Part shown: positions 1 through 64,000 of the stretch, piece by piece | Layout of the letters: the number at the start of each line of letters is the position of its first letter | Position numbering within the stretch: the stretch's first letter is position 1 | Assembly (NCBI GenBank): GCA_016215465.1 | Contig: JACRJT010000034.1 | Location: 1 to 64,000, forward strand | Direction: 5' to 3' | DNA length: 64,000 bases | Origin: Nitrososphaerota archaeon | Lineage (GTDB): Archaea; Thermoproteota; Nitrososphaeria; Nitrososphaerales; Nitrosopumilaceae | Program-made: the position numbers and the translations under genes | Notes under the pieces: generated by a model | What the model saw: only the letters and a program-made list of their open reading frames with translations | Told to the model about the DNA's origin: nothing | The model's database searches: none

Positions 1-368
1 GCTATTGTGACTACGGTGTCTCCTAGGTCGTGGAATGTTGTTAATCTGAGTTCGATTTGTTCCAGTGCCATTCTTACGTTTCCTAGCATTTTTGAGACCT
101 TGCGGACTTCGGCTAGTTCGTTTGCTAAAACCTTGCTAGTGTGAACGTCGTGTTTTTGAGTCGCTGTAACGATTCTTTGGAACAGTTTGTCCTCTCTTTG
201 CTTTAGTTTAGTGACCATTCCGTCAAGTTTTGAGACTTGTCCAGTCAGGCTTTTGATGGCCATCTCAATTCTTGGTTTCAATGATCCTTTTGGCTTTAAG
301 ACGTCGTTGAACTTTTCAGACATGCTTGGTGTTGGCGGCTTTGACCATGAGTTTTGGAAGTTTGTCAT
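1..368 (-). CDS. cdvB: CdvB-like ESCRT-III (Snf7) protein, N-terminal part
   Basis: The reading frame opens with ATG at 368 and runs off the left edge, so about 122 N-terminal residues are visible. The first 35 residues are Pro/Ser-rich, followed by a highly charged helical region (SLTGQVSKLDGMVTKLKQRE, then EVRKVSKMLGNVRMALEQIE) typical of the helical hairpin of archaeal CdvB/Snf7 proteins. Known role of the family: polymerises at the membrane for cytokinesis and vesicle scission. Thaumarchaea usually carry several CdvB paralogues, and which one this is cannot be told. The C-terminal part, including any CdvC-interacting motif, lies outside the window. Family assignment is by sequence character, not by search. 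Confidence 0.8.
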   Translation of the reverse strand, partial: MTNFQNSWSKPPTPSMSEKFNDVLKPKGSLKPRIEMAIKSLTGQVSKLDGMVTKLKQREDKLFQRIVTATQKHDVHTSKVLANELAEVRKVSKMLGNVRMALEQIELRLTTFHDLGDTVVTI

Positions 369-476
369 GACCGTCTTTATACAGTTTATTGAAAATGAAA
401 AGTGTGAAATCTATTTTACTAAAAGATAGAATTAGCTAGGGGAGAATCTAAAGATAAAAAACAAAACGCGCCTAGT

Positions 477-575
477 TTATTGGGCTAGAATGCTCTGTGG
501 GTGTATTTTTTTGATGTGAACCCCAATTCCATGCGTGGAAGAGATGGCCTCACTACATAATGGACATTTAACCAT
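477..575 (-). CDS. 32-residue single C2H2 zinc-finger microprotein
   Basis: A 32-codon frame starts at ATG 575 and ends with TAA at 477-479. It contains C4-x2-C7-x12-H20-x4-H25, which is exactly the spacing of a classical C2H2 zinc finger, with almost nothing else. On the minus strand a TATA-like element (CTTAAATAGT) lies about 28-35 bases before the start, right for a leaderless archaeal transcript. It is probably a nucleic-acid or protein-binding microprotein; function unknown. The frame is short, so chance is possible, but the perfect ligand spacing and promoter argue for a real gene. A second C2H2 microprotein is encoded at 11325-11447. Confidence 0.6.
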   Translation of the reverse strand: MVKCPLCSEAISSTHGIGVHIKKIHPQSILAQ

Positions 576-984
576 TTTATTGATTGTCCCTCAAGTAGAT
601 ACTATTTAAGACTTACGTTTTTTGAAACTGTAAGCTGGTAAAACATCAGAATGTTTTTTGATCGGGAAATTGTTTGTGTTGGACTTTATTTTCAAAAATT
701 CAAACTACCTTTTGATTTTGTATTTTGTTAGATTTTCATTTGCGAGTTTCTTGGTCAAAGACAATTTTTGCTATCTTGATTTTTTTCTCCGCTGAAAAGT
801 TTTAAAAAATCTTTTGATTGATTTTTTGTTTTTTGCAAACCAATTGATGATGTTCAATTATGTGTTAATTTTTAGTCAAGGTTACTGCCAACCTGTATTT
901 CCACTCCACGAACAATATTACCAAAAAAGGCATTCATTATAGTTAAATCTTTTTATTTAGAATCAAAAAAATTGGTTTGAACTT
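576..984. other. AT-rich intergenic region with tfb promoter
   Basis: About 400 bases without a convincing gene. It holds the minus-strand promoter of the C2H2 microprotein at its left end and the plus-strand promoter of tfb at its right end (TTTTATTTAG at 951-960, 25-34 bases before the tfb ATG). The middle is T-rich and I see no RNA structure or repeat in it. Confidence 0.6.
951..960 (+). promoter_or_regulatory. TATA box of tfb
   Basis: TTTTATTTAG sits 25-34 bases upstream of the tfb ATG at 985, the usual distance for an archaeal box A giving a leaderless or very short-leader transcript. Upstream purines for a BRE are weak. Confidence 0.5.
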
Positions 985-1896
985 ATGACACAAACTTCAC
1001 GAAATAACGATAGATGTCCACGTTGCTCTAAAGGATCAATGTTAACAGATGGAAGTACAGGAGAAATGTTTTGCAATACGTGCGGATTTGTCGCAACCGA
1101 AAGAGTTGAGGAAGAAGGACCAGAATGGCGTTCATTTTCAAAAGAAGAAGGAGAGAACCGAACAAGGACTGGAACTCCGACTTCGTTGGCAATGCACGAC
1201 ATGGGTCTTGCAACCATAATCGGTCAGGCAGACAAGGACGCATCAGGGAAACCACTTACATCTTCGATGAAAAGCACGATTGAGAGACTCAGAACTTGGG
1301 ATAGCCGAAGCCAAGTACACGAACCAGTAGACAGGAACTTTAGACAGGCGTTCAGCGAGCTTGATAGGCTAAAAGACAAGCTAGCATTATCTGATGCCGT
1401 AATCGAAAAGACTGCATATATCTACAGAAAGGCGCTTGACAAAGGCCTTGTTAGAGGTCGCTCGATTCCAGGACTAGTTGCTGCAGCACTATATGCAGCA
1501 TGCAGAAATACAGAGACTCCAAGAACACTTACCGATGTAGCAAATGGAATCAACATCAAGCGAAAGGATGTAGCAAGATGTTACAGATTGCTCCTCAGGG
1601 AATTAGAACTGAAAATGCCAGTAGTAGACCCGATCAAGGGAGTTGCAAGAATTGCAAGCATTGCAGATCTAAGTGAGAAGACAAAAAGAAAGGCGCTTGA
1701 ATTCCTAAAGGAAGCTAGTCGTATCGAGGTATCTGCAGGAAAGGATCCAATGGGCCTTGCAGCAGCAGCACTTTACTTGGCTTGTGTGATGTTAGGAGAA
1801 AACAAGACCCAAAAAGACATTGCTCAAGCAGCAGGTGTAACAGAGGTAACAATCCGAAATAGGTACAAAGGTCTCAAAGAAGCACTAAAACTCTAA
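985..1896 (+). CDS. tfb: transcription initiation factor TFB
   Basis: 303 residues, full length for archaeal TFB. An N-terminal zinc ribbon uses C11, C14, C30 and C33. A B-finger/linker follows (residues about 45-105), then two cyclin-like repeats (about 110-200 and 205-300) with the repeated pattern GLAAAALYLAC and VAAALYAAC. TFB binds TBP and the BRE and recruits RNA polymerase. ATG at 985 is preceded by a TATA box at leaderless distance. Thaumarchaea often have several TFB copies; nothing here tells which promoters this one serves. Confidence 0.97.
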   Translation: MTQTSRNNDRCPRCSKGSMLTDGSTGEMFCNTCGFVATERVEEEGPEWRSFSKEEGENRTRTGTPTSLAMHDMGLATIIGQADKDASGKPLTSSMKSTIERLRTWDSRSQVHEPVDRNFRQAFSELDRLKDKLALSDAVIEKTAYIYRKALDKGLVRGRSIPGLVAAALYAACRNTETPRTLTDVANGINIKRKDVARCYRLLLRELELKMPVVDPIKGVARIASIADLSEKTKRKALEFLKEASRIEVSAGKDPMGLAAAALYLACVMLGENKTQKDIAQAAGVTEVTIRNRYKGLKEALKL

Positions 1897-1956
1897 TCTT
1901 TTTTTAATTGTTCTTGTTTTAAAATCTTAATATCAATTGATTCCTATTTTTTACTT

Positions 1957-2394
1957 GTGGGAAAGAAACTAACAATTGGAGTTATGATTGCAATCACAAT
2001 AGCTGCTGCAGTTGCGATCGGCTCATCATCGTTTTCTGGAACAAAAAACCAACACGAGGAAATTTATCATGTAATGCTTGCAGATCCCAAATTATATCAC
2101 GACGGAGTATTTTCTGATACCTTTATTATCAAAAAGGGAACGTACCAATTTAGATTTGTCCCAAACGGCGATAGTCCCGAAGTCCTGACAATCATGCTTA
2201 AAGGAAACTCATTTTCGTTTTCTGAAGACTTTATGCTGGAGGGAACGCCGCATGATACTGGAATTTCGAAATACTACACATGGAAATATAACGGACAAGA
2301 CACAATCAACGTTCCAGAGGACCAAGAACTACAAATCAGTGTCAACCCACAGGGAAATATTTTGGGGCCGGTTTCTGTTTATCTGATTAAATAG
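1957..2394 (+). CDS. small membrane-anchored or secreted protein, unknown
   Basis: 145 residues with a GTG start at 1957. Residues about 6-26 form a hydrophobic signal or anchor segment after two lysines; the rest is beta-rich and lacks cysteines, looking like a small extracytoplasmic beta-sandwich domain. The TATA-like stretch AATCTTAATATC lies about 25 bases upstream. I do not recognise a family. Its stop codon directly abuts the structured-RNA candidate at 2396-2494. Confidence 0.75.
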   Translation: MGKKLTIGVMIAITIAAAVAIGSSSFSGTKNQHEEIYHVMLADPKLYHDGVFSDTFIIKKGTYQFRFVPNGDSPEVLTIMLKGNSFSFSEDFMLEGTPHDTGISKYYTWKYNGQDTINVPEDQELQISVNPQGNILGPVSVYLIK

Positions 2395-2395
2395 G

Positions 2396-2494
2396 CTGGC
2401 GTGGCCCCAAACGCAGAACTTGAGAGATTCCCTCTCACTTACATAACGCAAATGCGTTAATGGTTGCCTAATTGTTCTGCTGGACCACGCGTCC
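2396..2494. ncRNA. candidate structured RNA (branched fold), unknown family
   Basis: Four GC-containing stems nest without conflict: 2399-2404 with 2485-2490 (6 bp), 2413-2419 with 2474-2480 (7 bp), and inside them two hairpins, 2421-2426 with 2432-2437 and 2444-2449 with 2454-2459 (each 6 bp with a 4-5 nt loop). This is a compact multibranch fold in an otherwise AT-rich gap. A further hairpin follows near 2501-2522. It has no tRNA T-loop, no RNase P core and no clear C/D or ACA boxes. It could be a stable ncRNA, a 3' UTR element of the upstream gene or a leader of the SDR gene. Strand is not determined. Confidence 0.4.
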
Positions 2495-2653
2495 TTCAGT
2501 CGATAGGAATTATGTCCTTTCGCATTGTTTTGTATAGGAATTTATCTTATTTAAGATTTAGTATGAATTTTTACATAAAAGATCTGCTTATAATCAAATT
2601 ATTTTGGCTAGGCATTTGAAAAGCAATAATAGCAAATCCTGCAAAATCAAGTC

Positions 2654-3397
2654 ATGAGTCTTTCTGGAAAGGTTGCTCTGATAACAGGTGGAAGTAGAGG
2701 AATTGGAAAATCGATTGCTACACTTTTTCTAAAAGAGGGCGCAAAGGTAGCAATAACTGGCAAGGACACAGACAGACTTGAACAAGTAAGAAAAGAGATC
2801 GTAGATGTTTTGACAATACCTGCCGATATACGAAATGAAAAAATGGTACAATCTGCAGTAGAGAAAACAGTAGAAAAATTTGGCAGACTAGACATCCTAG
2901 TAAACAATGCCGGAATCTTTCCACAAGTTAAGCTACTCCATCAAATCAGGGAATCAGAATGGAACGAGGTAATTGACGTAAACTTGACAGGACAATTTCG
3001 TTTTACAAAAGCAGCAATTCCGTATTTACAAAAAAACGGTGGAAGCATAATCAATATTGCATCAAATGCAGGGCTAAAGGCTTTTGATAACTTTCATGCA
3101 GACGCATATACGGCATCAAAGGGAGCACTTGTTTTGCTGACAAAGTCTTGGGCACTAGAATATGCCAAAGACAAGATCAGGGTAAATTGCATTTGCCCCG
3201 GCGTTGTCGATACGGATATGACAAAAGAATTCCTTATCACGCAAGCACAAAGGGAAATGCTTGATTTGGAATATCCAATTGGAAGAATTGGCAACGTAGA
3301 AGACATTGCAAGATCCGCCCTGTATTTTGCCTCCGATGATTCAGGATGGGTCACAGGTTCTGTTTTGGCAATAGATGGCGGCGAATCAGCAAAATAA
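2654..3397 (+). CDS. short-chain dehydrogenase/reductase, FabG-like
   Basis: 247 residues of the classical SDR fold. TGGSRGIG at residues 11-18 binds the dinucleotide, NNAG lies near residue 88, and the catalytic Ser and Y-x-x-x-K (YTASK) near 150-156 are present. The C-terminal IDGG is also typical. Such enzymes reduce or oxidise a carbonyl or hydroxyl group with NAD(P)H; the closest general type is 3-oxoacyl carrier reductase, but the substrate cannot be inferred. The TATA-like TCTTATTTAAG lies well upstream, about 100 bases before the ATG. Confidence 0.9.
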   Translation: MSLSGKVALITGGSRGIGKSIATLFLKEGAKVAITGKDTDRLEQVRKEIVDVLTIPADIRNEKMVQSAVEKTVEKFGRLDILVNNAGIFPQVKLLHQIRESEWNEVIDVNLTGQFRFTKAAIPYLQKNGGSIINIASNAGLKAFDNFHADAYTASKGALVLLTKSWALEYAKDKIRVNCICPGVVDTDMTKEFLITQAQREMLDLEYPIGRIGNVEDIARSALYFASDDSGWVTGSVLAIDGGESAK

Positions 3398-3450
3398 TCT
3401 ACCTCATAGATTCAAGCCAAATCAATTTAATATCGATATTTTAAGGAAAC

Positions 3451-3663
3451 TTGTTGAGTCCGCAAAAGAAAAGAAGGGTCAAGATTGTCATATTACTTGC
3501 TATGATCTGGTTTGTGATTTCCCTTCCTTTACCATGGCTTTACCAAACACCTGAAGAGGCAAGACCGCAAATGTACATCCTACTTCAGATAATAGGCATC
3601 ATTTCAATTCCGTTCGTAGTACTTGGAATTGCTTGGACGCTAAAGCCGGAACTAACTACATAA
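3451..3663 (+). CDS. small two-helix membrane protein, unknown
   Basis: 70 residues with TTG starts at 3451 or 3454. After a basic N-terminus (PQKKRRVK) come two membrane segments at about 9-28 and 43-63. AATTTAATATC lies 20-28 bases upstream, fitting a leaderless transcript. It is followed within 5 bases by the inositol-phosphatase-like gene, so the two probably share a transcript. No family recognised. Confidence 0.65.
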   Translation: MLSPQKKRRVKIVILLAMIWFVISLPLPWLYQTPEEARPQMYILLQIIGIISIPFVVLGIAWTLKPELTT

Positions 3664-3667
3664 CAAA

Positions 3668-4486
3668 TTGTCAATCAAACCACCATTTACAAATCCGCTA
3701 AACGAGACTGCACTTGCTATTGATGCTGCAATGCGGGCAAATAAGGTAGTAATGGAAATTTATGTGCAGGATTTTGCAATAGAGCGCAAAGACGACGACT
3801 CTCCAATAACAAAGGCAGATTTGCAAAGCAACCAAGTCATAAAAGAAATTCTCTCAAGTTCTGGCTTGCCAATTTTATCTGAGGAAGATGAGGATGACAA
3901 ATCAAGAGTAAAACATGAGAAAATTTGGGTTGTTGATCCGTTGGATGGCACAAGCGATTTTGTAAACAAGACTGGGGAATTTACAATCATGATTGCCCTA
4001 GTAGAAAAGAAAAAACCCATCCTTGGAATAATCTCAAGGCCGACTACAAACATGTTGTTTTTGGCGCAAAGAGGAAGTGGGGCATTTGTTTTTGAGAAAG
4101 AGTCTTGGAAAAAATTGATTGTGAGTAAAACTAGTGAATTGAAAAAATGTAATGCTGTTGGGAGTAGGTTTCATTTAACAGAGGCAGAAAAGGAATTTTT
4201 CAAAAGTCTCGGGGTTGAGAGTTTTGCAAGTAGGGGTAGTTCACTAAAGGTTGCGGAAATTTGTATGGGTATGGCAGACATTTACCTCACAACCTCAAAC
4301 AAGATAAAACAGTGGGATACTTGTGCATCTTATTGTCTGGTTACTGAATCTGGAGGAAAAATGACTGATATGTGTGGGAACGATATTCTGTACAATACTG
4401 AGAGATTAAACCATGAGAACGGCTTACTTGTGACAAACGGCCTTGTGCATGATCAGATAATCAAAAAATACCAGTCACTTGACTAG
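3668..4486 (+). CDS. inositol monophosphatase family phosphatase (CysQ/PAP-phosphatase type)
   Basis: 272 residues, TTG start at 3668. Metal-site motifs of the IMPase superfamily are clear: EED near residue 72, DPLDGT at 90-95 and the QWD motif near 218. Family members hydrolyse inositol phosphates, fructose-1,6-bisphosphate or 3'-phosphoadenosine 5'-phosphate. The 3' end overlaps by 12 bases a convergent APS-kinase gene, which makes PAP phosphatase (CysQ-like) the attractive guess, but this is inference from the neighbour only. Confidence 0.85.
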   Translation: MSIKPPFTNPLNETALAIDAAMRANKVVMEIYVQDFAIERKDDDSPITKADLQSNQVIKEILSSSGLPILSEEDEDDKSRVKHEKIWVVDPLDGTSDFVNKTGEFTIMIALVEKKKPILGIISRPTTNMLFLAQRGSGAFVFEKESWKKLIVSKTSELKKCNAVGSRFHLTEAEKEFFKSLGVESFASRGSSLKVAEICMGMADIYLTTSNKIKQWDTCASYCLVTESGGKMTDMCGNDILYNTERLNHENGLLVTNGLVHDQIIKKYQSLD

Positions 4487-4990
4487 GTTTTTTGATTTTA
4501 AGAAATTTAACAGATTTTGAACGCTTTGCTCTAGTGTTTCTTTTTCTGTGTCAAGTACAAAGTCCGGATTTGGTGGGGCTTCGTATGGATCGCTTATACC
4601 AGTAAAGTTCTTGATTTCGTTGGCTCGTGCCTTTTTGTACATTCCCTTGACATCACGAGTTTCACACTCTTGTAGTGAGCATTTTACGTATACTTCAAAG
4701 AATCGTGTGTCGTCTCCGACTATTTTTCTTGCGTCCTCTCTGTTTTCAATAAATGGACTAACCAGAGAAACTCCACATGGGACATTGTGCTTTAGGAGCA
4801 GTTTGGCTAGGTGTGCAACTTTTTTGTTGTGCTCGACTCGCCCTTCTTTGGAGAAGTCCTTTGGCGATAGCCATTCTCGCAATTCATCGCCATCCAATAT
4901 GGCAAGGTTTGGGACGTGCTTTTGCATTGTCCTAATTATTGTAGTCTTGCCAGAACACGGAAGACCAGTCATCCATACCACAAATGTCAT
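4475..4990 (-). CDS. cysC: adenylylsulfate (APS) kinase
   Basis: 171 residues. The Walker A motif GLPCSGKTT is at residues 9-17, followed by LDGDELR, typical of APS kinase, which binds APS and phosphorylates its 3' hydroxyl to make PAPS. Length agrees with bacterial CysC. It converges on and overlaps the IMPase-like phosphatase gene, giving a possible PAPS synthesis/PAP removal pair. Related small kinases could use other substrates, so the exact substrate is probable rather than certain. Confidence 0.85.
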   Translation of the reverse strand: MTFVVWMTGLPCSGKTTIIRTMQKHVPNLAILDGDELREWLSPKDFSKEGRVEHNKKVAHLAKLLLKHNVPCGVSLVSPFIENREDARKIVGDDTRFFEVYVKCSLQECETRDVKGMYKKARANEIKNFTGISDPYEAPPNPDFVLDTEKETLEQSVQNLLNFLKSKNLVK

Positions 4991-5034
4991 TTCATTTTAA
5001 CTCAAAATTATAGTTCTTAAAGACTTTACGAAAA

Positions 5035-5577
5035 TTATACCGAAGTAAACCATTCTTGTTTTTCCAGATACTCGATCTCCTTCATTACCGTTTCAATCTT
5101 TGTTGATACGGCCATTACCGACTGAAACTGTTCATACATTGCCTGCTCTTCCTCCTTCGAAAGAACCTCAGGTGCTCTTTTGAAAAACTCGTCCTCCTTT
5201 GAGAGATGGTCATTTAGGTAAATGGCGTAGGTTCGCAGAAATCTTGCAACTGGTTCTTGTGCATCTTCGCCATTTTTCCATCTTTGTACGTGTTTTGCAA
5301 TGTTTTTTGCGATTCTTCTGCTAAATTCATGCTCTATTGTGAATTTTCTAATTTCTTCTTTTAGTGTGCCATAACTAGCAACGCATGCAAAATACGAGTC
5401 CTCCTCTCTGGAATAATGAATTGCATCCAAAAACTCGGAAATTACAAAGGTGATTTTTTCTAAATCAGAAATTGGAATTGGCTTTTCTGCGTACAAGTCC
5501 TTATGGCATTTTATGATGATTTTTTCTAGGCGTCTTATTTTGAGGTGATCTTGTCGAAGGGCTTCAGTTGCGCTCAT
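5035..5577 (-). CDS. hemerythrin-like HHE domain protein
   Basis: 180 residues, largely helical. Conserved His/Glu positions of the HHE cation-binding bundle are visible: HLKI near residue 11, HYSREED near 76, HEF near 103, and NDHLSKEDEFF near 138. Such proteins bind a di-iron centre and are used in O2, NO or redox sensing and iron handling. It lacks a membrane segment and a fused signalling domain, so it acts in the cytoplasm. The next gene upstream is a Cys-rich microprotein. Confidence 0.85.
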   Translation of the reverse strand: MSATEALRQDHLKIRRLEKIIIKCHKDLYAEKPIPISDLEKITFVISEFLDAIHYSREEDSYFACVASYGTLKEEIRKFTIEHEFSRRIAKNIAKHVQRWKNGEDAQEPVARFLRTYAIYLNDHLSKEDEFFKRAPEVLSKEEEQAMYEQFQSVMAVSTKIETVMKEIEYLEKQEWFTSV

Positions 5578-5609
5578 TTGGTATGTGTGTGATTTTCCGG
5601 ATTATAAGT

Positions 5610-5705
5610 TCAAGGTGAGCAAACTTTACAGTCACATTTCATCATGCCAGCCTTTTCCATACAATTATCATGTTTTTCTTCAAAGCATTTGAGGCAAATT
5701 ACCAT
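5610..5705 (-). CDS. 31-residue Cys-rich microprotein
   Basis: ATG at 5705, TGA at 5610-5612. The 31 residues hold C4-x2-C7, H12, C15, C24-x-C26 and C29, that is six cysteines and one histidine, a strong metal-binding pattern with little room for a hydrophobic core. Function unknown. It lies 32 bases upstream of the hemerythrin-like gene on the same strand and might be cotranscribed with it. Short length leaves some doubt. Confidence 0.55.
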   Translation of the reverse strand: MVICLKCFEEKHDNCMEKAGMMKCDCKVCSP

Positions 5706-5742
5706 GAATACAATAAAATCGCATTACTATTATCGGTTTGTT

Positions 5743-6390
5743 CTAGAGGACAGAGTTTGAGTTTGCACCATCAAAGTTTATTGTAACACCAGATAGATAC
5801 TTGATTTTGTTTTCAACTATGCATTTGACAAAATTTCCAATTTCTGCAGGCTCTCCTAATCTTTTCATTGGGAGTGATTCTGCATATTTGTTAATATCTA
5901 CAGATAATTCTTTTGCTCTGTCTGTGTTGATTGGTCCTGGTGCAATGTTTACACAGTTGATGTTTTTTGATGCAAGTTCCTTGCTCAGTATTTTGAAAAC
6001 CGCAGTAAATGCAAGCCTGTATACACTTGAGATTATCAATCTCGGATTTGGTTCCTTGATAACGCTAGACGTTATGACAAAAATGTAGCCTCCATCTCTT
6101 ACCTTTAGTTTTTGCAGCAACAGACAGAATCCCAAGAATAGCTGGTTGTGGTATTTTTGCCAGTCCTTTTCAGTTACATCGTAAAATTGTTTTGGTACAG
6201 GGCCACCCGTATTCAAAACCAAAATGTCCGTTTCCTTATGTTTTTTGATGAAATTTTTGACACTGCTCAAATCTGATGTGTCAATATCTTTTCGTGATGC
6301 AGCAAATACATCGCATCCAATAGAAGATAATGATTCTGCAATTGCCTTACCTATCCCCCTTGTGCCGCCAAGAACTATTGCCTTCATCAC
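5743..6390 (-). CDS. SDR-family protein with altered YxxxK site
   Basis: 215 residues; start at ATG 6390 or the adjacent ATG 6387. The dinucleotide motif GGTRGIG (about residues 8-14) and a Rossmann pattern are clear. At the usual Y-x-x-x-K active site the sequence reads VYRLAFTA: the tyrosine is there but the lysine is replaced by Phe. Some divergent SDR reductases also lack this lysine, so it may be active with a changed mechanism or be a binding protein. C-terminal NFDG resembles other SDRs. Confidence 0.82.
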   Translation of the reverse strand: MMKAIVLGGTRGIGKAIAESLSSIGCDVFAASRKDIDTSDLSSVKNFIKKHKETDILVLNTGGPVPKQFYDVTEKDWQKYHNQLFLGFCLLLQKLKVRDGGYIFVITSSVIKEPNPRLIISSVYRLAFTAVFKILSKELASKNINCVNIAPGPINTDRAKELSVDINKYAESLPMKRLGEPAEIGNFVKCIVENKIKYLSGVTINFDGANSNSVL

Positions 6391-6426
6391 ACACTGGTAT
6401 TATCGCAATTCATTTTAATTTACTGC

Positions 6427-7254
6427 TCATTCTAGGCTGAAGAGGATTATTTTTTTTGGATCATGCTGGATTAGGCCAAAATGTGGCTTTGCAAAGCCGC
6501 CACTATGGTGTCCTTGCGGGCCTCCAAGTCCAACCCGGAACAAATAGTTGCTATTTTTGTTAATTTCAAATTCGCGTTTTTGCATAACAAACGATTCGAT
6601 TTTTTCTGTTGCAGGTTGAAATGGCCAGATGTTTGTAATTTCATTTTTGGTTTGCCGTATGGCTGCTTCTATATGCTGGTGGCCGCACAGTATAATAAAA
6701 TTCTCAAGTTTGGTTTTTCCCTCCTCAAATGCGGAAGATGCCTTGTAATGATATCCATAATAACTGTAAAACTCGTTATTTTCCTCAGATAGTCTTTGCC
6801 ATGTTTTTTGATATAGCCACGGATCATCTCCTTTTTTGGTTATTTTTTGTGGGTCTAATGGTCCGCCATGGACGCAGAGAAGTTTGTTTTTTGCATCTAT
6901 TATTTGCTGTTCCCCAAATGTTTCATCTTTATTTTGGTGAAAAAATTCAAGGTCTTGTTCAGATAATAATTCATGAGCCCTTGTGCTTGCAAATGAGCTA
7001 CCGCTGATTGATTTTTTGTACAACACACTTTCATCGTGATTTCCCATCACGGATATGATTGGATAAGTTTTTGAAAGCTCTTGCATTTTTTGCAGGACCT
7101 CTTTTGGGTTGGCTCCCCTCTCCAAGAGATCGCCTAGATTAATTATTCTTGAGATTTTGCCATATTTTTCTTCAAATTTGGGGGAAAGTGTAATTTTCAG
7201 AATTGTCTCAAGTCCGTCTATATCTGCATGAATGTCAGAAAACACTAAATCCAT
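6427..7254 (-). CDS. calcineurin-like metallophosphoesterase
   Basis: 275 residues. All five metal motifs are present: DIH (7-9), GDLLERG (about 42), GNHDE (about 73), the HGG motif near 129 and GHQH near 192. This is the Ser/Thr phosphatase/diadenosine tetraphosphatase-like group; it could act on phosphoproteins or nucleotides. A TATA-like TATATAATAAATT lies about 25-37 bases before the start. The mobile element inserted just upstream of this promoter (its target duplication is 7293-7300), leaving the gene intact. Confidence 0.9.
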   Translation of the reverse strand: MDLVFSDIHADIDGLETILKITLSPKFEEKYGKISRIINLGDLLERGANPKEVLQKMQELSKTYPIISVMGNHDESVLYKKSISGSSFASTRAHELLSEQDLEFFHQNKDETFGEQQIIDAKNKLLCVHGGPLDPQKITKKGDDPWLYQKTWQRLSEENNEFYSYYGYHYKASSAFEEGKTKLENFIILCGHQHIEAAIRQTKNEITNIWPFQPATEKIESFVMQKREFEINKNSNYLFRVGLGGPQGHHSGGFAKPHFGLIQHDPKKIILFSLE

Positions 7255-7291
7255 TTTCGATAAACTATTTTGAATTTATTATATAATGTAA

Positions 7292-7534
7292 TCATTTGTT
7301 GGTTCTGTCAAGTCTTCGTCGGTATTTCTCCCTGTCAAATTCCGTCGGGCGAACCTGATCCCACTTTAATGGATACCATGAATAGCCGTCAAATGCCCTG
7401 AAAATATCGCCCTCAACTTTGTGTTGTTTTAGTCCCCTGCATTCATGCAAGTCTTTTTCTTCGGCTATGGCAAATCTGCCACAATTCAGGCAACGAAATA
7501 TGTCATTTCCTAGCCATGCTTTAAGAGATTTCAA
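7292..7534 (-). CDS. 80-residue zinc-binding protein of the transposon
   Basis: TTG start at 7534 overlaps the TGA of the upstream gene (TTGA), suggesting translational coupling in a three-gene operon. Residues C16-x2-C19 followed by H30-x-C32 look like a zinc knuckle. The C-terminal segment (PTEFDREKYRRRLDRT) lies within the terminal inverted repeat, and the stop codon is completed by the host target duplication, so the gene runs to the very end of the element. No family recognised. Confidence 0.7.
   Translation of the reverse strand: MKSLKAWLGNDIFRCLNCGRFAIAEEKDLHECRGLKQHKVEGDIFRAFDGYSWYPLKWDQVRPTEFDREKYRRRLDRTNK
7293..7300. repeat. left 8-bp target-site duplication
   Basis: CATTTGTT directly precedes the left terminal inverted repeat and recurs in the same orientation at 10723-10730, directly after the right one. 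An 8-bp duplication is the size known for IS6-family transposition. Confidence 0.85.
7301..7349 (+). repeat. left terminal inverted repeat, 49 bp
   Basis: Identical to the reverse complement of 10674-10722 over all 49 bases and ending sharply at both sides. It also encodes, on the minus strand, the last 16 or so residues of the 80-residue zinc protein. Confidence 0.9.
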
Positions 7535-8037
7535 GACTTAGTATCATCGCTTTGATTCTGAGTGTAGATTTTTTCGCAAGCAATTTGATCTGTTTCTTTC
7601 TTCTCTTGTTCTAGTTTTTCAACTCTTTGTTTTAGATCAATTACTATGGGCGAATCTTTGAGCATTGCTTCATTTATTCCGCCCACAATTCCGTCAACCA
7701 CTCGTTTACGAATTTCATCATCATGAGTCAAGACATCTGCAATAAAATGTGCCATATGTTTTGTGTATGCTTTACGCATTTTTTTAGCAAGATAATCAAG
7801 ACCTTTACCTACTAGAAACATACCGCCTGCCATACCTATACAGATAAGTGATAAAATTGAGAATATTCTAATGGCAACGGTGATTGACTCGGCAGTAAAT
7901 TCTGTAAGCGGGTTTACTACATAGATATAAGTAAAAAACAAAAGTGCTGGAACAATGCCAAATAAAATTATGAATTTATGTGCAGGTAGTGAATCAATCG
8001 TTTCAACGATTTCATTCATTTTATTGTGTTTAACCAT
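7531..8037 (-). CDS. membrane protein with C-terminal coiled coil (cargo)
   Basis: Start chosen at ATG 8037, one base after the stop of the RHH gene; an upstream ATG at 8064 in the same frame would overlap it by 26 bases. The 168-residue product has two membrane segments (about residues 22-42 and 57-80), a basic stretch, then a heptad-rich helix near the C-terminus (DLKQRVEKLEQEKKET). It sits between the RHH regulator and the zinc protein in one operon. Function unknown. Confidence 0.72.
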   Translation of the reverse strand: MVKHNKMNEIVETIDSLPAHKFIILFGIVPALLFFTYIYVVNPLTEFTAESITVAIRIFSILSLICIGMAGGMFLVGKGLDYLAKKMRKAYTKHMAHFIADVLTHDDEIRKRVVDGIVGGINEAMLKDSPIVIDLKQRVEKLEQEKKETDQIACEKIYTQNQSDDTKS

Positions 8038-8038
8038 T

Positions 8039-8188
8039 CTAGTTTCTCTTCCTATTCTTCTCAATCCATGATTCTATTGCTTTTTCAACCAATTCAGTTA
8101 ATGTCATTCCTTTATTGATTGCCTCAATCTTTGCCTGTTTCCAGATTTCTGGATCTACGTTAAGAGAGGTTGAACTTTTTTGTACCAT
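8039..8188 (-). CDS. ribbon-helix-helix (CopG-like) regulator
   Basis: 49 residues: a beta strand (SSTSLNVDPEIWKQAK) followed by two helices (IEAINKGMTLTELVEKAIES), the full RHH fold. It is divergent to the transposase, and the 84-base gap between them contains repeated TACCAT half-sites including a 16-bp perfect palindrome, one half-site covering each start codon. It is therefore probably the autorepressor and transposase repressor of the element. It could equally be an antitoxin-like protein, but no typical toxin follows. Confidence 0.8.
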   Translation of the reverse strand: MVQKSSTSLNVDPEIWKQAKIEAINKGMTLTELVEKAIESWIEKNRKRN

Positions 8189-8273
8189 TATCTATTATTA
8201 CCATTTAGGGTATATAACAATTATGGTAAAGTTTATCTAGCCTGCAAACTATACCATTAATGGTATAATGGTA
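8183..8273. promoter_or_regulatory. operator array between RHH regulator and transposase
   Basis: Six TACCAT half-sites lie in 91 bases: 8183-8188, 8199-8204, 8223-8228 (inverted), 8252-8257, 8260-8265 (inverted) and 8268-8273 (inverted). The fourth and fifth form the perfect palindrome ATACCATTAATGGTAT at 8251-8266. The first overlaps the RHH start codon and the last touches the transposase ATG. RHH dimers commonly bind such tandem inverted half-sites. Confidence 0.7.
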
Positions 8274-9406
8274 TGACAACAAACGAAACAAACCCAACCC
8301 GTGAAGAGAAAGGAAAGACAATAGCAGAAAAACAAGATCAAGTACGACGAATCGATTCAACACATTATCAGGTAAAATCACAATATACGGGAAACATAAG
8401 ATGGTATGACGTAATCGCTATTGGTTCAGGTTGGAACTGCACCTGTGCGGATCACAAATATAGACAGGTTTGTTGCAAGCACATTCACGCAGTAGAGTTT
8501 TCAGTCAAATTAAGAGAAGAAATCAGGAAGAAAAATACAGTTACCATTTCACCGCTCAACACATCTGAGTGTATTTACTGCAAATCCGAGAACATAACAA
8601 AAGACGGATTAAGACACAACAAGTATGGTGATATTCAGAAATTCAACTGCAAGAACTGCAAACGCTATTTCACTATCAATCTAGGCTTTGAGAAAATGAA
8701 ACATAATCCTAAAGGAATCACAACCGCCATGCAACTATACTTCTCTGGGGAATCACTCAGGAATGTAGCCAAATCACTAAGGCTTCTAGGCATGAATATT
8801 ACTCATCAGACCGTCTACAACTGGATTCAAAAATACACTGGATTGATGGAAAAATATCTAGAAAACATAACCCCGAACATTTCTGACACATGGAGAGCAG
8901 ATGAGATTTTCATTAAGGTAAGAGGAAATCCAAAATGGCTCTATGCAATGATGGACGAAGACACACGCTTCTGGATTGCAAAACAGGTTGCAGATACAAA
9001 ATACACAGAGGACATAAGACCAATGTTTCAGGAAGCCAAAAAATTCACCCAGACAAAACCCAGTGTTTTGATTACAGATGGTGCACATAATTTTCAGACT
9101 GCATACAAGCGTGAATTATTCACAATAGCACTGCCAAGAACACAGCACGTTCGCCACATCCACATGGACAGGGATATGAATAATAACAAAATGGAGAGAT
9201 TGAATGGTGAAATCAGAGACAGGGAAAAAGTAATGCGTGGATTGAAGAAAATGGATTCCCCAATGATCGGGGGATATCAGTTATTCCACAATTACATCAG
9301 GAATCATCAGGGTCTGGATAATCAAACACCCGCAGATAAGGCAGGAATCAAAATTGAGGGGGAGAACAAATGGATGACACTAATCCAGAACGCAAGCAAA
9401 CAGTAA
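8273..9406 (+). CDS. IS6-like DDE transposase with N-terminal SWIM finger
   Basis: 377 residues from ATG 8273. A SWIM-type finger (CTCADHKYRQVCCKH, residues about 59-73) comes first, then a four-Cys zinc ribbon (CIYC...CKNC, about 97-122), a helix-turn-helix (about 140-185), and the RNase H-like DDE core: first Asp in WRADE, second in ITDGAHN, Glu in KMERLNGE. The core matches IS6/IS26-type transposases, usually about 240 residues, so the two N-terminal zinc modules are extra. It acts on the 49-bp ends. Confidence 0.9.
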   Translation: MTTNETNPTREEKGKTIAEKQDQVRRIDSTHYQVKSQYTGNIRWYDVIAIGSGWNCTCADHKYRQVCCKHIHAVEFSVKLREEIRKKNTVTISPLNTSECIYCKSENITKDGLRHNKYGDIQKFNCKNCKRYFTINLGFEKMKHNPKGITTAMQLYFSGESLRNVAKSLRLLGMNITHQTVYNWIQKYTGLMEKYLENITPNISDTWRADEIFIKVRGNPKWLYAMMDEDTRFWIAKQVADTKYTEDIRPMFQEAKKFTQTKPSVLITDGAHNFQTAYKRELFTIALPRTQHVRHIHMDRDMNNNKMERLNGEIRDREKVMRGLKKMDSPMIGGYQLFHNYIRNHQGLDNQTPADKAGIKIEGENKWMTLIQNASKQ

Positions 9407-9457
9407 AGAGATTGACCCGATGGGGTTTCAAGATAACCCTGCTGGTTATTGATTATC

Positions 9458-10051
9458 TCATTTAGGCAATTTGATTTTATTGCCAAGCATTTGCCTAGTG
9501 ATTTTATTTCCTTTGGGATCGAGTATTGGTAATTCTTCATTATTCCAAAACTCAAAACAGTCTATTGCCAAATTTGTAAAATATGCCATAAAATACTTGT
9601 GATCTATTCTTTCATTATCGATGTGTTTTTTAAGAATAAAATAGGATACAACTGTCAATACTCCAAATATTAGATAGTATTGTTTTTTTGGAATAGCCCC
9701 TTCTATAACTAAGATTCCTGCCTGATCGTAATTTCTTCGCACAACATCTACGGGATTTTGGTGATCAGTGTTTAATTTGCCGTTTTTCATCAGAGTGTCA
9801 TTCCGATAGCCATTGTAGATATTCTCTTCTGCACTTTTATGTGGTGTTTCACCAATCATTTTGAAAGTATCAGTTAATGCGGATCTCAGATGCTCTTTTT
9901 TTGAATATGCTATTGTTTGCCATGCAATCAAACCCGATACGCTAGCTGCAACAAGGGCAGGAATTGCCCCTTCTAAAAGTGAAGAAAACCAATCATTTGT
10001 TTGGATATATTGATAGATTGTTCCATTGATGTTTTGTGTTTGCCAATCCAT
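9458..10051 (-). CDS. membrane protein, cargo of the transposon
   Basis: 197 residues, no cysteine-rich motif. Membrane segments lie at about 27-46 and 126-142, with a soluble stretch between them (KEHLRSALTDTFKMIGE, then VDVVRRNYDQAGILVIEG). The pattern resembles small archaeal/bacterial DUF4760-like proteins of unknown role, but that is a loose resemblance. It is convergent with the transposase, 51 bases away. Confidence 0.7.
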   Translation of the reverse strand: MDWQTQNINGTIYQYIQTNDWFSSLLEGAIPALVAASVSGLIAWQTIAYSKKEHLRSALTDTFKMIGETPHKSAEENIYNGYRNDTLMKNGKLNTDHQNPVDVVRRNYDQAGILVIEGAIPKKQYYLIFGVLTVVSYFILKKHIDNERIDHKYFMAYFTNLAIDCFEFWNNEELPILDPKGNKITRQMLGNKIKLPK

Positions 10052-10151
10052 ATTATGATGACGTTGTAATTGCTTAAAAGAACTATTTTGAAAGTGAACC
10101 AGTTCCGAATTAATTAGTTCTTTTATACTAGTATTACCTTACGAATTTACT

Positions 10152-10274
10152 ATGGCAAAATGCACCAGATTGAACTGTAGGCACGAACAATATCAACACC
10201 CAAATCCCAACACTTGTGGTGGAGCAAGTAAATGTACTACAGATGTATGTGAATGTGAAAAATTCACACCATAA
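10152..10274 (+). CDS. 40-residue Cys/His-rich microprotein in the transposon
   Basis: ATG at 10152, TAA at 10272-10274. Six cysteines (4, 9, 22, 28, 33, 35) and two histidines (11, 16) follow the pattern C-x4-C-x-H ... C-x4-C-x-C-x2-F. CTTTTATACT lies 24-34 bases upstream as a TATA box. The same overall pattern occurs in the 34-residue protein at 11189-11293, just outside the element, suggesting a small metal-binding family. Function unknown. Confidence 0.65.
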   Translation: MAKCTRLNCRHEQYQHPNPNTCGGASKCTTDVCECEKFTP

Positions 10275-10375
10275 ATTTTTAGAATTATAGTGAAATTAAG
10301 CATTTTTACAATAGGTAAAGTGGGAATTTACGAAGTTATGATCATTCTTTAATACTTGATTGAGATCCATATTAT

Positions 10376-10552
10376 GTGTCCGCAGTCGGGCTGATTGCAT
10401 TCTTAATAATTCTCATAGTTGGTGGTGCATTTCTAATGCTAAGTCCTGAATCTGTGCCTAGAAACATTGCCGAATTTGGAATGCCTGTTTTTGGGGCTGG
10501 TTTAATTGGTTTAATTATTTTTGCTATCTTGAAGTTTTTTCATATTATTTGA
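10376..10552 (+). CDS. 58-residue two-helix membrane protein in the transposon
   Basis: GTG start at 10376 and TGA at 10550-10552. Nearly the whole protein is two membrane segments (about residues 3-22 and 37-56) joined by a short loop. CTTTAATACTT lies about 22-30 bases upstream. Too short and hydrophobic to assign a family. Confidence 0.55.
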   Translation: MSAVGLIAFLIILIVGGAFLMLSPESVPRNIAEFGMPVFGAGLIGLIIFAILKFFHII

Positions 10553-10673
10553 TCTTCTTTCATTGTAGATTAGCCCTAGTCCTAAACCAAGAGATGAACA
10601 AGTAATCAACACAATTAGCAGTGATGGTATCTCAATCAGATAATTTCACCCCTATCATTCATTATGACTGACA

Positions 10674-10722
10674 CCCGACGGAATTTGACAGGGAGAAATA
10701 CCGACGAAGACTTGACAGAACC
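10674..10722 (-). repeat. right terminal inverted repeat, 49 bp
   Basis: Perfect reverse complement of 7301-7349. Read on the plus strand it carries a second copy of the codons for the end of the 80-residue zinc protein, but without a gene in front. Confidence 0.9.
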
Positions 10723-10730
10723 CATTTGTT
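10723..10730. repeat. right 8-bp target-site duplication
   Basis: CATTTGTT, same orientation as 7293-7300, directly outside the right inverted repeat. Confidence 0.85.
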
Positions 10731-10851
10731 ACAAAAAATTCATCATGTGCCGTATTGGAATTGGTTTTATGGTGTGATGCCAAATTGGTCTATATCAGTT
10801 AATAAAGCAAGTACGCACAGATTATAGATTAAGCCCATTCATGGTTGCCAA

Positions 10852-11181
10852 ATGTATGACGATCTGGTAAAGGAGGCAATACATGGACAAACGGCAGATA
10901 GTGCGTCTGCTATAATGCAAAGCACCGTTCCAAATGAGGTAAAGGGGTTTATTCCGGATTTGGTATCGCAGCTAGATCAAGGGGTGGATCCGTCAGATGT
11001 TGCAGACCAAGCACTAAACAAGACGTTTGACATTGTGCAGTCGTCTTTGTTGGGAGATGCGTCAAACCACGTAATTGACAAATTTGGGCATAGAATAGTG
11101 GATTTGCTTTTTGGGGCACCATTTCTGAACATATTGCAAAAGGCGTCACTACTCATATCAAACAGCACAAATCCGTTTTAG
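10852..11181 (+). CDS. conserved-looking hypothetical protein, 109 residues
   Basis: A soluble, mostly helical protein without cysteines. The middle (PSDVADQALNKTFDIVQSSL) and the hydrophobic end (FGAPFLNILQKASLLI) suggest an amphipathic helical bundle. ATG at 10852; GTTAATAAAGC lies about 50 bases upstream, so the promoter is unclear. It is the first gene right of the transposon. No family recognised. Confidence 0.6.
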   Translation: MYDDLVKEAIHGQTADSASAIMQSTVPNEVKGFIPDLVSQLDQGVDPSDVADQALNKTFDIVQSSLLGDASNHVIDKFGHRIVDLLFGAPFLNILQKASLLISNSTNPF

Positions 11182-11188
11182 TTTGCAT

Positions 11189-11293
11189 TTATGAAAAGGA
11201 CGTACAATTGCAGCCCTTGACTAGGCATTTACCGTTTTTGTCATGTATGGCAGAATCATGAAAACAGCCAGACAGGAGATTTTTGCATTTCAT
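11189..11293 (-). CDS. 34-residue Cys/His-rich microprotein
   Basis: ATG at 11293, TAA at 11189-11191. C3-x6-C10-x-H12 ... C23-x4-C28-x-C30-x2-F33 mirrors the layout of the microprotein inside the transposon (C-x4-C-x-H ... C-x4-C-x-C-x2-F). It follows the C2H2 microprotein gene by 31 bases on the same strand, so both may be on one RNA. A 13-bp palindrome (TTAGGATTCCTAA, 11302-11314) lies between them. Likely a metal-binding peptide of unknown role. Confidence 0.5.
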   Translation of the reverse strand: MKCKNLLSGCFHDSAIHDKNGKCLVKGCNCTSFS

Positions 11294-11324
11294 AGATTTG
11301 ATTAGGATTCCTAACTAATTCGCT

Positions 11325-11447
11325 TTATGCTATGACTACTTGGACTTGTCTTGATTCGTGTTTGCAGATGTCTTTGTGTAGGTTTGCGTGTGCTTCTTGC
11401 TTGAATGTTAGATCGCACCTGTAACATTTCCAAGCTGTTGCTGTCAT
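11325..11447 (-). CDS. 40-residue single C2H2-type zinc-finger microprotein
   Basis: ATG at 11447, TAA at 11325-11327. C8-x2-C11-x3-F15 ... L23-H24 then C28 or H30 fits the classical finger (C-x2-C-x3-F-x7-L-H), with a C2HC or C2HH end. TAATTATATA lies 24-33 bases upstream on this strand as TATA box. Together with 477-575 it shows that this genome uses very small one-finger proteins. Confidence 0.6.
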   Translation of the reverse strand: MTATAWKCYRCDLTFKQEAHANLHKDICKHESRQVQVVIA

Positions 11448-11627
11448 AATGGAATAAATGGTATTTTTTGTATATAATTAAGGCGTAGCTTTTATTCATA
11501 GAAATGATCAGTGCGTTTGTTTCTCATATAGAGATATTTTTGAAAAATACTTACAGCGGATACAATCCTTAGATGTCAAAAACGGCGGTTTCCCTCAAAA
11601 TTTAAGAGTCCCCCTTAGTTCGTTGAT

Positions 11628-12503
11628 TTGTTGTCAGTTACAGTAATTGGGGGGAAAGCGTCAGAAGACTTGGCAAAAAAACTAGCTAAAAGACTAAAAG
11701 CCAGCTTTATTTCATCGAATCTTAGAATTTTTCCAGACGGGGAAAGCAAAATCACCATAAACGCCAAGCCAAGGAAAGGCAAAATCATTATTGTGAATTC
11801 TACATATCCGCCAGTTGATTCCAATCTAATGCAGACACTATCTTTAATCTCAAAAGCAAGACAGTTTTCATCAGATGTAGTCTCAGTCATACCCTACTTG
11901 GGTTATGCAAGACAAGATAGAGAGTTTCTCCCAGGCGAAATAGTAACGCTGTCAGTCATAGCAAAATTACTCAAAGCATCTGGCGCGTCAAAAGTGATAG
12001 TTGTCGATATTCACAGTCAGATTGGTCTGAAGCACTTTGATGTTCCAGTCAAAAACGTCTCCGCGGTACAAGAGCTTGTAGATCATTTCGAAAAGCTAAA
12101 GCTAAAGGATCCACTTGTAGTGTCGCCTGACCTTGGAGGAGCTACCCGTGCTGAAGAGTTTGCAAAGTTATATGGGACTGATTTTATTGCACTCAAAAAA
12201 CAGCGGGACCGAAAGACTGGAAAAGTAGAGATCATGACTTTAAATTTGGACGGAGTAAAAGGGAGAGACTTGGTCCTAGTTGACGACATGATCAGTACAG
12301 GAGGCAGCATAGTAAAAGCAACAGAGTTTCTCAGGAAGCAAAAGTGCAGAAGAGTCTATGTGGCATGTACACATGCTTTACTAATTGACAACGCGGAAAA
12401 AAAGATAAGAAAGGCAGGCATTTCTGGGATCATTTCTACAAACACAATTCCAGGAAATACATCCGTAGTCGATGTCTCAGGAATCATAGCAAAGGCAATC
12501 TAG
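11628..12503 (+). CDS. prs: ribose-phosphate pyrophosphokinase (PRPP synthase)
   Basis: 291 residues with TTG starts at 11628 or 11631. VVDIHS near residue 126 and the PRPP-binding loop DLVLVDDMISTGGS near residue 205 are diagnostic. The enzyme makes PRPP from ribose 5-phosphate and ATP for nucleotide, His and Trp synthesis. It heads a tight run with the next two genes (stop and ATG abut at 12503/12504), so prs, the tRNA methylase, RNase Z and probably sir2 form an operon. Confidence 0.95.
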   Translation: MLSVTVIGGKASEDLAKKLAKRLKASFISSNLRIFPDGESKITINAKPRKGKIIIVNSTYPPVDSNLMQTLSLISKARQFSSDVVSVIPYLGYARQDREFLPGEIVTLSVIAKLLKASGASKVIVVDIHSQIGLKHFDVPVKNVSAVQELVDHFEKLKLKDPLVVSPDLGGATRAEEFAKLYGTDFIALKKQRDRKTGKVEIMTLNLDGVKGRDLVLVDDMISTGGSIVKATEFLRKQKCRRVYVACTHALLIDNAEKKIRKAGISGIISTNTIPGNTSVVDVSGIIAKAI

Positions 12504-13451
12504 ATGCCGGAAAGCTTTTTCATTGTTTCAAAAGAATATCTGGAGCTTGCAGTAGATGAGGTAGTAACTATTGCAAAAATGTACGATAGATTCTGTAAAG
12601 TCAAATCAATTTCAAATCTTGTTATCGTGCAATCAAAGACACCTTGGGAAAAAATAGTAGGTCGTGCCACATTTGTAAAAATTGCAGGTCAGATAGAGCG
12701 AAAAATGTCCGGTGTTTTCCTTGATGAGAAAAACTATACCCTACTCTTTGGTGCAAAGTCGTTTATGTGCAAGGCAATCAATCTTTCACAAAAAACAATT
12801 GACATTCCAGAGATAGAGCGTTCATTAGGAAACATGGTTGTGACATTTTGCAACGCAAAGGTTTCCCTGGAAGACCCAGATGTTACCGTTTATCTAATAT
12901 TCACAGATATGGAAAACTTCTTTGGCTTTGCAACAAGATTCGAACCGCAAAAACGGCCAAGAAAACTAACAAAGTTCCATCATGAATTGGATTGGAAGTT
13001 GACCCGTGCAATGATTAATCTGGCAAGGTTAAACGATGATGAAATTGTGTGTGATCCCTTTTGTGGTACTGGAAGTACGCTTTTGGAGGCAGAGTCCATG
13101 GGTCTAAAGTCAATTGGAATTGATTTTGATGAGAAGATGTGTAAAATATCAAAGGACAACCTCAAAGAGAATAATTTCAAATCCAGAGTCATCAATCAAA
13201 ACTATGATTACATGCTACAGATCAAGGATAGCTTTGATGGTATAGTAACTGATTTGCCATATGGAACAGCATCAAAAATATCAGAGCCCCCACAAAAACT
13301 AATACAAAACTTTGTATCAAAAATGCCAAAAGGTAAAAAGTTTGCAATTATGTGCAAAAAAGGCCTTGATTCAAATCTCAAGATAAAACTAACAAAAAAA
13401 TATGAAATCTATAGACATAAGAGCTTGACAAGGATGATTCTGGTAAAATGA
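12504..13451 (+). CDS. tRNA (guanine-N2) methyltransferase, Trm-G10/Trm11 type
   Basis: 315 residues. The N-terminal half has a divergent THUMP-like region; the C-terminal half is a Rossmann methylase with [13 protein letters not shown] (about residues 180-192, SAM site) and TDLPYGT (about 246-252, the catalytic D-P-P-Y variant with Leu). Archaeal Trm-G10 makes m2G/m2,2G at position 10 of tRNA. ATG abuts the stop of prs; the gene overlaps the RNase Z gene by 4 bases. Neighbouring RNase Z supports a tRNA role. Confidence 0.88.
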
Positions 13452-14347
13452 AACTGGTATTTTTAGGCACATCAGCTGCGCAACCAACAGAAAATCGTGG
13501 GTTGTCTTCGACATGCCTTGAAAAAGACGGCGAAATTTTGATGTTTGATGCAGGAGAGGGCGCCCAAGTTTCTTATCTAAAATCTGGATTAGGGTGGAAC
13601 AAAAAGATGAAAATTTTCGTGACTCATTTGCACGGTGATCACTGCATTGGAGTACTAGGACTTTTGCAAACGATGACCTTACAGCACAGAACGGAACCTA
13701 TGGAAATCTATGGTCCTGATGGAATTGACATATTCATCGGTGAAAATGTCAGAATTCTAAATTTTGGTTTGTCGTTTCCAGTCAAGATAACTGTAGTAAC
13801 ACCCGGATTAGTGTGCGAAGAAAAAACTTATTCCGTATATGTAGAAGAGGCGGAACATTCCACTCTGGCATTTTCATATTTGTTTCAAGAAAAAGATAAG
13901 CCAGGAAAATTTGATTTACAAAAAGCAAAAAGCCTTGGCATTCCAGAGGGAAGTCTCTGGCATGATCTCCAAATGGGAAAAGAAGTTACATTTGGAAACA
14001 AGACGGTAAAGCCATCAGATGTCGTAGGAGAGAAAAGACCCGGTAAAAAAATTGGAATATCTGGCGATACAAGACCCACAAAAAAACTTGAGGTGTTTTT
14101 TAAAAACTGCGATTATCTTAGTTTTGACTCCACGTTCTCTGATAAGATAAAAGAAAAAGCGCTAGAGACAGGCCACAGTACGGCAAAGGAGGCAGCTACA
14201 CTTGCAAAAAATGCAAACGTTTCAAATTTGATCTTGACTCATTTTTCTGCACGATACAAAGACGAAACAGAACTACTTGAAGAAGTAAAAAACATCCATG
14301 GTTCAGTAATTGCTGCAAGAGATCTGCTTGAAATTGAGATAAAGTAG
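13448..14347 (+). CDS. rnz: ribonuclease Z
   Basis: 299 residues of the metallo-beta-lactamase fold. [14 protein letters not shown] (4-17) and [10 protein letters not shown] (about 59-68) are the signature tRNase Z motifs, with the later GDTRPT and HSTAKEA/THFSARY motifs also present. It cuts the 3' trailer from tRNA precursors, needed here since the tRNA genes in this window do not encode CCA. ATGA overlap with the preceding methylase indicates coupling. Confidence 0.96.
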
Positions 14348-14349
14348 AC

Positions 14350-15066
14350 ATGTTTGAGGCTGTTTCAGACCAAATCAGAGACGCCAAAAAAATTGTCTTT
14401 GTGACAGGTGCTGGAATTTCGCAGGAAAGTGGAATTCCGACATTTAGGGGAAAAGACGGCTACTGGAGAAAGTATGATCCGATGCAGCTTGCAACAATTG
14501 ATGCATTTTACCAAAACCCAAAGCTTGTCTGGGAGTGGTATGAGGATAGAAGGAAAAACATTCTTGCTGCGCAACCAAACAAGGGTCATTTGGCAATTTC
14601 CGATCTTGCAAAATATAAAGATGTTATCGTATTGACACAGAACATTGATGGATTACACCAAAGAGCGGGAAGTAAACAAGTTCTTGAGCTTCACGGTAGC
14701 ATAATCAGAATAAAATGCACGGTTTGTGATTTCAAAGATAACATTACAGATAGTTTCGACGAATTGCCGCCAAGATGTAAGTGCGGCGAGATCCTAAGAC
14801 CGGATGTTGTGTGGTTTGGAGAAGATTTACCACAAGATATCTGGCACGATGCCATAAATCATGCAAAAAGCTGTGATATCATGGTAATTGCCGGAACCTC
14901 GCTAGCTGTGTCTCCTGCAAACGCTCTTCCAATCTTTGCAAAACAAAATGGAGCTGCGCTAATAGAGATAAATCCAGAGCAAACCATCATGTCTGAAGAT
15001 ATGGATTTGTCGTTGAGGGAGACATCTACAAGTGCACTGCCCCATTTAATTTCATTATTAGAATAA
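14350..15066 (+). CDS. Sir2-family NAD-dependent protein deacylase
   Basis: 238 residues. GAGISQESGIPTFRG (about 20-34), TQNIDGLHQRAG (about 96-107), catalytic His in ELHGS (about 115-119), a zinc site (CTVC then CKCGE) and GTSLAVSPA are all present. Sirtuins remove acetyl or longer acyl groups from lysine with NAD, in archaea for example from Alba-like chromatin proteins. ATG follows the rnz stop by 2 bases, so it is in the same operon. Confidence 0.95.
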   Translation: MFEAVSDQIRDAKKIVFVTGAGISQESGIPTFRGKDGYWRKYDPMQLATIDAFYQNPKLVWEWYEDRRKNILAAQPNKGHLAISDLAKYKDVIVLTQNIDGLHQRAGSKQVLELHGSIIRIKCTVCDFKDNITDSFDELPPRCKCGEILRPDVVWFGEDLPQDIWHDAINHAKSCDIMVIAGTSLAVSPANALPIFAKQNGAALIEINPEQTIMSEDMDLSLRETSTSALPHLISLLE

Positions 15067-15067
15067 T

Positions 15068-15448
15068 TTAGGTGTTAACAATATAACTCATCAATGTTCT
15101 ACCAACCATCAATGCGCCAATTGAAAGTCCGACATTTGCCATTATGTTGATTGCGGCAAGACCAAATTGCGAATTATCCATAAGGTTTGTTGTCTGAAGT
15201 GCAAAGGCAGACATCGTAGTAAGTGAGCCACAAAATCCCACTGCCACAAAAAGCGCGTATTTTGCTTCGAGATTCCATTGTTGCGCAAGCACGGCAAACA
15301 GGCCAAGTATGAATGCGCCAATGATGTTCACTACCAATATACTAACAGAAAGTGTGCCTAGTATCATTTGAGAGTCTGTGATTTTGTATCTCAGAAAGGT
15401 TCCAAGTACTCCCCCAACTGAAAGAAAGATGATCTCTAATCCTTTCAT
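15068..15448 (-). CDS. crcB: fluoride channel CrcB/Fluc
   Basis: 126 residues, four membrane helices. GGVLGTFLRY (11-20), NIIGAFILG (about 41-49) and GFCGSLTTMSAF (about 71-82) match the Fluc family, including the conserved Asn and the Gly-rich S/T track. It exports toxic fluoride as a dual-topology dimer. No crcB riboswitch is seen upstream, where another gene lies 8 bases away. Single copy in view. Confidence 0.93.
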   Translation of the reverse strand: MKGLEIIFLSVGGVLGTFLRYKITDSQMILGTLSVSILVVNIIGAFILGLFAVLAQQWNLEAKYALFVAVGFCGSLTTMSAFALQTTNLMDNSQFGLAAINIMANVGLSIGALMVGRTLMSYIVNT

Positions 15449-15456
15449 GGTTTTTC

Positions 15457-16263
15457 CTAACTAGGGGGTTGTGTAAATACACCATAGATAGTAGTGCCCT
15501 GATCTCCTTGTGGATTGTAAACAGAAGATGACACTGTACCATAGTCTGAGTGCTCCACTATCATTTCAATTATGTGAGGGCTAGTTGATATGTCATTTAC
15601 ATTAGTATCGAATTTTGATGAAAAGAATTCGCCTGTAAATAATTGCTTTTCAGAGTTCCGTAATGTCACTGTTACTTTTACTGTTTTTCCAGACGTATCT
15701 TCATACTGGATAGAAACTGTATTGTCATCATGTCGTATTGTCTTTAGCTGTAAAGTCTCAAAGATTTTTGACTGTGGTAACGATTCTACTGTAATTGCTT
15801 CTGCATTTACGGGGTTAGTTGTTTCTGTTATTTTTACTGGTTCTTGTTTTTGAAATTTGCATTTTTCCAAATCGATTGTATGCGTTAGTTCTTTTTTGCC
15901 ATTTACTGTCTTTGCCATTTGGGGAACCGAGATCTTGCATTTTTGTTGCTCCTCCTCTCTTTCATACACTTGACCATAGTAGGTTTGCTGTTTTGGTGAG
16001 ATTATTTTGTCCTGTATTTGTTTGACTGGGTTTAGATCGTCTGCACTTGGAGTTATTGCCTCAATTTTGTTTTCTACGGTATCGACTGTTTGATCTATTG
16101 TACCACTTACTGTATGAATCGTGTTGTCTTTGAGATCATTAACGTCGTCTGCAACGGCATTAAAAGCGATATTAGCACTGGAAGGCAATTTTACTAAATA
16201 TGGATAAAGAGAAAACCCGCCTACAATTAGTATTGCACTTATTATGACTAGTTTTAGTAACAT
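15457..16263 (-). CDS. membrane-anchored exported protein, unknown
   Basis: 268 residues. Residues about 3-22 are an N-terminal membrane anchor. A helical, Asn/Asp/Thr-rich stalk follows (about 30-90), then a beta-rich domain with many Thr/Val strands and two cysteines (CKIS and EKCKF). It faces the outside of the cell if the anchor is as read. It ends 8 bases before crcB on the same strand. No family recognised. Confidence 0.72.
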   Translation of the reverse strand: MLLKLVIISAILIVGGFSLYPYLVKLPSSANIAFNAVADDVNDLKDNTIHTVSGTIDQTVDTVENKIEAITPSADDLNPVKQIQDKIISPKQQTYYGQVYEREEEQQKCKISVPQMAKTVNGKKELTHTIDLEKCKFQKQEPVKITETTNPVNAEAITVESLPQSKIFETLQLKTIRHDDNTVSIQYEDTSGKTVKVTVTLRNSEKQLFTGEFFSSKFDTNVNDISTSPHIIEMIVEHSDYGTVSSSVYNPQGDQGTTIYGVFTQPPS

Positions 16264-16337
16264 CCAACCAAACGTTTTGTAATTATGATAAAAGTTCAGA
16301 AACTCATTCTAGCTGAGTAAATAGGAAAAAAAGCTGA

Positions 16338-16727
16338 CTAATCAGTTAGCCATTCTATTACACGCTCGATGTTCTTTGAGCGTATGGTTATTTTGATTGG
16401 TCCCAAGGCGGATTCTTCTGCGTGTTCACAAAGTGAAATGCTATTGACAAAAGCGGCCTGCTTGTTGAGATAAAACCAAGTTTCATCACCATCCAAATTG
16501 TTGTCCAAAAAACGCAAGTATACATTTTGTGAGCGATGCTTTTGAATTGACTCATGAATTTTTGATAGCGACTCTATTTCCCTTGATGTTGCGGTGATGG
16601 AGCCTGTGTTTATTTTGAATTCTACGTTGTTTAGCACATTTGCCATTACTTGTTCGACTTTTTTTGGATCTTCAGAAGGATTGATCTCGCAGTATGCCTC
16701 TATTTTACAGTCTAAAACTGGGATCAA
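16338..16727 (-). CDS. UPF0201-family RNA-binding-like protein
   Basis: 129 residues. The layout (an acidic start with EINPSEDPKKVEQVMANVL, then ESLSKIHESIQKHR and LYFLNKQAAF-like helices) matches the archaeal UPF0201 family, small RNA-binding-fold proteins without a settled function. It is directly downstream of the UPF0200 kinase-like gene (1-base gap), a pairing I know from other archaea. Confidence 0.75.
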   Translation of the reverse strand: MIPVLDCKIEAYCEINPSEDPKKVEQVMANVLNNVEFKINTGSITATSREIESLSKIHESIQKHRSQNVYLRFLDNNLDGDETWFYLNKQAAFVNSISLCEHAEESALGPIKITIRSKNIERVIEWLTD

Positions 16728-16728
16728 T

Positions 16729-17277
16729 TTACCTTAGCCATTTTTGGATGATGTCATATGCAGTGTCAATAAGCTCAGAAACTGCAAGGTTGTTGTTTGA
16801 TATGGTCTCATCTGCAAGTGCAATTGATGCACTAATACCAACGCCAATTTCCCTGTTGTCACGTTCATCAAACATTGTTCTATCGTGAGGATCATCAGAT
16901 CTTGCCCGTACAGTTAGAAAATTAAAACGAATGTCAGTTGATGCATGAATTGCCAATAATTTGACTGTTGCAATTTTTTTCAAAACTTCAATTTCTGCAT
17001 TAGAGCGAACTCCATCTATTACAACAACATCAGATTTTGAATTGATAATTTGATCCTTGATTAGTTCTGCCACTGCACCTTGCCCGTTTTTTTCACGTAG
17101 TTCAAGCATTAGCTTGCCAAGGTTCTGGCCTGTTGGTTCAAGGTTTCTTTTTTTTGCCTCAGTACGAACAGCATCTCCCATGTTGATGCTTGCGAATCCT
17201 TTTTGTTGTAGGCCGGACGCAATTGTGGACTTGCCGGCTCCTGGCATTCCCGTAAGACATACGATTAGTTTTGGCAA
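16729..17277 (-). CDS. UPF0200-family P-loop kinase
   Basis: 182 residues. GMPGAGKST (about 9-17) is a Walker A motif; the adenylate/dephospho-CoA kinase-like lid follows (RARSDDPHDRTMFDERDNRE). The family is archaeal and resembles dephospho-CoA kinase in fold, but the natural substrate is not certain. Start ATG 17277. It is transcribed away from thpR, sharing a 72-base promoter region. Confidence 0.85.
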   Translation of the reverse strand: MPKLIVCLTGMPGAGKSTIASGLQQKGFASINMGDAVRTEAKKRNLEPTGQNLGKLMLELREKNGQGAVAELIKDQIINSKSDVVVIDGVRSNAEIEVLKKIATVKLLAIHASTDIRFNFLTVRARSDDPHDRTMFDERDNREIGVGISASIALADETISNNNLAVSELIDTAYDIIQKWLR

Positions 17278-17349
17278 TTATGCTGGTTTTTTGTGCCTAG
17301 CGTATGAAGCTACCGGAAGCCATTAAAAAGCCGAAAACGAAAATCTGTA

Positions 17350-17889
17350 ATGCGTACTTTTGTTTCAGCAGAGATAACAGATCAAGGCATTTTAAATTCA
17401 ATAAAAAATTTGCAATCCAATCTTAGAATCGAAGCAAAGCCTGTAGAATTGCAAAACATGCACTTTACATTATTGTTTCTTGGTGAAATATCAGAAGATA
17501 TGGCGCAAAGAGTACAAAATGAGCTAAAAACTATCCAGTTTGATTCATTTGATATAAGCTTTGAGGGAGTTGGCGCATTTCCAAAGCCAAGATTTCCAAG
17601 AGTCGTGTGGATTGGAATAAAAGACGGTGCTGGAGAGCTTGTGGAACTTGCAAAAAGTGTAGAAAAAAAATTATCACCTCTTGGATTTAAAAGTGATAAA
17701 GAATTCAAACCACATATTACGCTATTTAGAATTAAAAATAAAATTGACGACATTACAGGTGAATTGGCAAAATATTCAAATGAAAAGTTTGGCTCGCAGA
17801 AAATTTCAGAAATTAAATTCAAAAAAAGTGTTCTTACGCCAAGTGGTCCAATCTACTCTGATTTACAGGTGGTAATGGCATCAAGATGA
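17350..17889 (+). CDS. thpR: RNA 2',3'-cyclic phosphodiesterase ThpR (LigT family)
   Basis: 179 residues with the two catalytic H-x-T motifs, HFTLLFLGE (about 38-46) and HITLFRI (about 121-127). The enzyme opens 2',3'-cyclic phosphates on RNA ends, a product of tRNA splicing. Its stop overlaps the CCA enzyme gene by 4 bases, so it is cotranscribed with a tRNA end-maturation enzyme. Confidence 0.92.
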   Translation: MRTFVSAEITDQGILNSIKNLQSNLRIEAKPVELQNMHFTLLFLGEISEDMAQRVQNELKTIQFDSFDISFEGVGAFPKPRFPRVVWIGIKDGAGELVELAKSVEKKLSPLGFKSDKEFKPHITLFRIKNKIDDITGELAKYSNEKFGSQKISEIKFKKSVLTPSGPIYSDLQVVMASR

Positions 17890-19220
17890 AAATTCTAAAA
17901 CGGATAGAAAGAATTGTTATTCCTAATGCCAAGCTGCAACAACACAAAAAATCGATTGTAGATGACGTACTAGATCTTGTGCAAAAACAAATTGCAAGAT
18001 ATCCCCAAGTGACTGGAATTGAGGTAGGGGGCTCTTATGCAAAAGGAACTTGGCTTCCGGAAAAAGCAGACATTGACATTTTCATTAAATTCCAAACCAG
18101 TGTGTCTGAGAAGGATTTTGCAAATCTTGGAAAGAAGATTGGCTTTGATGCGCTAAAAGACTTCAAGCCATACATCAGATATGCAGAACATCCATTCGTT
18201 GAGGCAAAAATCAAGGATACCAAGGTGAATCTAGTTCCCTGTTATGATGTGGAGGAAGGAAAGTGGAAGAGTTCTGCTGACAGGTCCACTTTTCACACAA
18301 AATTCATGAAAAAATCACTCTCAGAATCCATGAAAAATGAAGTCAGAATACTCAAAAGATTTCTTATGGATAACGACATTTACGGTGCAGAGATTGCAAG
18401 GCAGGGCTTTAGTGGATATGTAGCAGAGGTGTTGGTACTGAATTTTGGAAACTTTCTTGGAGTACTCAAGGCAGTATCCGAGATAAAGCAAGGTCAAGTC
18501 ATTGGAAATGCAACAAAAGAGTTTGACACCCCAATAGTAATCATGGATCCTATCGACGGAAAAAGAAATCTTGCTGCTGCTATTTCAACTGACAACATTG
18601 GAAACTTTGTGTTTGTATCAAGAGCATTTCTGAAAGATCCTTCAATTAGATTTTTTATGCCTAGAAAAATTCAAAAGGTACCTCCAAATATAATCAAGAA
18701 CACACTAGTGTTGACATTCAGATACAGGCCACGAAGTCCAGACATAATTTGGGGCCAAGTAAAGAGGGCGACAAATTCAATTGCAACACAAATAGGACAG
18801 GCCGGCTTTATTGTATTGAAAAAATCAGCTCTAGTCGAGGAGAGTACTTCGAGTGCCGCATTGTTGTTTTTGTTGCAATCAACCAAACTAGATGAAAGCT
18901 ATCTTAGGATTGGGCCAGATTTCTTTAGTGCTGATTTTTCTGCAAAGTTCATCACGGCTAACAAGAAGAAGAGCATAATGATGTGGGTAAACGATGACGG
19001 CAAGGTATGTTCTCTTCAGAAAAGGCCACAATCGGACGCATTGCTATTGGTAAGTGACTTGCTGAAAAAGAATATTGAAAAATCCGGAGTATCGGCCGGA
19101 TTAAAAGAAGACATCATACGTTTCAACCTTGTATTGGGCAATAAAATAACAAGCAAATCCATTAAAGAGGCAATTGCAAAACTTGTCTCAACTGATGAAA
19201 CAATCTTTTCTTCCAGTTGA
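17886..19220 (+). CDS. cca: CCA tRNA nucleotidyltransferase, archaeal class I
   Basis: 444 residues, normal for archaeal CCA-adding enzymes. The nucleotidyltransferase signature GGSYAKGTWLPEKADIDIFI (47-66) holds the metal-binding carboxylates. It adds CCA to tRNA 3' ends without a template. Overlap with thpR upstream and the kinase gene downstream suggests an operon thpR-cca-kinase-glycosylase. All three tRNA genes in the window lack encoded CCA, so the enzyme is required. Confidence 0.96.
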   Translation: MKILKRIERIVIPNAKLQQHKKSIVDDVLDLVQKQIARYPQVTGIEVGGSYAKGTWLPEKADIDIFIKFQTSVSEKDFANLGKKIGFDALKDFKPYIRYAEHPFVEAKIKDTKVNLVPCYDVEEGKWKSSADRSTFHTKFMKKSLSESMKNEVRILKRFLMDNDIYGAEIARQGFSGYVAEVLVLNFGNFLGVLKAVSEIKQGQVIGNATKEFDTPIVIMDPIDGKRNLAAAISTDNIGNFVFVSRAFLKDPSIRFFMPRKIQKVPPNIIKNTLVLTFRYRPRSPDIIWGQVKRATNSIATQIGQAGFIVLKKSALVEESTSSAALLFLLQSTKLDESYLRIGPDFFSADFSAKFITANKKKSIMMWVNDDGKVCSLQKRPQSDALLLVSDLLKKNIEKSGVSAGLKEDIIRFNLVLGNKITSKSIKEAIAKLVSTDETIFSSS

Positions 19221-19953
19221 TAGGCTAATCCAAGAACCATACTCTGGAATACTTGGATATCCAAAGGCCACAAAAAAGCAGATTGCCTTGAGAATTGTAG
19301 AGCTGCAAGAACTTGGAATATCCGGAGTATTGTTTGAGGGCCCTATGACAATAGGCACTGTAAACGTGCTCGGAAAGGGATATGCAGGAATTGTTGTTTT
19401 GGCAAAAAAGGGAACAAAAAAAATTGCGCTGAAAATTAGAAGGACTGATTCGCCAAGGAAAACCATGGAGCAGGAAACCATTCTGCTGCGAGCGGCAAAC
19501 AAGGCAGGTGTTGGGCCTATCTTACTTCATAGCAGCAAGAATTTTATCGTGATGGAGTATCTTGACGGCAAGAAAATTTTTGACTGGATAAGCGATCTAA
19601 GGGGAAAGGGAAGTGCATCCAAACTAAAAGTAGTCATAAAAAAAGTGCTTTCTGATTGTTACAGGTTAGATACAGCCGGGATTGATCATGGAGAGTTGAG
19701 CAACATCACGAAGCACGTCATTGTTGGAAAATCAGTCAAGATGATTGACTTTGAGAGCTCAAGCCTTGAGCGAAGAGTATCAAATGTTACATCAGCCACA
19801 CAAGCCATTTTCATTGGCTCAGGCCTTGCAAAAACAGTCCAGAAAATTTACAGTGTTCCACCAAGACCAAAAATCATCAGTGTATTACGGGAATATAAGA
19901 AACAACGAACACAGCAAAGTTTTGATAATGTACTTGAAATACTAAAGATCTGA
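19195..19953 (+). CDS. predicted serine/threonine protein kinase (COG2112 type)
   Basis: Start set at ATG 19195 (252 residues), overlapping cca by 26 bases; an in-frame codon at 19174 is less likely. A glycine loop (GKGYAGIVV), the ATP lysine in ALKIRR and the catalytic region with DHGELSN and MIDFESS are visible, so it is a small eukaryote-like kinase of the kind found in archaea. Position in a tRNA-processing operon may hint at target, but nothing more. Confidence 0.85.
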   Translation: MKQSFLPVDRLIQEPYSGILGYPKATKKQIALRIVELQELGISGVLFEGPMTIGTVNVLGKGYAGIVVLAKKGTKKIALKIRRTDSPRKTMEQETILLRAANKAGVGPILLHSSKNFIVMEYLDGKKIFDWISDLRGKGSASKLKVVIKKVLSDCYRLDTAGIDHGELSNITKHVIVGKSVKMIDFESSSLERRVSNVTSATQAIFIGSGLAKTVQKIYSVPPRPKIISVLREYKKQRTQQSFDNVLEILKI

Positions 19954-19954
19954 G

Positions 19955-20560
19955 TTGTCAGAAAAAGTAATAAAATTTTTAAAAAAAGATCCAAAGCTGG
20001 CAGAAATAATTTACCAAGTTGGGGAATACAAAATCAGTCTTGTGAAAAATCCATACAGATCTCTGATTGACGCAATAATAACACAGCAGCTTTCCGGCGC
20101 AGCTGCAGATTCAATTTCAAAAAAATTCCAAAAATTATACCAAAAATATCCAAAGCCAATAGATGTGATCAATACTTCTGATTCAAAACTTCGATCAGTA
20201 GGACTGTCCAAAATGAAAGTGACTTACATCAAGGATTTGTCAGAAAAAATCCAATCAAAAGAACTGAAAATCAGTTCCCTAAAGGACAAATCAGACGAAG
20301 AGGCAATAACGCATTTGACACAGGTCAAAGGAATTGGCAGGTGGACTGCAGAAATGTTTCTGATTTTTTCACTTGGCAGACTAGATGTTCTGCCTGTTGG
20401 CGATTTGGGCCTCAAAAAAGGTATACAGCGCCTTTATTCCATGCCTGATCTTCCCGAAAAAGAGGAAATTGAGGGAATCGCTGAAAAATGGCGTCCATAT
20501 CGAACGGTTGCAACATGGTACATTTGGAAAAGCCTTAACCAGTTTGACAAAATTGGATAA
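19955..20560 (+). CDS. DNA-3-methyladenine glycosylase, AlkA/HhH-GPD type
   Basis: 201 residues, TTG start at 19955 one base after the kinase gene. The hairpin-helix-hairpin LTQVKGIGRWTAEMFLIF (about 117-134) is followed by PVGDLG, which holds the catalytic Asp. It flips out and removes alkylated purines. There is no N-terminal AlkA domain, so it is the short archaeal/MagI-like version. Confidence 0.92.
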   Translation: MSEKVIKFLKKDPKLAEIIYQVGEYKISLVKNPYRSLIDAIITQQLSGAAADSISKKFQKLYQKYPKPIDVINTSDSKLRSVGLSKMKVTYIKDLSEKIQSKELKISSLKDKSDEEAITHLTQVKGIGRWTAEMFLIFSLGRLDVLPVGDLGLKKGIQRLYSMPDLPEKEEIEGIAEKWRPYRTVATWYIWKSLNQFDKIG

Positions 20561-20590
20561 AACTAGAATTGAGTAGTACCTTTTATTATT

Positions 20591-21577
20591 ATGAAGACGG
20601 ATTTAATGAGGTTGCAAAGTGTAATTTTTGTCTTGACTGTCATTGTTACCATGTTTGTTGCAAGCTCATCTTACACAATGCAGCTTGCATATGCAGAAGA
20701 AATTCCGAATTTTATAAAAAACAAAATAAGTTCTTGGGTTTCCAACCAGAAAGAAAATGATTTTTCAGATGCGATGGTTGATCTGAACAATCTTGGAATT
20801 CTCAAAGCCAAAATCACACCAAAACAAAACATTTACTCTTTGCCAAATTATGGCGAAACGACTCTTATTAAAATCTCAGGAAAGACAGGCGAGCACGGCG
20901 ATGCAAAATACGTCTCTCTTGTTGTAGTAGATCCAAATAGTATCAAGTCAGAATATACTGTTCCAGTGTTGGAGAGCGGATCATATTCCACAGTGATCCC
21001 TTTAACGTATAACTCGCCAAAGGGGACATACGTCATAACAGCACAGTACGAGGGAAAAAGGCTTCCAGAATCATTCTTTTATGTCGAGTATCCAAATACG
21101 ACAACTCCAAGCTGGGTCACAGGCGTTGCAAAATGGTGGCTTGACAAAAAAATTACAGATGAGGATTTTCTTGCAGGAATTAACTATCTGATTAACAACA
21201 AAATAATCAAGTTTGGCGCATACAATACAGTTCAGGAATCGATATTGGACGTAAGCGTGGACGGGCAAAAAGCAGTTAGACGTGGTGCTGTACAAAACAT
21301 TTCAGTTCATGTTACAGATGCAGGCATCCCCGTAGACGGCGCAACCGTGTTTGTGCGTGTGGAGGATTACGGTGAGGACGTTTTTGAAGAATTCAAAGGA
21401 TTTACAGACTCTAAAGGAAATTACAGTGTTTCATGGGAGATTAGCAAGGATTTCCCAAATCTCAAAACCCTGCTAGCATATGTGGATGTGACTGATGGCT
21501 TATCATCTACCACCAAGGTGTTTACATTTGAGGTGTATTGTCTGTGTGGAGAGCCAAACTGCAAGTGCCGCACTTGA
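20591..21577 (+). CDS. secreted protein with Trp-rich motif and Ig-like domain
   Basis: 328 residues. A signal peptide (about 1-35, ending TMQLAYAEE) is followed by a domain with a helical start (KNKISSWVSNQK), a beta region, and the motif PSWVTGVAKWWLDKKITDED at about 176-195 with GINYLINNKII after it, well known in thaumarchaeal exported proteins. The C-terminal 110 residues look like a Big/Ig domain and end in a Cys cluster (YCLCGEPNCKC). A related motif occurs in the protein at 47708-48799. Function unknown. Confidence 0.8.
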   Translation: MKTDLMRLQSVIFVLTVIVTMFVASSSYTMQLAYAEEIPNFIKNKISSWVSNQKENDFSDAMVDLNNLGILKAKITPKQNIYSLPNYGETTLIKISGKTGEHGDAKYVSLVVVDPNSIKSEYTVPVLESGSYSTVIPLTYNSPKGTYVITAQYEGKRLPESFFYVEYPNTTTPSWVTGVAKWWLDKKITDEDFLAGINYLINNKIIKFGAYNTVQESILDVSVDGQKAVRRGAVQNISVHVTDAGIPVDGATVFVRVEDYGEDVFEEFKGFTDSKGNYSVSWEISKDFPNLKTLLAYVDVTDGLSSTTKVFTFEVYCLCGEPNCKCRT

Positions 21578-21583
21578 AAATAA

Positions 21584-21658
21584 TGGGACCGGTGAGATTT
21601 GAACTCACGATCTCTAGCACCCCAGGCTAGCATCTTAACCAAGCTGGACTACGGCCCC
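21584..21658 (-). tRNA. tRNA-Pro (anticodon GGG)
   Basis: The minus strand gives GGGGCCG/CGGTCCC as acceptor stem (one G-T pair), a GTC/GAT D stem, CTAGC-CTGGGGT-GCTAG as anticodon arm with GGG at 34-36, and GTGAG-TTCAAAT-CTCAC as T arm. Discriminator A, no encoded CCA, no intron. 75 nt. Reads CCC and CCU proline codons. Confidence 0.95.
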
Positions 21659-21713
21659 CAAAAATTGGAACAAATTATGAAATTATAAATCGTCGGTTCA
21701 GCTAATAGAGGTC

Positions 21714-21923
21714 ATGAAACTCTGCTCCATTTGTCACAAAATTTCTGCGACAGATGATGATCATCTTCATTGTAAAGAAAAGCTGAGAATCGAGTTGGAG
21801 GCAGAGGACTTCAAAAGTAGCATTCCTGAAAAACTAGACATGGCAAAAAACACAGGCGATGTTCAAACAGACATCAAGGCGTTACTTGGTCATATGTCAA
21901 GAGAAAAGAAAACCGAATCATAG
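21714..21923 (+). CDS. 69-residue zinc-binding protein, unknown
   Basis: C4-x2-C7 with H8 at the start and H17-x-H19-C20 shortly after (MKLCSICHK, then DDDHLHCKEK) look like a small treble-clef/zinc-knuckle fragment; the rest is a charged helix. ATG at 21714 lies after AATTATAAATCG, a TATA box 25-37 bases upstream. The stop overlaps the convergent oxidoreductase gene by 6 bases. Confidence 0.65.
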   Translation: MKLCSICHKISATDDDHLHCKEKLRIELEAEDFKSSIPEKLDMAKNTGDVQTDIKALLGHMSREKKTES

Positions 21924-23057
21924 CCATTTTTCTAGCCGTTCTTTTTCGAATTGTTCCTTTTCTTCCATGTGTTCAGTTGCTGGCTTGTCAAGTCGTGTTA
22001 TTGGATTTGGCTCTGCAAACATGTCAACGTAAACATATCCGGCAGTTGTTCCCATCTCAACAAAACAACCGCCTTTTCCTTCAAAGATTAAATTTGTTTT
22101 TTCCTTTCTTATCTGAAAGATGATATCCTGTGCAACTGCAACACCTTGACCTTCTGCAAATATCCCAGCCTTTGGGACTGCAATTTTATCTGTAACCATC
22201 ATGTTTGTGACATCGCCAACAGCATAGACCTTATCGAATTGTGTCTTGCAGTCTCGCTTCACAGGAATAAACATTCCTTCCTGTGCAAGTCCTGTGTCAT
22301 AGATTACTTGGGGTGCCTTGTGCGGAGGAACAGCAATCAGTAAATCAAAATTTGCAGTACTGTTATCTTCGAATTTCAACGTGTTTTGCTCAACAGATAC
22401 GATTCTGTGTGAGCCGTGAAACTTGATGTTCTCTGATTCCAGAATGTCTAAGAGTTGTTTGCTTACCTCAGGACCTGCTGCAGGAAGCGTGATTGATCCC
22501 AAACTGTAAAAATCAATTGAGATGTTTTTTCTGGTTCCAATTTCTTGTAACATAGAATTGATTATCAGTGCCGCTTCAAACGGAGCGGGCGGACACTTGT
22601 ATGGCATTCCAGTAATTGCAAATGCAATCTTGCCTGCTTTCATATCTAGTATTTTTTGTCTGATCTCTGATACGTGTTCTAAATCATATAGGATCATTCC
22701 GTTTGCAGAAAGACCGATGATTTTTTCAGGCGCAAGCTCAACTCCTGCAGCTACAATCAGATAATCGTAAGAAAGTTCCTTTGTTGCAGTTTTTACTTTC
22801 TTTTGGCTTGTATCGATTAATGTTACCTGCTCATTTACAAAATCAATTCCTTTCTTTACTATTGTACTTAATGGTCTTTTTGAAGTCTCAAATTTTCTTG
22901 TTCCCTTTATGATCCAAAGCTTAACTAGATCCATCATGAAATAGTCTTTTTTATCAATAACGATAATTTTTGCATCAGACGGGAGATTTGCCCGTAGTTC
23001 GTTTGCTGCTGCAAGTCCACCAAATCCCCCACCGATAATGAGAATTTGTATTGTCAT
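21918..23057 (-). CDS. FAD-dependent NAD(P)H/sulfide:quinone-type oxidoreductase
   Basis: 379 residues. IIGGGFGGLAAANELRA (about 7-23) is the FAD-binding Rossmann motif; KCPPAPFEAAL (about 154-164) resembles the cysteine region of sulfide:quinone reductases and NDH-2 relatives; AVGDVTN (about 276) is the second FAD motif. It probably transfers electrons from an organic or sulfide donor to quinone at the membrane. Only one of the SQR cysteines is obvious, so NDH-2-like or FCSD-like function stays possible. Confidence 0.85.
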   Translation of the reverse strand: MTIQILIIGGGFGGLAAANELRANLPSDAKIIVIDKKDYFMMDLVKLWIIKGTRKFETSKRPLSTIVKKGIDFVNEQVTLIDTSQKKVKTATKELSYDYLIVAAGVELAPEKIIGLSANGMILYDLEHVSEIRQKILDMKAGKIAFAITGMPYKCPPAPFEAALIINSMLQEIGTRKNISIDFYSLGSITLPAAGPEVSKQLLDILESENIKFHGSHRIVSVEQNTLKFEDNSTANFDLLIAVPPHKAPQVIYDTGLAQEGMFIPVKRDCKTQFDKVYAVGDVTNMMVTDKIAVPKAGIFAEGQGVAVAQDIIFQIRKEKTNLIFEGKGGCFVEMGTTAGYVYVDMFAEPNPITRLDKPATEHMEEKEQFEKERLEKWL

Positions 23058-23058
23058 T

Positions 23059-23823
23059 CTACCGTTCTTGTGTTACTGGTCTGATCAGAATTTCATTGAC
23101 ATTTACGTGACTTGGCGATTCTACTGCATACAAGATTGCATTTGCGATGTCTTCTCCCTGTAATGCCTCCATCTTCTTTGTAGATTCGACAAATGATTTG
23201 AGATTGTCATCCGTTATGGTGTTTGTGAGCTCAGTTGCCACAACGCCTGGCTCAATACATGTTACCCGTATGCCAGAGCGCTGGCTGAATTCTTGTCGTA
23301 GTCCTTCGCTTATGGCAGTAACTGCGTGCTTTGTTGCACAGTAAACCGTTCCTGAAGGAAAGACGATTCTTCCTGCAACAGATGAAATATTGACAATATG
23401 TCCTGATTTTTTTGCATACATGTGCGGGATCACGGCAGCTGTGCAATAGAGCACTCCCTTTATGTTGACGTCAATCATTTGATCCCATTCGTTTACTTTG
23501 AGATTTTTCATAAAACTCAGTGGCATCAAACCTGCATTGTTTACTAGAATATCCACAGCTCCCCATTTTTTGATCACTGTATCAACAAACGAGTCACAGT
23601 CTGATTTTTTTGTCACATCAAGTTTCTGGACTAATACCTCGCCGCCGTTTTTAGTAATTTGATCTTTTAATAATTCCAATTTATCGATGCGCCTTGCACC
23701 GACTGCTACCTTTGCTCCCGCCTTTGATAGTGCCAAGGCAGTTACGTATCCAATGCCGCTGCTTGCACCGGTAACTATGGCAACCTTATCTTTTATCATT
23801 ACATTCAGTTTGGTTTTGATCAT
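23059..23823 (-). CDS. short-chain dehydrogenase/reductase
   Basis: Start chosen at ATG 23823, about 30 bases downstream of a TAATAAA promoter element; ATGs at 23841 and 23799 are alternatives. TGASSGIG (about 19-26 from this start), NNAG and the full catalytic S and YCATK are present. The fold is that of NADP-dependent alcohol/oxo-acid reductases. It ends 2 bases before the flavoprotein, so both may be cotranscribed. Confidence 0.9.
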   Translation of the reverse strand: MIKTKLNVMIKDKVAIVTGASSGIGYVTALALSKAGAKVAVGARRIDKLELLKDQITKNGGEVLVQKLDVTKKSDCDSFVDTVIKKWGAVDILVNNAGLMPLSFMKNLKVNEWDQMIDVNIKGVLYCTAAVIPHMYAKKSGHIVNISSVAGRIVFPSGTVYCATKHAVTAISEGLRQEFSQRSGIRVTCIEPGVVATELTNTITDDNLKSFVESTKKMEALQGEDIANAILYAVESPSHVNVNEILIRPVTQER

Positions 23824-23882
23824 TGTTTTATGTTTTTGCAAAAACTTTACAGTTTATTAGATGACGAAACCAAATGTAGCCA

Positions 23883-24101
23883 TTGAAGAAGGTCAATTGC
23901 GCATATTGCGGCAACGAAACAGAGTTACCGTTTGAGTGTAATTACTGCAAAGATCCTTTCTGTTCTGAGCACAGGCTGCCAGAAGAACACAGGTGTGTCA
24001 AGCTATCTCAGATCAGAGCAAAACGATTTGGGCAAAAAAGTATAATTAGAGAGCAAAAGGGCGGAATTTTCAAAAAAATGTTTCGTAGACGGAAAAACTA
24101 G
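23883..24101 (+). CDS. AN1-like zinc finger protein
   Basis: 72 residues, TTG start at 23883. C6-x2-C9, C18, C21, C26, H29 with H35-x-C37 follow the AN1/dyskeratosis-type zinc finger (CAYC, CNYCKDPFCSEH, EEHRC). The C-terminus is a basic tail (KKMFRRRKN). In archaea such proteins are common and of unknown role; ubiquitin-related functions of eukaryotic AN1 proteins should not be transferred. Overlaps the convergent gene by 4 bases. Confidence 0.8.
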   Translation: MKKVNCAYCGNETELPFECNYCKDPFCSEHRLPEEHRCVKLSQIRAKRFGQKSIIREQKGGIFKKMFRRRKN

Positions 24102-24373
24102 TACAGTGATCTACCAGGTCTTAATTTTGAGAGTCTTGCCTGATAGAACAATGCTGCGGCAAGCGCAAACAAGACAAGCGCTGTAAGCCAGTGCGCAGTA
24201 ATCAGGGTCAGATAGGCAATCGCAAATCCAATAGAAAGTATTGCCTGTGTTGTCAGCTTTATCCAGTTTTTGAGCTTGATTATTCTGCCCACCATTTCTA
24301 CGAGAAACAGCCCTGCAACAGGATAGATGGTAAGTAAGAGAAAGTCTATGACATCAACGTTGAGGTGCGACAT
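24098..24373 (-). CDS. small membrane protein, unknown
   Basis: 91 residues with three hydrophobic helices (about 8-27, 38-58 and 61-80), no charged or Cys motif in them. Start ATG 24373. Its stop overlaps the AN1 gene. No family recognised. Confidence 0.65.
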   Translation of the reverse strand: MSHLNVDVIDFLLLTIYPVAGLFLVEMVGRIIKLKNWIKLTTQAILSIGFAIAYLTLITAHWLTALVLFALAAALFYQARLSKLRPGRSLY

Positions 24374-24408
24374 CTTTGATTATTGTTTTGGCAAGTCGGT
24401 ATAATTAT

Positions 24409-24966
24409 CTAGTCTTCCAGGTGTAGCTTAACTGAAATATTTTTGGCAATCAAGGCCTGTGCATTTTCGTTTGGAATTGTTGCAATGTCTTCTGTCTTAA
24501 ATGGCCCATATTTTGTAAAATCAGCACCAACAAACTGGTCAAAGTCTTGTAGGAACCTAACAGTGATGGGTTTTGTCTTGTGTTTTTTTGATACGGATTC
24601 TAGAACCTTGGTTCTTCCATTCAGGGTTGCAGAAAGGATCATTTCCTTTCTTTCGCGAATGTCCTGCTGGGATTCCAAAATGAATTTTTCCGCATCAAGA
24701 AGATTTGTAAAGTCAAGATCTTTCTGCTCTATCACCTTCTCGATTCTAGTCTTTAGGAGAAGCGTTGTGATTTGAGTTATCATCTCGACAAGCTTATTTT
24801 TTATCTTGTTTTCGATTCCGTCATAACCTTCACTTTTTAACTTCCCAACATAATCTGAAATTGAAGCATAAAGCTCTGGATCCAGTTCCTGTACCGAATC
24901 ATTCTCCACCTCTCTAAGTAGAACACCATACAACGAGTTTACATCTATTTTTTTTGCTTCTGACAT
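24409..24966 (-). CDS. GINS complex subunit (Gins51-like)
   Basis: 185 residues. A helical N-terminal (A) domain is followed by a compact beta (B) domain at the C-terminus: RFLQDFDQFVGADFTKYGPF then EDIATIPNENAQALIAKNI. That order and the B-domain motif match archaeal GINS/Sld5-Psf1 proteins, which join MCM and GAN/RecJ in the replicative helicase. Start ATG 24966. Other GINS subunits are not in the window. Confidence 0.88.
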   Translation of the reverse strand: MSEAKKIDVNSLYGVLLREVENDSVQELDPELYASISDYVGKLKSEGYDGIENKIKNKLVEMITQITTLLLKTRIEKVIEQKDLDFTNLLDAEKFILESQQDIRERKEMILSATLNGRTKVLESVSKKHKTKPITVRFLQDFDQFVGADFTKYGPFKTEDIATIPNENAQALIAKNISVKLHLED

Positions 24967-25022
24967 TACGCACCTGAATCCTTAAATGGTAGATTCCTTC
25001 GTGTAAAATTGAAGAGAGTAAA

Positions 25023-26483
25023 TTGCCATATAAAGTAACTCACGGTGAAGCAACTCAGATAAAATATTCCTCCGACGAGGTTTTCGCAAAGATAAAGCAC
25101 GAAAACATCAGATTTATCGATTTACAATTTTCTAGTCTGCTTGGCAGATTCCACCACACCACAATATCTGCTGATACTTTTACTCCCGAACAAATGCAGG
25201 ATGGGCTTCCAAAGCTTGATGGTTCCTCAATTGTCGGATTTACCAGCGTGGATGACTCTGACCTTGTCTTAAAGCCAGATCCTAACACATTTGCAATAAT
25301 TCCATGGATCACTGAGAAAAAAACAGCCAGATTACTTTGTGACATTTACTGGGGTCGCGGAAGGGGAAGACTGGAACGCGATCCAAGAGGAATTGCACAA
25401 AAGGCAGAAGAACACCTAAGAACACAGGGCTTTGATTTTAGTTATTGGGGCCCCGAAGTAGAATTCTTTGTTTTTGACAAGGTTCACTGGGATGTCTTAA
25501 CTCCATACAAAGGCCAGTCATATTCCATAGAATCAAAAGAAGCCCCATGGAGCCAAGAAGGAACAGGTTACCCAATGGGGTTGCAGGAAGGATATTACCC
25601 AAGTACACCTTCCGATACATTGACTTCGTTTAGAAACGAATGCGTAGATGTTTTGAATGAGTATTTTGGAATTTTGTGCGACAATCATCACCACGAGGTT
25701 GCCACTGCAGGACAGTGTGAAATCGACATCAAATATGATTATTTGACTAATGCTGCAGACGGTGCACAGACATACAAGTTTGCCGTTAGAAACATTGCTC
25801 AGAAATTTGGCAAGGTTGCAACAATGATGCCAAAGCCAATCTCTATGGATGCAGGATCTGGAATGCACACAAACGTCAGTCTATGGAAGAGTAAGAAAAA
25901 TGTGTTTTACGACAAGGATGAAAAAGACGAGATCAGCCAGATTGGTAGATACTTTTGTGGTGGAATTTTATCTCATGCAAGAGCATTATGCGCAATTACA
26001 AATCCTACTACAAACTCTTACCACAGACTGGTCCCAGGGTATGAGGCGCCAGTATACATTGCATGGAGTCCAAGTAACAGGTCTGCTGCAATCAGAGTTC
26101 CACAACACTTTACGGGAGAAAAATACGCATATCTTAAAAGGTTCGAGTATAGAGCGCCAGATCCTTCCGCAAATCCCTACTTGGTGTTTTCAGCTGTATT
26201 ATCAGCAGGTCTTGACGGAATAAAGAAAAAGACAGAGCCAGGCGATCCTGTTTTAGAAGACATTTACAAGATGTCAAAAGAAGAGCGTGCTAAACGAGGA
26301 ATAAAGACAGTTCCAGCTAACTTGGGCGAGGCATTAGACGAATTGGAAAGCGACCGCAAGTTCCTTAATCCGATATTCACAAACGATGTGATTGATAAAA
26401 TAATAGAGCTAGAAAGAAAGGATCATCGCGAAATTTCGATAAGACCTCATCCGCACGAGTTTTACCTTTACTTTGACGTCTAA
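25023..26483 (+). CDS. glnA: glutamine synthetase, type I
   Basis: 486 residues, TTG start at 25023. The beta-grasp domain ends in DGLPKLDGSSI; the catalytic domain has EVEFF, the DNHHHEVATAGQ and MDAGSGMHTNVSLW motifs, and NSYHRLVPGYEAP. It makes glutamine from glutamate, ammonia and ATP and is the main ammonium-assimilation step. The usual bacterial adenylylation loop is replaced by DIYKMSKEERAKRG, so control by adenylylation is unlikely. Confidence 0.97.
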   Translation: MPYKVTHGEATQIKYSSDEVFAKIKHENIRFIDLQFSSLLGRFHHTTISADTFTPEQMQDGLPKLDGSSIVGFTSVDDSDLVLKPDPNTFAIIPWITEKKTARLLCDIYWGRGRGRLERDPRGIAQKAEEHLRTQGFDFSYWGPEVEFFVFDKVHWDVLTPYKGQSYSIESKEAPWSQEGTGYPMGLQEGYYPSTPSDTLTSFRNECVDVLNEYFGILCDNHHHEVATAGQCEIDIKYDYLTNAADGAQTYKFAVRNIAQKFGKVATMMPKPISMDAGSGMHTNVSLWKSKKNVFYDKDEKDEISQIGRYFCGGILSHARALCAITNPTTNSYHRLVPGYEAPVYIAWSPSNRSAAIRVPQHFTGEKYAYLKRFEYRAPDPSANPYLVFSAVLSAGLDGIKKKTEPGDPVLEDIYKMSKEERAKRGIKTVPANLGEALDELESDRKFLNPIFTNDVIDKIIELERKDHREISIRPHPHEFYLYFDV

Positions 26484-26761
26484 AATATCGATCTTCCGGT
26501 AAACTGCAAAATGTAAGTAAGCGATATTGCAATTAGACCAAAGCCAATTCCAATATAGATTCCACGCCTTTTCTCTGAGGTTGCTGCCTTGTACACCAAG
26601 ATTGTACCTGCCAGACCTACAAACAATATCGTCACTCCAAGAACTGTATAGTCAAGTGTACCGTCTTGGATAAACGGGTAAAATATGCCAGAAAGTAATG
26701 CTAAAAATCCTATCAAATATGCGTATTTGACGCTAGTGATTACCTTGGTTGCACCGCTCAA
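26480..26761 (-). CDS. small three-helix membrane protein
   Basis: 93 residues; membrane segments at about 12-31, 36-56 and 68-86. Start ATG 26761. Its stop overlaps the glnA stop by 4 bases (convergent). No motif; function unknown. Confidence 0.65.
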   Translation of the reverse strand: MSGATKVITSVKYAYLIGFLALLSGIFYPFIQDGTLDYTVLGVTILFVGLAGTILVYKAATSEKRRGIYIGIGFGLIAISLTYILQFTGRSIF

Positions 26762-26822
26762 CGATTTTTTCTAAAGAATGTTGGCAAATAAACGTTTGAT
26801 GATAATTTTGTTATTTGTATAA

Positions 26823-28502
26823 TTACATCATTCCGTCCATGCCTTCCATACCAGGCATACCGCCCATGCCTCCCATTCCCGGCATGCCACCTTCTCCTCC
26901 TGGCGGTCCTGCGGATTTGGCAATAGCAATCACGTCGTCAATCCTAAGAAGCATACATGCGGCCTCGGTTGCTGAAGACACAATTTGGTTCTTTACTGCC
27001 AGTGGTTCGATTATTTCACTTGCTTTCATGTTACCGACTTTGCCCTTCATGACATCAATGCCGGTCCATTTTTCTCCTTTGAGTTGTTTTGAGCGCAAAT
27101 TCGTCAGCGTATCAATTGGATCCATTCCGGCATTTTCAGAAAGTGTCAATGGGATTATTTCAAGCGAGTCTGCAAATTTTTCTACTGCGAGTTGTTCGCG
27201 ACCTTCAAGTGATTTTGCCCAAGATCTAATCTTTGTTGCAGCAAAGGTCTCTGGAGCCCCACCGCCTGCTACAATTGCCGGGTTTTCCATCACATCCTTT
27301 ACAACCATAATTGCGTCGTGAACCGATCTTTCAACTTCATCAACTACTCTTTGTGAGCCGCCCCTTAACAGAAGTGTTACTGCTTTTGGATTCTTGCATC
27401 CCTCAACAAAGACCCATCTGTCTTCCTCAATTTTTCTTTCTTCTGCTAGTTGTGCAGATCCTAGATCCTTTTCAAACAAGTCATCAAGATTGGTAACAAT
27501 TCTAGCACTGGTTGCTTTTGCGAGTTTTGTCAGGTCGCTTTCTTTTACTCTTCTTACTGCCAAAATTCCTGCTCGAGCCAAGTAGTGTTGTGCCATATCA
27601 TCAATCCCTTTTTGACATAGCAGGACATTTGCGCCAGATGCGATAACTTTGTCTACCATGTTTTTGATCATTCTGTTTTCTTCATCTAGGAATGTCTTCA
27701 TCTGCTGTGGATTTGAGATGTTGATTTTAGCATCAAATTCAGTTTTGTCAATTTCAAGCGCAGAATTGATTAGTGCAATTTTTGCATCGGTGATCTTTTT
27801 TGGCATTCCGCTATGTACTACTTCTTTGTCTAAGACTATGCCTTCAATTAGAACGGAATCTTTTGTTGATCCTCCTGCCTTCTTTTCTACTTTGACATCG
27901 TCTTGGTCAATTACGAATTTGTTGATGTCTTTTTCTGCTACGAATACCACGGCCTTTACAATAAGATCGGCTAAATAATCAGAATCTTTTCTCACAATTT
28001 TTGTCTGCATCGAGGTTCGTGCAATTTTTGTTAAAATTGACTTGTCATTTGCCGTGACTTCTTCTGCAATTTCTTTTAGGTATTGTAATGCTTTTCTTGA
28101 TGCCTTTTTGTAGCCATCAACGATGACTGTCGGGTGAACATTCTGAGTTAGTAGCGATTCGGCGTTTTCCAACAGTGCGCCTGCCAAGACAACTGCAGAT
28201 GTGGTTCCATCTCCTACTTCGGAATCGGTCGTCTTTGAGATCTCTACTAGCATTTTTGCTGCTGGGTGCTGGACGTCGATTTCCTTTAGGATTGTGGCAC
28301 CATCGTTTGTTATTGTAACGTCGCCTAAAGCGTCAACTAGCATTTTGTCCATTCCTCTTGGACCTAGGCTGCTACGGACTATTTCGGCAATAATTTTGGC
28401 TGCCTGAATATTGTTTTTTTGGGCTTCGCGGCCTTTGTTTTCGGATGAACCTTCTTTTAGTAAAATAACAGGTAAGCTTCCTCTCTGGGTTTGCATGCTC
28501 AT
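26823..28502 (-). CDS. thermosome subunit (group II chaperonin)
   Basis: 559 residues. The ATPase motifs [19 protein letters not shown] and GDGTTS are present, the apical domain is full length, and the C-terminal tail is Gly/Met-rich ([14 protein letters not shown]), typical of archaeal chaperonins that form double rings for protein folding. ATG at 28502 lies 97 bases from the divergent glyA start. Several paralogues are common in thaumarchaea; only one is in view. Confidence 0.97.
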
Positions 28503-28598
28503 AACGATGAAGATTTTCTTTTTCCCCTTTTATACTTTGTTTGTTTTTTGAGATTACAAAATCGGTGTTTTTAAATTGGGAAAACAAGCCGTTACAAC

Positions 28599-29921
28599 AT
28601 GGCAAAGGCCTCAAATCGAGATTCATACAAGAAAATTCTATCAAGCCTTCAGACTCACAACAAGTGGTTTGAGAATTCCATTCCGCTAATAGCAAGCGAA
28701 AACATTCCGAGTCCAGCCGTAAAGGAGGCATTACTCTCAGACTTTGGAAATAGATACGCAGAAGGCTGGCCTGGTGAGCGTGTTTATGCAGGCTGCATCT
28801 ACATTGATGAGGTTGAGTTCGAGTGTATGGCGCTTGCAAAAAAACTCTTCAAGGCAGAGTTTGCTGATGTAAGACCGATTTCAGGTGTTGTAGCAAACCT
28901 TGCAATTTATTCTGCTTTTACCAATCCGGGAGACATCATGATTGCGCCGTCCATTCCGGCGGGCGGGCACATTTCCCATGGCAAAAAGGAACATTCTGGA
29001 ACCGCAGGACTGGTACACGGTCTTGATGTAGAGTTCTATCCATTTGATGCCGAAGAGATGACAATTGATGTAGATAAAACCAAAGACAAAATTGAAGATC
29101 TCAAAAAGGCGGGAAGACTTCCCAAGATGGCAATGTTTGGAGGCTCGCTGTTTTTGTTCCCACACCCAGTAAAGGAGCTTGCCGATTTTATGAAAAGCCA
29201 CAACATTTACATCAATTATGATGCGGCGCATGTAGCAGGTCTAATTGCCGGAGGCCAGTTCCAAGATCCTCTAAGAGAAGGAGCAGACAGCATGACAATG
29301 AGCACACACAAGACATTGTTTGGTCCACAGGGAGGCCTTGTCTTGGCATCTGCAAAATACGGTGAGGCAATAAAGAAAGCAACATTTCCAGGCCTTACAA
29401 GTAGTCATCACATTCATCACATGGCAGCAAAGGCAATCACCTTTACAGAAGCACTAGAGTTTGGCAAAGATTATGCAAAACAGGTAATAAAGAATGCAAA
29501 AATATTGGCAGAGGCTTTGAGTGAAAACGGCTTCAAGGTTTTGGGAGAAAAGCGAGGATTCACAAAATCGCACCAAGTTGCAGTAAATGTTCTTGATTAC
29601 AGTGACGGCGGAAAGGTAGAGGCAGACTTGGAAAAGGCAAACATCATCGTAAACAGACAGCTAATCCCAGGTGATATCAAGGCGGGAAGAAATTATTTCC
29701 ATCCAGGTGGAATCAGGCTAGGCGTTGCAGAAATAACAAGACTTGGTATGAAGGGATCCGAGATGAAAGAGATTGCATCATTTATTAAAAAAATTGTAAT
29801 TGACAAAAAGGATCCAAAGAAAATGGTATCAACTATCAAAAAATTCAGAAAGGACTACCAAAAGGTGCATTACTGCTTTGACAACAAGCTTGGCGCCTAC
29901 GAATACGTAAAGCTCAGATAG
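28599..29921 (+). CDS. glyA: serine hydroxymethyltransferase
   Basis: 440 residues. SENIPSPAV (about 31-39), NRYAEGWPGERVYAG (about 49-63) and the PLP-lysine motif STHKTLFGPQGG (about 229-240) are diagnostic. It interconverts serine and glycine with a folate or pterin carrier. Upstream AAATTGGGAAAAC and TTTTTAAATT (about 28567-28576) give a TATA box about 25 bases from the ATG. Archaeal versions may use a modified pterin. Confidence 0.96.
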   Translation: MAKASNRDSYKKILSSLQTHNKWFENSIPLIASENIPSPAVKEALLSDFGNRYAEGWPGERVYAGCIYIDEVEFECMALAKKLFKAEFADVRPISGVVANLAIYSAFTNPGDIMIAPSIPAGGHISHGKKEHSGTAGLVHGLDVEFYPFDAEEMTIDVDKTKDKIEDLKKAGRLPKMAMFGGSLFLFPHPVKELADFMKSHNIYINYDAAHVAGLIAGGQFQDPLREGADSMTMSTHKTLFGPQGGLVLASAKYGEAIKKATFPGLTSSHHIHHMAAKAITFTEALEFGKDYAKQVIKNAKILAEALSENGFKVLGEKRGFTKSHQVAVNVLDYSDGGKVEADLEKANIIVNRQLIPGDIKAGRNYFHPGGIRLGVAEITRLGMKGSEMKEIASFIKKIVIDKKDPKKMVSTIKKFRKDYQKVHYCFDNKLGAYEYVKLR

Positions 29922-29923
29922 AA

Positions 29924-32900
29924 TTAATCATAATCAGTAAGAAGTAGCTGATCTCCCTTTCTTTTACCAAATACCAAGTCTATTTCGTCCGATAAGGTGT
30001 ATATTCTTCCCTTCAGGTATGGCCCTACCTCGTATTTTTCTACAAGCCTCTTTGCAAGCTTAAGGTATTTTTCAATAGATGGCCTCGTTATTGTCTGGAT
30101 CAGCTTGTTTCCGCAAACACAGTGCTGGAGTAAGGGGGTCCGTCTGTATTTTCTTCCACATGCGGTGCATCTGAACTTCTGTCTTCCATACGCCCTTAGG
30201 TTTCCAATTATATCCGGCACAAGATGTGTTGTGATGACATTTGTGACAATTTCGTTTGCGTCAACTGCGTTTATGAGTTCGGCATTTCGGATCTGCATGT
30301 CAAATTTGTCAAGCATTGAGCCAAGTGTGGAGTAGGCACTTCTTGATCTTGACGTGGTAAGAGTGGATGTGGAATGCGTATAATGATACCCATAGAATTG
30401 CTCCCTTGTTTCAAGACGCGATTTTATTATTTCAACGCTGGATATTTCTGAGGCCTTTTTCCCCTGGAATGTGGATTCAAAAAATTCCAGTGGTAGTTTT
30501 TTTGTCACCTCAAAGTTGTGGGCCTGTGGTTGGGATTCATGGGGAAGAACTATTGGTTGTATTAAAAGTGGGGCATCCATAAGACCGCCAATTTTGTCTG
30601 ACAGAAATTGTCTTGAAAAGTTGAGCAGTGCGTCCATCAGTAGCATTATCGAGTCTGCGTCCCCGTCTGCGTCACGACGTTTTGCCGAATGCCAGTTTGG
30701 TGTGCCATAGCAGACATGTGTTTCGGTGTAACCAATTATTCTTCCAACTATGCCAACTGATGTGTGTGGTGCCAAGCCAATAACCAAATGCCCGATAAGA
30801 TCATCTATGTTCCTTACATTGTAAAATGCGGATTTCCCATAGAACTTTTCAAGTTCAATATCAATATACTTGCAGGTCTGCACAAGATACTTCCCACTTT
30901 CAAATGGAATGATCACATCTTGCATTCTGATTTCAATGGTCTGATCAAGGCTTGTCAGCGGGTTCCCATCTGAATCGTGTGTATAGCCCAATTCCCTAAG
31001 TTTTTCAACTGATGTTCCAATCCATGACGGTTTGAAGTGAGTCAGGGGCGAGTTTGTTGCGTCAAAGCGCACAGTTCCGTCCTTGAATACTGTCAGATCC
31101 AGGCTTTGCCTGATGAGGCCTTTTTCAAGAGGCTCTGCTATTCTGTCCTGGTTGATTAGTTCCATTACGCCCTTGAATGGCTCTTGTACCCGTATTCCCA
31201 TTTTTTCTTGTGCGAGGAGTATCTTTTGTTTTAATGGGAACGGTTTGAATGAGTGAGTCGGTGCCTTTTTCTTGCATTTTTGGCAGTATGGGGAATCAAG
31301 GTCTGATCTGCAGATGGGACATGTGTAATCAGTTGAGGTTCTGTTTCCGCATTTTTGGCAGTTTATGCTAATCGATGGCTCGTTGCAGTTTTTGCACATG
31401 CGGTGGAAAATGTTGCAGTAAAAGTCGGAAGACGCAGCACTTGCCTTGAGCAGGTCACGCGTCATTCCTCCTTTTTCGCCCACTGGAAATAACGTGTGGA
31501 CAGGCGGCTTCATTTGTCGTGCTGCCGCCTTTTCTGGCCTTCCAATCCTTACGCCAATTGAGATTGAAAATTTGGGTCGTATCTTGATCCCAGAGGATTC
31601 TGAGATAATTTCCGGTACGGTGTTTAGGTTTTCAAATTTGATTGGATTTGCAAACAACAGCTCGTAAAATATTCGAGCCTCCATTTCCCTAAGAATCAGG
31701 TTATCTTCTGAGACCTCGTGGGGAACTCCAAGTTTCTCTAGAATTATTTTGCATTTTTTTGCATATGTGATGGTGTCATCGATGTTTACCGGCTGTAGGA
31801 TTTCCTTTAGTTCGTCAACTGAAATTTGCTCCCAATAATACAGGTATTTTGGGTGCAGGGGAATTTTGAAATTTAACGAGATTTCTAATGCCTCGTCAAA
31901 TGACGGTATTTTCTCTAGTTTTTCCATCCCAGAACGTGGCTCGTATTTGAGGAGTTTTTCGCGTAGTTCTTCTATCCAGTATTCCTCGACGTAGCCACTT
32001 GGGAACAGTTGTGAGTTGTTCTCAAGAAAATCCCCATATGAAATAAGAATATCACCGAGATGGATTATTTTGTCTATGTCGTTTTTGATTTTTATTCCAT
32101 GTTCTACATTTTGGATTTTTACCACGTTTCCGTTTTTGAGCTTAACTATTGGGGTTTCAATGGTATCAACAAAGGCAACAGTTGCGCCCTTACTTGGAAC
32201 ATCAAGTTTTACCTGCGTTCCAACCGCTATCGTATGGTGCAGTATTTCTGCCACAACTGGATGTACACCAACTGAGGCAAAGCCAGTATTGCACGACCTG
32301 CCATAGCGTAGTCTGAACCCCCCAAGCTTATTTGGTAGGGACAGAACGGATCTTCCTGCAATTACTTCCTTGAGTCTTTTTGCGGATGCGCCTTCGTCAT
32401 CACCTGTCTGGACTGCACCTCTTAGCTCATTTAGCCACTCCCAACCCTCAAGGCCATACAGCTCTATTCTTTTGAGCAGTTTCTTTGATCTTCCAATCAA
32501 TCCGTCGTTTAGAACACGAAGTGCGCCTCCCCTTACGCGGTCAGTTTTGATCCTAGCCATGTTTTTGTGGTTAACTACCTCATTTGGATCAGTATCCACA
32601 CCATCAAGTTCAACAGGCAAGTTCGAAATTACTGTAACAATGTCCTCGTCAAGGACGTGAAACTGGAAACTTCCGACATCCCTTTCATAGATTCTAAGTT
32701 CCTCTACAAACCGACCCGTTTCATCATCAAATGTGTTTGCCACGTATTTTGCAAGGCCTACTGCCTTTCTGACATGGTCTGCAATTAGCATCGTTACTGC
32801 AGATTCTGTCCCGCCTGCGGATCTCATTGGTCCTGCAATTGAAACTGAGAGGTATTCAGAACCGTCCCTGTTGGTTTTGATTGTTACCTCACTTATTCCC

Positions 32901-33295
32901 TGAAGTGGTGCAATTGTGACCCCCTCTGTGACTATTGCAAGGCCTACTCTTACTGCAAGGTCAAGTCTTTCTTCCAGCGATGATTCCTCAGGCAAGTAAT
33001 TGCCCAAGGCAATGCTTTTTGATAATTCTAGGGCCGCAAGCTCCTTTCCCTTTACTTTTAGTAGTTCGCGCAGGGGGTCGGCGATGTCAATATCGTGCAT
33101 CTTTGCAACGCGGTCGGCAAGATCAAAGGCAATCTTTGGCTCTACTATTCCTGACGAATCAACATGGGTTGATTTTGCCTCAGCCGCCTTTTCGAATGTC
33201 TGGTATGCCTTCTCTGAGAGGCGTCCATAGTATTCCAGATAATAGTCAGGCATTGGAACCCCCTTAATTCGGGATATTGCTGTGTCTTCAGACAT
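29924..33295 (-). CDS. polC: DNA polymerase D large subunit (DP2)
   Basis: 1,123 residues, normal length and no intein. The catalytic region has DADGDADSIMLL (about 869-880), plus zinc modules (CKNC ... CQKCGNR ... CPIC ... CQKCKKK, about 630-685, and CTACGRKY ... CVCGNK near 1045-1065). PolD is the main replicative polymerase of most archaea outside Crenarchaeota; the small subunit DP1 is encoded at 37838-39265, 4.5 kb away. The next gene upstream (GGGP synthase) ends 2 bases from it. Confidence 0.97.
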   Translation of the reverse strand: MSEDTAISRIKGVPMPDYYLEYYGRLSEKAYQTFEKAAEAKSTHVDSSGIVEPKIAFDLADRVAKMHDIDIADPLRELLKVKGKELAALELSKSIALGNYLPEESSLEERLDLAVRVGLAIVTEGVTIAPLQGISEVTIKTNRDGSEYLSVSIAGPMRSAGGTESAVTMLIADHVRKAVGLAKYVANTFDDETGRFVEELRIYERDVGSFQFHVLDEDIVTVISNLPVELDGVDTDPNEVVNHKNMARIKTDRVRGGALRVLNDGLIGRSKKLLKRIELYGLEGWEWLNELRGAVQTGDDEGASAKRLKEVIAGRSVLSLPNKLGGFRLRYGRSCNTGFASVGVHPVVAEILHHTIAVGTQVKLDVPSKGATVAFVDTIETPIVKLKNGNVVKIQNVEHGIKIKNDIDKIIHLGDILISYGDFLENNSQLFPSGYVEEYWIEELREKLLKYEPRSGMEKLEKIPSFDEALEISLNFKIPLHPKYLYYWEQISVDELKEILQPVNIDDTITYAKKCKIILEKLGVPHEVSEDNLILREMEARIFYELLFANPIKFENLNTVPEIISESSGIKIRPKFSISIGVRIGRPEKAAARQMKPPVHTLFPVGEKGGMTRDLLKASAASSDFYCNIFHRMCKNCNEPSISINCQKCGNRTSTDYTCPICRSDLDSPYCQKCKKKAPTHSFKPFPLKQKILLAQEKMGIRVQEPFKGVMELINQDRIAEPLEKGLIRQSLDLTVFKDGTVRFDATNSPLTHFKPSWIGTSVEKLRELGYTHDSDGNPLTSLDQTIEIRMQDVIIPFESGKYLVQTCKYIDIELEKFYGKSAFYNVRNIDDLIGHLVIGLAPHTSVGIVGRIIGYTETHVCYGTPNWHSAKRRDADGDADSIMLLMDALLNFSRQFLSDKIGGLMDAPLLIQPIVLPHESQPQAHNFEVTKKLPLEFFESTFQGKKASEISSVEIIKSRLETREQFYGYHYTHSTSTLTTSRSRSAYSTLGSMLDKFDMQIRNAELINAVDANEIVTNVITTHLVPDIIGNLRAYGRQKFRCTACGRKYRRTPLLQHCVCGNKLIQTITRPSIEKYLKLAKRLVEKYEVGPYLKGRIYTLSDEIDLVFGKRKGDQLLLTDYD

Positions 33296-33296
33296 G

Positions 33297-34049
33297 TTAT
33301 TTCTTAATGTTCTTGATACTATTTGCTATTTCGGCTAGTTTTTTGAGGCTGTTGCCTTCTTTCTCAAGCATTGTTCCAATCACCAAGGCGTCTGCCCCTG
33401 CCGCAACTATCTCCTTTGCCGTATTGACATCCCTTATGCCTCCACCTACGATTAGAAAGCCTTTGAAGACCTTTCGAACTGCTCTTACCATCTCCGGTCG
33501 AACACTTTGCTTTGCGCCGGAACCCGCCTCCAAGTAAACAAACCTCATACCCAAAAACTGGGCCGCAAGTGAATATGCAGCAGCAATGCCTGCCTTGTCA
33601 AATGGAATCGCCCTTGCTGCACCAACAAACCAAGCAGTTGTTCCCTCACCGATTATGATATAGGCGGTGGGAAGCGGCTCGAGCCCAAACTTTAGTACGC
33701 TTGGTGCCCCAAGAGCCTGAGCCTGTGTTATATAGTATGGATTTTCTGAGTTCAAAAGGGAGCTAAACAGAATAGCGTCAGCTTGCGGAACCACGCCAGT
33801 CACATTCCCTGGAAATAGAATTATTGGAATTTTTATTGATTTTTTCAGAGTTTTTACAACTTGCGCCATTTCTATCTGATCAGTTGCTGAAGATCCTCCA
33901 ACAAGTATGGCAGACGCGCCAATTTTTTCCACGCTTTTTGCCAGCGTTACAGATTCCTTGATCTTTGATACCTCAGAATCAATTAATACAAAGATTAATG
34001 CTGATTTTTTCTTTCGTGATGCATGAAGGTATTCTTCGATTTTTCCCAT
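33297..34049 (-). CDS. geranylgeranylglyceryl phosphate synthase
   Basis: 250 residues, TIM-barrel. VGGSSATDQ (about 50-58), FPGNVTGV (about 78-85), the YLEAGSGA motif (about 172-179) and VGGGIRD (about 201-207) belong to GGGP synthases, which join geranylgeranyl diphosphate to sn-glycerol-1-phosphate, the first ether bond of archaeal lipids. The G1P supplier EgsA is encoded at 51478. One codon after the stop of this gene starts DP2, so they share a transcript. Confidence 0.95.
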   Translation of the reverse strand: MGKIEEYLHASRKKKSALIFVLIDSEVSKIKESVTLAKSVEKIGASAILVGGSSATDQIEMAQVVKTLKKSIKIPIILFPGNVTGVVPQADAILFSSLLNSENPYYITQAQALGAPSVLKFGLEPLPTAYIIIGEGTTAWFVGAARAIPFDKAGIAAAYSLAAQFLGMRFVYLEAGSGAKQSVRPEMVRAVRKVFKGFLIVGGGIRDVNTAKEIVAAGADALVIGTMLEKEGNSLKKLAEIANSIKNIKK

Positions 34050-34114
34050 ACCAATGGTTCGAAATGAGTGCTTTAAAGTTTAATTGATATGGTGGTATAC
34101 AGATCTGTATAGCT

Positions 34115-34477
34115 ATGGCAGAGGTTGAAGATTCTAATTTTAACAATATTATTCGTCAAATTATCAAAAAATCGCTGTTTACAGAGAAACAAATTAAAAT
34201 TATTTTAAGTCGGAAGAACCTATCTGAGTTCGAGTTTAGCATCTCAAAAGGCGCTTATTTCAGACAGGTAGGCCAGTCAAGGGATAAGCTAATGGGTCTA
34301 TATTATTCGATAATATTGCTTCGAGGTTTGGGAATATTGCTTCCAGATGACATTGATGTGATATCTAGGCTCGCAGAACAGATTTCTGTGATAAAAGATA
34401 GTGATGTTTTCCCCGAGAGGGAGGAGCAAGTGATAAACATTATAGATAAACTGGTTGCTCAGGCGTGCGGAATGTGA
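34115..34477 (+). CDS. conserved-looking helical protein, unknown (possible wHTH)
   Basis: 120 residues, ATG 34115, after GTTTAATTGATATGG, a TATA-like element about 30 bases upstream. All helical, without cysteines except near the end; helices at about 5-15, 19-28, 54-70 and 101-115. The spacing recalls a small winged helix fused to a dimer helix, but no motif proves DNA binding. Function unknown. Confidence 0.6.
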   Translation: MAEVEDSNFNNIIRQIIKKSLFTEKQIKIILSRKNLSEFEFSISKGAYFRQVGQSRDKLMGLYYSIILLRGLGILLPDDIDVISRLAEQISVIKDSDVFPEREEQVINIIDKLVAQACGM

Positions 34478-34602
34478 CGTATCACATAATTTGTACAGCT
34501 CAGACCTGAGTGATGTGACAGTAAATGACATTGGTGTTGATGTAAAGTGTGAAATTATGTTGGCCAATCACAATAAATCACAACAATTTATCATTTTAAG
34601 TG

Positions 34603-35160
34603 ATGTTAGTAGAGATCCCAGACCCACAAATCATTGCAGGTGTGATAGTTGCTTTCTTTGTAGGCATATTTGGCATGCTCGTTTACAATAAAATCAAGTC
34701 ATTTACGAACCAAAAGGGTCCAGATCCCTCTCATTTATCACGCATGGAGTACTATGAAAGGCAGTTAATTGACATGAAAATACGCATGGATGCGCTAGAT
34801 TTGGAAGAAAAGTCTCCAGTTGAAGCGGTTTTGGAAAAAATAGAGCCAATGGTAGAGAAAAAGGAGCAGATTGTGGTCAAAAAAGAGCCTGAAAAGCAGG
34901 TTCAGAAGTCCAGGATGCCCAATATGGATTTCAAAGGTGTTGCAGAACATGTGCTAGGACTAATCACACTCAAGGAAATGACGTCACGTGACATCCAAAT
35001 CACAATAGGAAGGAGTAGGGAGCACACTTCGAGGTTGATGAAGAGGCTTTTTGAGGAGGGTTTGGTAGAAAGAAATACCAAGCTAAAACCGTTCACTTAC
35101 AAGATAACTGAAAAGGGAAGGATCAAGCTGGGATCCCCAGAACAGGCCGTCACTGCCTAA
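34603..35160 (+). CDS. membrane-tethered winged-helix protein
   Basis: 185 residues from ATG 34603 (GTG 34600 also possible). A membrane helix at about 11-30 is followed by a charged linker and coiled coil (EYYERQLIDMKIRMDAL), then a C-terminal winged helix: KEMTSRDIQITIGRSREHTS, SRLMKRLFEEGLVER. The domain order means a DNA-binding module held at the membrane, as in some archaeal transducers or DNA-anchoring regulators. No signal input domain is visible outside. Confidence 0.75.
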   Translation: MLVEIPDPQIIAGVIVAFFVGIFGMLVYNKIKSFTNQKGPDPSHLSRMEYYERQLIDMKIRMDALDLEEKSPVEAVLEKIEPMVEKKEQIVVKKEPEKQVQKSRMPNMDFKGVAEHVLGLITLKEMTSRDIQITIGRSREHTSRLMKRLFEEGLVERNTKLKPFTYKITEKGRIKLGSPEQAVTA

Positions 35161-35275
35161 CTCAAATAATCAATTAGCTTTAGTTTTTAGAATTTCTTGT
35201 CAAATTAGGTCGTTTTTTATTATAAAATTATTTTCTAATAATTTTTAAATATCATAGATTATAAAATTATAATAT

Positions 35276-35431
35276 ATGTCAGAAAATGAAGAGTTGGTCA
35301 AGATCACGGCTACAGGAACTATATCCATACCAAAGCAGTTTAGGAAATACCTAGGAATGCAGAAAGGGGATTATGTCAAAGTCGTTCTTCAAGGCGACTC
35401 TCTGATTCTAAAAAGAGCAGTAATTTCCTAA
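35276..35431 (+). CDS. AbrB/SpoVT-type DNA-binding protein, 51 residues
   Basis: ATG 35276, TAA 35429-35431. The swapped-hairpin AbrB fold is clear: VKITATGTISIPKQFRKYLG, then KGDYVKVVLQGDSLILKR. Such proteins are dimeric regulators or antitoxins. The preceding 60 bases are extremely AT-rich (TATAAAATTATAATATATG), holding the promoter. It overlaps the convergent winged-helix gene by 4 bases. No toxin gene is adjacent, so regulator is preferred. Confidence 0.8.
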   Translation: MSENEELVKITATGTISIPKQFRKYLGMQKGDYVKVVLQGDSLILKRAVIS

Positions 35432-35817
35432 TCGGGCCGTTTTTGTGTTATTTTGGTTATTTGATAAACCCATTCCCTACCGTTTCGCAAGCGGTCTATC
35501 CTACCTTTGGTGTTAAACCTAGCCAAATATGTCGAAATTATGCTGAGTTTTATCGGCTCGTTGTACTCATCCTCAAACTTCTCTAGTAGTTCGGTAGAGG
35601 TAAACTTGCCCATTGGGAAGTATTTATCTACAATATGCCATATTTTTGCGCCAACGGAATCTAGTTGTGGCGCTTCTTCTTGATCTTCAATATTCAATAG
35701 ATTCATCATTTCAAATATCTTCAATACCTTATCTCTAGTGATATTTCCCTCGATGTTGAAGTTGTATTTTGCACCGTCCGAGTCCTCCAGATCAATGCGT
35801 ATGCGTTTCTTGGCCAT
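35428..35817 (-). CDS. winged-helix DNA-binding protein near the origin
   Basis: 129 residues with the start set at ATG 35817 (MAKKRIRIDLED); a longer frame begins upstream but would run through the GTTAAC cluster. A beta-rich N-terminus (about 1-40) is followed by a winged helix (KIWHIVDKYFPMGKFTSTEL, IISTYLARFNTKGRIDR, then a wing GREWVYQ). It lies immediately beside the putative origin; several GTTAAC palindromes sit just upstream of the ATG, suggesting self-control or a role at the origin. Confidence 0.7.
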   Translation of the reverse strand: MAKKRIRIDLEDSDGAKYNFNIEGNITRDKVLKIFEMMNLLNIEDQEEAPQLDSVGAKIWHIVDKYFPMGKFTSTELLEKFEDEYNEPIKLSIISTYLARFNTKGRIDRLRNGREWVYQITKITQKRPD

Positions 35818-35830
35818 TGTGATCGATCGT

Positions 35831-36016
35831 GTTAACTGGTTAACAATTGAACAGATCCTCTTAGAATTGTTAACAATTGGGGTTGTTAACGTTGACTGTG
35901 TGGCCCACACCTAGCCAATCTTTACATGTTAACAAATTAGCTTCACCTAATTACTAGGAATTGTCTAGTTTTCATGCCTGGAGTGGAAATAAAGGGGTTT
36001 ATTCTGGCTCGTTAAC
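35831..36016. repeat. cluster of six GTTAAC sites
   Basis: GTTAAC occurs at 35831, 35839, 35869, 35885, 35928 and 36011. The third is part of the perfect palindrome AATTGTTAACAATT (35865-35878); the first two form GTTAACTGGTTAAC. A given 6-mer is expected about once in 4 kb. More TTAAC/GTTAA half-sites continue to 36113. They overlap the promoter of the winged-helix gene and the first ORB-like box. Confidence 0.75.
35973..36000 (+). repeat. ORB-like box 1
   Basis: GCCTGGAGTGGAAATAAAGG followed by GGTTT. Compared with archaeal ORB consensus, the inner GTGGAAA and the GGGG string are conserved. 22 of 28 bases match box 2. Confidence 0.6.
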
Positions 36017-36034
36017 ATTGTTAATGCCAATCTT

Positions 36035-36062
36035 CACGCCTGGACTCGAAATAATGGGGTCA
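36035..36062 (+). repeat. ORB-like box 2
   Basis: GCCTGGACTCGAAATAATGG followed by GGTCA. Same orientation as box 1, 62 bases downstream. Confidence 0.6.
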
Positions 36063-36193
36063 AAATTAGCGTTTTCCTCTCTTTCCTTAACAATTCCTTA
36101 ACTAATTGTTAATTAGAATAAAATGTTCCAAAAATAACATCGTCAAACATATCATAGTTTGATCTTTTTGCAGCCTAACTCCACCATTGGCTA

Positions 36194-36385
36194 CTAATCA
36201 ATTTCGGGTTTGTTCTTGCCTTCCTCCATTTTTGAGATTTCAACTGCAACAATCTTGTTTTCTTTTACTGTTATTACATCTGGTGACTTACCATGAAGTT
36301 TTATTACTCTCCAACCATCCAATTCCAACTTCTCAACCTCCTCATCAAGTGTTCTTTCATGCTCAAAACTACCAATTTTACCCAT
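36194..36385 (-). CDS. 63-residue PD-(D/E)xK-like protein inside the origin
   Basis: ATG 36385 has TTTTATATATG 20-30 bases upstream. Residues DVITVKENKIVAVEISK (about 36-52) carry the D ... E-x-K pattern and strand order of the restriction-endonuclease-like core, and GWRVIKLHGKSPD resembles that of Hjc/VRR nucleases. At 63 residues it would be a minimal single core, needing a dimer; it may instead be a non-catalytic relative. Its place between ORB boxes is notable. Confidence 0.6.
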   Translation of the reverse strand: MGKIGSFEHERTLDEEVEKLELDGWRVIKLHGKSPDVITVKENKIVAVEISKMEEGKNKPEID

Positions 36386-36415
36386 ACCTCGCCATAGTTT
36401 TCATATATAAAACGG

Positions 36416-36439
36416 ACACGCCTTTATTTCCACTCTCTC
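36416..36439 (-). repeat. ORB-like box 3 (inverted)
   Basis: On the minus strand GAGAGAGTGGAAATAAAGGC repeats the core of box 1 (GAGTGGAAATAAAGG) but ends GGCGT in place of GGGGT. It points toward boxes 1 and 2 and lies next to the AT-rich tract, the usual ORB-duplex-unwinding layout. Confidence 0.55.
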
Positions 36440-36446
36440 TTCTTTC

Positions 36447-36510
36447 AAATTTTTTTAAAAAAATCTAATAATAATTACTAACAATCTAAATTACTATCAT
36501 CATTAATCAA
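36447..36510. other. AT-rich tract, candidate duplex-unwinding element
   Basis: Sequence from TTTTTTTAAAAAAATCTAAT to the start of AATCAAC is almost pure A/T and has no gene. It lies between the inverted ORB-like box 3 and the cdc6 promoter. A weak ORB-like GTAGAAATGAAGGTG follows at about 36513-36527. Confidence 0.5.
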
Positions 36511-36626
36511 CAGTAGAAATGAAGGTGTCTGAGATTTCTGATCGGTGTTAAGAGAAACGATCTGAAAAGTAAAAATTTATGATAAGATCTATTGAAGTCT
36601 TAAATGTAGAACCTTAATGATCTCGT

Positions 36627-37841
36627 ATGAGTATAACTATGACTGACCCAATCGATAGACTTTTGGATGCTGCAGAAAGTGGCAAGTCTATCATAAAAAA
36701 CAGAAATGTCTTACATTTTACTTACCTCCCAGACATGGTTTTGCATAGAAAGGACGAACAGGAAAAACTAACCCAATCCCTATTACCAATACTAAAACAA
36801 TCAAGACCATCAAACCTTCTAATTTACGGCAAACCGGGTACTGGAAAAACTCTGGTTGTAAAAAAAATACTAACCAAAATTCAACAACGTGTAGAAAAGT
36901 CAAACTTTCCAATAAAACTAATCTATACGAACTCTAAAGATGAAACAACCCTTTACGGGTTACTTGTAAGTATTGGCAGACAGCTTGGTTTAGAAAAGGA
37001 AGATCTGCCACCAACCGGCCTTGCAACTAGCGAAGTCTTCAAACGCCTTTTAAAATCAATAGAGGAAAACCAATACAACATCATACTTGTCATAGATGAA
37101 ATAGACTATCTAGCACACTTGGTGTCAAAGACAGGAAAAGACATACTTTATCAGCTGACAAGGGCAAACGAGAGGCTAAAGGGGGGTAGTATGACGTTGG
37201 TTGGAATATCAAACGATCTTACCTTCAAAGACAGACTTGATGGACGTGTAATCAGCTCATTAGGCGAAGAAGAAGTAGTCTTTACCAATTATGATGTAAA
37301 CCAACTAAAAGAAATCCTATTGGATAGAATTAAGGGGGCTTTTTTGGATGGTGTGGTGGAGGCATCGGCACTGAACCTCTGTGCGGCAATGGCTGGACGT
37401 GAGCACGGTGATGCAAGACGTGCAATAGACTTGTTGAGAGTGGCAGGCGAGATTGCTGAAAGACAGCAATCAGAAACCGTAAAAGAAGAACATGTGAGAA
37501 CAGCGGCCCAGAAAATGGAAGAAGACAAGGAAGTAACTGCCCTCAAATCATACCCATTACATGAAAAACTTCTGATTATAGCAGTAATGAAAGCATCCGG
37601 CCTGTCAACAGGTGAGATCTTTTTAGCTTACAAAAATCTCTGCAAGGCAATACGACAAAAGGAGCTCACACAAAGGAGGGTCACCCAAATGCTTGGCGAA
37701 ATAGAAATGTCTGGAATAATCTCAGGTAGAATCGTCCACCAAGGAATCCATGGAAGGACAAAAAAATTCACACTTACCATTTCTCCTGAAACGGTAAAAG
37801 ATACTTTCAAAAACGAAGTTACACTTGAAGATATTATCTAA
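36627..37841 (+). CDS. cdc6: Orc1/Cdc6 replication initiator
   Basis: 404 residues. Walker A IYGKPGTGKTLVVKK (about 68-82), Walker B VIDEIDYL (about 156-163), sensor 1 GISND and a C-terminal winged helix (about 300-400) are complete. Orc1/Cdc6 binds ORB boxes and loads MCM. CTTAAATGTAG at 36599-36609 is the TATA box, 18-28 bases from the ATG. Adjacent ORB-like boxes are probably its own binding sites. Its 3' end overlaps DP1 (convergent) by 4 bases. Confidence 0.97.
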   Translation: MSITMTDPIDRLLDAAESGKSIIKNRNVLHFTYLPDMVLHRKDEQEKLTQSLLPILKQSRPSNLLIYGKPGTGKTLVVKKILTKIQQRVEKSNFPIKLIYTNSKDETTLYGLLVSIGRQLGLEKEDLPPTGLATSEVFKRLLKSIEENQYNIILVIDEIDYLAHLVSKTGKDILYQLTRANERLKGGSMTLVGISNDLTFKDRLDGRVISSLGEEEVVFTNYDVNQLKEILLDRIKGAFLDGVVEASALNLCAAMAGREHGDARRAIDLLRVAGEIAERQQSETVKEEHVRTAAQKMEEDKEVTALKSYPLHEKLLIIAVMKASGLSTGEIFLAYKNLCKAIRQKELTQRRVTQMLGEIEMSGIISGRIVHQGIHGRTKKFTLTISPETVKDTFKNEVTLEDII

Positions 37842-39265
37842 TTCTTGGATGCAAAGTCTTTCGTGTAGACCTTGAAAGTTTTTAGATTGACCAAGACTGC
37901 CATTCCAGGAGTTGGCGTAATCCCGACGCTTGTCTGAAATGGCGTCTGGGCCTGCCATGCGCCGGAATTTAGAATCAAGACTCCTCTGTACAAGTCTAAA
38001 TCTATGACATGAACATGCCCACCATGGAAAATGTCTGGAACTTCGTCGATTACCATAAGGTCCTCCAATTCCGGTGCAATCGGAGTCTGACTGCCATAAA
38101 TTGGACTCATATGCCTTGCCTTGAGCAAATACTGCATGACTTTTGCAGGCTTGTCGTAGCTTAATCCGGGCGTGGTCTTTACAATGTCATCAATACTCTG
38201 GCCATGGAAAATGAGTATCTTGACCCCATTTAGCGAAACCATGGCCGGATTACCAATCATAAAAAAGTTCTTTCTGCCCCAGAGGTTTGGGTTGTATTTT
38301 GCAGGAATTGCCGGTTGTGGCAACGCACGCCTTCCGGGATCATGGTTTCCAGGCGCTATGAAGACCTTGATGTGTTTTGGAATCCTATCCAGAATATCAA
38401 ACACCATCTGGAGCTGCGCGTTTGTGTCAAGAGCAACCAACTCCTTGTCCTGGTTTGGATAGATTCCAATCCCATCTACAATATCGCCCCCCAAGACTAC
38501 AAATCTCACCCTCCGTGCGATTGGGTCTGGGCTTGAAAGCCACGAGATCATCTCTAGGAACTCTTTTTCCATAAAATACTTGCTGCCTATGTGAAGATCA
38601 GACAAAAACAGGGCATAAGTCTCGGTTTTTGAGCGGTTTGGCAAATGGTCTGGAATGTCTGGCAAAATGATATCCTTGACAATAAAGCCGCCGTTCTTTG
38701 CAGCTACTATTTTTTCCATGACGAACTGGTCCATCAGTAAGGAAGAGGCCACTTTCTGCAAGTCTTCGTCAATGACTATGGTCTCAATTGAGCCTGTGAT
38801 GTCATCTATGGTTATCTTGGTTATGTTTCTGTCCGTTTTTCTATCTGTTACAAGACCGCAGACATAGATTTCCTCCTTTGATTTAGTTGAAATTACTGAT
38901 GAGATGGATTTGAGCATTTTTGATTCCGGACGGTTTGATATGATCCTCTTTAGCTTGGCATATCTGCTTGAGAATAACGCGGTAAAACCGTCAACTCCCT
39001 CAGCCGTGGCAATCGTTGGTGTTGGATCAAACAAGATTTCGTGGAAATCATCCAGAATCTCGTCTTCTGCGATTCCCAAGAAAACCTCAAGATCCTGCTG
39101 GTTAATCAGGAATAGTTTCTGTCTTTCTTTTTCTCGAACAACTTGCTTGATGATTTTCTCTAATTCCTTCACATCCACCTGCTCTAAAATTCTGAGCGCG
39201 TTCGGATGGATCTGAAAGCCTTTGTTTAATGCAAAATCTAACGCAGAGCTAACATCCTTTATCAT
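37838..39265 (-). CDS. polB: DNA polymerase D small subunit (DP1), proofreading exonuclease
   Basis: 475 residues with ATG 39265 chosen, since TTTAATTAAA (39289-39298) would be its TATA box; an in-frame ATG at 39286 lies inside that box. An N-terminal helical domain and OB region are followed by a calcineurin-like core with all metal motifs: SDLHIGS, GGDIVDG, PGNHDPGRRALPQP, FHGQS and HGGHVH. It provides 3'-5' exonuclease activity to PolD. Convergent with cdc6. Confidence 0.95.
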   Translation of the reverse strand: MIKDVSSALDFALNKGFQIHPNALRILEQVDVKELEKIIKQVVREKERQKLFLINQQDLEVFLGIAEDEILDDFHEILFDPTPTIATAEGVDGFTALFSSRYAKLKRIISNRPESKMLKSISSVISTKSKEEIYVCGLVTDRKTDRNITKITIDDITGSIETIVIDEDLQKVASSLLMDQFVMEKIVAAKNGGFIVKDIILPDIPDHLPNRSKTETYALFLSDLHIGSKYFMEKEFLEMISWLSSPDPIARRVRFVVLGGDIVDGIGIYPNQDKELVALDTNAQLQMVFDILDRIPKHIKVFIAPGNHDPGRRALPQPAIPAKYNPNLWGRKNFFMIGNPAMVSLNGVKILIFHGQSIDDIVKTTPGLSYDKPAKVMQYLLKARHMSPIYGSQTPIAPELEDLMVIDEVPDIFHGGHVHVIDLDLYRGVLILNSGAWQAQTPFQTSVGITPTPGMAVLVNLKTFKVYTKDFASKN

Positions 39266-39326
39266 AATGAAGATTTCATCAAACAAGTTTTAATTAAATC
39301 TGTGGAAATCACACACTAATTTACCA

Positions 39327-39923
39327 GTGTCGGAAAACAAGACTCAAATAATCTACAACAAATTTTTTGTTGTGCTAAAACGGAGAATGTTGCTCTTCTT
39401 TGTCTTTTTGGCCGTATTCTCAGCTGCTTTCTCTATCGGAGCCGAAATGGAGGTATCAGAGGAAGATGCCGGTATTTTCCTTGACGAATTTAACAAGCTG
39501 CTAGACTCGTTAAAAGGTGGAAATTTTGGACTTGAGATATTTCTTCATAATGTAGAGATTGCGTTACCGATGTTTATCCCAGGCTTTGGTGTTGTGTGGG
39601 GAATATTTTCTGCGTTTTCCACGGGCTTTGCGTTTGCCGCAATAGCTACTACAAACTCACTTTTGGAAAAAATCCCGCCAGTAACAATGATCTTTACCAC
39701 ACCCTTTGGTCTAATGGAGCTTGCAGCATATTCCATTGGCATGTCACGAAGCTTCCTTTTGATAGTAAGCATTTTCAAAAAAAGATCCATCCTACAACAA
39801 TGGAAGCAGACAGTGTTAGAGATAGGCGTTGTAATAGGGCTGCTGTTAATGGGGGGAATTGTAGAAGCATACATGATTGAAACACTCGCAGGTCCAAATA
39901 ACCCACTTTTAAAAGTGAATTGA
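39327..39923 (+). CDS. SpoIIM-like (DUF95) integral membrane protein
   Basis: 198 residues, GTG start at 39327. Membrane helices at about 19-38, 75-110, 120-145 and 165-185; sequence NVEIALPMFIPGFGVVWG and FTTPFGLMELAAYSIG resemble SpoIIM family proteins found widely in archaea. In sporulating bacteria SpoIIM works in engulfment; the archaeal role is unknown. Divergent from DP1. Confidence 0.85.
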   Translation: MSENKTQIIYNKFFVVLKRRMLLFFVFLAVFSAAFSIGAEMEVSEEDAGIFLDEFNKLLDSLKGGNFGLEIFLHNVEIALPMFIPGFGVVWGIFSAFSTGFAFAAIATTNSLLEKIPPVTMIFTTPFGLMELAAYSIGMSRSFLLIVSIFKKRSILQQWKQTVLEIGVVIGLLLMGGIVEAYMIETLAGPNNPLLKVN

Positions 39924-40002
39924 TCCAATTGACAAAATTTGGTAGAATAGGCAAAAACAATTCATTAGCAAATTATAAACGAAATCACAGGATAGCTATG
40001 CT

Positions 40003-40890
40003 GTGAGACTCGTATACGTAGCAAGCCTGATGCTGATCGGCGTTCTAGTCGGCATGTCTGCTCAGAACGCAAACGCTCAGCTTGGTGTCAACAAGGCATT
40101 TACCCTTGAAGGCAATGGCTACGCAATATCTGGCAGCTCTGTTTTGCCTACAACCATTGATTTACAATTTACTATAAACCAAAAAGGCACTGCAACCGAA
40201 TTTGTCCTACAAAATGGATTGCTTGACATAAACGGCGTGGAGCTTACTGCCTCTGACCTTAGCGGTACATTGCTAAAAAACGGCCAGTACTTTAGAATTG
40301 CATCCAGCGTTTCAGATTCTGATGACAAAGAATTTTCGCTCAAGGCATTTGGAACATTGGTGGGAAAAGCCCAGACCAATTCCGTCTACAGTTTGGCTGG
40401 AACATTAACTGATTCTACAGGCAAAGCAACAAAACTAGTCTATACAATCAAAGTTTTAGAATTTAAAACAACGGTAAAACCAACAGATGCAAGCAAAAAG
40501 AGCGAGGTAACAGTTCGCATTTTGAAGGGCTCTGCAAATCCAGAAGAGCAGACCTACAAAGAAAGGACTGGAGAGTTTTTCTTAAAGTACTTCTCAGAGG
40601 ATAGAATATCGATTACAGCTGGTGGAACAGTTACGTTCGTAAACGAGGATGTAGTTTCTCACAGCCTAAAGAGTGGCATCGCTCATACAGTGTCGCGTCA
40701 CAAAGTATTCACGGAAGACGGCAAGATTTCAAGTGGTGACATATTGCCAGGCAAATCTTGGGGCGTAACATTCAAGGAACCTGGGTTTTACAGAATCTTT
40801 GATGAAAAATATCAATGGATGGACACGACAATTTTTGTGACCCAAGACTCTAGCTCAAAAACTCTGGGCTCTGGAAACCCACGTAACTAG
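40003..40890 (+). CDS. exported cupredoxin-like protein with altered copper site
   Basis: 295 residues, GTG start. Signal peptide about 1-28 (ends QNANAQL). Residues 30-165 form a beta-sandwich; the C-terminal domain (about 195-282) is cupredoxin-like: TAGGTVTFVNEDVVSHSL holds the first His, and PGFYRIFDEKYQWM corresponds to the usual Y-x-C-x-x-H-x-x-M strand, but Cys and second His are replaced (Asp and Tyr by alignment to WM). A classical type 1 copper site is thus unlikely. Cupredoxins are abundant in ammonia-oxidising archaea. Confidence 0.8.
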   Translation: MRLVYVASLMLIGVLVGMSAQNANAQLGVNKAFTLEGNGYAISGSSVLPTTIDLQFTINQKGTATEFVLQNGLLDINGVELTASDLSGTLLKNGQYFRIASSVSDSDDKEFSLKAFGTLVGKAQTNSVYSLAGTLTDSTGKATKLVYTIKVLEFKTTVKPTDASKKSEVTVRILKGSANPEEQTYKERTGEFFLKYFSEDRISITAGGTVTFVNEDVVSHSLKSGIAHTVSRHKVFTEDGKISSGDILPGKSWGVTFKEPGFYRIFDEKYQWMDTTIFVTQDSSSKTLGSGNPRN

Positions 40891-41591
40891 TCTTTGAAAT
40901 TAATGTATGATTCTAAACTAGACTGATTGATCACCATTACAGAAAGATCGGAAAACTCCTTTCCTTCCAACTCCTTGACTGTACCTACAAACTCTGTTTC
41001 CCTATCGGTGGTCAAAAATTCAAAAACATGTACCTTTAGGTTTGTAGTATCAAAACCGTTCTTTTTGAGGTAATGAGCAATTTCTGACTGCATAAAGTGT
41101 TTTTCAGGCGCTTTTGGCCATGGTCGTGGAACCAAAACAACGCTAAATCCATCAATGAGTGCCTTTTGCAATTCAAGTTTTTTTTCTTCAATTGGGGTGG
41201 TTACATGCATTGTGATTATCTTAGATTTGTCCAGTGGAACTTTGGCCTTTGAGGCAGCAACTTGAATTGCACTTATTCCAGGGATTATTTCGACATCTCC
41301 AAAAATTTCAATCAGCCTATCTACCACCTCTGATTCAGAAAAATTAACATCGCCGGTAAATGGGACAACCAATTTTTTATTGCCAAGTGTTTTGGCAACT
41401 TCTTGGTATGACTCTTCCTGATTTTTCATTGTTATTTCGTAGACTTGTTTTCCTTTAATCAGTGAATCTATTGTGTTTAATGTATACTTGTAACCAATAA
41501 CGATATCACAATTCTGTATTACATCCTTAACAATGCCTGTAACATATCTGCTGGAGCCAGGTCCGACACCGACAGCATAAACTTGGGCCAT
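40887..41591 (-). CDS. cbiE: precorrin-6Y C5,15-methyltransferase, CbiE-like
   Basis: 234 residues with ATG 41591 (MAQVYAVGVGPGS); a longer frame upstream overlaps the neighbour and is rejected. GVGPGSSRYVT (8-18), VPFTGDVNFSES and PGISAIQVAASK are tetrapyrrole methylase motifs, and the length fits CbiE alone without CbiT. It takes part in corrin ring methylation for cobalamin, which Thaumarchaeota make. The BluB gene at 57368 gives the lower ligand. Its ATG shares one base with the upstream stop. Confidence 0.88.
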   Translation of the reverse strand: MAQVYAVGVGPGSSRYVTGIVKDVIQNCDIVIGYKYTLNTIDSLIKGKQVYEITMKNQEESYQEVAKTLGNKKLVVPFTGDVNFSESEVVDRLIEIFGDVEIIPGISAIQVAASKAKVPLDKSKIITMHVTTPIEEKKLELQKALIDGFSVVLVPRPWPKAPEKHFMQSEIAHYLKKNGFDTTNLKVHVFEFLTTDRETEFVGTVKELEGKEFSDLSVMVINQSSLESYINFKD

Positions 41592-42073
41592 TACTTGGTC
41601 CTCTGCTTGTTGATAAATTCCACAATTGGGCTCCAATTTATCTTGAGAAATTTCACTGGATCCTTGACTGGATACGTTACCCAGTCCTTTACTACTGATA
41701 ACTGATAGTTTTTTTCCTTGTCGTCTTTTTTTAGTTTTAGCTTTAGAATACTTCCCCACTTTTTTTCTTCAGGCTCTGCACTGATGACATCATCAAGACT
41801 ATATTCTTCATTTTTTTTGTTTTCCAAGTCATGTGCGAGCTCTTTTCCATCATATCCATCATGTGTAAGTAATGGATCGTCTGATTTCAAAAGGGTAACA
41901 ACCTGTCTTTCGACTGCGGCGCTCCACCATCGTGATTTTGCCTCTGTTTTACTCACAAACGCAAGACGCCTGTCAGTTAGAATAAACATGCATTCTTTTC
42001 CCCTGGAAAAAAGTTTCTTTTCTACCTTCCACACGGAAACCAAATGAGCTTTGATTCGTTCATCAGATTCCAT
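41591..42073 (-). CDS. PH-like domain protein, unknown
   Basis: 160 residues from ATG 42073. The start KVEKKLFSRGKECMFILTDR, then RLAFVSKTEAK looks like a bacterial PH-like/GRAM fold (membrane or protein-binding beta-barrel), followed by a charged helical region. No cysteine or membrane helix. Directly upstream of cbiE with TAATG junction, so cotranscribed, though a cobalamin role is not implied. Confidence 0.6.
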   Translation of the reverse strand: MESDERIKAHLVSVWKVEKKLFSRGKECMFILTDRRLAFVSKTEAKSRWWSAAVERQVVTLLKSDDPLLTHDGYDGKELAHDLENKKNEEYSLDDVISAEPEEKKWGSILKLKLKKDDKEKNYQLSVVKDWVTYPVKDPVKFLKINWSPIVEFINKQRTK

Positions 42074-42145
42074 ACCGTAATTCAAAAATTACTTGTTAAA
42101 AACTAATACAATTAGCTTTTATCTATGAATTAATGCTGGCTTGTA

Positions 42146-43693
42146 TTGAAACTTGAACTGGTTTTCTCCCTTGCATCAGTAATTGTATTTTTGGGGGTCT
42201 TGCCTGTTTTTGCTCAAGCCGCCGAAGTCTCAGACAAGGTGGTTGTCTTGCATACTCAATCAGGCGATATGGTAATTGAGCTTTTTCCAAACGATGCGCC
42301 AAAAACAGTTGCAAACTTTTTGAACCTAACCGAACACCAAATTTACGATAGAACTGTTTTTCATAGAATAATTAAAGATTTTATGATTCAGGGTGGAGAT
42401 CCAAAATCAAAACCTGGAATATCTGAACATTTTTCAGACTGGGGCACTGGTGATGCAGGGTATACGATTCCTGGTGAATTTAACACAATTAAACACAAAC
42501 GGGGAATCGTCTCAATGGCACGCGGCTTTGATCCAGACAGTGCAAGCTCACAGTTTTTTGTTGTTCATAAGGATTCGTTCTTTTTAGATCGAAACTATGC
42601 CTCCTTTGGGCGTTTAGCAACAAACGCTAGCTACGAAACACTTGACAAAATTGCCAACCTGACAACTGCAGGAGAACAGATGAATAACCGCCCACTTGAC
42701 TTTGAAAAAGCCGAAATTCTAAAGGCTGAAGTAAAAAAACGGACAGAAATTCCAGATCTGCTTGATTTGGGAGAGCCAGAAAGAACGGAATCATTTACTA
42801 ATCAAGATACACAGGAATATTCAACTGAAAAATTTGACGTTTCATTTCTTGCACCTGCTGGCTGGTTAGTGCAGGAACCAACTCAAAAAACTCCAAACTC
42901 CCCAGATATAGTTGCAGTAGGTCCAAAAATTGCTGGCTTTACCCCAGCCATTTCCATATCTGTAAAAGCTGCCAATGGGACATCACTTGACGATTATTCA
43001 AACGAAATCAAAAATTCTCTACAAAAGACAATAGATGCTGGCAATCTCTCAATTTTATCAGAAGATAAAACAACAATTAATGGAAATGAGGCTGTTACCA
43101 AAGTCATGCTGGCAAAATTCAACACAGGTAATGGGCAAATCACTGTAAAATTCAAAGAAACAATAATCAAGAGTAAAGACAAATTCTATATACTTACCTA
43201 CACAAACAGCGAAAGAAATTTCGACAGCACTCTTGACAAATTCAGTCAAGTTCTTGGTTCCTTCAAGATGACGGCAAAAACTACAAACGCCGATGATTTG
43301 GAAAAATCTGGATGCCTTATCGCAACTGCAGCATATGGCTCTGAACTTGCGCCACAGGTGCAGCTGCTAAGGGAGGTAAGAGACAACGTTTTAGGTACAA
43401 GCTCTGGGGCTTCGTTCATGACTGCGTTTAACGCAGTTTACTATTCCTTCAGCCCAACCATATCTGATTGGGAAAGACAAAGCCCGATATTCAGAGATAC
43501 AGTAAAGATTACCATTTCGCCGCTTTTGTCAACACTTTCAATTTTGAACTATGTTGACATTAACTCTGAGCAAGAAATGCTTGGATATGGTATTGGTGTA
43601 ATTTTACTTAATATAGGAATGTATTTTGTAGTTCCTGCAATTATTATCGTAAAATCAAAAAACAAAATTCAGAGATTTATTGCAAAAATCTAG
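42146..43693 (+). CDS. exported cyclophilin fused to a CFI-box C-terminal domain
   Basis: 515 residues, TTG start. After a signal peptide (about 1-26, VFAQAAEVS) comes a cyclophilin domain (about 30-190) with FHRIIKDFMIQGGDP and SSQFFVVH. A middle beta domain (about 225-380) of unknown type follows, then the CFI-box region SGCLIATAAYGSELAPQVQL (about 390-409), and a last membrane helix (about 475-500). It is thus an anchored peptidyl-prolyl isomerase outside the membrane. A cytoplasmic cyclophilin is encoded at 60392. Confidence 0.85.
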   Translation: MKLELVFSLASVIVFLGVLPVFAQAAEVSDKVVVLHTQSGDMVIELFPNDAPKTVANFLNLTEHQIYDRTVFHRIIKDFMIQGGDPKSKPGISEHFSDWGTGDAGYTIPGEFNTIKHKRGIVSMARGFDPDSASSQFFVVHKDSFFLDRNYASFGRLATNASYETLDKIANLTTAGEQMNNRPLDFEKAEILKAEVKKRTEIPDLLDLGEPERTESFTNQDTQEYSTEKFDVSFLAPAGWLVQEPTQKTPNSPDIVAVGPKIAGFTPAISISVKAANGTSLDDYSNEIKNSLQKTIDAGNLSILSEDKTTINGNEAVTKVMLAKFNTGNGQITVKFKETIIKSKDKFYILTYTNSERNFDSTLDKFSQVLGSFKMTAKTTNADDLEKSGCLIATAAYGSELAPQVQLLREVRDNVLGTSSGASFMTAFNAVYYSFSPTISDWERQSPIFRDTVKITISPLLSTLSILNYVDINSEQEMLGYGIGVILLNIGMYFVVPAIIIVKSKNKIQRFIAKI

Positions 43694-44132
43694 GAACTTT
43701 CTTTAGTATGTGGGAGAGAGATACCCGACCAGGCCCTACTGCAATTATTGCTAAGTTTCCTGCTAATAAGATCAAGTCGATCTCAAATCCGCGTTCTCCA
43801 GTCAAACTTGCAGCTTGTTTTACTAGAAAAATTGCTCCAAGCATAACTATGGATAATAACACGGAAGAAATTCTAGTCAAAACCCCAATAATTAATAGGA
43901 TTCCTGGCACAAACTCTGCAAGTGCAATAGGAATTTGCATTTCTGCTGGAATGCCAAGGCTTGTCAAAAACCCAACAAATCCCGGATTAAATTTCTGGGA
44001 GCCGTGTACAAGGAAAATTACACCAATTGCAGCCCTTATTCCAAAATGAGTAATGTCATGAAGTTTATTTTGTCGAATTGATGCATCCATCAATTGTACG
44101 TGCTCTGACGATATAATAAAAGGTGCTGGCAT
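43677..44132 (-). CDS. DoxX family membrane protein
   Basis: 151 residues, four membrane helices. FGIRAAIGVIFLVHGSQKF (about 30-48) and SLGIPAEMQIPIALAEFVPG (about 59-78) match DoxX/DoxD-like proteins, a family with varied roles linked to redox and membrane. It overlaps the 3' end of the cyclophilin gene by 17 bases on the other strand. Confidence 0.85.
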   Translation of the reverse strand: MPAPFIISSEHVQLMDASIRQNKLHDITHFGIRAAIGVIFLVHGSQKFNPGFVGFLTSLGIPAEMQIPIALAEFVPGILLIIGVLTRISSVLLSIVMLGAIFLVKQAASLTGERGFEIDLILLAGNLAIIAVGPGRVSLSHILKKVPRFLQ

Positions 44133-44146
44133 AAACTATAGAGAAC

Positions 44147-45004
44147 TTGGTAAGATCAAAAAAACTCACTCATTCGGAATACAAAAAACGATTAATCAAA
44201 ACTTGGGATGAAATTGCTCCGAGATATCACAGGAGATGGGCAAAAAACAACATCGGTCCGTTTAGGAGCAGCTCAGAGCTAGTCAAACTAGCTGATATTC
44301 AGGCCGGTTATGTAGTTCTGGATTTGGCCTGCGGAACTGGTGCCATCACAAAAAGAATTGCCACAAAGGTGGGTTCATCTGGAAAGGTTGTGGGTGTTGA
44401 CAGTTCCATATCTGCAATTAAGATTGCAAAAAAAGAAAACAACAACAAAACTAATCTGGACTTTGTTTTATCGGACGCAGAATTTATCAAATTTAATAAA
44501 AAATTTGATGTGGTCACGTGCCAATACGCACTCTTCTTTTTTCCAAATGCGAACAAAGTCTTACGAAACATCAAACAATATTTGAAAAAAAATGGAACTT
44601 TGGCATTAACATTGCATGGGAATAAAGACACGGTTCCATATTTTAGCAGTATCTTAGATGTGATGACAAAATTCGTGCCAGATTACATTCCGCAAGGAAC
44701 GCCAAACCTTGATAGATTTGGAACTAGATCTCAACTGAAAAAAACCGTATCTGCGTCAGGCTTCACCAATATCAGAATACGAGAATACGTCTTCACCTAC
44801 CGTCCTGGAATGTTTTCTGACTATTGGCAAAACTATCTCAAATATCTTGCAAAACCGCTAAAAGAAAAAATTAAAACGTTATCTGCCCTGCAAAAGAAAA
44901 AAATGAAAAATCAAATTAAACAAAACACTCTTCCCTATACAAAAAAGAGCGGGCAAATCGTATTTCCGTGGAAAATTCTCATATTAACTGCAAAAAAACC
45001 TTAA
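44147..45004 (+). CDS. SAM-dependent methyltransferase (UbiE/class I)
   Basis: 285 residues, TTG start at 44147; GATATAATAAAAGG at 44108-44121 is the TATA box. VLDLACGTGAITKRIA (about 63-78) is the SAM motif I, GVDSS motif II and NGTLALTLHG near 155. The C-terminus is highly basic. Substrate unknown; quinone or lipid methylation is possible for this class. Confidence 0.85.
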   Translation: MVRSKKLTHSEYKKRLIKTWDEIAPRYHRRWAKNNIGPFRSSSELVKLADIQAGYVVLDLACGTGAITKRIATKVGSSGKVVGVDSSISAIKIAKKENNNKTNLDFVLSDAEFIKFNKKFDVVTCQYALFFFPNANKVLRNIKQYLKKNGTLALTLHGNKDTVPYFSSILDVMTKFVPDYIPQGTPNLDRFGTRSQLKKTVSASGFTNIRIREYVFTYRPGMFSDYWQNYLKYLAKPLKEKIKTLSALQKKKMKNQIKQNTLPYTKKSGQIVFPWKILILTAKKP

Positions 45005-45135
45005 AAAAATTGTTGGGGCTCCAATGAATTCTTTGGAAGCATACTCCCAACAACTGACTCCACTTGATATTATTACAGCAAATTTCTAATTAGATTCATG
45101 TATGTGCAAAATGAACAGCACGCATGATCCTGTAT
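45005..45135. other. convergent intergenic region with strong hairpin
   Basis: Between two convergent genes, 45010-45017 (TTGTTGGG) pairs with 45046-45053 (CCCAACAA), and 45018-45024 pairs with 45033-45040 with one bulged A. That gives 15 pairs with a 5-nt bulge (ATACT) and an 8-nt loop. Possible bidirectional terminator or processed RNA; archaeal terminators are usually only T-tracts, so it stands out. Confidence 0.5.
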
Positions 45136-46200
45136 TTAGATGATCACTAAATCTTTTGTAAATTTATGCAAAACCATTGGTTTGTCTTTCACAATAACAG
45201 AATCCTCTATTCTCACTCCGAATTTTTTTGGAATATAGATGCCAGGCTCTACGGTTATTGCCATGTCTTTTTGCAAAATGGTCTGACTCTTTTGGCTTAT
45301 TGTTGGGAACTCGTGCACCTCAAGCCCGATTCCATGTCCAGTTGAGTGAATAAAATATTGACCGTAATTTTTTTTGTCAATGTAATCTCTGCACGCATCA
45401 TCAATTGATTTGCACACCGCTCCTATTCTTACAGTTTTTAGGCCAGCCTTCTGCGATTCCTTTACTACTTCATAGATTTCTTTTGCATTATCACTGAGAG
45501 CTCCTAAACCAAATGTTCTTGTTGCATCACTAATGTATCCTTTGTAACGTAATGTGAGATCAACTACTATCAAGTCTCCCCTTGCAAATTTTCTTCTAGT
45601 TACCTGTGCATGAGGCAATGCACCATTTGGTCCTCCCGCAATTATCAGAGGATTCAGTGTTGATCTGTATCCAGTACTAAACATCTCGTGCTCCATGGCA
45701 AAAGACATCAAAATAGACTGAAGCTCAGATTCTCGCAACCCTGTCTTTATTTTTTTTACGCAAAGTTCATACATTTTATCAATTATTTGGGACGCCTTTT
45801 TTAGAATGGCAATTTCCTCAGGGTCTTTTACTTCACGTGCTCGATAAAATGGATCAGTCGAGTATTTTATAGCAGGAATAGATTTTTTGAGCGATTCCAT
45901 AGTGGAATAATTCTGGCAATCTGTACACACTTTGCTGTTTTTTACTTTTGACGCCAAGCCAGAAACCAAACCAACGCCACGCTCTGCCGTAACTACATTA
46001 CAACCAATAGATTCCTCCTTAGCTCTTTCCACTTCAAGCTCAGGCGAAATTATGGTGGTCTGGCCGTTTTTTTCCAATATGCCGATTGCCTCTCCCCAAA
46101 AACCAGTCATATAGTAGAGATTTTCAGGCTCAAAAGATACCAAAACATCGCAATCTAAATTGTGGGCATATTTGAGGAGCCTTTTTCGTCGTTCTTCCAA
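45136..46200 (-). CDS. M24 family aminopeptidase (Xaa-Pro type)
   Basis: Start chosen as TTG 46200 (354 residues), the first start that does not run into the divergent gene; the frame remains open up to 46311. The pita-bread fold metal ligands are all seen: two Asp in VDLTLRYKGYISDATRTFGL, His in HSTGHGIGLEVHEFP, and Glu in TVEPGIY and RIEDSV. It removes N-terminal residues before proline or cuts dipeptides. ACATAAAT about 28 bases before TTG is a weak TATA box. Confidence 0.88.
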   Translation of the reverse strand: MEERRKRLLKYAHNLDCDVLVSFEPENLYYMTGFWGEAIGILEKNGQTTIISPELEVERAKEESIGCNVVTAERGVGLVSGLASKVKNSKVCTDCQNYSTMESLKKSIPAIKYSTDPFYRAREVKDPEEIAILKKASQIIDKMYELCVKKIKTGLRESELQSILMSFAMEHEMFSTGYRSTLNPLIIAGGPNGALPHAQVTRRKFARGDLIVVDLTLRYKGYISDATRTFGLGALSDNAKEIYEVVKESQKAGLKTVRIGAVCKSIDDACRDYIDKKNYGQYFIHSTGHGIGLEVHEFPTISQKSQTILQKDMAITVEPGIYIPKKFGVRIEDSVIVKDKPMVLHKFTKDLVII

Positions 46201-46274
46201 TTTGAAATGATAACGAGTTAGTGGATTTATGTTTGTTGCAAAGTTTGTATATTGGAAACTAAGCTTTTCTACTG

Positions 46275-47288
46275 TTGGAAGAAAGTCAGGGAAAAAGAAA
46301 AGTCGTAGCATTACTTTCTGGCGGTTTAGATAGTCAGCTTGCGGTAAAAATGATGCAGAGCCAGGGCTTTGAAGTATCTGCAGTTGCGATCAAGACTCCG
46401 TTTTGTGATTTTGATTGTGGAAGGGGATGCGGTTTTGAAATTAGAGAAAGAGCAGATACACTTGGAGTCAATCTAAAGACTGTTTATCTTGGGGATGAAT
46501 ACATTGAGATGTTAAAGAATCCAAAACATGGATTTGGATCGGGTATGAACCCATGTATTGACTGCAGATCTATGATGTTCAAGGCTGCAAAAAAACACAT
46601 GGATGAGGTCGGAGCTGATTTTATCATTTCAGGAGAGGTATTGGGACAAAGACCAATGAGTCAGCATGGACCGGCACTGAAAACCATAGAAAAAGAATCA
46701 GAGTTGGAAGGATACATAGTAAGACCACTCTCTGGCGCACTGTTGCCAAAGACAATACCTGAAGAAAACGGTTTGATCAAAAGAGAAAATTTGGGAATGG
46801 TTCGAGGTCGCACAAGGAGAATGCAATTGCAAATGGCACAAGAATATGGGATAGAGAATCCTCCAAATGCCGGCGGGGGGTGTCTTCTTACAGATCCGGC
46901 ATTTGCAATACGTGCAAAAGATCTTTTTGTACACACTGATAACCCAACAACAAATGACATTGATTTACTAAAAATAGGAAGGCACTTTCGTCTTGATAAA
47001 ACAACAAAACTAATTGTGGGGAGAAATCAGGACGAAAACAACATGATCAAGGCTCTGGCCTTACCAGATGATATTGTATTTTACGCAAAAGACCATGTTG
47101 GACCAAATACGCTTTTGCGCGGCGGCAATGTTGAAAACCATAAGCAAATTACTGCCGCAATAACACTGCGCTATTCCGATGCTCCAAAAGAGACGCCGGG
47201 AATCGTAATAGCTGAAAAAGCCAATGACAAATCGGAAATCTCGATAACCAGAGCAGAAGAATCTGAATATCTCCAGTACAGAATTTAG
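46275..47288 (+). CDS. PP-loop sulfurtransferase-like protein (TrmU/ThiI-related)
   Basis: 337 residues, TTG start. The PP-loop LLSGGLDSQLAVKMM (about 13-27) adenylates a substrate, and cysteines in CDFDCGRGC, NPCIDC (about 94-99) and GGGCLL (about 200-205) may carry persulfide. This matches archaeal proteins called tRNA thiouridylase-like; the last third is a separate beta domain. tRNA thiolation (U34 or U8) is likely, other sulfur insertion possible. Divergent promoter overlaps the M24 gene. Confidence 0.78.
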   Translation: MEESQGKRKVVALLSGGLDSQLAVKMMQSQGFEVSAVAIKTPFCDFDCGRGCGFEIRERADTLGVNLKTVYLGDEYIEMLKNPKHGFGSGMNPCIDCRSMMFKAAKKHMDEVGADFIISGEVLGQRPMSQHGPALKTIEKESELEGYIVRPLSGALLPKTIPEENGLIKRENLGMVRGRTRRMQLQMAQEYGIENPPNAGGGCLLTDPAFAIRAKDLFVHTDNPTTNDIDLLKIGRHFRLDKTTKLIVGRNQDENNMIKALALPDDIVFYAKDHVGPNTLLRGGNVENHKQITAAITLRYSDAPKETPGIVIAEKANDKSEISITRAEESEYLQYRI

Positions 47289-47360
47289 GAACAAAAATTA
47301 CGCACCATTTTACATTTAATGCGAAAGACTTTTTGAGGGAGTAGATCGCATTCATTATAG

Positions 47361-47639
47361 ATGCAAAAACAGGAAAGCCCGACATACCTAAAGGCAATTA
47401 CGATTCGTGACCCAAGCGACATTCATTCAATAAAAGACGACATGAAAAAAAACATGATACTCATACTAAGGGTTACACCGCTTGCGCAAAAAGATGTAGA
47501 GCAACTACGAAAGCTAGTTGAGGAATTATACAGTCTGGCAAAAAACCATGATGCCGACATTGCAAGGTTGGGCGAAGAAAGAATAATCGTTACACCACCA
47601 GGCGTTAAAATCTGGAAACCGGAATACGATCTAAAATAA
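47361..47639 (+). CDS. sepF: SepF-like protein
   Basis: 92 residues, ATG 47361. The single SepF core is visible: a start strand YLKAITIRDPSDIHSIKDDM, then VTPLAQKDVEQLRKL, and the end strand with ERIIVTPPGVKIW. In archaea SepF anchors the FtsZ ring to membrane; in thaumarchaea, which divide with Cdv proteins, its role is less clear. No N-terminal amphipathic helix is obvious here. Confidence 0.85.
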   Translation: MQKQESPTYLKAITIRDPSDIHSIKDDMKKNMILILRVTPLAQKDVEQLRKLVEELYSLAKNHDADIARLGEERIIVTPPGVKIWKPEYDLK

Positions 47640-47707
47640 AATATTAAAACAAAACTAATCATTTCTACGTTCCACTTAATATCAAAATAACATCAAATAT
47701 TGTAAAA

Positions 47708-48799
47708 TTGAGAAAATCTGTTTTATTATTTACATTATTGTCAATCCTATCGATCATATCTGGTGCACAACTAGCAGCTGCACAAATCTCTGATAACAAG
47801 GAAAAAATCAATATACTTCAAACCTGCGAAAAAATTTATCCGGATTTACAAAAATTAGGCAATGCCAAATTTCGCGAAAGATACCAATACTTTGATAGTT
47901 TTAGAGACTGTATCGCACTGTATGATGATTCTGCATGGGACTCTACAGAATCAGATCGCACAGATAGACTAATTTTACTTTTGGAAAAGCCAATACAAAC
48001 CAAAATTATACGAGATCGCTCCAATGACACTCAAGGTATTCCGCAATGGATAAGAGATGACACAAAACGCTGGGATCGGGGAGACGAAAAAGACAACGTT
48101 CTTTCATATGGTATAAGATACATGATGAATTCTAAAATTATAAAATCAGAGAATGCACTAGATTACAAAAATTGTGAATCTGGAGACATTTGTTTGTCCC
48201 AAAATGATTTTGTAAAATACTCAATTAAAAACAATGATAACGACGATACAATCATACTGACACACACCTTTGATGATATATCAAACAACATCGTATATGT
48301 GATCTCAGAAGAGTCTTCAAAAAATAGTAAAACCGTTACAAATTTTCAAATAAACAAAACATCAGGATTTGTGAAACACGACAAGAAGTGCTGTGCTCAA
48401 TATCCGTTCGTCCATCAAATTCCTATGAATTTGGGTACAAAAATCAACCAAGCAAACTCAGCTGAGGTGGTAAGCGAAGCGATTTTCTCATTTAAGGATC
48501 TCAAAAGGCCCTCGTTTATTGCAAAGGACAAGGTAGGAAAATACTTGGAAATCATTGACAAAGAAACGGGTATGGTCTTTTTTTCAAAATATCAGGACAA
48601 AACAAAACGCCTATTGCAGACAGTGCAACTCGTTGACACCAATATTGTCAAAAAAGACACAACAATTCGATATGATGATATGAAAATTCCTCCCTGGTTT
48701 AAAAACACCGTTAAATGGTGGACGGAAGGGAAAATTTCAGACTCTGAATACATTGCAGGAATATCGTATCTGCTAAAAAATGACGTCTTACGTATCTGA
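47708..48799 (+). CDS. exported protein with Trp-rich repeat motifs
   Basis: 363 residues, TTG start. Signal peptide about 1-27 (GAQLAAAQISD). Two copies of a motif: GIPQWIRDDTKRWDRG (about 100-115), then ISYGIRY-like, and PPWFKNTVKWWTEGKISDSE (about 327-346) with AGISYLLKNDVLRI at the very end. The second copy matches the motif in the protein at 20591. These W-x-x-x-x-K-W-W modules are thaumarchaeal and probably bind extracellular partners; function unknown. Confidence 0.75.
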   Translation: MRKSVLLFTLLSILSIISGAQLAAAQISDNKEKINILQTCEKIYPDLQKLGNAKFRERYQYFDSFRDCIALYDDSAWDSTESDRTDRLILLLEKPIQTKIIRDRSNDTQGIPQWIRDDTKRWDRGDEKDNVLSYGIRYMMNSKIIKSENALDYKNCESGDICLSQNDFVKYSIKNNDNDDTIILTHTFDDISNNIVYVISEESSKNSKTVTNFQINKTSGFVKHDKKCCAQYPFVHQIPMNLGTKINQANSAEVVSEAIFSFKDLKRPSFIAKDKVGKYLEIIDKETGMVFFSKYQDKTKRLLQTVQLVDTNIVKKDTTIRYDDMKIPPWFKNTVKWWTEGKISDSEYIAGISYLLKNDVLRI

Positions 48800-48804
48800 T
48801 ACTG

Positions 48805-50742
48805 TCAAAACAGCCTAACTGCTTCTTGGACCTGGGGGTAATGTGCGGGAACTCTGAACATTCTGCGAACAGTCATCGCAAGATTTTCACACTTTCTTCT
48901 TTCACCGTGATTTACAAGAACTCTTCTTAGCTTTGGCCTTAGTTTGTGAATGAATGAAAGCAGCTGATTATAGTCACTGTGACCGCTAAATCCATCAAGC
49001 TTTATCATTGAACAGTTGATGTTTACGACCTCTACCTTGCCGTCTTTTCCCAAGAGCGATACTTGTTTTGCACCGTCTAAGACTCTACGTCCAAGTGTTC
49101 CATTTACCTGATATGAGACAAAAATTATTTTGTTCTTGTTTCCCGGCGCAATGTTTTTGAAATATTCTAAGACAGGTCCACCCTCTAGCATACCTGACGT
49201 TGCAAGTATGATGCACGGTGTGCCTTCTCGTAGTGGCTCTTCTCTTGCGTCAGAGTGTTCTATGTTTGTAAAGTATTCAGAATCAAATGGATTATCGTCA
49301 GTCTCAAGAATTTTTTGTCTAAGCTCACGTGCCAGATATTCGGGGTATGCCTCATGAATTGCAGTTGCTTCTGATATCATGCCTTCCATAAACACGGGTG
49401 CTTCCATCATTTGGCCAGCCTTCATGTAGTGATCAATTACCATCATTATTTCCTGTGCACGTCCAACTGCTGGAATAGGGATGAGTACCTTGCCTCCGTC
49501 GACAAGTGCGTTATTGACTGCGTTAATGAATGCAGATTCAACTTCTTGCCTTGTCGGCTGAATGTCTTCTTTTGCACCATAGGTGCTTTCAATTAACAGA
49601 GTTTCAACTCGTGGATAGTTCCATGAAGCACTCTCAAACAAAATACTTTTTCCAAACTTTATGTCGCCAGTGTATACGAAATTATGATCACCATTACCAA
49701 TATGGAAATGACATGTTGCTGATCCTAAAATATGTCCTGCGTTTGAAAAGACAAGTTTGATGTCAGGCGAAATGTCTGTTACGGTTCCGTATGGAATTGT
49801 AATTGCTTGTTTCATGATTTGCTTGACATCTCTTTCTGCATATAGTGCAGCCCGCCCCTGTGCAGCTGCTACCTTCACTGCATCCAGCTGAATCAAATTC
49901 ATCATCGGTAGTGTTGGTTCTGTGCAGTAGATTGGTCCCTTGTATCCATACTTACAGAGAACCGGCAAGAATCCAGTGTGATCCAAATGTGCATGACCTA
50001 TAACAATTGCATCAATTTCGTCTAATGTGACATTTGCCCAGTCGAGTCGTGGAAACGCTTCCATCGGACTCCTAGCTCCTGGGTTAATGCCGCAATCAAT
50101 CAAAATTTTACTCTCAGGAGTGGTAAGTATCATGCTTGATCTTCCTACCTGACCAAAGCCGCCAAGAGTCAACAACGAAACTTCAGATTTTTGGGCCAAG
50201 CGGGGACGGAATATGCTTTCACCAATTTGTTTGAGATGCTTTGCCCTGTCTGATGCGGAAACCTTGAGATTGTAGTTTATTGCTTGAATTGTGCTTGACG
50301 GAACTGTCGTTGCCTTTCTTACTCGTATTCTCCAACCCATGCTTTCTGTCAACTGTGGGCTGTTAAAGCTAGGATTGTTGTACAGTAACCACGGTCGCTT
50401 TACCTCAATTGATACCTCGCCCGTGGTAGTATCAAAAAAGGCACCCTGCAGTTCTGCTTCTTTAGGTAATGCTTTTGCTATGACCTGTCTTGCCTCATCT
50501 TCGGGCTTTCTGATGGACTCTTCGGTTCTTACTACGATTCTTTTTTTAATCACATTAACTAGATCAGAAATAATCTCATTGTGTTCCATCAGGTATAGTG
50601 GCGATTTTGTGTATAGTGCAATTCTTGGCCCCTCGTAGTCAATTTTACTAACTTTGGCCTCTTTTGGAATACTTTGCAGTATGGTTGCCATTACATTCTG
50701 GGTTGTTGATTGTGTATCCTTTTCCTGTTGTTTTTTTTGCAT
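48805..50742 (-). CDS. fttA: aCPSF1/FttA, KH-beta-CASP ribonuclease and termination factor
   Basis: 645 residues from ATG 50742, which lies after the psmB stop (50750); a longer start at 50760 overlaps it. N-terminal KH-like domains (about 1-140), a metallo-beta-lactamase core with HAHLDHTGF (about 248-256), beta-CASP region and the C-terminal GFSGHSDYNQLL are present. FttA cleaves RNA and ends transcription, working on T-tracts. It forms a likely operon with the proteasome beta gene. Confidence 0.95.
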   Translation of the reverse strand: MQKKQQEKDTQSTTQNVMATILQSIPKEAKVSKIDYEGPRIALYTKSPLYLMEHNEIISDLVNVIKKRIVVRTEESIRKPEDEARQVIAKALPKEAELQGAFFDTTTGEVSIEVKRPWLLYNNPSFNSPQLTESMGWRIRVRKATTVPSSTIQAINYNLKVSASDRAKHLKQIGESIFRPRLAQKSEVSLLTLGGFGQVGRSSMILTTPESKILIDCGINPGARSPMEAFPRLDWANVTLDEIDAIVIGHAHLDHTGFLPVLCKYGYKGPIYCTEPTLPMMNLIQLDAVKVAAAQGRAALYAERDVKQIMKQAITIPYGTVTDISPDIKLVFSNAGHILGSATCHFHIGNGDHNFVYTGDIKFGKSILFESASWNYPRVETLLIESTYGAKEDIQPTRQEVESAFINAVNNALVDGGKVLIPIPAVGRAQEIMMVIDHYMKAGQMMEAPVFMEGMISEATAIHEAYPEYLARELRQKILETDDNPFDSEYFTNIEHSDAREEPLREGTPCIILATSGMLEGGPVLEYFKNIAPGNKNKIIFVSYQVNGTLGRRVLDGAKQVSLLGKDGKVEVVNINCSMIKLDGFSGHSDYNQLLSFIHKLRPKLRRVLVNHGERRKCENLAMTVRRMFRVPAHYPQVQEAVRLF

Positions 50743-50749
50743 GAAATCA

Positions 50750-51382
50750 CTATAGTGCAATTATGGCTTTCTTTTGCTCTTTTGTCAAAAGACGGAATCC
50801 ATCTTTGTCGATAACTGCGACATTAATGCCGTCACCAGTTCCAATATTTCTTACGATTGCTGCCTTTACAGCACGTAACGCTATGACCTTGGCCTGCTCG
50901 GCTGTAAGATTGTCCTTGTATTCCTCTTCCAGTAGACCATATGCTACAGGAGATCCGCTACCGGTAGTTACATATTTTTTCTCCTCAACTGAGCCAAACA
51001 TGTCAATATTTAGAAGTGCAGGACCGTTTTTGTCATACCCACCAATCAGGATGTCTGCAATGAACGGATAGCCTCTGTTCTGATGGAACAAAAGCGAACA
51101 AAGTCTTGCAAGGGATTTAATTGGAATGTTTTCGTTCTTTTGGACTCGGTGTATGGCTGCATGATAACGTAAAACATCTGTTATGTTTTGTGCATCTGCA
51201 ACACCGCCTGCTAATGTCAGGCCTGCATGCTTTGCCAACTGTTGAATTTTCATAGTATTGTTATTGGCAATGAAGTAGCCTGCGCTTGCACGCATGTCTG
51301 CGCACAAGACTACTCCGTCAGTAGCCTTGATACCTACAGTGGTAGTTCCGTGTAAAATCTTCTCTTCTACATTAGTTGACAA
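50750..51382 (-). CDS. psmB: proteasome beta subunit
   Basis: 210 residues. A short propeptide (12 residues, ending LHG) precedes Thr13, which after processing is catalytic T1 (TTTVGIKATDG); D17 and K33 of the mature chain are present (DMRASAG and MKIQQL). GTGDGINV and TGSGSPVAYG are also typical. It forms the 20S core with the alpha subunit, not in the window. FttA follows in the same direction, 7 bases on. Confidence 0.96.
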   Translation of the reverse strand: MSTNVEEKILHGTTTVGIKATDGVVLCADMRASAGYFIANNNTMKIQQLAKHAGLTLAGGVADAQNITDVLRYHAAIHRVQKNENIPIKSLARLCSLLFHQNRGYPFIADILIGGYDKNGPALLNIDMFGSVEEKKYVTTGSGSPVAYGLLEEEYKDNLTAEQAKVIALRAVKAAIVRNIGTGDGINVAVIDKDGFRLLTKEQKKAIIAL

Positions 51383-51477
51383 ATAAAATACTCCTAGATG
51401 TTCTGGAATGGCTTTGACCCTTTTAAATAACTTATTGTTGCAGGGAGGTTGATAAGGAGTGAAACTATCAACAATTT

Positions 51478-52524
51478 GTGCTCAACTCCGCCTCTCACAC
51501 AATGGAGCTACCACGGCTAATTGTGATCGGTAACAAAAACCTCGGAAACATCGGAAAATTCCTACATTCCTTAAATGAGCCAAAAAAGGTCTCTGTAATT
51601 TCCGGCATACACGTTAAAAAAATAACTCAAAACAAATTTCAAAAATCCCTGCTCAAGGCAGGAATCAAAAGTGTCTGGCACAATGCCAATAACAACGACG
51701 AGACATCAATAGACAAAATTCAAAATGACGTCAAAAAAGACAAAAGCGATCTAATCATTGGAATAGGCGGCGGCAGATCAGTAGACATCGCAAAGATGGT
51801 TTCATTTAATCTGGAAAAACCGTTTGTCAGCGTACCTACTGCTGCATCACATGATGGAATTGCAAGTCCTTTTGTCTCCATACGTGGTGACAAGCCGCAC
51901 TCTGTTGTGGCAACCGCACCACTTGGTGTTTTTGTTGATATTGATGTGATAAAAAAGGCGCCAAAGAAACTCTTGGCAAGTGGATGTGGTGATTTAGTTG
52001 CAAAAATCACCGCAGTTAGAGACTGGGAAATCGGAAGAGACAAAACAGGAGAATATTTTGGAAGGTACTCTGCAAATCTTGCATCCATGAGCGCAAAAAT
52101 CCTTCTGGAGGCATCAGAAAAGAAAATAGTTCCAGACATAAGAGAAATAGTTGAGGCGTTGATTAGTGCAGGAGTTGCGTCGTGTATTGCAGGAAGCAGC
52201 AGACCATGCTCTGGAGCAGAGCACCTCTTTTCCCATGCACTAGATAAGATTGCCCCTGGAGTGGGACTTCATGGGGAGAAATGTGGAATTGGAGCAATCA
52301 TGATGGCAAAACTGCAAGGGCAAGATTGGAAAAAAATAACAAAGACTTTGAAAAATGTTGGCGCGCCTACCACCGCAAAGGAAATCGGCCTGACACAAAA
52401 CATGCTTACAAAGGCACTTGTTATTGCACAGTCGCTAAGACCTGAAAGATACACCATTCTAAAAGAAATTCATATGACTGAAAAAATGGCCTTAGATCTT
52501 GCAAAAAGCACTAATGTGCTGTGA
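51478..52524 (+). CDS. egsA: glycerol-1-phosphate dehydrogenase
   Basis: 348 residues, GTG start at 51478 (ATG 51502 also possible). IGIGGGRSVDIAK (about 95-107) is the NAD-binding motif; metal ligands lie in TAASHDGIAS, SGAEHLFSHAL and GLHGEKCGIG. It reduces DHAP to sn-glycerol-1-phosphate, the archaeal lipid backbone, and supplies the GGGP synthase encoded at 33297. CTTTTAAATAA at 51419-51430 is the promoter. Confidence 0.95.
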   Translation: MLNSASHTMELPRLIVIGNKNLGNIGKFLHSLNEPKKVSVISGIHVKKITQNKFQKSLLKAGIKSVWHNANNNDETSIDKIQNDVKKDKSDLIIGIGGGRSVDIAKMVSFNLEKPFVSVPTAASHDGIASPFVSIRGDKPHSVVATAPLGVFVDIDVIKKAPKKLLASGCGDLVAKITAVRDWEIGRDKTGEYFGRYSANLASMSAKILLEASEKKIVPDIREIVEALISAGVASCIAGSSRPCSGAEHLFSHALDKIAPGVGLHGEKCGIGAIMMAKLQGQDWKKITKTLKNVGAPTTAKEIGLTQNMLTKALVIAQSLRPERYTILKEIHMTEKMALDLAKSTNVL

Positions 52525-53253
52525 TTAAGCTGCTTTGATCTCTTTTACTTCGGAAGATTTTGCTTCTGCCTTTTTATTGATATAACTTTCAATAAAGTTG
52601 ATCTTCTCTAGGCTTGGCACGAACTTGAATATGTCAATTTGAGTAAAGTGTTTGATTACTCGCAAGCCTTCTGCACCAAAAATTTCTTCAGGTATTATAA
52701 CATCAAGTACTTTGCCGTTTAGTTTTGATACTATCTTTGAATCCTCAACAGGCAAGTGCCTTTTTAGAATTGCAGTTATTTTGTCTTCATCAGACTCGAG
52801 TGATTTTATAATATTCACATCATACGTGATTGTCTTTCCGGCAAATCTGTGATTAAAGTCAACTTGGACTCGACCAGATCCGATGAATCTGACGATTCCA
52901 ACCTTTTGGTCTACCTCTATTGTATCGCCGACTGTTACCTTTTCTGCATCCTCACCCAATTTTCGCAGTGGAATCATTCTGACTTTTCCTGGATCGCGAT
53001 CGCCAAATCCCTTGTCAGGAGTGACATCTACTGTAAGTTTGTCACCTGCTTTGGCATTTGCCAGCGCATCGTCCAGCCCTTTGATTACCCATGATTCTCC
53101 AACAGAAACAAGTTTTGGTTGATACTTGGCATTTTCTTCAAAAATAGAGTATTTTTTTGCCTCTTCTGCAACTGTTGTTTCAAAAACCTCGTTTGAGTCT
53201 TTTACTTTTGCGGTATAATCGATTAGAACAAGTGAACCTTTAGTGAAAGTCAA
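52525..53253 (-). CDS. FKBP-type peptidyl-prolyl isomerase
   Basis: 242 residues. SLVLIDYTAKVKDSNEVFET starts the FKBP core, which has the SlyD-like insert-in-flap (DKGFGDRDPGKV, FNHRFAGKTI) typical of archaeal long FKBPs, and a C-terminal extra domain (about 155-225). It acts as folding catalyst/chaperone in the cytoplasm. The stop lies right beside that of egsA. Confidence 0.93.
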   Translation of the reverse strand: MTFTKGSLVLIDYTAKVKDSNEVFETTVAEEAKKYSIFEENAKYQPKLVSVGESWVIKGLDDALANAKAGDKLTVDVTPDKGFGDRDPGKVRMIPLRKLGEDAEKVTVGDTIEVDQKVGIVRFIGSGRVQVDFNHRFAGKTITYDVNIIKSLESDEDKITAILKRHLPVEDSKIVSKLNGKVLDVIIPEEIFGAEGLRVIKHFTQIDIFKFVPSLEKINFIESYINKKAEAKSSEVKEIKAA

Positions 53254-53295
53254 CGCGATCCGTCATCGGATTTCCTTATATTAAGTTAAGGCGAG

Positions 53296-54438
53296 CTAAA
53301 GCGGTTTTAGTTTTTCTTCAGCTACTCTAAGTGCATCTGGATTAGTTTTGTAACCCATCATATCAAGTGTGGATGAAATAGCAGAGATTGTTCTCATGAC
53401 GTGATATTTGTTGACCTCTCCCATGCAACCAACTCTGAACACCTTACCTTTTAGATTTCCAAATCCACCTGCCACAAGCACACGGAATTTTTCTGCCAGT
53501 GTGTTTCTGAATTTTTTATCTTCTAATCCTTCCAAGTAATTCAGTGCGACAACAACTGTTGAACGATCAGCCTCTTTTGCAAAGGGAGTAAGTCCAATTG
53601 CACTAAGTCCTGAGTATAACGCTTGAGAACAAATTCTGTGGCGTCTAATTCGTGTGTCTAGCCCTTCTTCTAAAATCATGCTCAGTGCCTCCCTGTATGC
53701 GTATAGTAACGGCAATGCTGGAGTAAACGGAGTGTGCTTTGCCTCTTCGTAGTATTTGAAATATCTTGATAAATTAAAGTACATTGTATTTGGGGGATTT
53801 TCCATCATGTATTTTTTTGCTCTCTTGTTTACTACAATTGGTGAAATTCCTGGTGGTGCGGCAAATGCTTTTTGTGCACCTGTCATACAAACGTCAATTC
53901 CCCACTTGTCAACATACAGCTCCTCTCCCCCTACAATTGAAACGCCATCAACAACATAGTAAGAGTCGTTGCGTGCAGTAAGATCCTTTATTCTGTCCAG
54001 ATATTTTATCATGGTTCCAGTGGAGGTTTCATTCCATACGCAATAGAACGCCTTAACATCCTTGTTATTGTCAAATGCAGCCTTTACGTCATCAAAAGTT
54101 GCATTTTGTCCAGGCGTTGTCTCTAATTTTACTACGTTTGCACCAGCCCACTCTAACATTTGGGCAAGTCTGCCGCTGAATTCTCCGTTGACAGGAATTA
54201 TTACTTTGTCGCCCTTTTTGATTAAATTTATGACACCTGCCTCAACGGCACCAGTACCAGAAGCAGATAGACAAACTGCTTCACCGTCTGTCTGAAATAC
54301 TTTTTTTGTTTTCTCTACTGCATCTTCGTATAATTCAACAAAATCATCACTTCTGTGATTTATCATCGGAGTAATCATCGAACGCATTACTCTTTCTGGT
54401 ACGTTTGTTGGACCAGGTAACATGACTAAATATTCCAA
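53296..54438 (-). CDS. class V aminotransferase (alanine/serine-glyoxylate type)
   Basis: 380 residues, ATG 54438 or 54423. LPGPTNVPERVM (about 7-18) and the PLP lysine in MTGAQKAFAAPPG (about 189-201) fit alanine- or serine-glyoxylate aminotransferase; STGTMI and DGVSIVGGEE are also visible. It would move an amino group between glyoxylate and Ala or Ser, linking to SHMT and glycine. Exact amino donor is uncertain. Confidence 0.9.
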   Translation of the reverse strand: MEYLVMLPGPTNVPERVMRSMITPMINHRSDDFVELYEDAVEKTKKVFQTDGEAVCLSASGTGAVEAGVINLIKKGDKVIIPVNGEFSGRLAQMLEWAGANVVKLETTPGQNATFDDVKAAFDNNKDVKAFYCVWNETSTGTMIKYLDRIKDLTARNDSYYVVDGVSIVGGEELYVDKWGIDVCMTGAQKAFAAPPGISPIVVNKRAKKYMMENPPNTMYFNLSRYFKYYEEAKHTPFTPALPLLYAYREALSMILEEGLDTRIRRHRICSQALYSGLSAIGLTPFAKEADRSTVVVALNYLEGLEDKKFRNTLAEKFRVLVAGGFGNLKGKVFRVGCMGEVNKYHVMRTISAISSTLDMMGYKTNPDALRVAEEKLKPL

Positions 54439-54480
54439 ATAATTTCGCCTGAAGGGATGTTTTAGTGGCTTTATTTATAA

Positions 54481-54975
54481 TTAAAGATTGGTTAGTCTGT
54501 TTTTAGCGTTGATCCTTAACAATACTTTCTTTGTACCTTCTGGTACCAATCCTGCCCAATCTTGGCCGTCTTTGATTTTGACTCGAATGTCCGTACCGGA
54601 CAGAACCTCTCTTTGCTTTAGCGGAACTGAAATTACCTTGATTCCACGTTTGCCAAAAAGTGTACGTGTAAATTCATCATTTGAAAACACCACGTCGTAT
54701 CTTGGAACTATCTCATCTACGTGATACGTCCATCTTTCATGGTCGTTTACATCTGGAATGTAGTAGATCCTTACTTTTTTTAGTGTAGTCTCATCAAGGG
54801 ATGATTCTATCATTTCTCTTCTTTCATCTGCAGTAAACGGATTTCTTTTTTCGTTGAATCTGTTGGAGCTTCCTATTCCAATTAATAATTCGTCCACATT
54901 TGATAATGCAAAGATGACTGCATCCAAATGGCCGAGATGAAACGGTTGAAACCTTCCTATTAAGAGACCAATCAC
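54481..54975 (-). CDS. nicotinamide-nucleotide adenylyltransferase
   Basis: 164 residues. GRFQPFHLGHLD (about 7-18) is the nucleotidyltransferase (T/H)xGH motif and LSGTDIRVKI near 142 matches the second motif S-x-T-x-x-R. This is the archaeal NadM-type enzyme that makes NAD from NMN and ATP. 60 bases separate it from the divergent RtcA gene. Confidence 0.93.
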   Translation of the reverse strand: MIGLLIGRFQPFHLGHLDAVIFALSNVDELLIGIGSSNRFNEKRNPFTADERREMIESSLDETTLKKVRIYYIPDVNDHERWTYHVDEIVPRYDVVFSNDEFTRTLFGKRGIKVISVPLKQREVLSGTDIRVKIKDGQDWAGLVPEGTKKVLLRINAKNRLTNL

Positions 54976-55035
54976 GTTTTTATTTTTTCTAATTTACATA
55001 AAAACTATCATAAGCAGTTAAGCTGGAGTGAATCC

Positions 55036-56064
55036 ATGGAGATTTTGAAAATTGATGGCTCACACGGGGAAAGCGGGGGGCAAATTCTCCGCAGTGCAGT
55101 TACACTGTCATCAATAACTGGAAGACCAATACAAGTTGAAAACATTCGCAAAAACCGTCAGGTACCTGGACTGAGGGCACAACACCTAACAGCTGTAAAA
55201 CTGCTTGCAAAAATTTGCAACGCCAAAGTAGATGGGCTACACATCGGCTCTTCAATTATAAAATTTTATCCAAATCAAATACAAGACATGTCTTTACAAG
55301 AAAATGTCGGCACAGCTGGTAGCATCTCTTTAATTTTACAAGTATTGATACCTGCAGTCGCACTTGCAAAAAAGAAACTAGAACTATCTATAGTTGGAGG
55401 AACAGACGTGCTTTGGAGTCCAACTGGAGATTACACAAAACATGTACTAAGGGAGGCATTCTCAAGAATAGGAATTGATTTTTCAATGGAAATAAAAAAA
55501 CGTGGATATTATCCAAAAGGTGGCGGAATAGTTAACGTTTTAGTACATCCGTCAAAGAAACTAAACCCAATATTTCTTACAAAACAAAATACAAAGGACG
55601 CAAAAATACTGTGCTCGCATTCTGGAGTATCTGATATCGCGTCCTTTGTGGATGATGCAAATAACACTTTGAAGAAAAATGGGTTTTCAGTGGAATCTCA
55701 AATTGATGAACAGCCTGCGCAAAATCAAGGTGCGTCACTAGTTGTTTTTAGTCAGGATTCTATGTCGATCAATGGCGCAGACGAATTACTAGATTTTAAA
55801 AATAAAAACATCTTTGGTAAAAAATGCCAAAACAATTTTCTGAAATCTAATCTTGGCGTTGACAACAACTTATCTGATATGTTGGTTGTGCCGCTAAGCC
55901 TGATAAACGAAACATCTGTTTTTACAGTAAGAGAAATTTCAGAGCATCTGCAAACAAATCTCTACATCACGTCAAAAATTACCGGATGTAAATACGGTGT
56001 TGGTAAAACTGATAATGGCTATGAAATAAGAATCCGGGGAAACTCAGATTCCAGCATCCAATAA
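55036..56064 (+). CDS. rtcA: RNA 3'-terminal phosphate cyclase
   Basis: 342 residues. HGESGGQILRSAVTLS (10-25) and the KRGYYPKGGG motif (about 154-163) are diagnostic; the conserved catalytic His lies near 304-310 in the expected place only loosely. RtcA turns RNA 3' phosphates into 2',3'-cyclic phosphates, the substrate kind opened by ThpR. Overlaps the convergent CopD-like gene by 21 bases. Confidence 0.92.
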   Translation: MEILKIDGSHGESGGQILRSAVTLSSITGRPIQVENIRKNRQVPGLRAQHLTAVKLLAKICNAKVDGLHIGSSIIKFYPNQIQDMSLQENVGTAGSISLILQVLIPAVALAKKKLELSIVGGTDVLWSPTGDYTKHVLREAFSRIGIDFSMEIKKRGYYPKGGGIVNVLVHPSKKLNPIFLTKQNTKDAKILCSHSGVSDIASFVDDANNTLKKNGFSVESQIDEQPAQNQGASLVVFSQDSMSINGADELLDFKNKNIFGKKCQNNFLKSNLGVDNNLSDMLVVPLSLINETSVFTVREISEHLQTNLYITSKITGCKYGVGKTDNGYEIRIRGNSDSSIQ

Positions 56065-56541
56065 TGAGGCCATAAATAAAACCGCAACAGAAAGACCCAC
56101 AGTTACCTGGCCTACAATTATTATCTTTGTACGTAACTTTGTAATTTGAGAATCAGACAACTGTTTTGCCATTATTTTTTGCTCTACTTCCTTTCTAATT
56201 ATTCTGACGTGAACTCCAAATGCCACTAGCAAACCTACAACAAAAATTATTTTGATAACTAAAAGCACGCCATAGCTGGTTGAAAATAAAAAGTCTGGCC
56301 TAATCAGCATCTGATGCGCATTAAAGATTCCAGTTGCAATCATAATTACTAGTGATGGAATTGCAACCCGGTTGAATTTCCTTCCAACCTTTATCATAAT
56401 TTGCAATCTGTCCTCTACTGATGAGGCCATCGTCTTTAGGACTGGGGCAAAAACCATTGCAATAAACAAAGATCCACCAACCCAAATAGCAGAAGCTACC
56501 AAGTGAATCCATGTGATGATAGCTTGTTCTATTGCCATCAC
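56044..56541 (-). CDS. CopD-like integral membrane protein
   Basis: 165 residues, four to five membrane helices. TWIHLVASAIWVGGSLF (about 10-26) with VGRKFNRVAIPSLVIM is the pattern of the CopD/DUF4149-type family, where the His residues on helices may bind copper or heme. In a copper-dependent ammonia oxidiser, copper handling is plausible but not shown. Confidence 0.8.
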   Translation of the reverse strand: MMAIEQAIITWIHLVASAIWVGGSLFIAMVFAPVLKTMASSVEDRLQIMIKVGRKFNRVAIPSLVIMIATGIFNAHQMLIRPDFLFSTSYGVLLVIKIIFVVGLLVAFGVHVRIIRKEVEQKIMAKQLSDSQITKLRTKIIIVGQVTVGLSVAVLFMASLLDAGI

Positions 56542-56619
56542 TCATGATGAATTAGTGTACAAATATTATCTATTTGACCTGAACAACATTTTTTAGTTGT
56601 AGCATTTTGGTACAAATGA

Positions 56620-57114
56620 TTGCTCATTCAGGGAAGAGGCATAATTTATGTCGCAATAGCGGGGCTTTTAGCTATGCTTGGAGGAATTACTTGGTATGCA
56701 AGTCTTGATAATCCGCAGCTCGGCATGGCAGAAATCCAACTAACCAGTGTCAAAGTTGTAAACACAAATACCGTTGACAACCGAGTTACCCTAGAAGTTA
56801 GTTTTCTAATAAAAAATCCAAGCGAAAAAACATTCACGGTATCAAACATAGATTACGAGTTATTTGCAAATGGCAAATCTCTTGGAAGGGGTTCATACTC
56901 AACTGAAGACGTTGCTCTTCCAGGACGAGCCGCATTCTATCCTGGTTCACAAATTGAATTGCCAACCAGCCTTAACTTGATACTCTCTGATAGTGCTGCC
57001 GATGAATACAATTCAATAATCAATGGCCAGGAGCTAAAATTTAGCGCAAGGGGCAAAATGGTTGTTGAATCAGCATGGAGCTTAGTAGAAAGGGATTTTG
57101 AAACCTCACAGTAA
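56620..57114 (+). CDS. LEA14/WHy-like exported protein
   Basis: 164 residues, TTG start. N-terminal membrane segment (about 7-26), then a beta-sandwich with VTLEVSFLIKNPSEKTFTVS (about 57-76) and KSLGRGSYS, as in LEA14 (water stress and hypersensitive response) domains. Outward-facing. A related protein is at 62817-63263. Stability or surface role unknown. Confidence 0.75.
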   Translation: MLIQGRGIIYVAIAGLLAMLGGITWYASLDNPQLGMAEIQLTSVKVVNTNTVDNRVTLEVSFLIKNPSEKTFTVSNIDYELFANGKSLGRGSYSTEDVALPGRAAFYPGSQIELPTSLNLILSDSAADEYNSIINGQELKFSARGKMVVESAWSLVERDFETSQ

Positions 57115-57146
57115 ACGGAACGCAAAAACCTGTGGTAATTATTTAG

Positions 57147-57220
57147 TGGGCCGAGAGAGATTCGAACTCTCGATCACCGCCGTGTCGAGGCGGTATCCTA
57201 ACCAGCTAGACTACCGGCCC
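57147..57220 (-). tRNA. tRNA-Val (anticodon GAC) with C33
   Basis: Acceptor GGGCCGG/TCGGCCC, anticodon stem CCGCC/GGCGG with loop TCGACAC, so GAC at 34-36 and C rather than the universal T at 33. T arm GAGAG-TTCGAAT-CTCTC. Discriminator A, no CCA, no intron. 74 nt. Alternative folds giving T33 break the anticodon stem. Confidence 0.92.
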
Positions 57221-57367
57221 AATGAAGTACAGAACCTGACGTCTACATTATTAATCTTAGTTCTGTTAAGACGCAGGTCGACTCATCTTCAACCTCAACA
57301 TGATATAACCCTCTATTATCTTAACAAAACCTTAATCTTTAAACGTAAAGGAACAAGCTAGACTAAA

Positions 57368-58087
57368 ATGAGTGACAAGTTTTCAAACCAAGAAAAATCT
57401 GGCCTATACAAGGCAATTTACACAAGAAGGGATGTTCGCTCCCATTTTAACTCAAAACCAATAGACAATGAGATCCTAACACGAATTCTAAATGCTGCAC
57501 ATCATGCACCATCTGTGGGATTTTCCCAACCTTGGAACTTTATTCTGATAAGAGACACTCAAACAAAATCAAAGGTAAAACAATCATTTGAAGAGGAAAA
57601 AAACAGATCTGCAAACCAAGTCGATGATTCAAAAAGAGAAAAATATACCTCATTAAAACTAGAAGGAATTTTAGAATCAGACGTAAACATTTGCATCACT
57701 TATGATCCAACAAGATTTGGGCCGTTTGTGATTGGAAGATCAAGCATACCGGAAACTGGAATTTACAGTGTCTGTTGTGCAGTGCAGAACCTCTGGCTTG
57801 CCGCAAGATCAGAAGAGATAGGAGTAGGCTGGGTTAGCATTCTGTCCAATGACACACTAAAAAAAGCACTGGATCTGCCTGATCATATTGTTCCTGTGGC
57901 ATATCTGTGCTTGGGCCACGTCGCAGAATTTGCGGAAAAACCTGATCTGGAATCTGCAAAATGGCTGCCGCGATTGGAACTAAAAGATGTCGTATACTTT
58001 GAGAAATGGGGACAAACCCAAAACACGCCCAACTGGAGCCAAATCCACAAGCTAATCAGAGCAAATCTTGATTACGCTTTTAAATAA
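57368..58087 (+). CDS. bluB: 5,6-dimethylbenzimidazole synthase BluB
   Basis: 239 residues of the nitroreductase fold. RRDVRSHF (about 19-26), APSVGFSQPWNF (about 49-60), GRSSIPETGIYSVCCAVQNLW region and GWVSIL fit BluB, which breaks down FMNH2 with O2 to make DMB, the lower ligand of B12. It fits with cbiE in this window and the known cobalamin production of Thaumarchaeota. ATG 57368; promoter about AACAAAACCTTAATC. Confidence 0.9.
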   Translation: MSDKFSNQEKSGLYKAIYTRRDVRSHFNSKPIDNEILTRILNAAHHAPSVGFSQPWNFILIRDTQTKSKVKQSFEEEKNRSANQVDDSKREKYTSLKLEGILESDVNICITYDPTRFGPFVIGRSSIPETGIYSVCCAVQNLWLAARSEEIGVGWVSILSNDTLKKALDLPDHIVPVAYLCLGHVAEFAEKPDLESAKWLPRLELKDVVYFEKWGQTQNTPNWSQIHKLIRANLDYAFK

Positions 58088-58107
58088 TCACTCTGCAGTT
58101 TCTGGCT

Positions 58108-58202
58108 GGGCTTGTAGCGCAGAGTCAAATTGTGACGCGAAACATGGATAGCGCGGCAGCCTCCTAAGTTGCAGGTCGAGGGATCGAAGCCCTCCAAGCC
58201 CG
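58108..58202 (+). tRNA. tRNA-Arg (anticodon CCT) with intron in the D loop
   Basis: Acceptor GGGCTTG/CAAGCCC with discriminator G; anticodon arm GCAGC-CTCCTAA-GTTGC; T arm GAGGG-ATCGAAG-CCCTC. The D stem GCGC/GCGC is complete only if about 20 bases (58123-58142) are removed from the D loop, leaving the usual AGCATGGATA loop. The insert contains GTCA-AATTG-TGAC, a small hairpin as expected for a splicing endonuclease target. No CCA encoded. Confidence 0.88.
58123..58142 (+). other. noncanonical tRNA intron in D loop
   Basis: AGTCAAATTGTGACGCGAAA interrupts the D loop; edges could shift by 1-2 bases because AG is repeated. GTCA/TGAC pairs inside it, and CGC before it can pair with GCG after it, giving a helix with a 3-nt bulge (AGA), akin to a relaxed bulge-helix-bulge motif. 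Confidence 0.75.
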
Positions 58203-58259
58203 TCCAATTTTTTTCCAAATGTTATTTTAATTTAAATACAGAATAGCCAACAAAAAAAC

Positions 58260-58781
58260 GTGAAAGTTGTAGTAATATCTGGAAGCCCAAGAAAAACTGC
58301 AAACACCCAAATCATGATGAAATATGTTTATGATTATGCCAAATCAAAGAACCAGGACATAAAATTCATCAATTTGTCAGAAGGTGGAATTGATTATTTT
58401 AGTGGGCAAAATGAAAATTATAGCCAAACAACACTACAAGCTGCCAAAGGTATCATGGATGCAGATGTGTGGATTATTGGCACGCCAATTTACAATTCGT
58501 TTTTTAGTGCTGCACTAAAGAACCTCTTTGAATTTGTCAATTACAAAAACACAGCAGGAAAAACTGCAGGCCTTGCAATTCTCGCGTCAGGGAACAATGG
58601 CTTTATCGATGTTCAAACGCTACTAACACAGCTAATGAGCTACTTTAGGGTAGTTACAAACCCAAAGGCCGTCTTCATGACTGTCGATACAATAAAGGAC
58701 GGCCAAATTGGCGAAAATGAAAAAACAAGACTAAAAGAACTGGTTGATGAAACTATGCTTCTTGCCTCTAGACAAAAGTAG
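58260..58781 (+). CDS. NAD(P)H-dependent FMN reductase family protein
   Basis: 173 residues, GTG start. SGSPRKTANTQIMM (6-19) is the FMN phosphate loop of flavodoxin-like NAD(P)H reductases, and GTPIYNSFFSAALKNL (about 82-97) and ASGNNG (about 118) follow. It reduces flavin, quinone or similar. It ends 14 bases into a convergent gene. Confidence 0.88.
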   Translation: MKVVVISGSPRKTANTQIMMKYVYDYAKSKNQDIKFINLSEGGIDYFSGQNENYSQTTLQAAKGIMDADVWIIGTPIYNSFFSAALKNLFEFVNYKNTAGKTAGLAILASGNNGFIDVQTLLTQLMSYFRVVTNPKAVFMTVDTIKDGQIGENEKTRLKELVDETMLLASRQK

Positions 58782-59187
58782 TGCTTTTGTCCAGATACAC
58801 TACTTTGAATATCTTGACAGTATAGTCGCCCTCAAAGATTTTAGTAACTACGTCGTTTGTTACGTCTCTTACCCTAAACTTGTATTCGTATGAGCCGTCC
58901 TTTTTGACATCGGTTTGGGCAAAATGAACCGCCTCGCCATTTTTGTAAATCTGAATTATTACCGGATGTCCCTCGACAGGATTTGCTATTTTACCTTCAA
59001 CAAAGCCCCATGGCAACTTGTTTTCTTTTGGTGCATGGAAAGGTACAATTGTCTTTTCAAGTCCAGTTGACGAATCGAGTGGAGTTATTGTTGTCTGAGT
59101 ATCTACTGTTTCTGCAAATGAAGTAGATATTGCTGAAAAGACTGCAATCATTGCAAAACTTGCAATTACTGTTCTGTTTAGAAACAT
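58768..59187 (-). CDS. secreted protein, beta-rich, unknown
   Basis: 139 residues. Signal peptide about 1-25 (STSFAETV). The rest is a single beta-sandwich (EGKIANPVEGHPVIIQIYKN, then YEYKFRVRDVTNDVVTKIFE), resembling the Ig-like modules of archaeal surface proteins. No cysteine. Overlaps the FMN reductase gene at its 3' end. Confidence 0.7.
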   Translation of the reverse strand: MFLNRTVIASFAMIAVFSAISTSFAETVDTQTTITPLDSSTGLEKTIVPFHAPKENKLPWGFVEGKIANPVEGHPVIIQIYKNGEAVHFAQTDVKKDGSYEYKFRVRDVTNDVVTKIFEGDYTVKIFKVVYLDKSTTFV

Positions 59188-59243
59188 TAGGAGTAATCAT
59201 GAAATAGTCAAATATTAACATGACGTATCAATTACACGTGTTA

Positions 59244-59360
59244 ATGGATCAAGACATTCTAAACGACGGATGCATATGTAAATGCCACTTTGGCGGCGCA
59301 ATAAGTTGTCCAGGATGTAAACGAAATCATAAATCAACCGTATGCAAGCACTGTCAGTAG
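59244..59360 (+). CDS. 38-residue Cys-rich microprotein
   Basis: ATG 59244, TAG 59358-59360. Eight residues of potential metal binding: C10, C12, C14-H15, C22-x2-C25, H29, C34-x2-C37. That would suit two zinc sites. It is flanked by genes on the other strand and its stop lies next to the 154-residue gene. No family; one of several such microproteins here. Confidence 0.55.
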   Translation: MDQDILNDGCICKCHFGGAISCPGCKRNHKSTVCKHCQ

Positions 59361-59361
59361 G

Positions 59362-59826
59362 TTATTTCTTTTTTGTAGTTTTTTCTTTCGACGCAAGAAC
59401 TTTGAGGTTTGCAAGTTCTGCCTTGAGTGCCTCAATTTGAACTAGGGTTTCTAGACTTGCGATCTGTTGCTTTAATCGATCAATTTCGCTATCTTTGAGC
59501 TTTACAGTATCTCGCAATTCATCTAATTGAACTGTAAATGTGGCCTTGGCAGCGTTTAATTCGTCATCTGTTGCCGTCTTTACTTGTACTGTTTGTGATT
59601 TGTGAGCTATGTTAGTTGAGCTTTTTTTTTCCGCATGACCGTATTTGTGGGCATAATCTGCACTTTTTTGTACAATCCAGCAAATAAACGCCAAAAACCA
59701 CGTTACAATTGATGTTACTAGTAACAACTGATCTAGTGCGTCAGGCATTACAAAGTAAAGCCATGTCAAAATAGAAGCAAAAATAGAAACAACAACCGTG
59801 GCTAGATGGTTGCCAAGATAACCCAT
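59362..59826 (-). CDS. membrane protein with long C-terminal coiled coil
   Basis: 154 residues. Two membrane helices (about 8-28 and 32-50), then a helix from about 80 to the end with heptad pattern (ELRDTVKLKDSEIDRLKQQI, ASLETLVQIEALKAELANLK). It would project a coiled coil into the cytoplasm. Function unknown; could be structural. Confidence 0.7.
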   Translation of the reverse strand: MGYLGNHLATVVVSIFASILTWLYFVMPDALDQLLLVTSIVTWFLAFICWIVQKSADYAHKYGHAEKKSSTNIAHKSQTVQVKTATDDELNAAKATFTVQLDELRDTVKLKDSEIDRLKQQIASLETLVQIEALKAELANLKVLASKEKTTKKK

Positions 59827-59900
59827 GTCTATGCGGAAACCATGTCGAATATAACAGTAATGCTTGATTTTGGAATTTGATAATAAAAGAAAAGATAAGT

Positions 59901-60137
59901 TTATTCGTCTTTTTCTTGACTTGCAGCGGATTCCAGTTGTGGGATCTCTGATTGTAAAATTTTAATTTTTGTCAATAGTTCGTTTCTGAGATCTCTTGCA
60001 ACTCTTCGTACTGTAGGTCGTGGAACGCCAAGCTCATCAACTACTTTGGAGTAAATGTCTTGTTTGTCAGTTAGCCCCTTTTCAAGATAAGAATTGATTG
60101 CTTGTTTAATGACGGTGCTTTGATTTGTGCGATTCAC
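59901..60137 (-). CDS. small helix-turn-helix protein
   Basis: 78 residues. A helix-turn-helix (KQDIYSKVVDELGVPRPTVR with RVARDL after it) is followed by a coiled coil (ELLTKIKILQSEIPQLE). Likely a dimeric DNA-binding regulator. Upstream TTCTATATAAGACT (about 60155-60168) is its TATA box, 20-30 bases from ATG. No cofactor domain. Confidence 0.7.
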   Translation of the reverse strand: MNRTNQSTVIKQAINSYLEKGLTDKQDIYSKVVDELGVPRPTVRRVARDLRNELLTKIKILQSEIPQLESAASQEKDE

Positions 60138-60391
60138 AATCTATAATTTTTTCCGTTCTATATAAGACTATAACTTTTTCAAACAAACATTAGAGTTGTA
60201 TTTTACCTCAAAAAATTCTTATACCATTTAATATTCCGGACTTGGTTTTAATTTTAAAAATAAATATTCTATAATTGAGAACCAAAAATAAAATCACACC
60301 AAAACAAAACTTTGTAATAATTACAATCTTGCTTGAATTACTTAGCTAAAAATAGTAAGACTCTTATGATAAAGACGGAGCCTGTCATTGT
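60138..60391. other. AT-rich intergenic region
   Basis: About 250 bases with no gene. It holds the promoter of the small HTH gene at the left and that of the cyclophilin gene at the right. No stable RNA fold or repeat was noticed. Confidence 0.6.
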
Positions 60392-60871
60392 TTGGCAAAG
60401 GTAACAATAGAAACCAAATTCGGAAAAATTGTATTTAAACTATTACCTGAAATTGCTCCAGAAACCGTTAGAAATTTTGCAAAGCTTACCGAATCTGGAT
60501 TTTATGATGGAACATTATTCCACAGAGTCATTCCTGGCTTTATGATTCAGGGGGGAGACCCAAATACCAAAAAGCCAGACAAGGGTAGGTGGGGACAAGG
60601 CGGCCCTGGCTACACAGTTAAAGCCGAATTCAATTCCCGTTCGCACTTGCGTGGAATAGTATCGATGGCAAGAGCAACGGATCCAAACAGTGCAGGCTCA
60701 CAGTTCTTTATCGTTACCACCGACAGCACATTCCTTGACAGGCAGTATACCGTATTTGGGGAGGTAATCGAGGGAATGAGCGTGGCAGATGCCATAGTCA
60801 GTCAACAGCGTGATAGAAACGATTGTCCGCTCCAAGATGTACAAATGTTAAAGGTAACAATGTCAGAATAG
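60392..60871 (+). CDS. cyclophilin-type peptidyl-prolyl isomerase
   Basis: 159 residues, TTG start. FHRVIPGFMIQGGDP (about 47-61), GSQFFIVT (about 108-115) and FGEVIEGM match the catalytic core. No signal peptide, so cytoplasmic, in contrast to the exported cyclophilin at 42146. Confidence 0.95.
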   Translation: MAKVTIETKFGKIVFKLLPEIAPETVRNFAKLTESGFYDGTLFHRVIPGFMIQGGDPNTKKPDKGRWGQGGPGYTVKAEFNSRSHLRGIVSMARATDPNSAGSQFFIVTTDSTFLDRQYTVFGEVIEGMSVADAIVSQQRDRNDCPLQDVQMLKVTMSE

Positions 60872-60876
60872 TAAAA

Positions 60877-61773
60877 ATGAAAAAAATCATTCTTGGAATC
60901 ATACTTGGCGTATTATTTTCATCAATAGGTACTGTATTTGCTCAACAAGCTACAATTGGCAACCCTGCAATACAGGTGGTAAAAATCACAATAGGTGAAG
61001 ATGGATCTGCCCATGTTATTCATGTGGTGGAACCGAGCATACAGCCTCAACAAGTAACTGTAATCCAAAATAATTTTACTAATTTACAGATAAAAGATGA
61101 GAGCGGCTCTGTTCCACAATATGGGGAAGTAAGCGGAAATGCCAAGAGCTTCATGCTCTTTCCAACAGACAAAAAAACTCTCATCGAATATGATCTAAAA
61201 AATATAGTGAAGCTAGAGGATGGAATGTGGAGATGGGACTATCTGTATCTTGCAGATACCAAATTCTATCTCCCAGAAGACGCTAATCTGATATTTGTAA
61301 ATGGAACCCCAATCAACCTTGTCGAGAAAAAGGGAGTCAACTGTCATGGTTGCCAAGTAAAACTAGAATATGAGTTGGGCCAGACAGAAATTGTAAGGCA
61401 AGTTCAATGGCAAGACAAAAAATTTGACGTCAGAATCATAACGTTGGCCGATATCTCATCATTCAAGTTTGATCAACCAAACAAAAAAATCACATTTGAT
61501 GTAACCGATGAAAACAAGTACATTACATTGCTCATACCACTTGAATTACTTTGGAATCCTTATCAAGTACTCCTTAATGGGAATGCCACATTAGATAATG
61601 AATTTTATTCAGACGGTAAAACCATGTGGCTTGGCATAAAACCTGACAAAGCAGGTACCGTAGAAATAATTGGCGTTTCAGCAGTGCCTGAATTTCCGCT
61701 AGTGTCGCTTTTGATATTTGGCTCTGCAATGATTGTTGTTGTAAGATACAAGAACAAATTTAGTCTCCGCTAG
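60877..61773 (+). CDS. exported protein with PEF-type C-terminal anchor
   Basis: 298 residues from ATG 60877 (upstream in-frame codons at 60823 overlap the cyclophilin gene). Signal peptide about 1-22 (GTVFAQQA). Residues 23-265 are beta-rich with one CHGC motif near 165. The end VPEFPLVSLLIFGSAMIVVV then basic KNK is a PEF-CTERM-like sorting signal: Pro-Glu-Phe, membrane helix, positive tail, suggesting processing by an archaeosortase-like enzyme. Function unknown. Confidence 0.78.
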   Translation: MKKIILGIILGVLFSSIGTVFAQQATIGNPAIQVVKITIGEDGSAHVIHVVEPSIQPQQVTVIQNNFTNLQIKDESGSVPQYGEVSGNAKSFMLFPTDKKTLIEYDLKNIVKLEDGMWRWDYLYLADTKFYLPEDANLIFVNGTPINLVEKKGVNCHGCQVKLEYELGQTEIVRQVQWQDKKFDVRIITLADISSFKFDQPNKKITFDVTDENKYITLLIPLELLWNPYQVLLNGNATLDNEFYSDGKTMWLGIKPDKAGTVEIIGVSAVPEFPLVSLLIFGSAMIVVVRYKNKFSLR

Positions 61774-61915
61774 AACCGCAGGAACAGAATCCATACTCGT
61801 CAATTCTTACATTACAGATAGGACATTTTTCCCCATAATCGACCTCCCAAGGCTCCTTACCAAACAACTTGAAATGATCGTCAATTTCCTCTGGCACGAT
61901 TCGTTTTTTTGCCAT
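61760..61915 (-). CDS. 51-residue zinc-ribbon-like protein
   Basis: ATG 61915. C30-x2-C33 and C44-x-C46 make a four-Cys zinc site (EKCPICNVRI and GFCSCGSS). The N-terminal half is charged helix. It overlaps the 3' end of the preceding convergent gene by 14 bases. A longer frame to 61948 exists but ATG 61915 starts the compact protein. Confidence 0.65.
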   Translation of the reverse strand: MAKKRIVPEEIDDHFKLFGKEPWEVDYGEKCPICNVRIDEYGFCSCGSSGD

Positions 61916-62004
61916 ATCGTTTGTTGGCAAAAAATAGTATAATAGCATTCAATGATACAAAATCAAAATTGTGAATTTATTAATAGAAATGGCCCGATCA
62001 ATCT

Positions 62005-62196
62005 ATGGAGTGTGACTGTGGGTGTCATTGCATAAGGTGCAAGAGCACAGACCTTGAGTCATTTCAAGTGGGAAATACGGAATCTGATGGGTATTTTGAT
62101 ATGCACCATACCTGTAAAAAATGCAATACGCATTTTGATCATCTGGACGGTACTGTTTTTGCCAAATGTGATATCTGCAAGTATACAATTAGCTGA
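62005..62196 (+). CDS. 63-residue Cys/His-rich zinc protein
   Basis: ATG 62005. Nine cysteines: CDCGCHCIRC at 3-12, CKKC (about 37-40) and CDIC (about 55-58), with His at 8, 34, 35, 43 and 46, enough for two or three zinc sites. No family known. It overlaps the 3' end of the next convergent gene by 8 bases. Confidence 0.65.
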   Translation: MECDCGCHCIRCKSTDLESFQVGNTESDGYFDMHHTCKKCNTHFDHLDGTVFAKCDICKYTIS

Positions 62197-62683
62197 TAAT
62201 TTGCGGTTCTTTGAAATAGTAGGTTTTGTTTTCCTGTGAGTTTTTCTCAAGTTCCTTGTGGAAGGCCATTCTTGATAGTGCTTTTGATACATCAAGTGGG
62301 CTTGCGATCCAACCATATTCTCTTAGATACTCTACTGTTTCTGAAACTGTTCTTGGTTTTGCAAAGAACAGATCTCTTTCTAGCAGTTCTATCTTACCTG
62401 GCACCTCATCTTGGCCTATGGGAGTTGGTGATGAAAATTCTGGTTCGTGCACCTCTGCATCATTTAGTATCTTTAGGTAATCCAAATTTGCCTGATATGC
62501 CTGTGTTATTTCTCTTGGCGGTTCTAACGAAATGACCTCATCACTGATAATCCTGGCCTTGCCTTCTCCAAGCCTGCTTGTAAGATCAGAAATCACTTGG
62601 CCTATTGTTTCATTATCGATGTAAAAGTCTCTAGACTCGACCTCTACCTCATTTTCACCGAATTTGAGCCTAATCTTTGCCAT
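62189..62683 (-). CDS. hypothetical protein, possible DNA-binding C-terminus
   Basis: 164 residues from ATG 62683 (MAKIRLKFGENEVEVES). An N-terminal beta unit (1-40) is followed by a linker, and the C-terminus (RTVSETVEYLREYGWIASPL, then DVSKALSRMAFHKELEK) looks like a winged helix. The first part recalls thaumarchaeal and crenarchaeal paired proteins of unknown function. Regulator is a guess. Confidence 0.6.
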   Translation of the reverse strand: MAKIRLKFGENEVEVESRDFYIDNETIGQVISDLTSRLGEGKARIISDEVISLEPPREITQAYQANLDYLKILNDAEVHEPEFSSPTPIGQDEVPGKIELLERDLFFAKPRTVSETVEYLREYGWIASPLDVSKALSRMAFHKELEKNSQENKTYYFKEPQIIS

Positions 62684-62816
62684 TTGTATTAAAAACGACA
62701 AATTTTCATTTATTCTACTAGCTCTAAGTAGCTTTAAGATTGGATCAAAAATTTTACACATCTTATCGGAAATTTTTTGCCCCAGTTATAGAAAAACAAA
62801 TTTTTGATCATTAGGC

Positions 62817-63263
62817 ATGGGTAAAAAAGCACTTGCCGCCATTCTGGTTATAATAGGCATTGCTGTATTTGGATATACTCAATATGCGTCAGCTTCTCAG
62901 ATTAGCGTTGCAATAACTAGCAGCAAATTAATTGAAAAAACCGACAAAGGCTCATTATACAATCTGGAGCTAGAATTCAAAAACCCATCATTATTGATGC
63001 TTAATGCAGGAAAAACCGATTTTACGTTATCGACTGAGGATAAAACGCTAGGTGGTGGAACCTTGGATCCGTTCATGCTTCCAGCGATGGGGAAGATTAC
63101 AACAAATGGTATCTTTTTAAAAGATCAGAGCACTGATTCTAAGAATCCTCAGGTAAAGATCTCTGGAACCACAAAATACCAGTTGCTGTTTGCCACACTT
63201 GATGTGCCATTCACGTACTATCCAACGCAGGACCAAACTAGAGAATTTATACAAGACTCTTAA
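62817..63263 (+). CDS. LEA14-like exported protein
   Basis: 148 residues, ATG 62817. Membrane anchor about 5-22, then the LEA/WHy-like core (NLELEFKNPSLLMLNAGKTD, TKYQLLFATLDVPFTYYPTQ). Same general type as 56620-57114. The PfkB-family gene starts 12 bases after the stop. Confidence 0.72.
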   Translation: MGKKALAAILVIIGIAVFGYTQYASASQISVAITSSKLIEKTDKGSLYNLELEFKNPSLLMLNAGKTDFTLSTEDKTLGGGTLDPFMLPAMGKITTNGIFLKDQSTDSKNPQVKISGTTKYQLLFATLDVPFTYYPTQDQTREFIQDS

Positions 63264-63275
63264 TTTTTCCAAATA

Positions 63276-64000
63276 ATGCTTACTGTTTTTGGATCAACTG
63301 CGCTAGATACCATACGAACTCCAAGCAAAGTTCTCAAGGATGTCTTAGGCGGTGCGGCGACGTTTGCCGGAATCTCTGCCAGTTTCTTTGTGGACACTGG
63401 ATTAATCGCAGTAGTTGGAAGCGATTTTCCAAAAAAATATCACGACATACTTGGAAAATATCTTGATTTGCAGGGATTTGTGATTCAAAAAGGAAAAACG
63501 TTTCGTTATGATGGCAGTTATGATCAAACCCTCAGTACCAGAACAACAAATAAGACTGAGCTGAATGTTCTTGGTACGTTCAAGCCAGAGGTTCCTGACT
63601 CTTATAAAAAATCGGAATTTGTATACCTTGCAAACAATGATCCTGATCAAAATTCATCACTGATACGGGAATTTGACAACATAAAATTTTCAATGTGTGA
63701 TACCATAGAATTTTGGATTTCAACAAAACGTAACTCTGTCATAAAGATGATAAAAAATGTAGATGCCGTTGTGATTAATGACGAGGAAGCAAAACTTCTC
63801 ACAAAAGAACACAATTTGATCAAATGTGCAAAAAAGATGATGAGTTGGGGTGCAAAATATATAATCATCAAAAAGGGCGAGCATGGATCGCTTCTCTTTT
63901 TTGACGACGTTATTTTTCCATCCGTTGCGTTTTCGCTTGAAGACATTATAGATCCAACTGGAGCTGGCGACTCGTTTGCAGGCGCAATGATTGGTTATTT
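63276..64000 (+). CDS. PfkB-family carbohydrate/nucleoside kinase, partial at right edge
   Basis: ATG 63276; about 241 residues visible and still open at the edge. GGAATFAGISASFF near the start matches the substrate motif, AVVINDEEAKLL near 165 is typical of the family, and DPTGAGDSFAGA (about 226-237) is the anion hole/catalytic Asp motif. Ribokinase, adenosine or inosine kinase are candidates; substrate unknown. C-terminus outside the window. Confidence 0.9.
   Translation, partial: MLTVFGSTALDTIRTPSKVLKDVLGGAATFAGISASFFVDTGLIAVVGSDFPKKYHDILGKYLDLQGFVIQKGKTFRYDGSYDQTLSTRTTNKTELNVLGTFKPEVPDSYKKSEFVYLANNDPDQNSSLIREFDNIKFSMCDTIEFWISTKRNSVIKMIKNVDAVVINDEEAKLLTKEHNLIKCAKKMMSWGAKYIIIKKGEHGSLLFFDDVIFPSVAFSLEDIIDPTGAGDSFAGAMIGY

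Follow-up and report, generated by a model that had tools for sequence, protein, structure and literature searches.

Structure of the element and of its insertion site

The window analysed here comprises 64,000 bp of the Nitrososphaerota archaeon GCA_016215465.1 of the Nitrosopumilaceae (contig JACRJT010000034.1, positions 1–64,000, forward strand). It contains a unit of 3422 bp, counted from one 49-bp end to the other inclusive, with an 8-bp duplication on each flank (Table 1). The left and right terminal inverted repeats (TIR) are identical at 49/49 bases and the tips carry GG with CTGT (GGTTCTGTCAAG). In a scan of the region for ends plus target duplications (TSD), the element reached an end match of 24/24 and the runner-up with an exact 8-bp duplication reached 15/24. 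Each 49-bp end holds the terminal motif twice, as CTGTCAAGTCTTCGTCGG and CTGTCAAATTCCGTCGG, a feature that the preliminary description of this DNA did not mention. No second copy of the 49-bp ends was found in the same genome.

Table 1 Features of the element, with positions in the window
Feature	Position	Strand	Basis
Left target duplication CATTTGTT	7293–7300		ends-plus-TSD scan, empty sites
Left terminal inverted repeat, 49 bp	7301–7349	+	motif copies 7305–7322, 7332–7348
CxxC/Cys-His (putative zinc) ORF, 80 aa, TTG start	7292–7534	-	homologues
177-aa ORF, two hydrophobic stretches and coiled coil	7531–8064	-	ORF list, Pfam
Putative ribbon-helix-helix (RHH, Arc/CopG-like) protein, 49 aa	8039–8188	-	occupant of divergent regulator slot
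Divergent promoter region, 84 bp, putative operator	8189–8272		half-site cluster
IS6-related transposase, 377 aa	8273–9406	+	Pfam, NCBIfam, alignment, structure model
Helical protein, 197 aa, N-terminal membrane helix, weakly DUF4760-like	9458–10051	-	Pfam, homologues
Cys/His microprotein ORF, 40 aa	10152–10274	+	ORF list
Hydrophobic ORF, 58 aa	10376–10552	+	homologue
Right terminal inverted repeat, 49 bp	10674–10722	-	motif copies 10701–10718, 10675–10691
Right target duplication CATTTGTT	10723–10730		ends-plus-TSD scan, empty sites

The intact transposase ORF matches Pfam DDE_Tnp_IS240 at 1.2e-14 and the NCBIfam IS6 model (NF033587) at 1.1e-34, with a score of 119.9 bits that falls just under the cut-off of 125; this cut-off is exceeded by the relatives from G033, G062 and G010 and by C24 of the same genome. 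An N-terminal SWIM motif (C56xC58..C68xH70), a zinc ribbon (C100, C103, C126, C129) and the DDE residues D210, D269 and E308 are invariant or nearly so among 51 aligned sequences, and the structure model (pLDDT 88.7) gives transposase/integrase fold matches.

Besides the transposase, six further ORFs are present, as the preliminary description had counted for its passenger genes, with the caveat that three of them are short. Two of these short ORFs are backed by homologues in sister loci. The 80-aa ORF, whose C-terminus is encoded by the left TIR and whose stop codon is supplied by the target duplication, has homologues at L073, L108, L124, L105 and L005, all loci of the same transposase family, and the 58-aa ORF has a 76% identical counterpart close to the right end of element L011 (G023). 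The 40-aa microprotein has no homologue among the compared transposase-family loci. The 177-aa coiled-coil ORF and the RHH gene share 26 bp. For the 197-aa protein, the fold search returned no PDB match at E ≤ 0.001 (the pLDDT of the model is only 71) and a single, unnamed viral hit (0.0082, TM 0.55). Nothing convincing was found for the cargo in PADLOC, PHROGs or Pfam. As to cargo genes lying outside the ends in other genomes, which the preliminary description weighed against a single transposon, a search of 250 family genomes gave no further match to the 177-aa ORF, and the top three homologues of the 197-aa protein adjoin transposase genes or fragments (G019, G007, G106).

The empty-site search that the preliminary description had proposed succeeded in five congeneric genomes, where both flanking genes are present at a spacing of about 167 bp and the element is absent. 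The same spacing of about 167 bp results in the window once 3422+8 bp are subtracted. The empty sites of G010 and G008 hold a single CATTTGT[T/G], and those of G007, G006 and G003 hold its diverged equivalent. Because the site is empty in congeners, the element is shown to be mobile, a real jumping element of an ammonia-oxidising archaeon. The preliminary reading as a single transposon with an IS6-type DDE transposase, perfect 49-bp inverted ends and an 8-bp direct repeat is thus borne out. Its argument that intact ends suggest recent movement did not hold: perfect ends alone are insufficient, since diverged members of the family also have perfect ends of 50–94 bp, and it is the empty site that shows movement.

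Related elements across archaea

We delimited 49 distinct elements of the same transposase clade, 1.9–6.8 kb in size, in diverse archaea including ammonia-oxidising archaea, Methanoperedens and others. They were delimited by TIR, with the end motif GG..CTGT, and an exact 8-bp duplication, so these features are not independent of detection. Bare IS6 controls treated with a similar script measured 667–741 bp where delimited by a TSD. In the tree, the clade (n = 69, SH-aLRT 98) is separate from bare IS6. A second motif copy occurs at 46/98 ends, and elements that differ in regulator type have the end motif in common. Defence genes, among them restriction-modification genes, form part of the cargo in some members. 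At 24 loci with C-terminal transposase fragments no convincing flanking TIR and TSD pair was found; we therefore rejected these fragments as non-autonomous elements, and they probably represent what is left of the most conserved part.

Among 17 close pairs of elements, 13 have different regulators with transposases at least 70% identical, and in these 13 only 0–2% of the remaining interior aligns. The cargo is therefore not fixed, as had been supposed in the preliminary description: where sister elements have near transposases, nothing beyond the transposase gene and the ends is common to them. The suggestion that the arrangement is new stands in so far as cargo on IS6 is treated as nearly unknown in review, but the element is not a lone case and belongs to a large archaeal clade.

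The divergent gene and its promoter region

The RHH gene, which the preliminary description took for an ordinary passenger, is one occupant of a slot found in 48/49 elements, where a gene of 44–91 aa diverges from the transposase gene. Most further loci whose ends are undefined have a small divergent gene as well. The RHH protein itself gives weak, consistent matches to Arc/CopG/RHH models (Pfam 0.0065, PHROGs Arc-like 0.0055, PDB RHH entries 0.18–0.31). Across the family, four or more types of occupant can be told apart (RHH, AbrB/MazE-like, zinc ribbon and 'YLYF', the last without an established fold), several of these fold labels resting on sequence pattern. Among 47 regulators, Pfam matches at E 0.01 or better comprise RHH_1 (n = 6) and MazE (n = 5), and the PKWKK ('AbrB-A') group has no PDB match. 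Regulator type is distributed at random over the transposase tree, on which it requires 19 changes of regulator class, with a shuffled mean of 19.2.

The promoter region contains five ATGGTA/TACCAT half-sites (8199, 8223, 8252, 8260, 8268), against about 0.05 expected, and among them lies the palindrome ATACCATTAATGGTAT, which adjoins the transposase start. Intergenic 8-mers are shared within regulator subfamilies (2.37 vs 0.55; 0/2000 permutations), even where the transposases are less than 45% identical. This sharing could derive in part from promoter DNA co-inherited with the regulator rather than from operator constraint.

We also considered regulator exclusion between co-resident elements, a form of superinfection immunity. 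By hand count the genome of the window holds four different regulator subfamilies; the idea is not supported in general, because G069 and G022 each hold three elements of one subfamily.

These observations make it likely, in our judgement, that the locus is a cargo transposon, autonomous and IS6-related, whose putative repressor–operator cassette can be exchanged. The transposase would bind two tandem sites per end, its SWIM and zinc-ribbon domains may aid DNA recognition, and it would link the ends to the target at positions staggered by 8 bp, by either an IS6-type replicative or a cut-and-paste route. The RHH gene and its operator would form a regulatory cassette that represses both its own promoter and that of the transposase. 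Transposase and ends would be the chassis conserved across the family, and the cassette, together with the cargo to either side, would be exchanged, the probable route being recombination among elements that have transposase and ends in common.

RHH and MazE folds are known from antitoxins, and the divergent protein might instead be one of these, with the overlapping 177-aa ORF as its toxin in a module stabilising the element by addiction. The folds of several slot proteins fit this reading, as does the overlap or abutment, in many elements, of the regulator with a downstream gene of about 90–195 aa, like that of antitoxin–toxin pairs. However, in most elements this partner is missing or a convergent gene stands in its place, BLAST clustering does not group the downstream genes into one family, and the 177-aa ORF has no Pfam toxin match and a single weak PADLOC match (0.008, 'Orf5'). 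To our knowledge, zinc-ribbon and YLYF proteins are not among the antitoxin types, which also counts against it. Toxin–antitoxin (TA) pairs have been described in Tn3 transposons (PMC7157771), which counts in its favour; on balance we regard this explanation as improbable.

Somewhat more doubtful still is that the divergent protein acts as an accessory factor in transposition, bound to the ends or the target and required for the reaction rather than repressing it. The near universality of the gene, always beside the transposase, and the extra repeats in the ends are in line with such a role, but the class-specific motifs sit in the divergent promoter while the end motif is common across regulator types, and end binding is hard to square with free exchange of unrelated proteins.

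A plain IS6-type IS beside unrelated host genes, with outer repeats that are coincidental or remnants of two IS (a pseudo-compound transposon), can be set aside with near certainty: directly repeated compound structures are frequent for IS6 elements (PMC7986276), yet here there is one transposase only, the inverted, perfect ends border an exact 8-bp duplication, all 3422 bp, cargo included, are missing from the empty sites, and 48 other elements have the same architecture.

Relation to known systems and significance

The element resembles IS6 (IS26) in its DDE domain, GG tips with CTGT and 8-bp target duplication. It differs in its 49-bp ends with two motif copies, against 15–20 bp in IS6 (PMC7986276), in its multigene length of 3.4 kb, against about 0.7–0.9 kb (up to 1.76 kb) with a transposase only, in its 377-aa transposase with SWIM and zinc ribbon and its divergent regulator gene, and in a transposase clade that is separate from the bare IS6 tested. 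ISDsp3 is the sole IS6 example of a tIS, an IS with passenger genes, named in a 2021 review (PMC7986276). Like it and the tIS of the IS1202 family (tISKpn21, tISKpn65, tISRel10; PMC10132070), the element encloses a single IS-type transposase gene together with passenger genes in one set of ends; the named tIS, ISDsp3 among them, carry one extra ORF, whereas the element has several genes and its archaeal clade shows a constant regulator slot and wholesale interior exchange.

With Tn3 transposons that carry TA modules (PMC7157771), the element shares a small DNA-binding gene by the transposition genes, an exchangeable module and the nature of a cargo transposon. Unlike them, it lacks a resolvase/res system, with no Tn3 transposase or resolvase among its ORFs, and its slot occupants belong to several unrelated types that have no toxin partner consistently beside them. 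CvkR, the MerR-type repressor of type V-K CRISPR-associated transposons, is likewise an element-encoded repressor of transposition, in a different transposon class and of a different regulator family (PMC9938897).

Casposons and IS-like transposons of Thaumarchaeota are mobile in the same hosts, and casposons have TIR and TSD (PMC6563490), but casposons use Cas1, whereas the element has only a DDE transposase, with no Cas1 match among its ORFs. Thaumarchaeal IS-like transposons typically have 1–2 genes, and the same 2019 survey describes passenger-gene composite transposons as a bacterial class undetected in archaea (PMC6563490). We found no published description of the present clade.

We lean, by a modest degree, towards an undescribed archaeal cargo-transposon group with a fixed chassis, whose transposition would be governed by an exchangeable repressor–operator cassette with four or more unrelated types of protein. 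Such elements could change their regulatory identity, in a manner comparable to phage immunity modules, and would carry defence genes from one archaeon to another.

IS6 elements have been regarded as short sequences devoid of cargo that mobilise genes only in pairs, and here single-unit IS6-related cargo transposons are found in archaea. The boundaries, motifs and empty sites make the element directly testable, and the constant slot with unrelated putative DNA-binding proteins and type-specific promoter motifs amounts to a natural experiment on change of transposon regulators.

Insertion of the element and relationships of its transposase

The element in the window agrees with the preliminary description: its inverted ends match at 49/49 positions, CATTTGTT lies on both sides, and a transposase gene and six further ORFs lie between them (Table). 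Searches of its own genome (1.70 Mb, 53 contigs) revealed no further copies of these ends. The two genes flanking the element adjoin each other in congeners, as expected for the empty site that had been predicted. In five of them (G010, G008, G007, G006 and G003) the genes are about 167 bp apart, and in alignment the sequence is 85-90% identical to the joined flanks of the window and contains a single CATTTGT[T/G], or a diverged equivalent, without the element. Removing 3422+8 bp from the window leaves the same 167 bp. The window element is a mobile insertion. An ORF for a putative zinc protein reads out through its left end, with the last residues and the stop codon supplied by target DNA, apparently as at locus L108:9164-9170.

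The window transposase scores 119.9 bits (1.1e-34) against the NCBIfam IS6 model, whose cut-off is 125, and also matches Pfam DDE_Tnp_IS240. The best matches listed on plasmids are remote, at 21-28% identity, and almost all carry an IS6-family annotation. The 51 relatives compared show no or almost no variation at the SWIM motif (CxC..CxH), at the cysteines of the zinc ribbon or at D210, D269 and E308, and the confidently predicted structure (pLDDT 88.7) has transposases and retroviral integrases as its top fold matches. In a phylogenetic tree, a branch (SH-aLRT 98) separates 69 such transposases from bare IS6 transposases of bacteria and archaea and from a group about 300 residues long, which has the zinc ribbon and lacks the N-terminal SWIM part. 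This sister group, also IS6-like, likewise builds elements with cargo. Because bare IS6 is joined to the rest by long branches, the deeper placement is uncertain. The IS6-type identity first proposed holds in part: the 8-bp duplication and the GG..CTGT-type ends speak for it, and the match to the IS6 model falls just short of the cut-off. The length of the element and of its ends lies outside the IS6 definition, and we thus call it IS6-related rather than an IS6 member.

Features of the window element and of related elements (TIR, terminal inverted repeat; TSD, 8-bp target duplication; L, transposase-family loci; C, contigs of the window's own genome)
Feature	Location	Details
Inverted repeats of the window element	7301-7349 and 10674-10722	49/49 identity
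CATTTGTT	immediately outside each window TIR	duplication
Single intact transposase gene inside the window element	8273-9406	+ strand
Further ORFs inside the window element		n=6; 40-197 aa
Genes flanking the window element	6427-7254 and 10852-11181	
Zinc ORF, part lying in target DNA	7292-7300	
Further family elements, own genome	C16:3662; C24:25776; C41:86223	
Family element in a 55-kb IMG/VR contig	L182:6558-9141	2584 bp; TSD CTTGCCTA
Sister-group cargo elements L206, L207 (genome G063)		4356 bp, TSD ACATTCAG; 3627 bp, TSD CCGTATTT; 20/20 ends
Proteasome-like (Ntn hydrolase) subunit genes	L115:8823-9749; L014:285-1214; L006:213-1046; L095:3734-4543	in small family transposons

A family of cargo-bearing transposons

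Across the relatives and genome contigs searched, we delimited 49 distinct elements, nearly all with GG..CTGT ends. Ends were paired by their identity and an exact 8-bp duplication, so that TIR and TSD are selection criteria; several source genomes are MAGs, and the entire evidence base is sequence. The hosts include Nitrosopumilus, Nitrosotenuis, Nitrosarchaeum, Nitrosotalea, Nitrosocosmicus, Nitrososphaera, Methanoperedens, Thermoplasmata, Bathyarchaeota and others. Family elements measure 1.86-6.8 kb (n=49), and bare IS6 elements with a TSD, found with a like script, 667-741 bp. The three further elements of the window's own genome belong to three different regulator subfamilies (PKWKK, YLYF and RHH-A), all differing from that of the window (RHH-B; RHH, putative ribbon-helix-helix).

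At 46 of the 98 ends the terminal motif recurs within the end, where about 6 would be expected at the threshold used (2/50 shuffles or fewer). The second copy mostly lies 31-44 bp inward and is present at both window ends, suggesting two sites per end to which the transposase may bind. The element in the IMG/VR contig represents a possible transfer route. Thaumarchaeal genomes contain far more C-terminal (24 loci among L172-L239) than N-terminal transposase fragments, and no convincing TIR and TSD surround these 24 loci. One genome, G022 (L037-L039), holds 21 matches, many decayed with stop codons, perhaps reflecting a past burst of the family.

In a review of the IS6 family, the single named member with a passenger gene is ISDsp3, and the average IS6 length is near 800 bp (PMC7986276). 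A thaumarchaeal survey describes IS-like transposons of one or two genes, and counts composite transposons with passenger genes as bacterial and undetected in archaea (PMC6563490). The closest functional analogue is provided by Tn3 transposons with exchangeable TA modules (PMC7157771). We found no description of the present group in the literature covered, which took in a minority of subscription journals and preprints.

Exchange of cargo and regulators

The cargo had been proposed to be a fixed set of six genes, a view that the family comparison contradicts. Regulators differ in 13 of the 17 transposase pairs that are at least 70% identical, and in these 13 only 0-2% of the interior can be aligned (transposase and outer 100 bp left out), homology beginning and ending close to where the transposase gene does. 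L074 and L079 have only the transposase and ends in common, as do L098 and L100. L106 shares its entire left side with L089 but not its right, so the two cargo sides can, on this comparison, be exchanged separately. The zinc ORF of the window has homologues at five other family loci (69% in L073), its 58-aa ORF has a 76% identical counterpart in L011, and its RHH gene is similar to the ones in L092, L091, L028, L025 and L006; judged by these matches to different loci, the window element is therefore a mosaic. Homologues of window 9458-10051 adjoin transposase genes or fragments in the genomes G019, G007 and G106.

Other elements carry N6/N4 methyltransferases, a ThaI-type restriction enzyme, Eco57I-like enzymes, GmrSD, AbiV and RelA/SpoT domains and proteasome-like proteins; no such matches occur among the window's own cargo. 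Of the cargo proteins, five have a match to the Pfam Proteasome model (best 5e-18); which members these are was judged by our own inspection of the sequences.

Back to back with the transposase gene, 48 of the 49 elements carry a small gene (44-91 aa), separated from it by a gap of usually 40-190 bp, the exception being L111, whose transposase is truncated; most additional family loci without defined ends have it as well. At the sequence level, the comparisons establish this regulator slot alongside insertion, 8-bp duplication and conserved catalytic and zinc residues. By our own assignment from sequence, its occupants are RHH (20), AbrB/MazE-like (18), zinc ribbon (6) and YLYF/coiled-coil (4), the PKWKK group being assigned from its pattern alone. 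Part of this classification is backed by Pfam and PDB profiles: some of the proteins match RHH_1, MazE, Zn_ribbon_8 or PF0610, and the RHH-A group gives a profile match to the Met repressor (0.007).

Across the 41 labelled tips of the transposase tree, regulator class switches 19 times, which is no less often than with shuffled labels (mean 19.2). The divergent intergenic DNA nevertheless follows the regulator: pairs of the same subfamily share on average 2.37 GC-containing 8-mers versus 0.55 in other pairs, a contrast reached in 0/2000 permutations and holding where the transposases are <45% identical. Within this DNA, ACGTGGAT occurs in four PKWKK-group members and TAGGTAGA in all four LRATVPEGI-group members, each nowhere else. 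It therefore seems that regulator and promoter DNA move as one cassette; the comparisons document their co-variation and the exchange of everything else in the family. The 84-bp gap of the window holds five ATGGTA/TACCAT half-sites versus 0.05 expected, including ATACCATTAATGGTAT adjoining the transposase start.

We propose that the window RHH protein would repress its own promoter and that of the transposase, which in turn would bind the tandem sites in each end. Transposition could be replicative, as in IS6, or cut-and-paste; the window element encodes no resolvase gene. Recombination between elements, within the transposase gene and the ends, would swap the cassettes.
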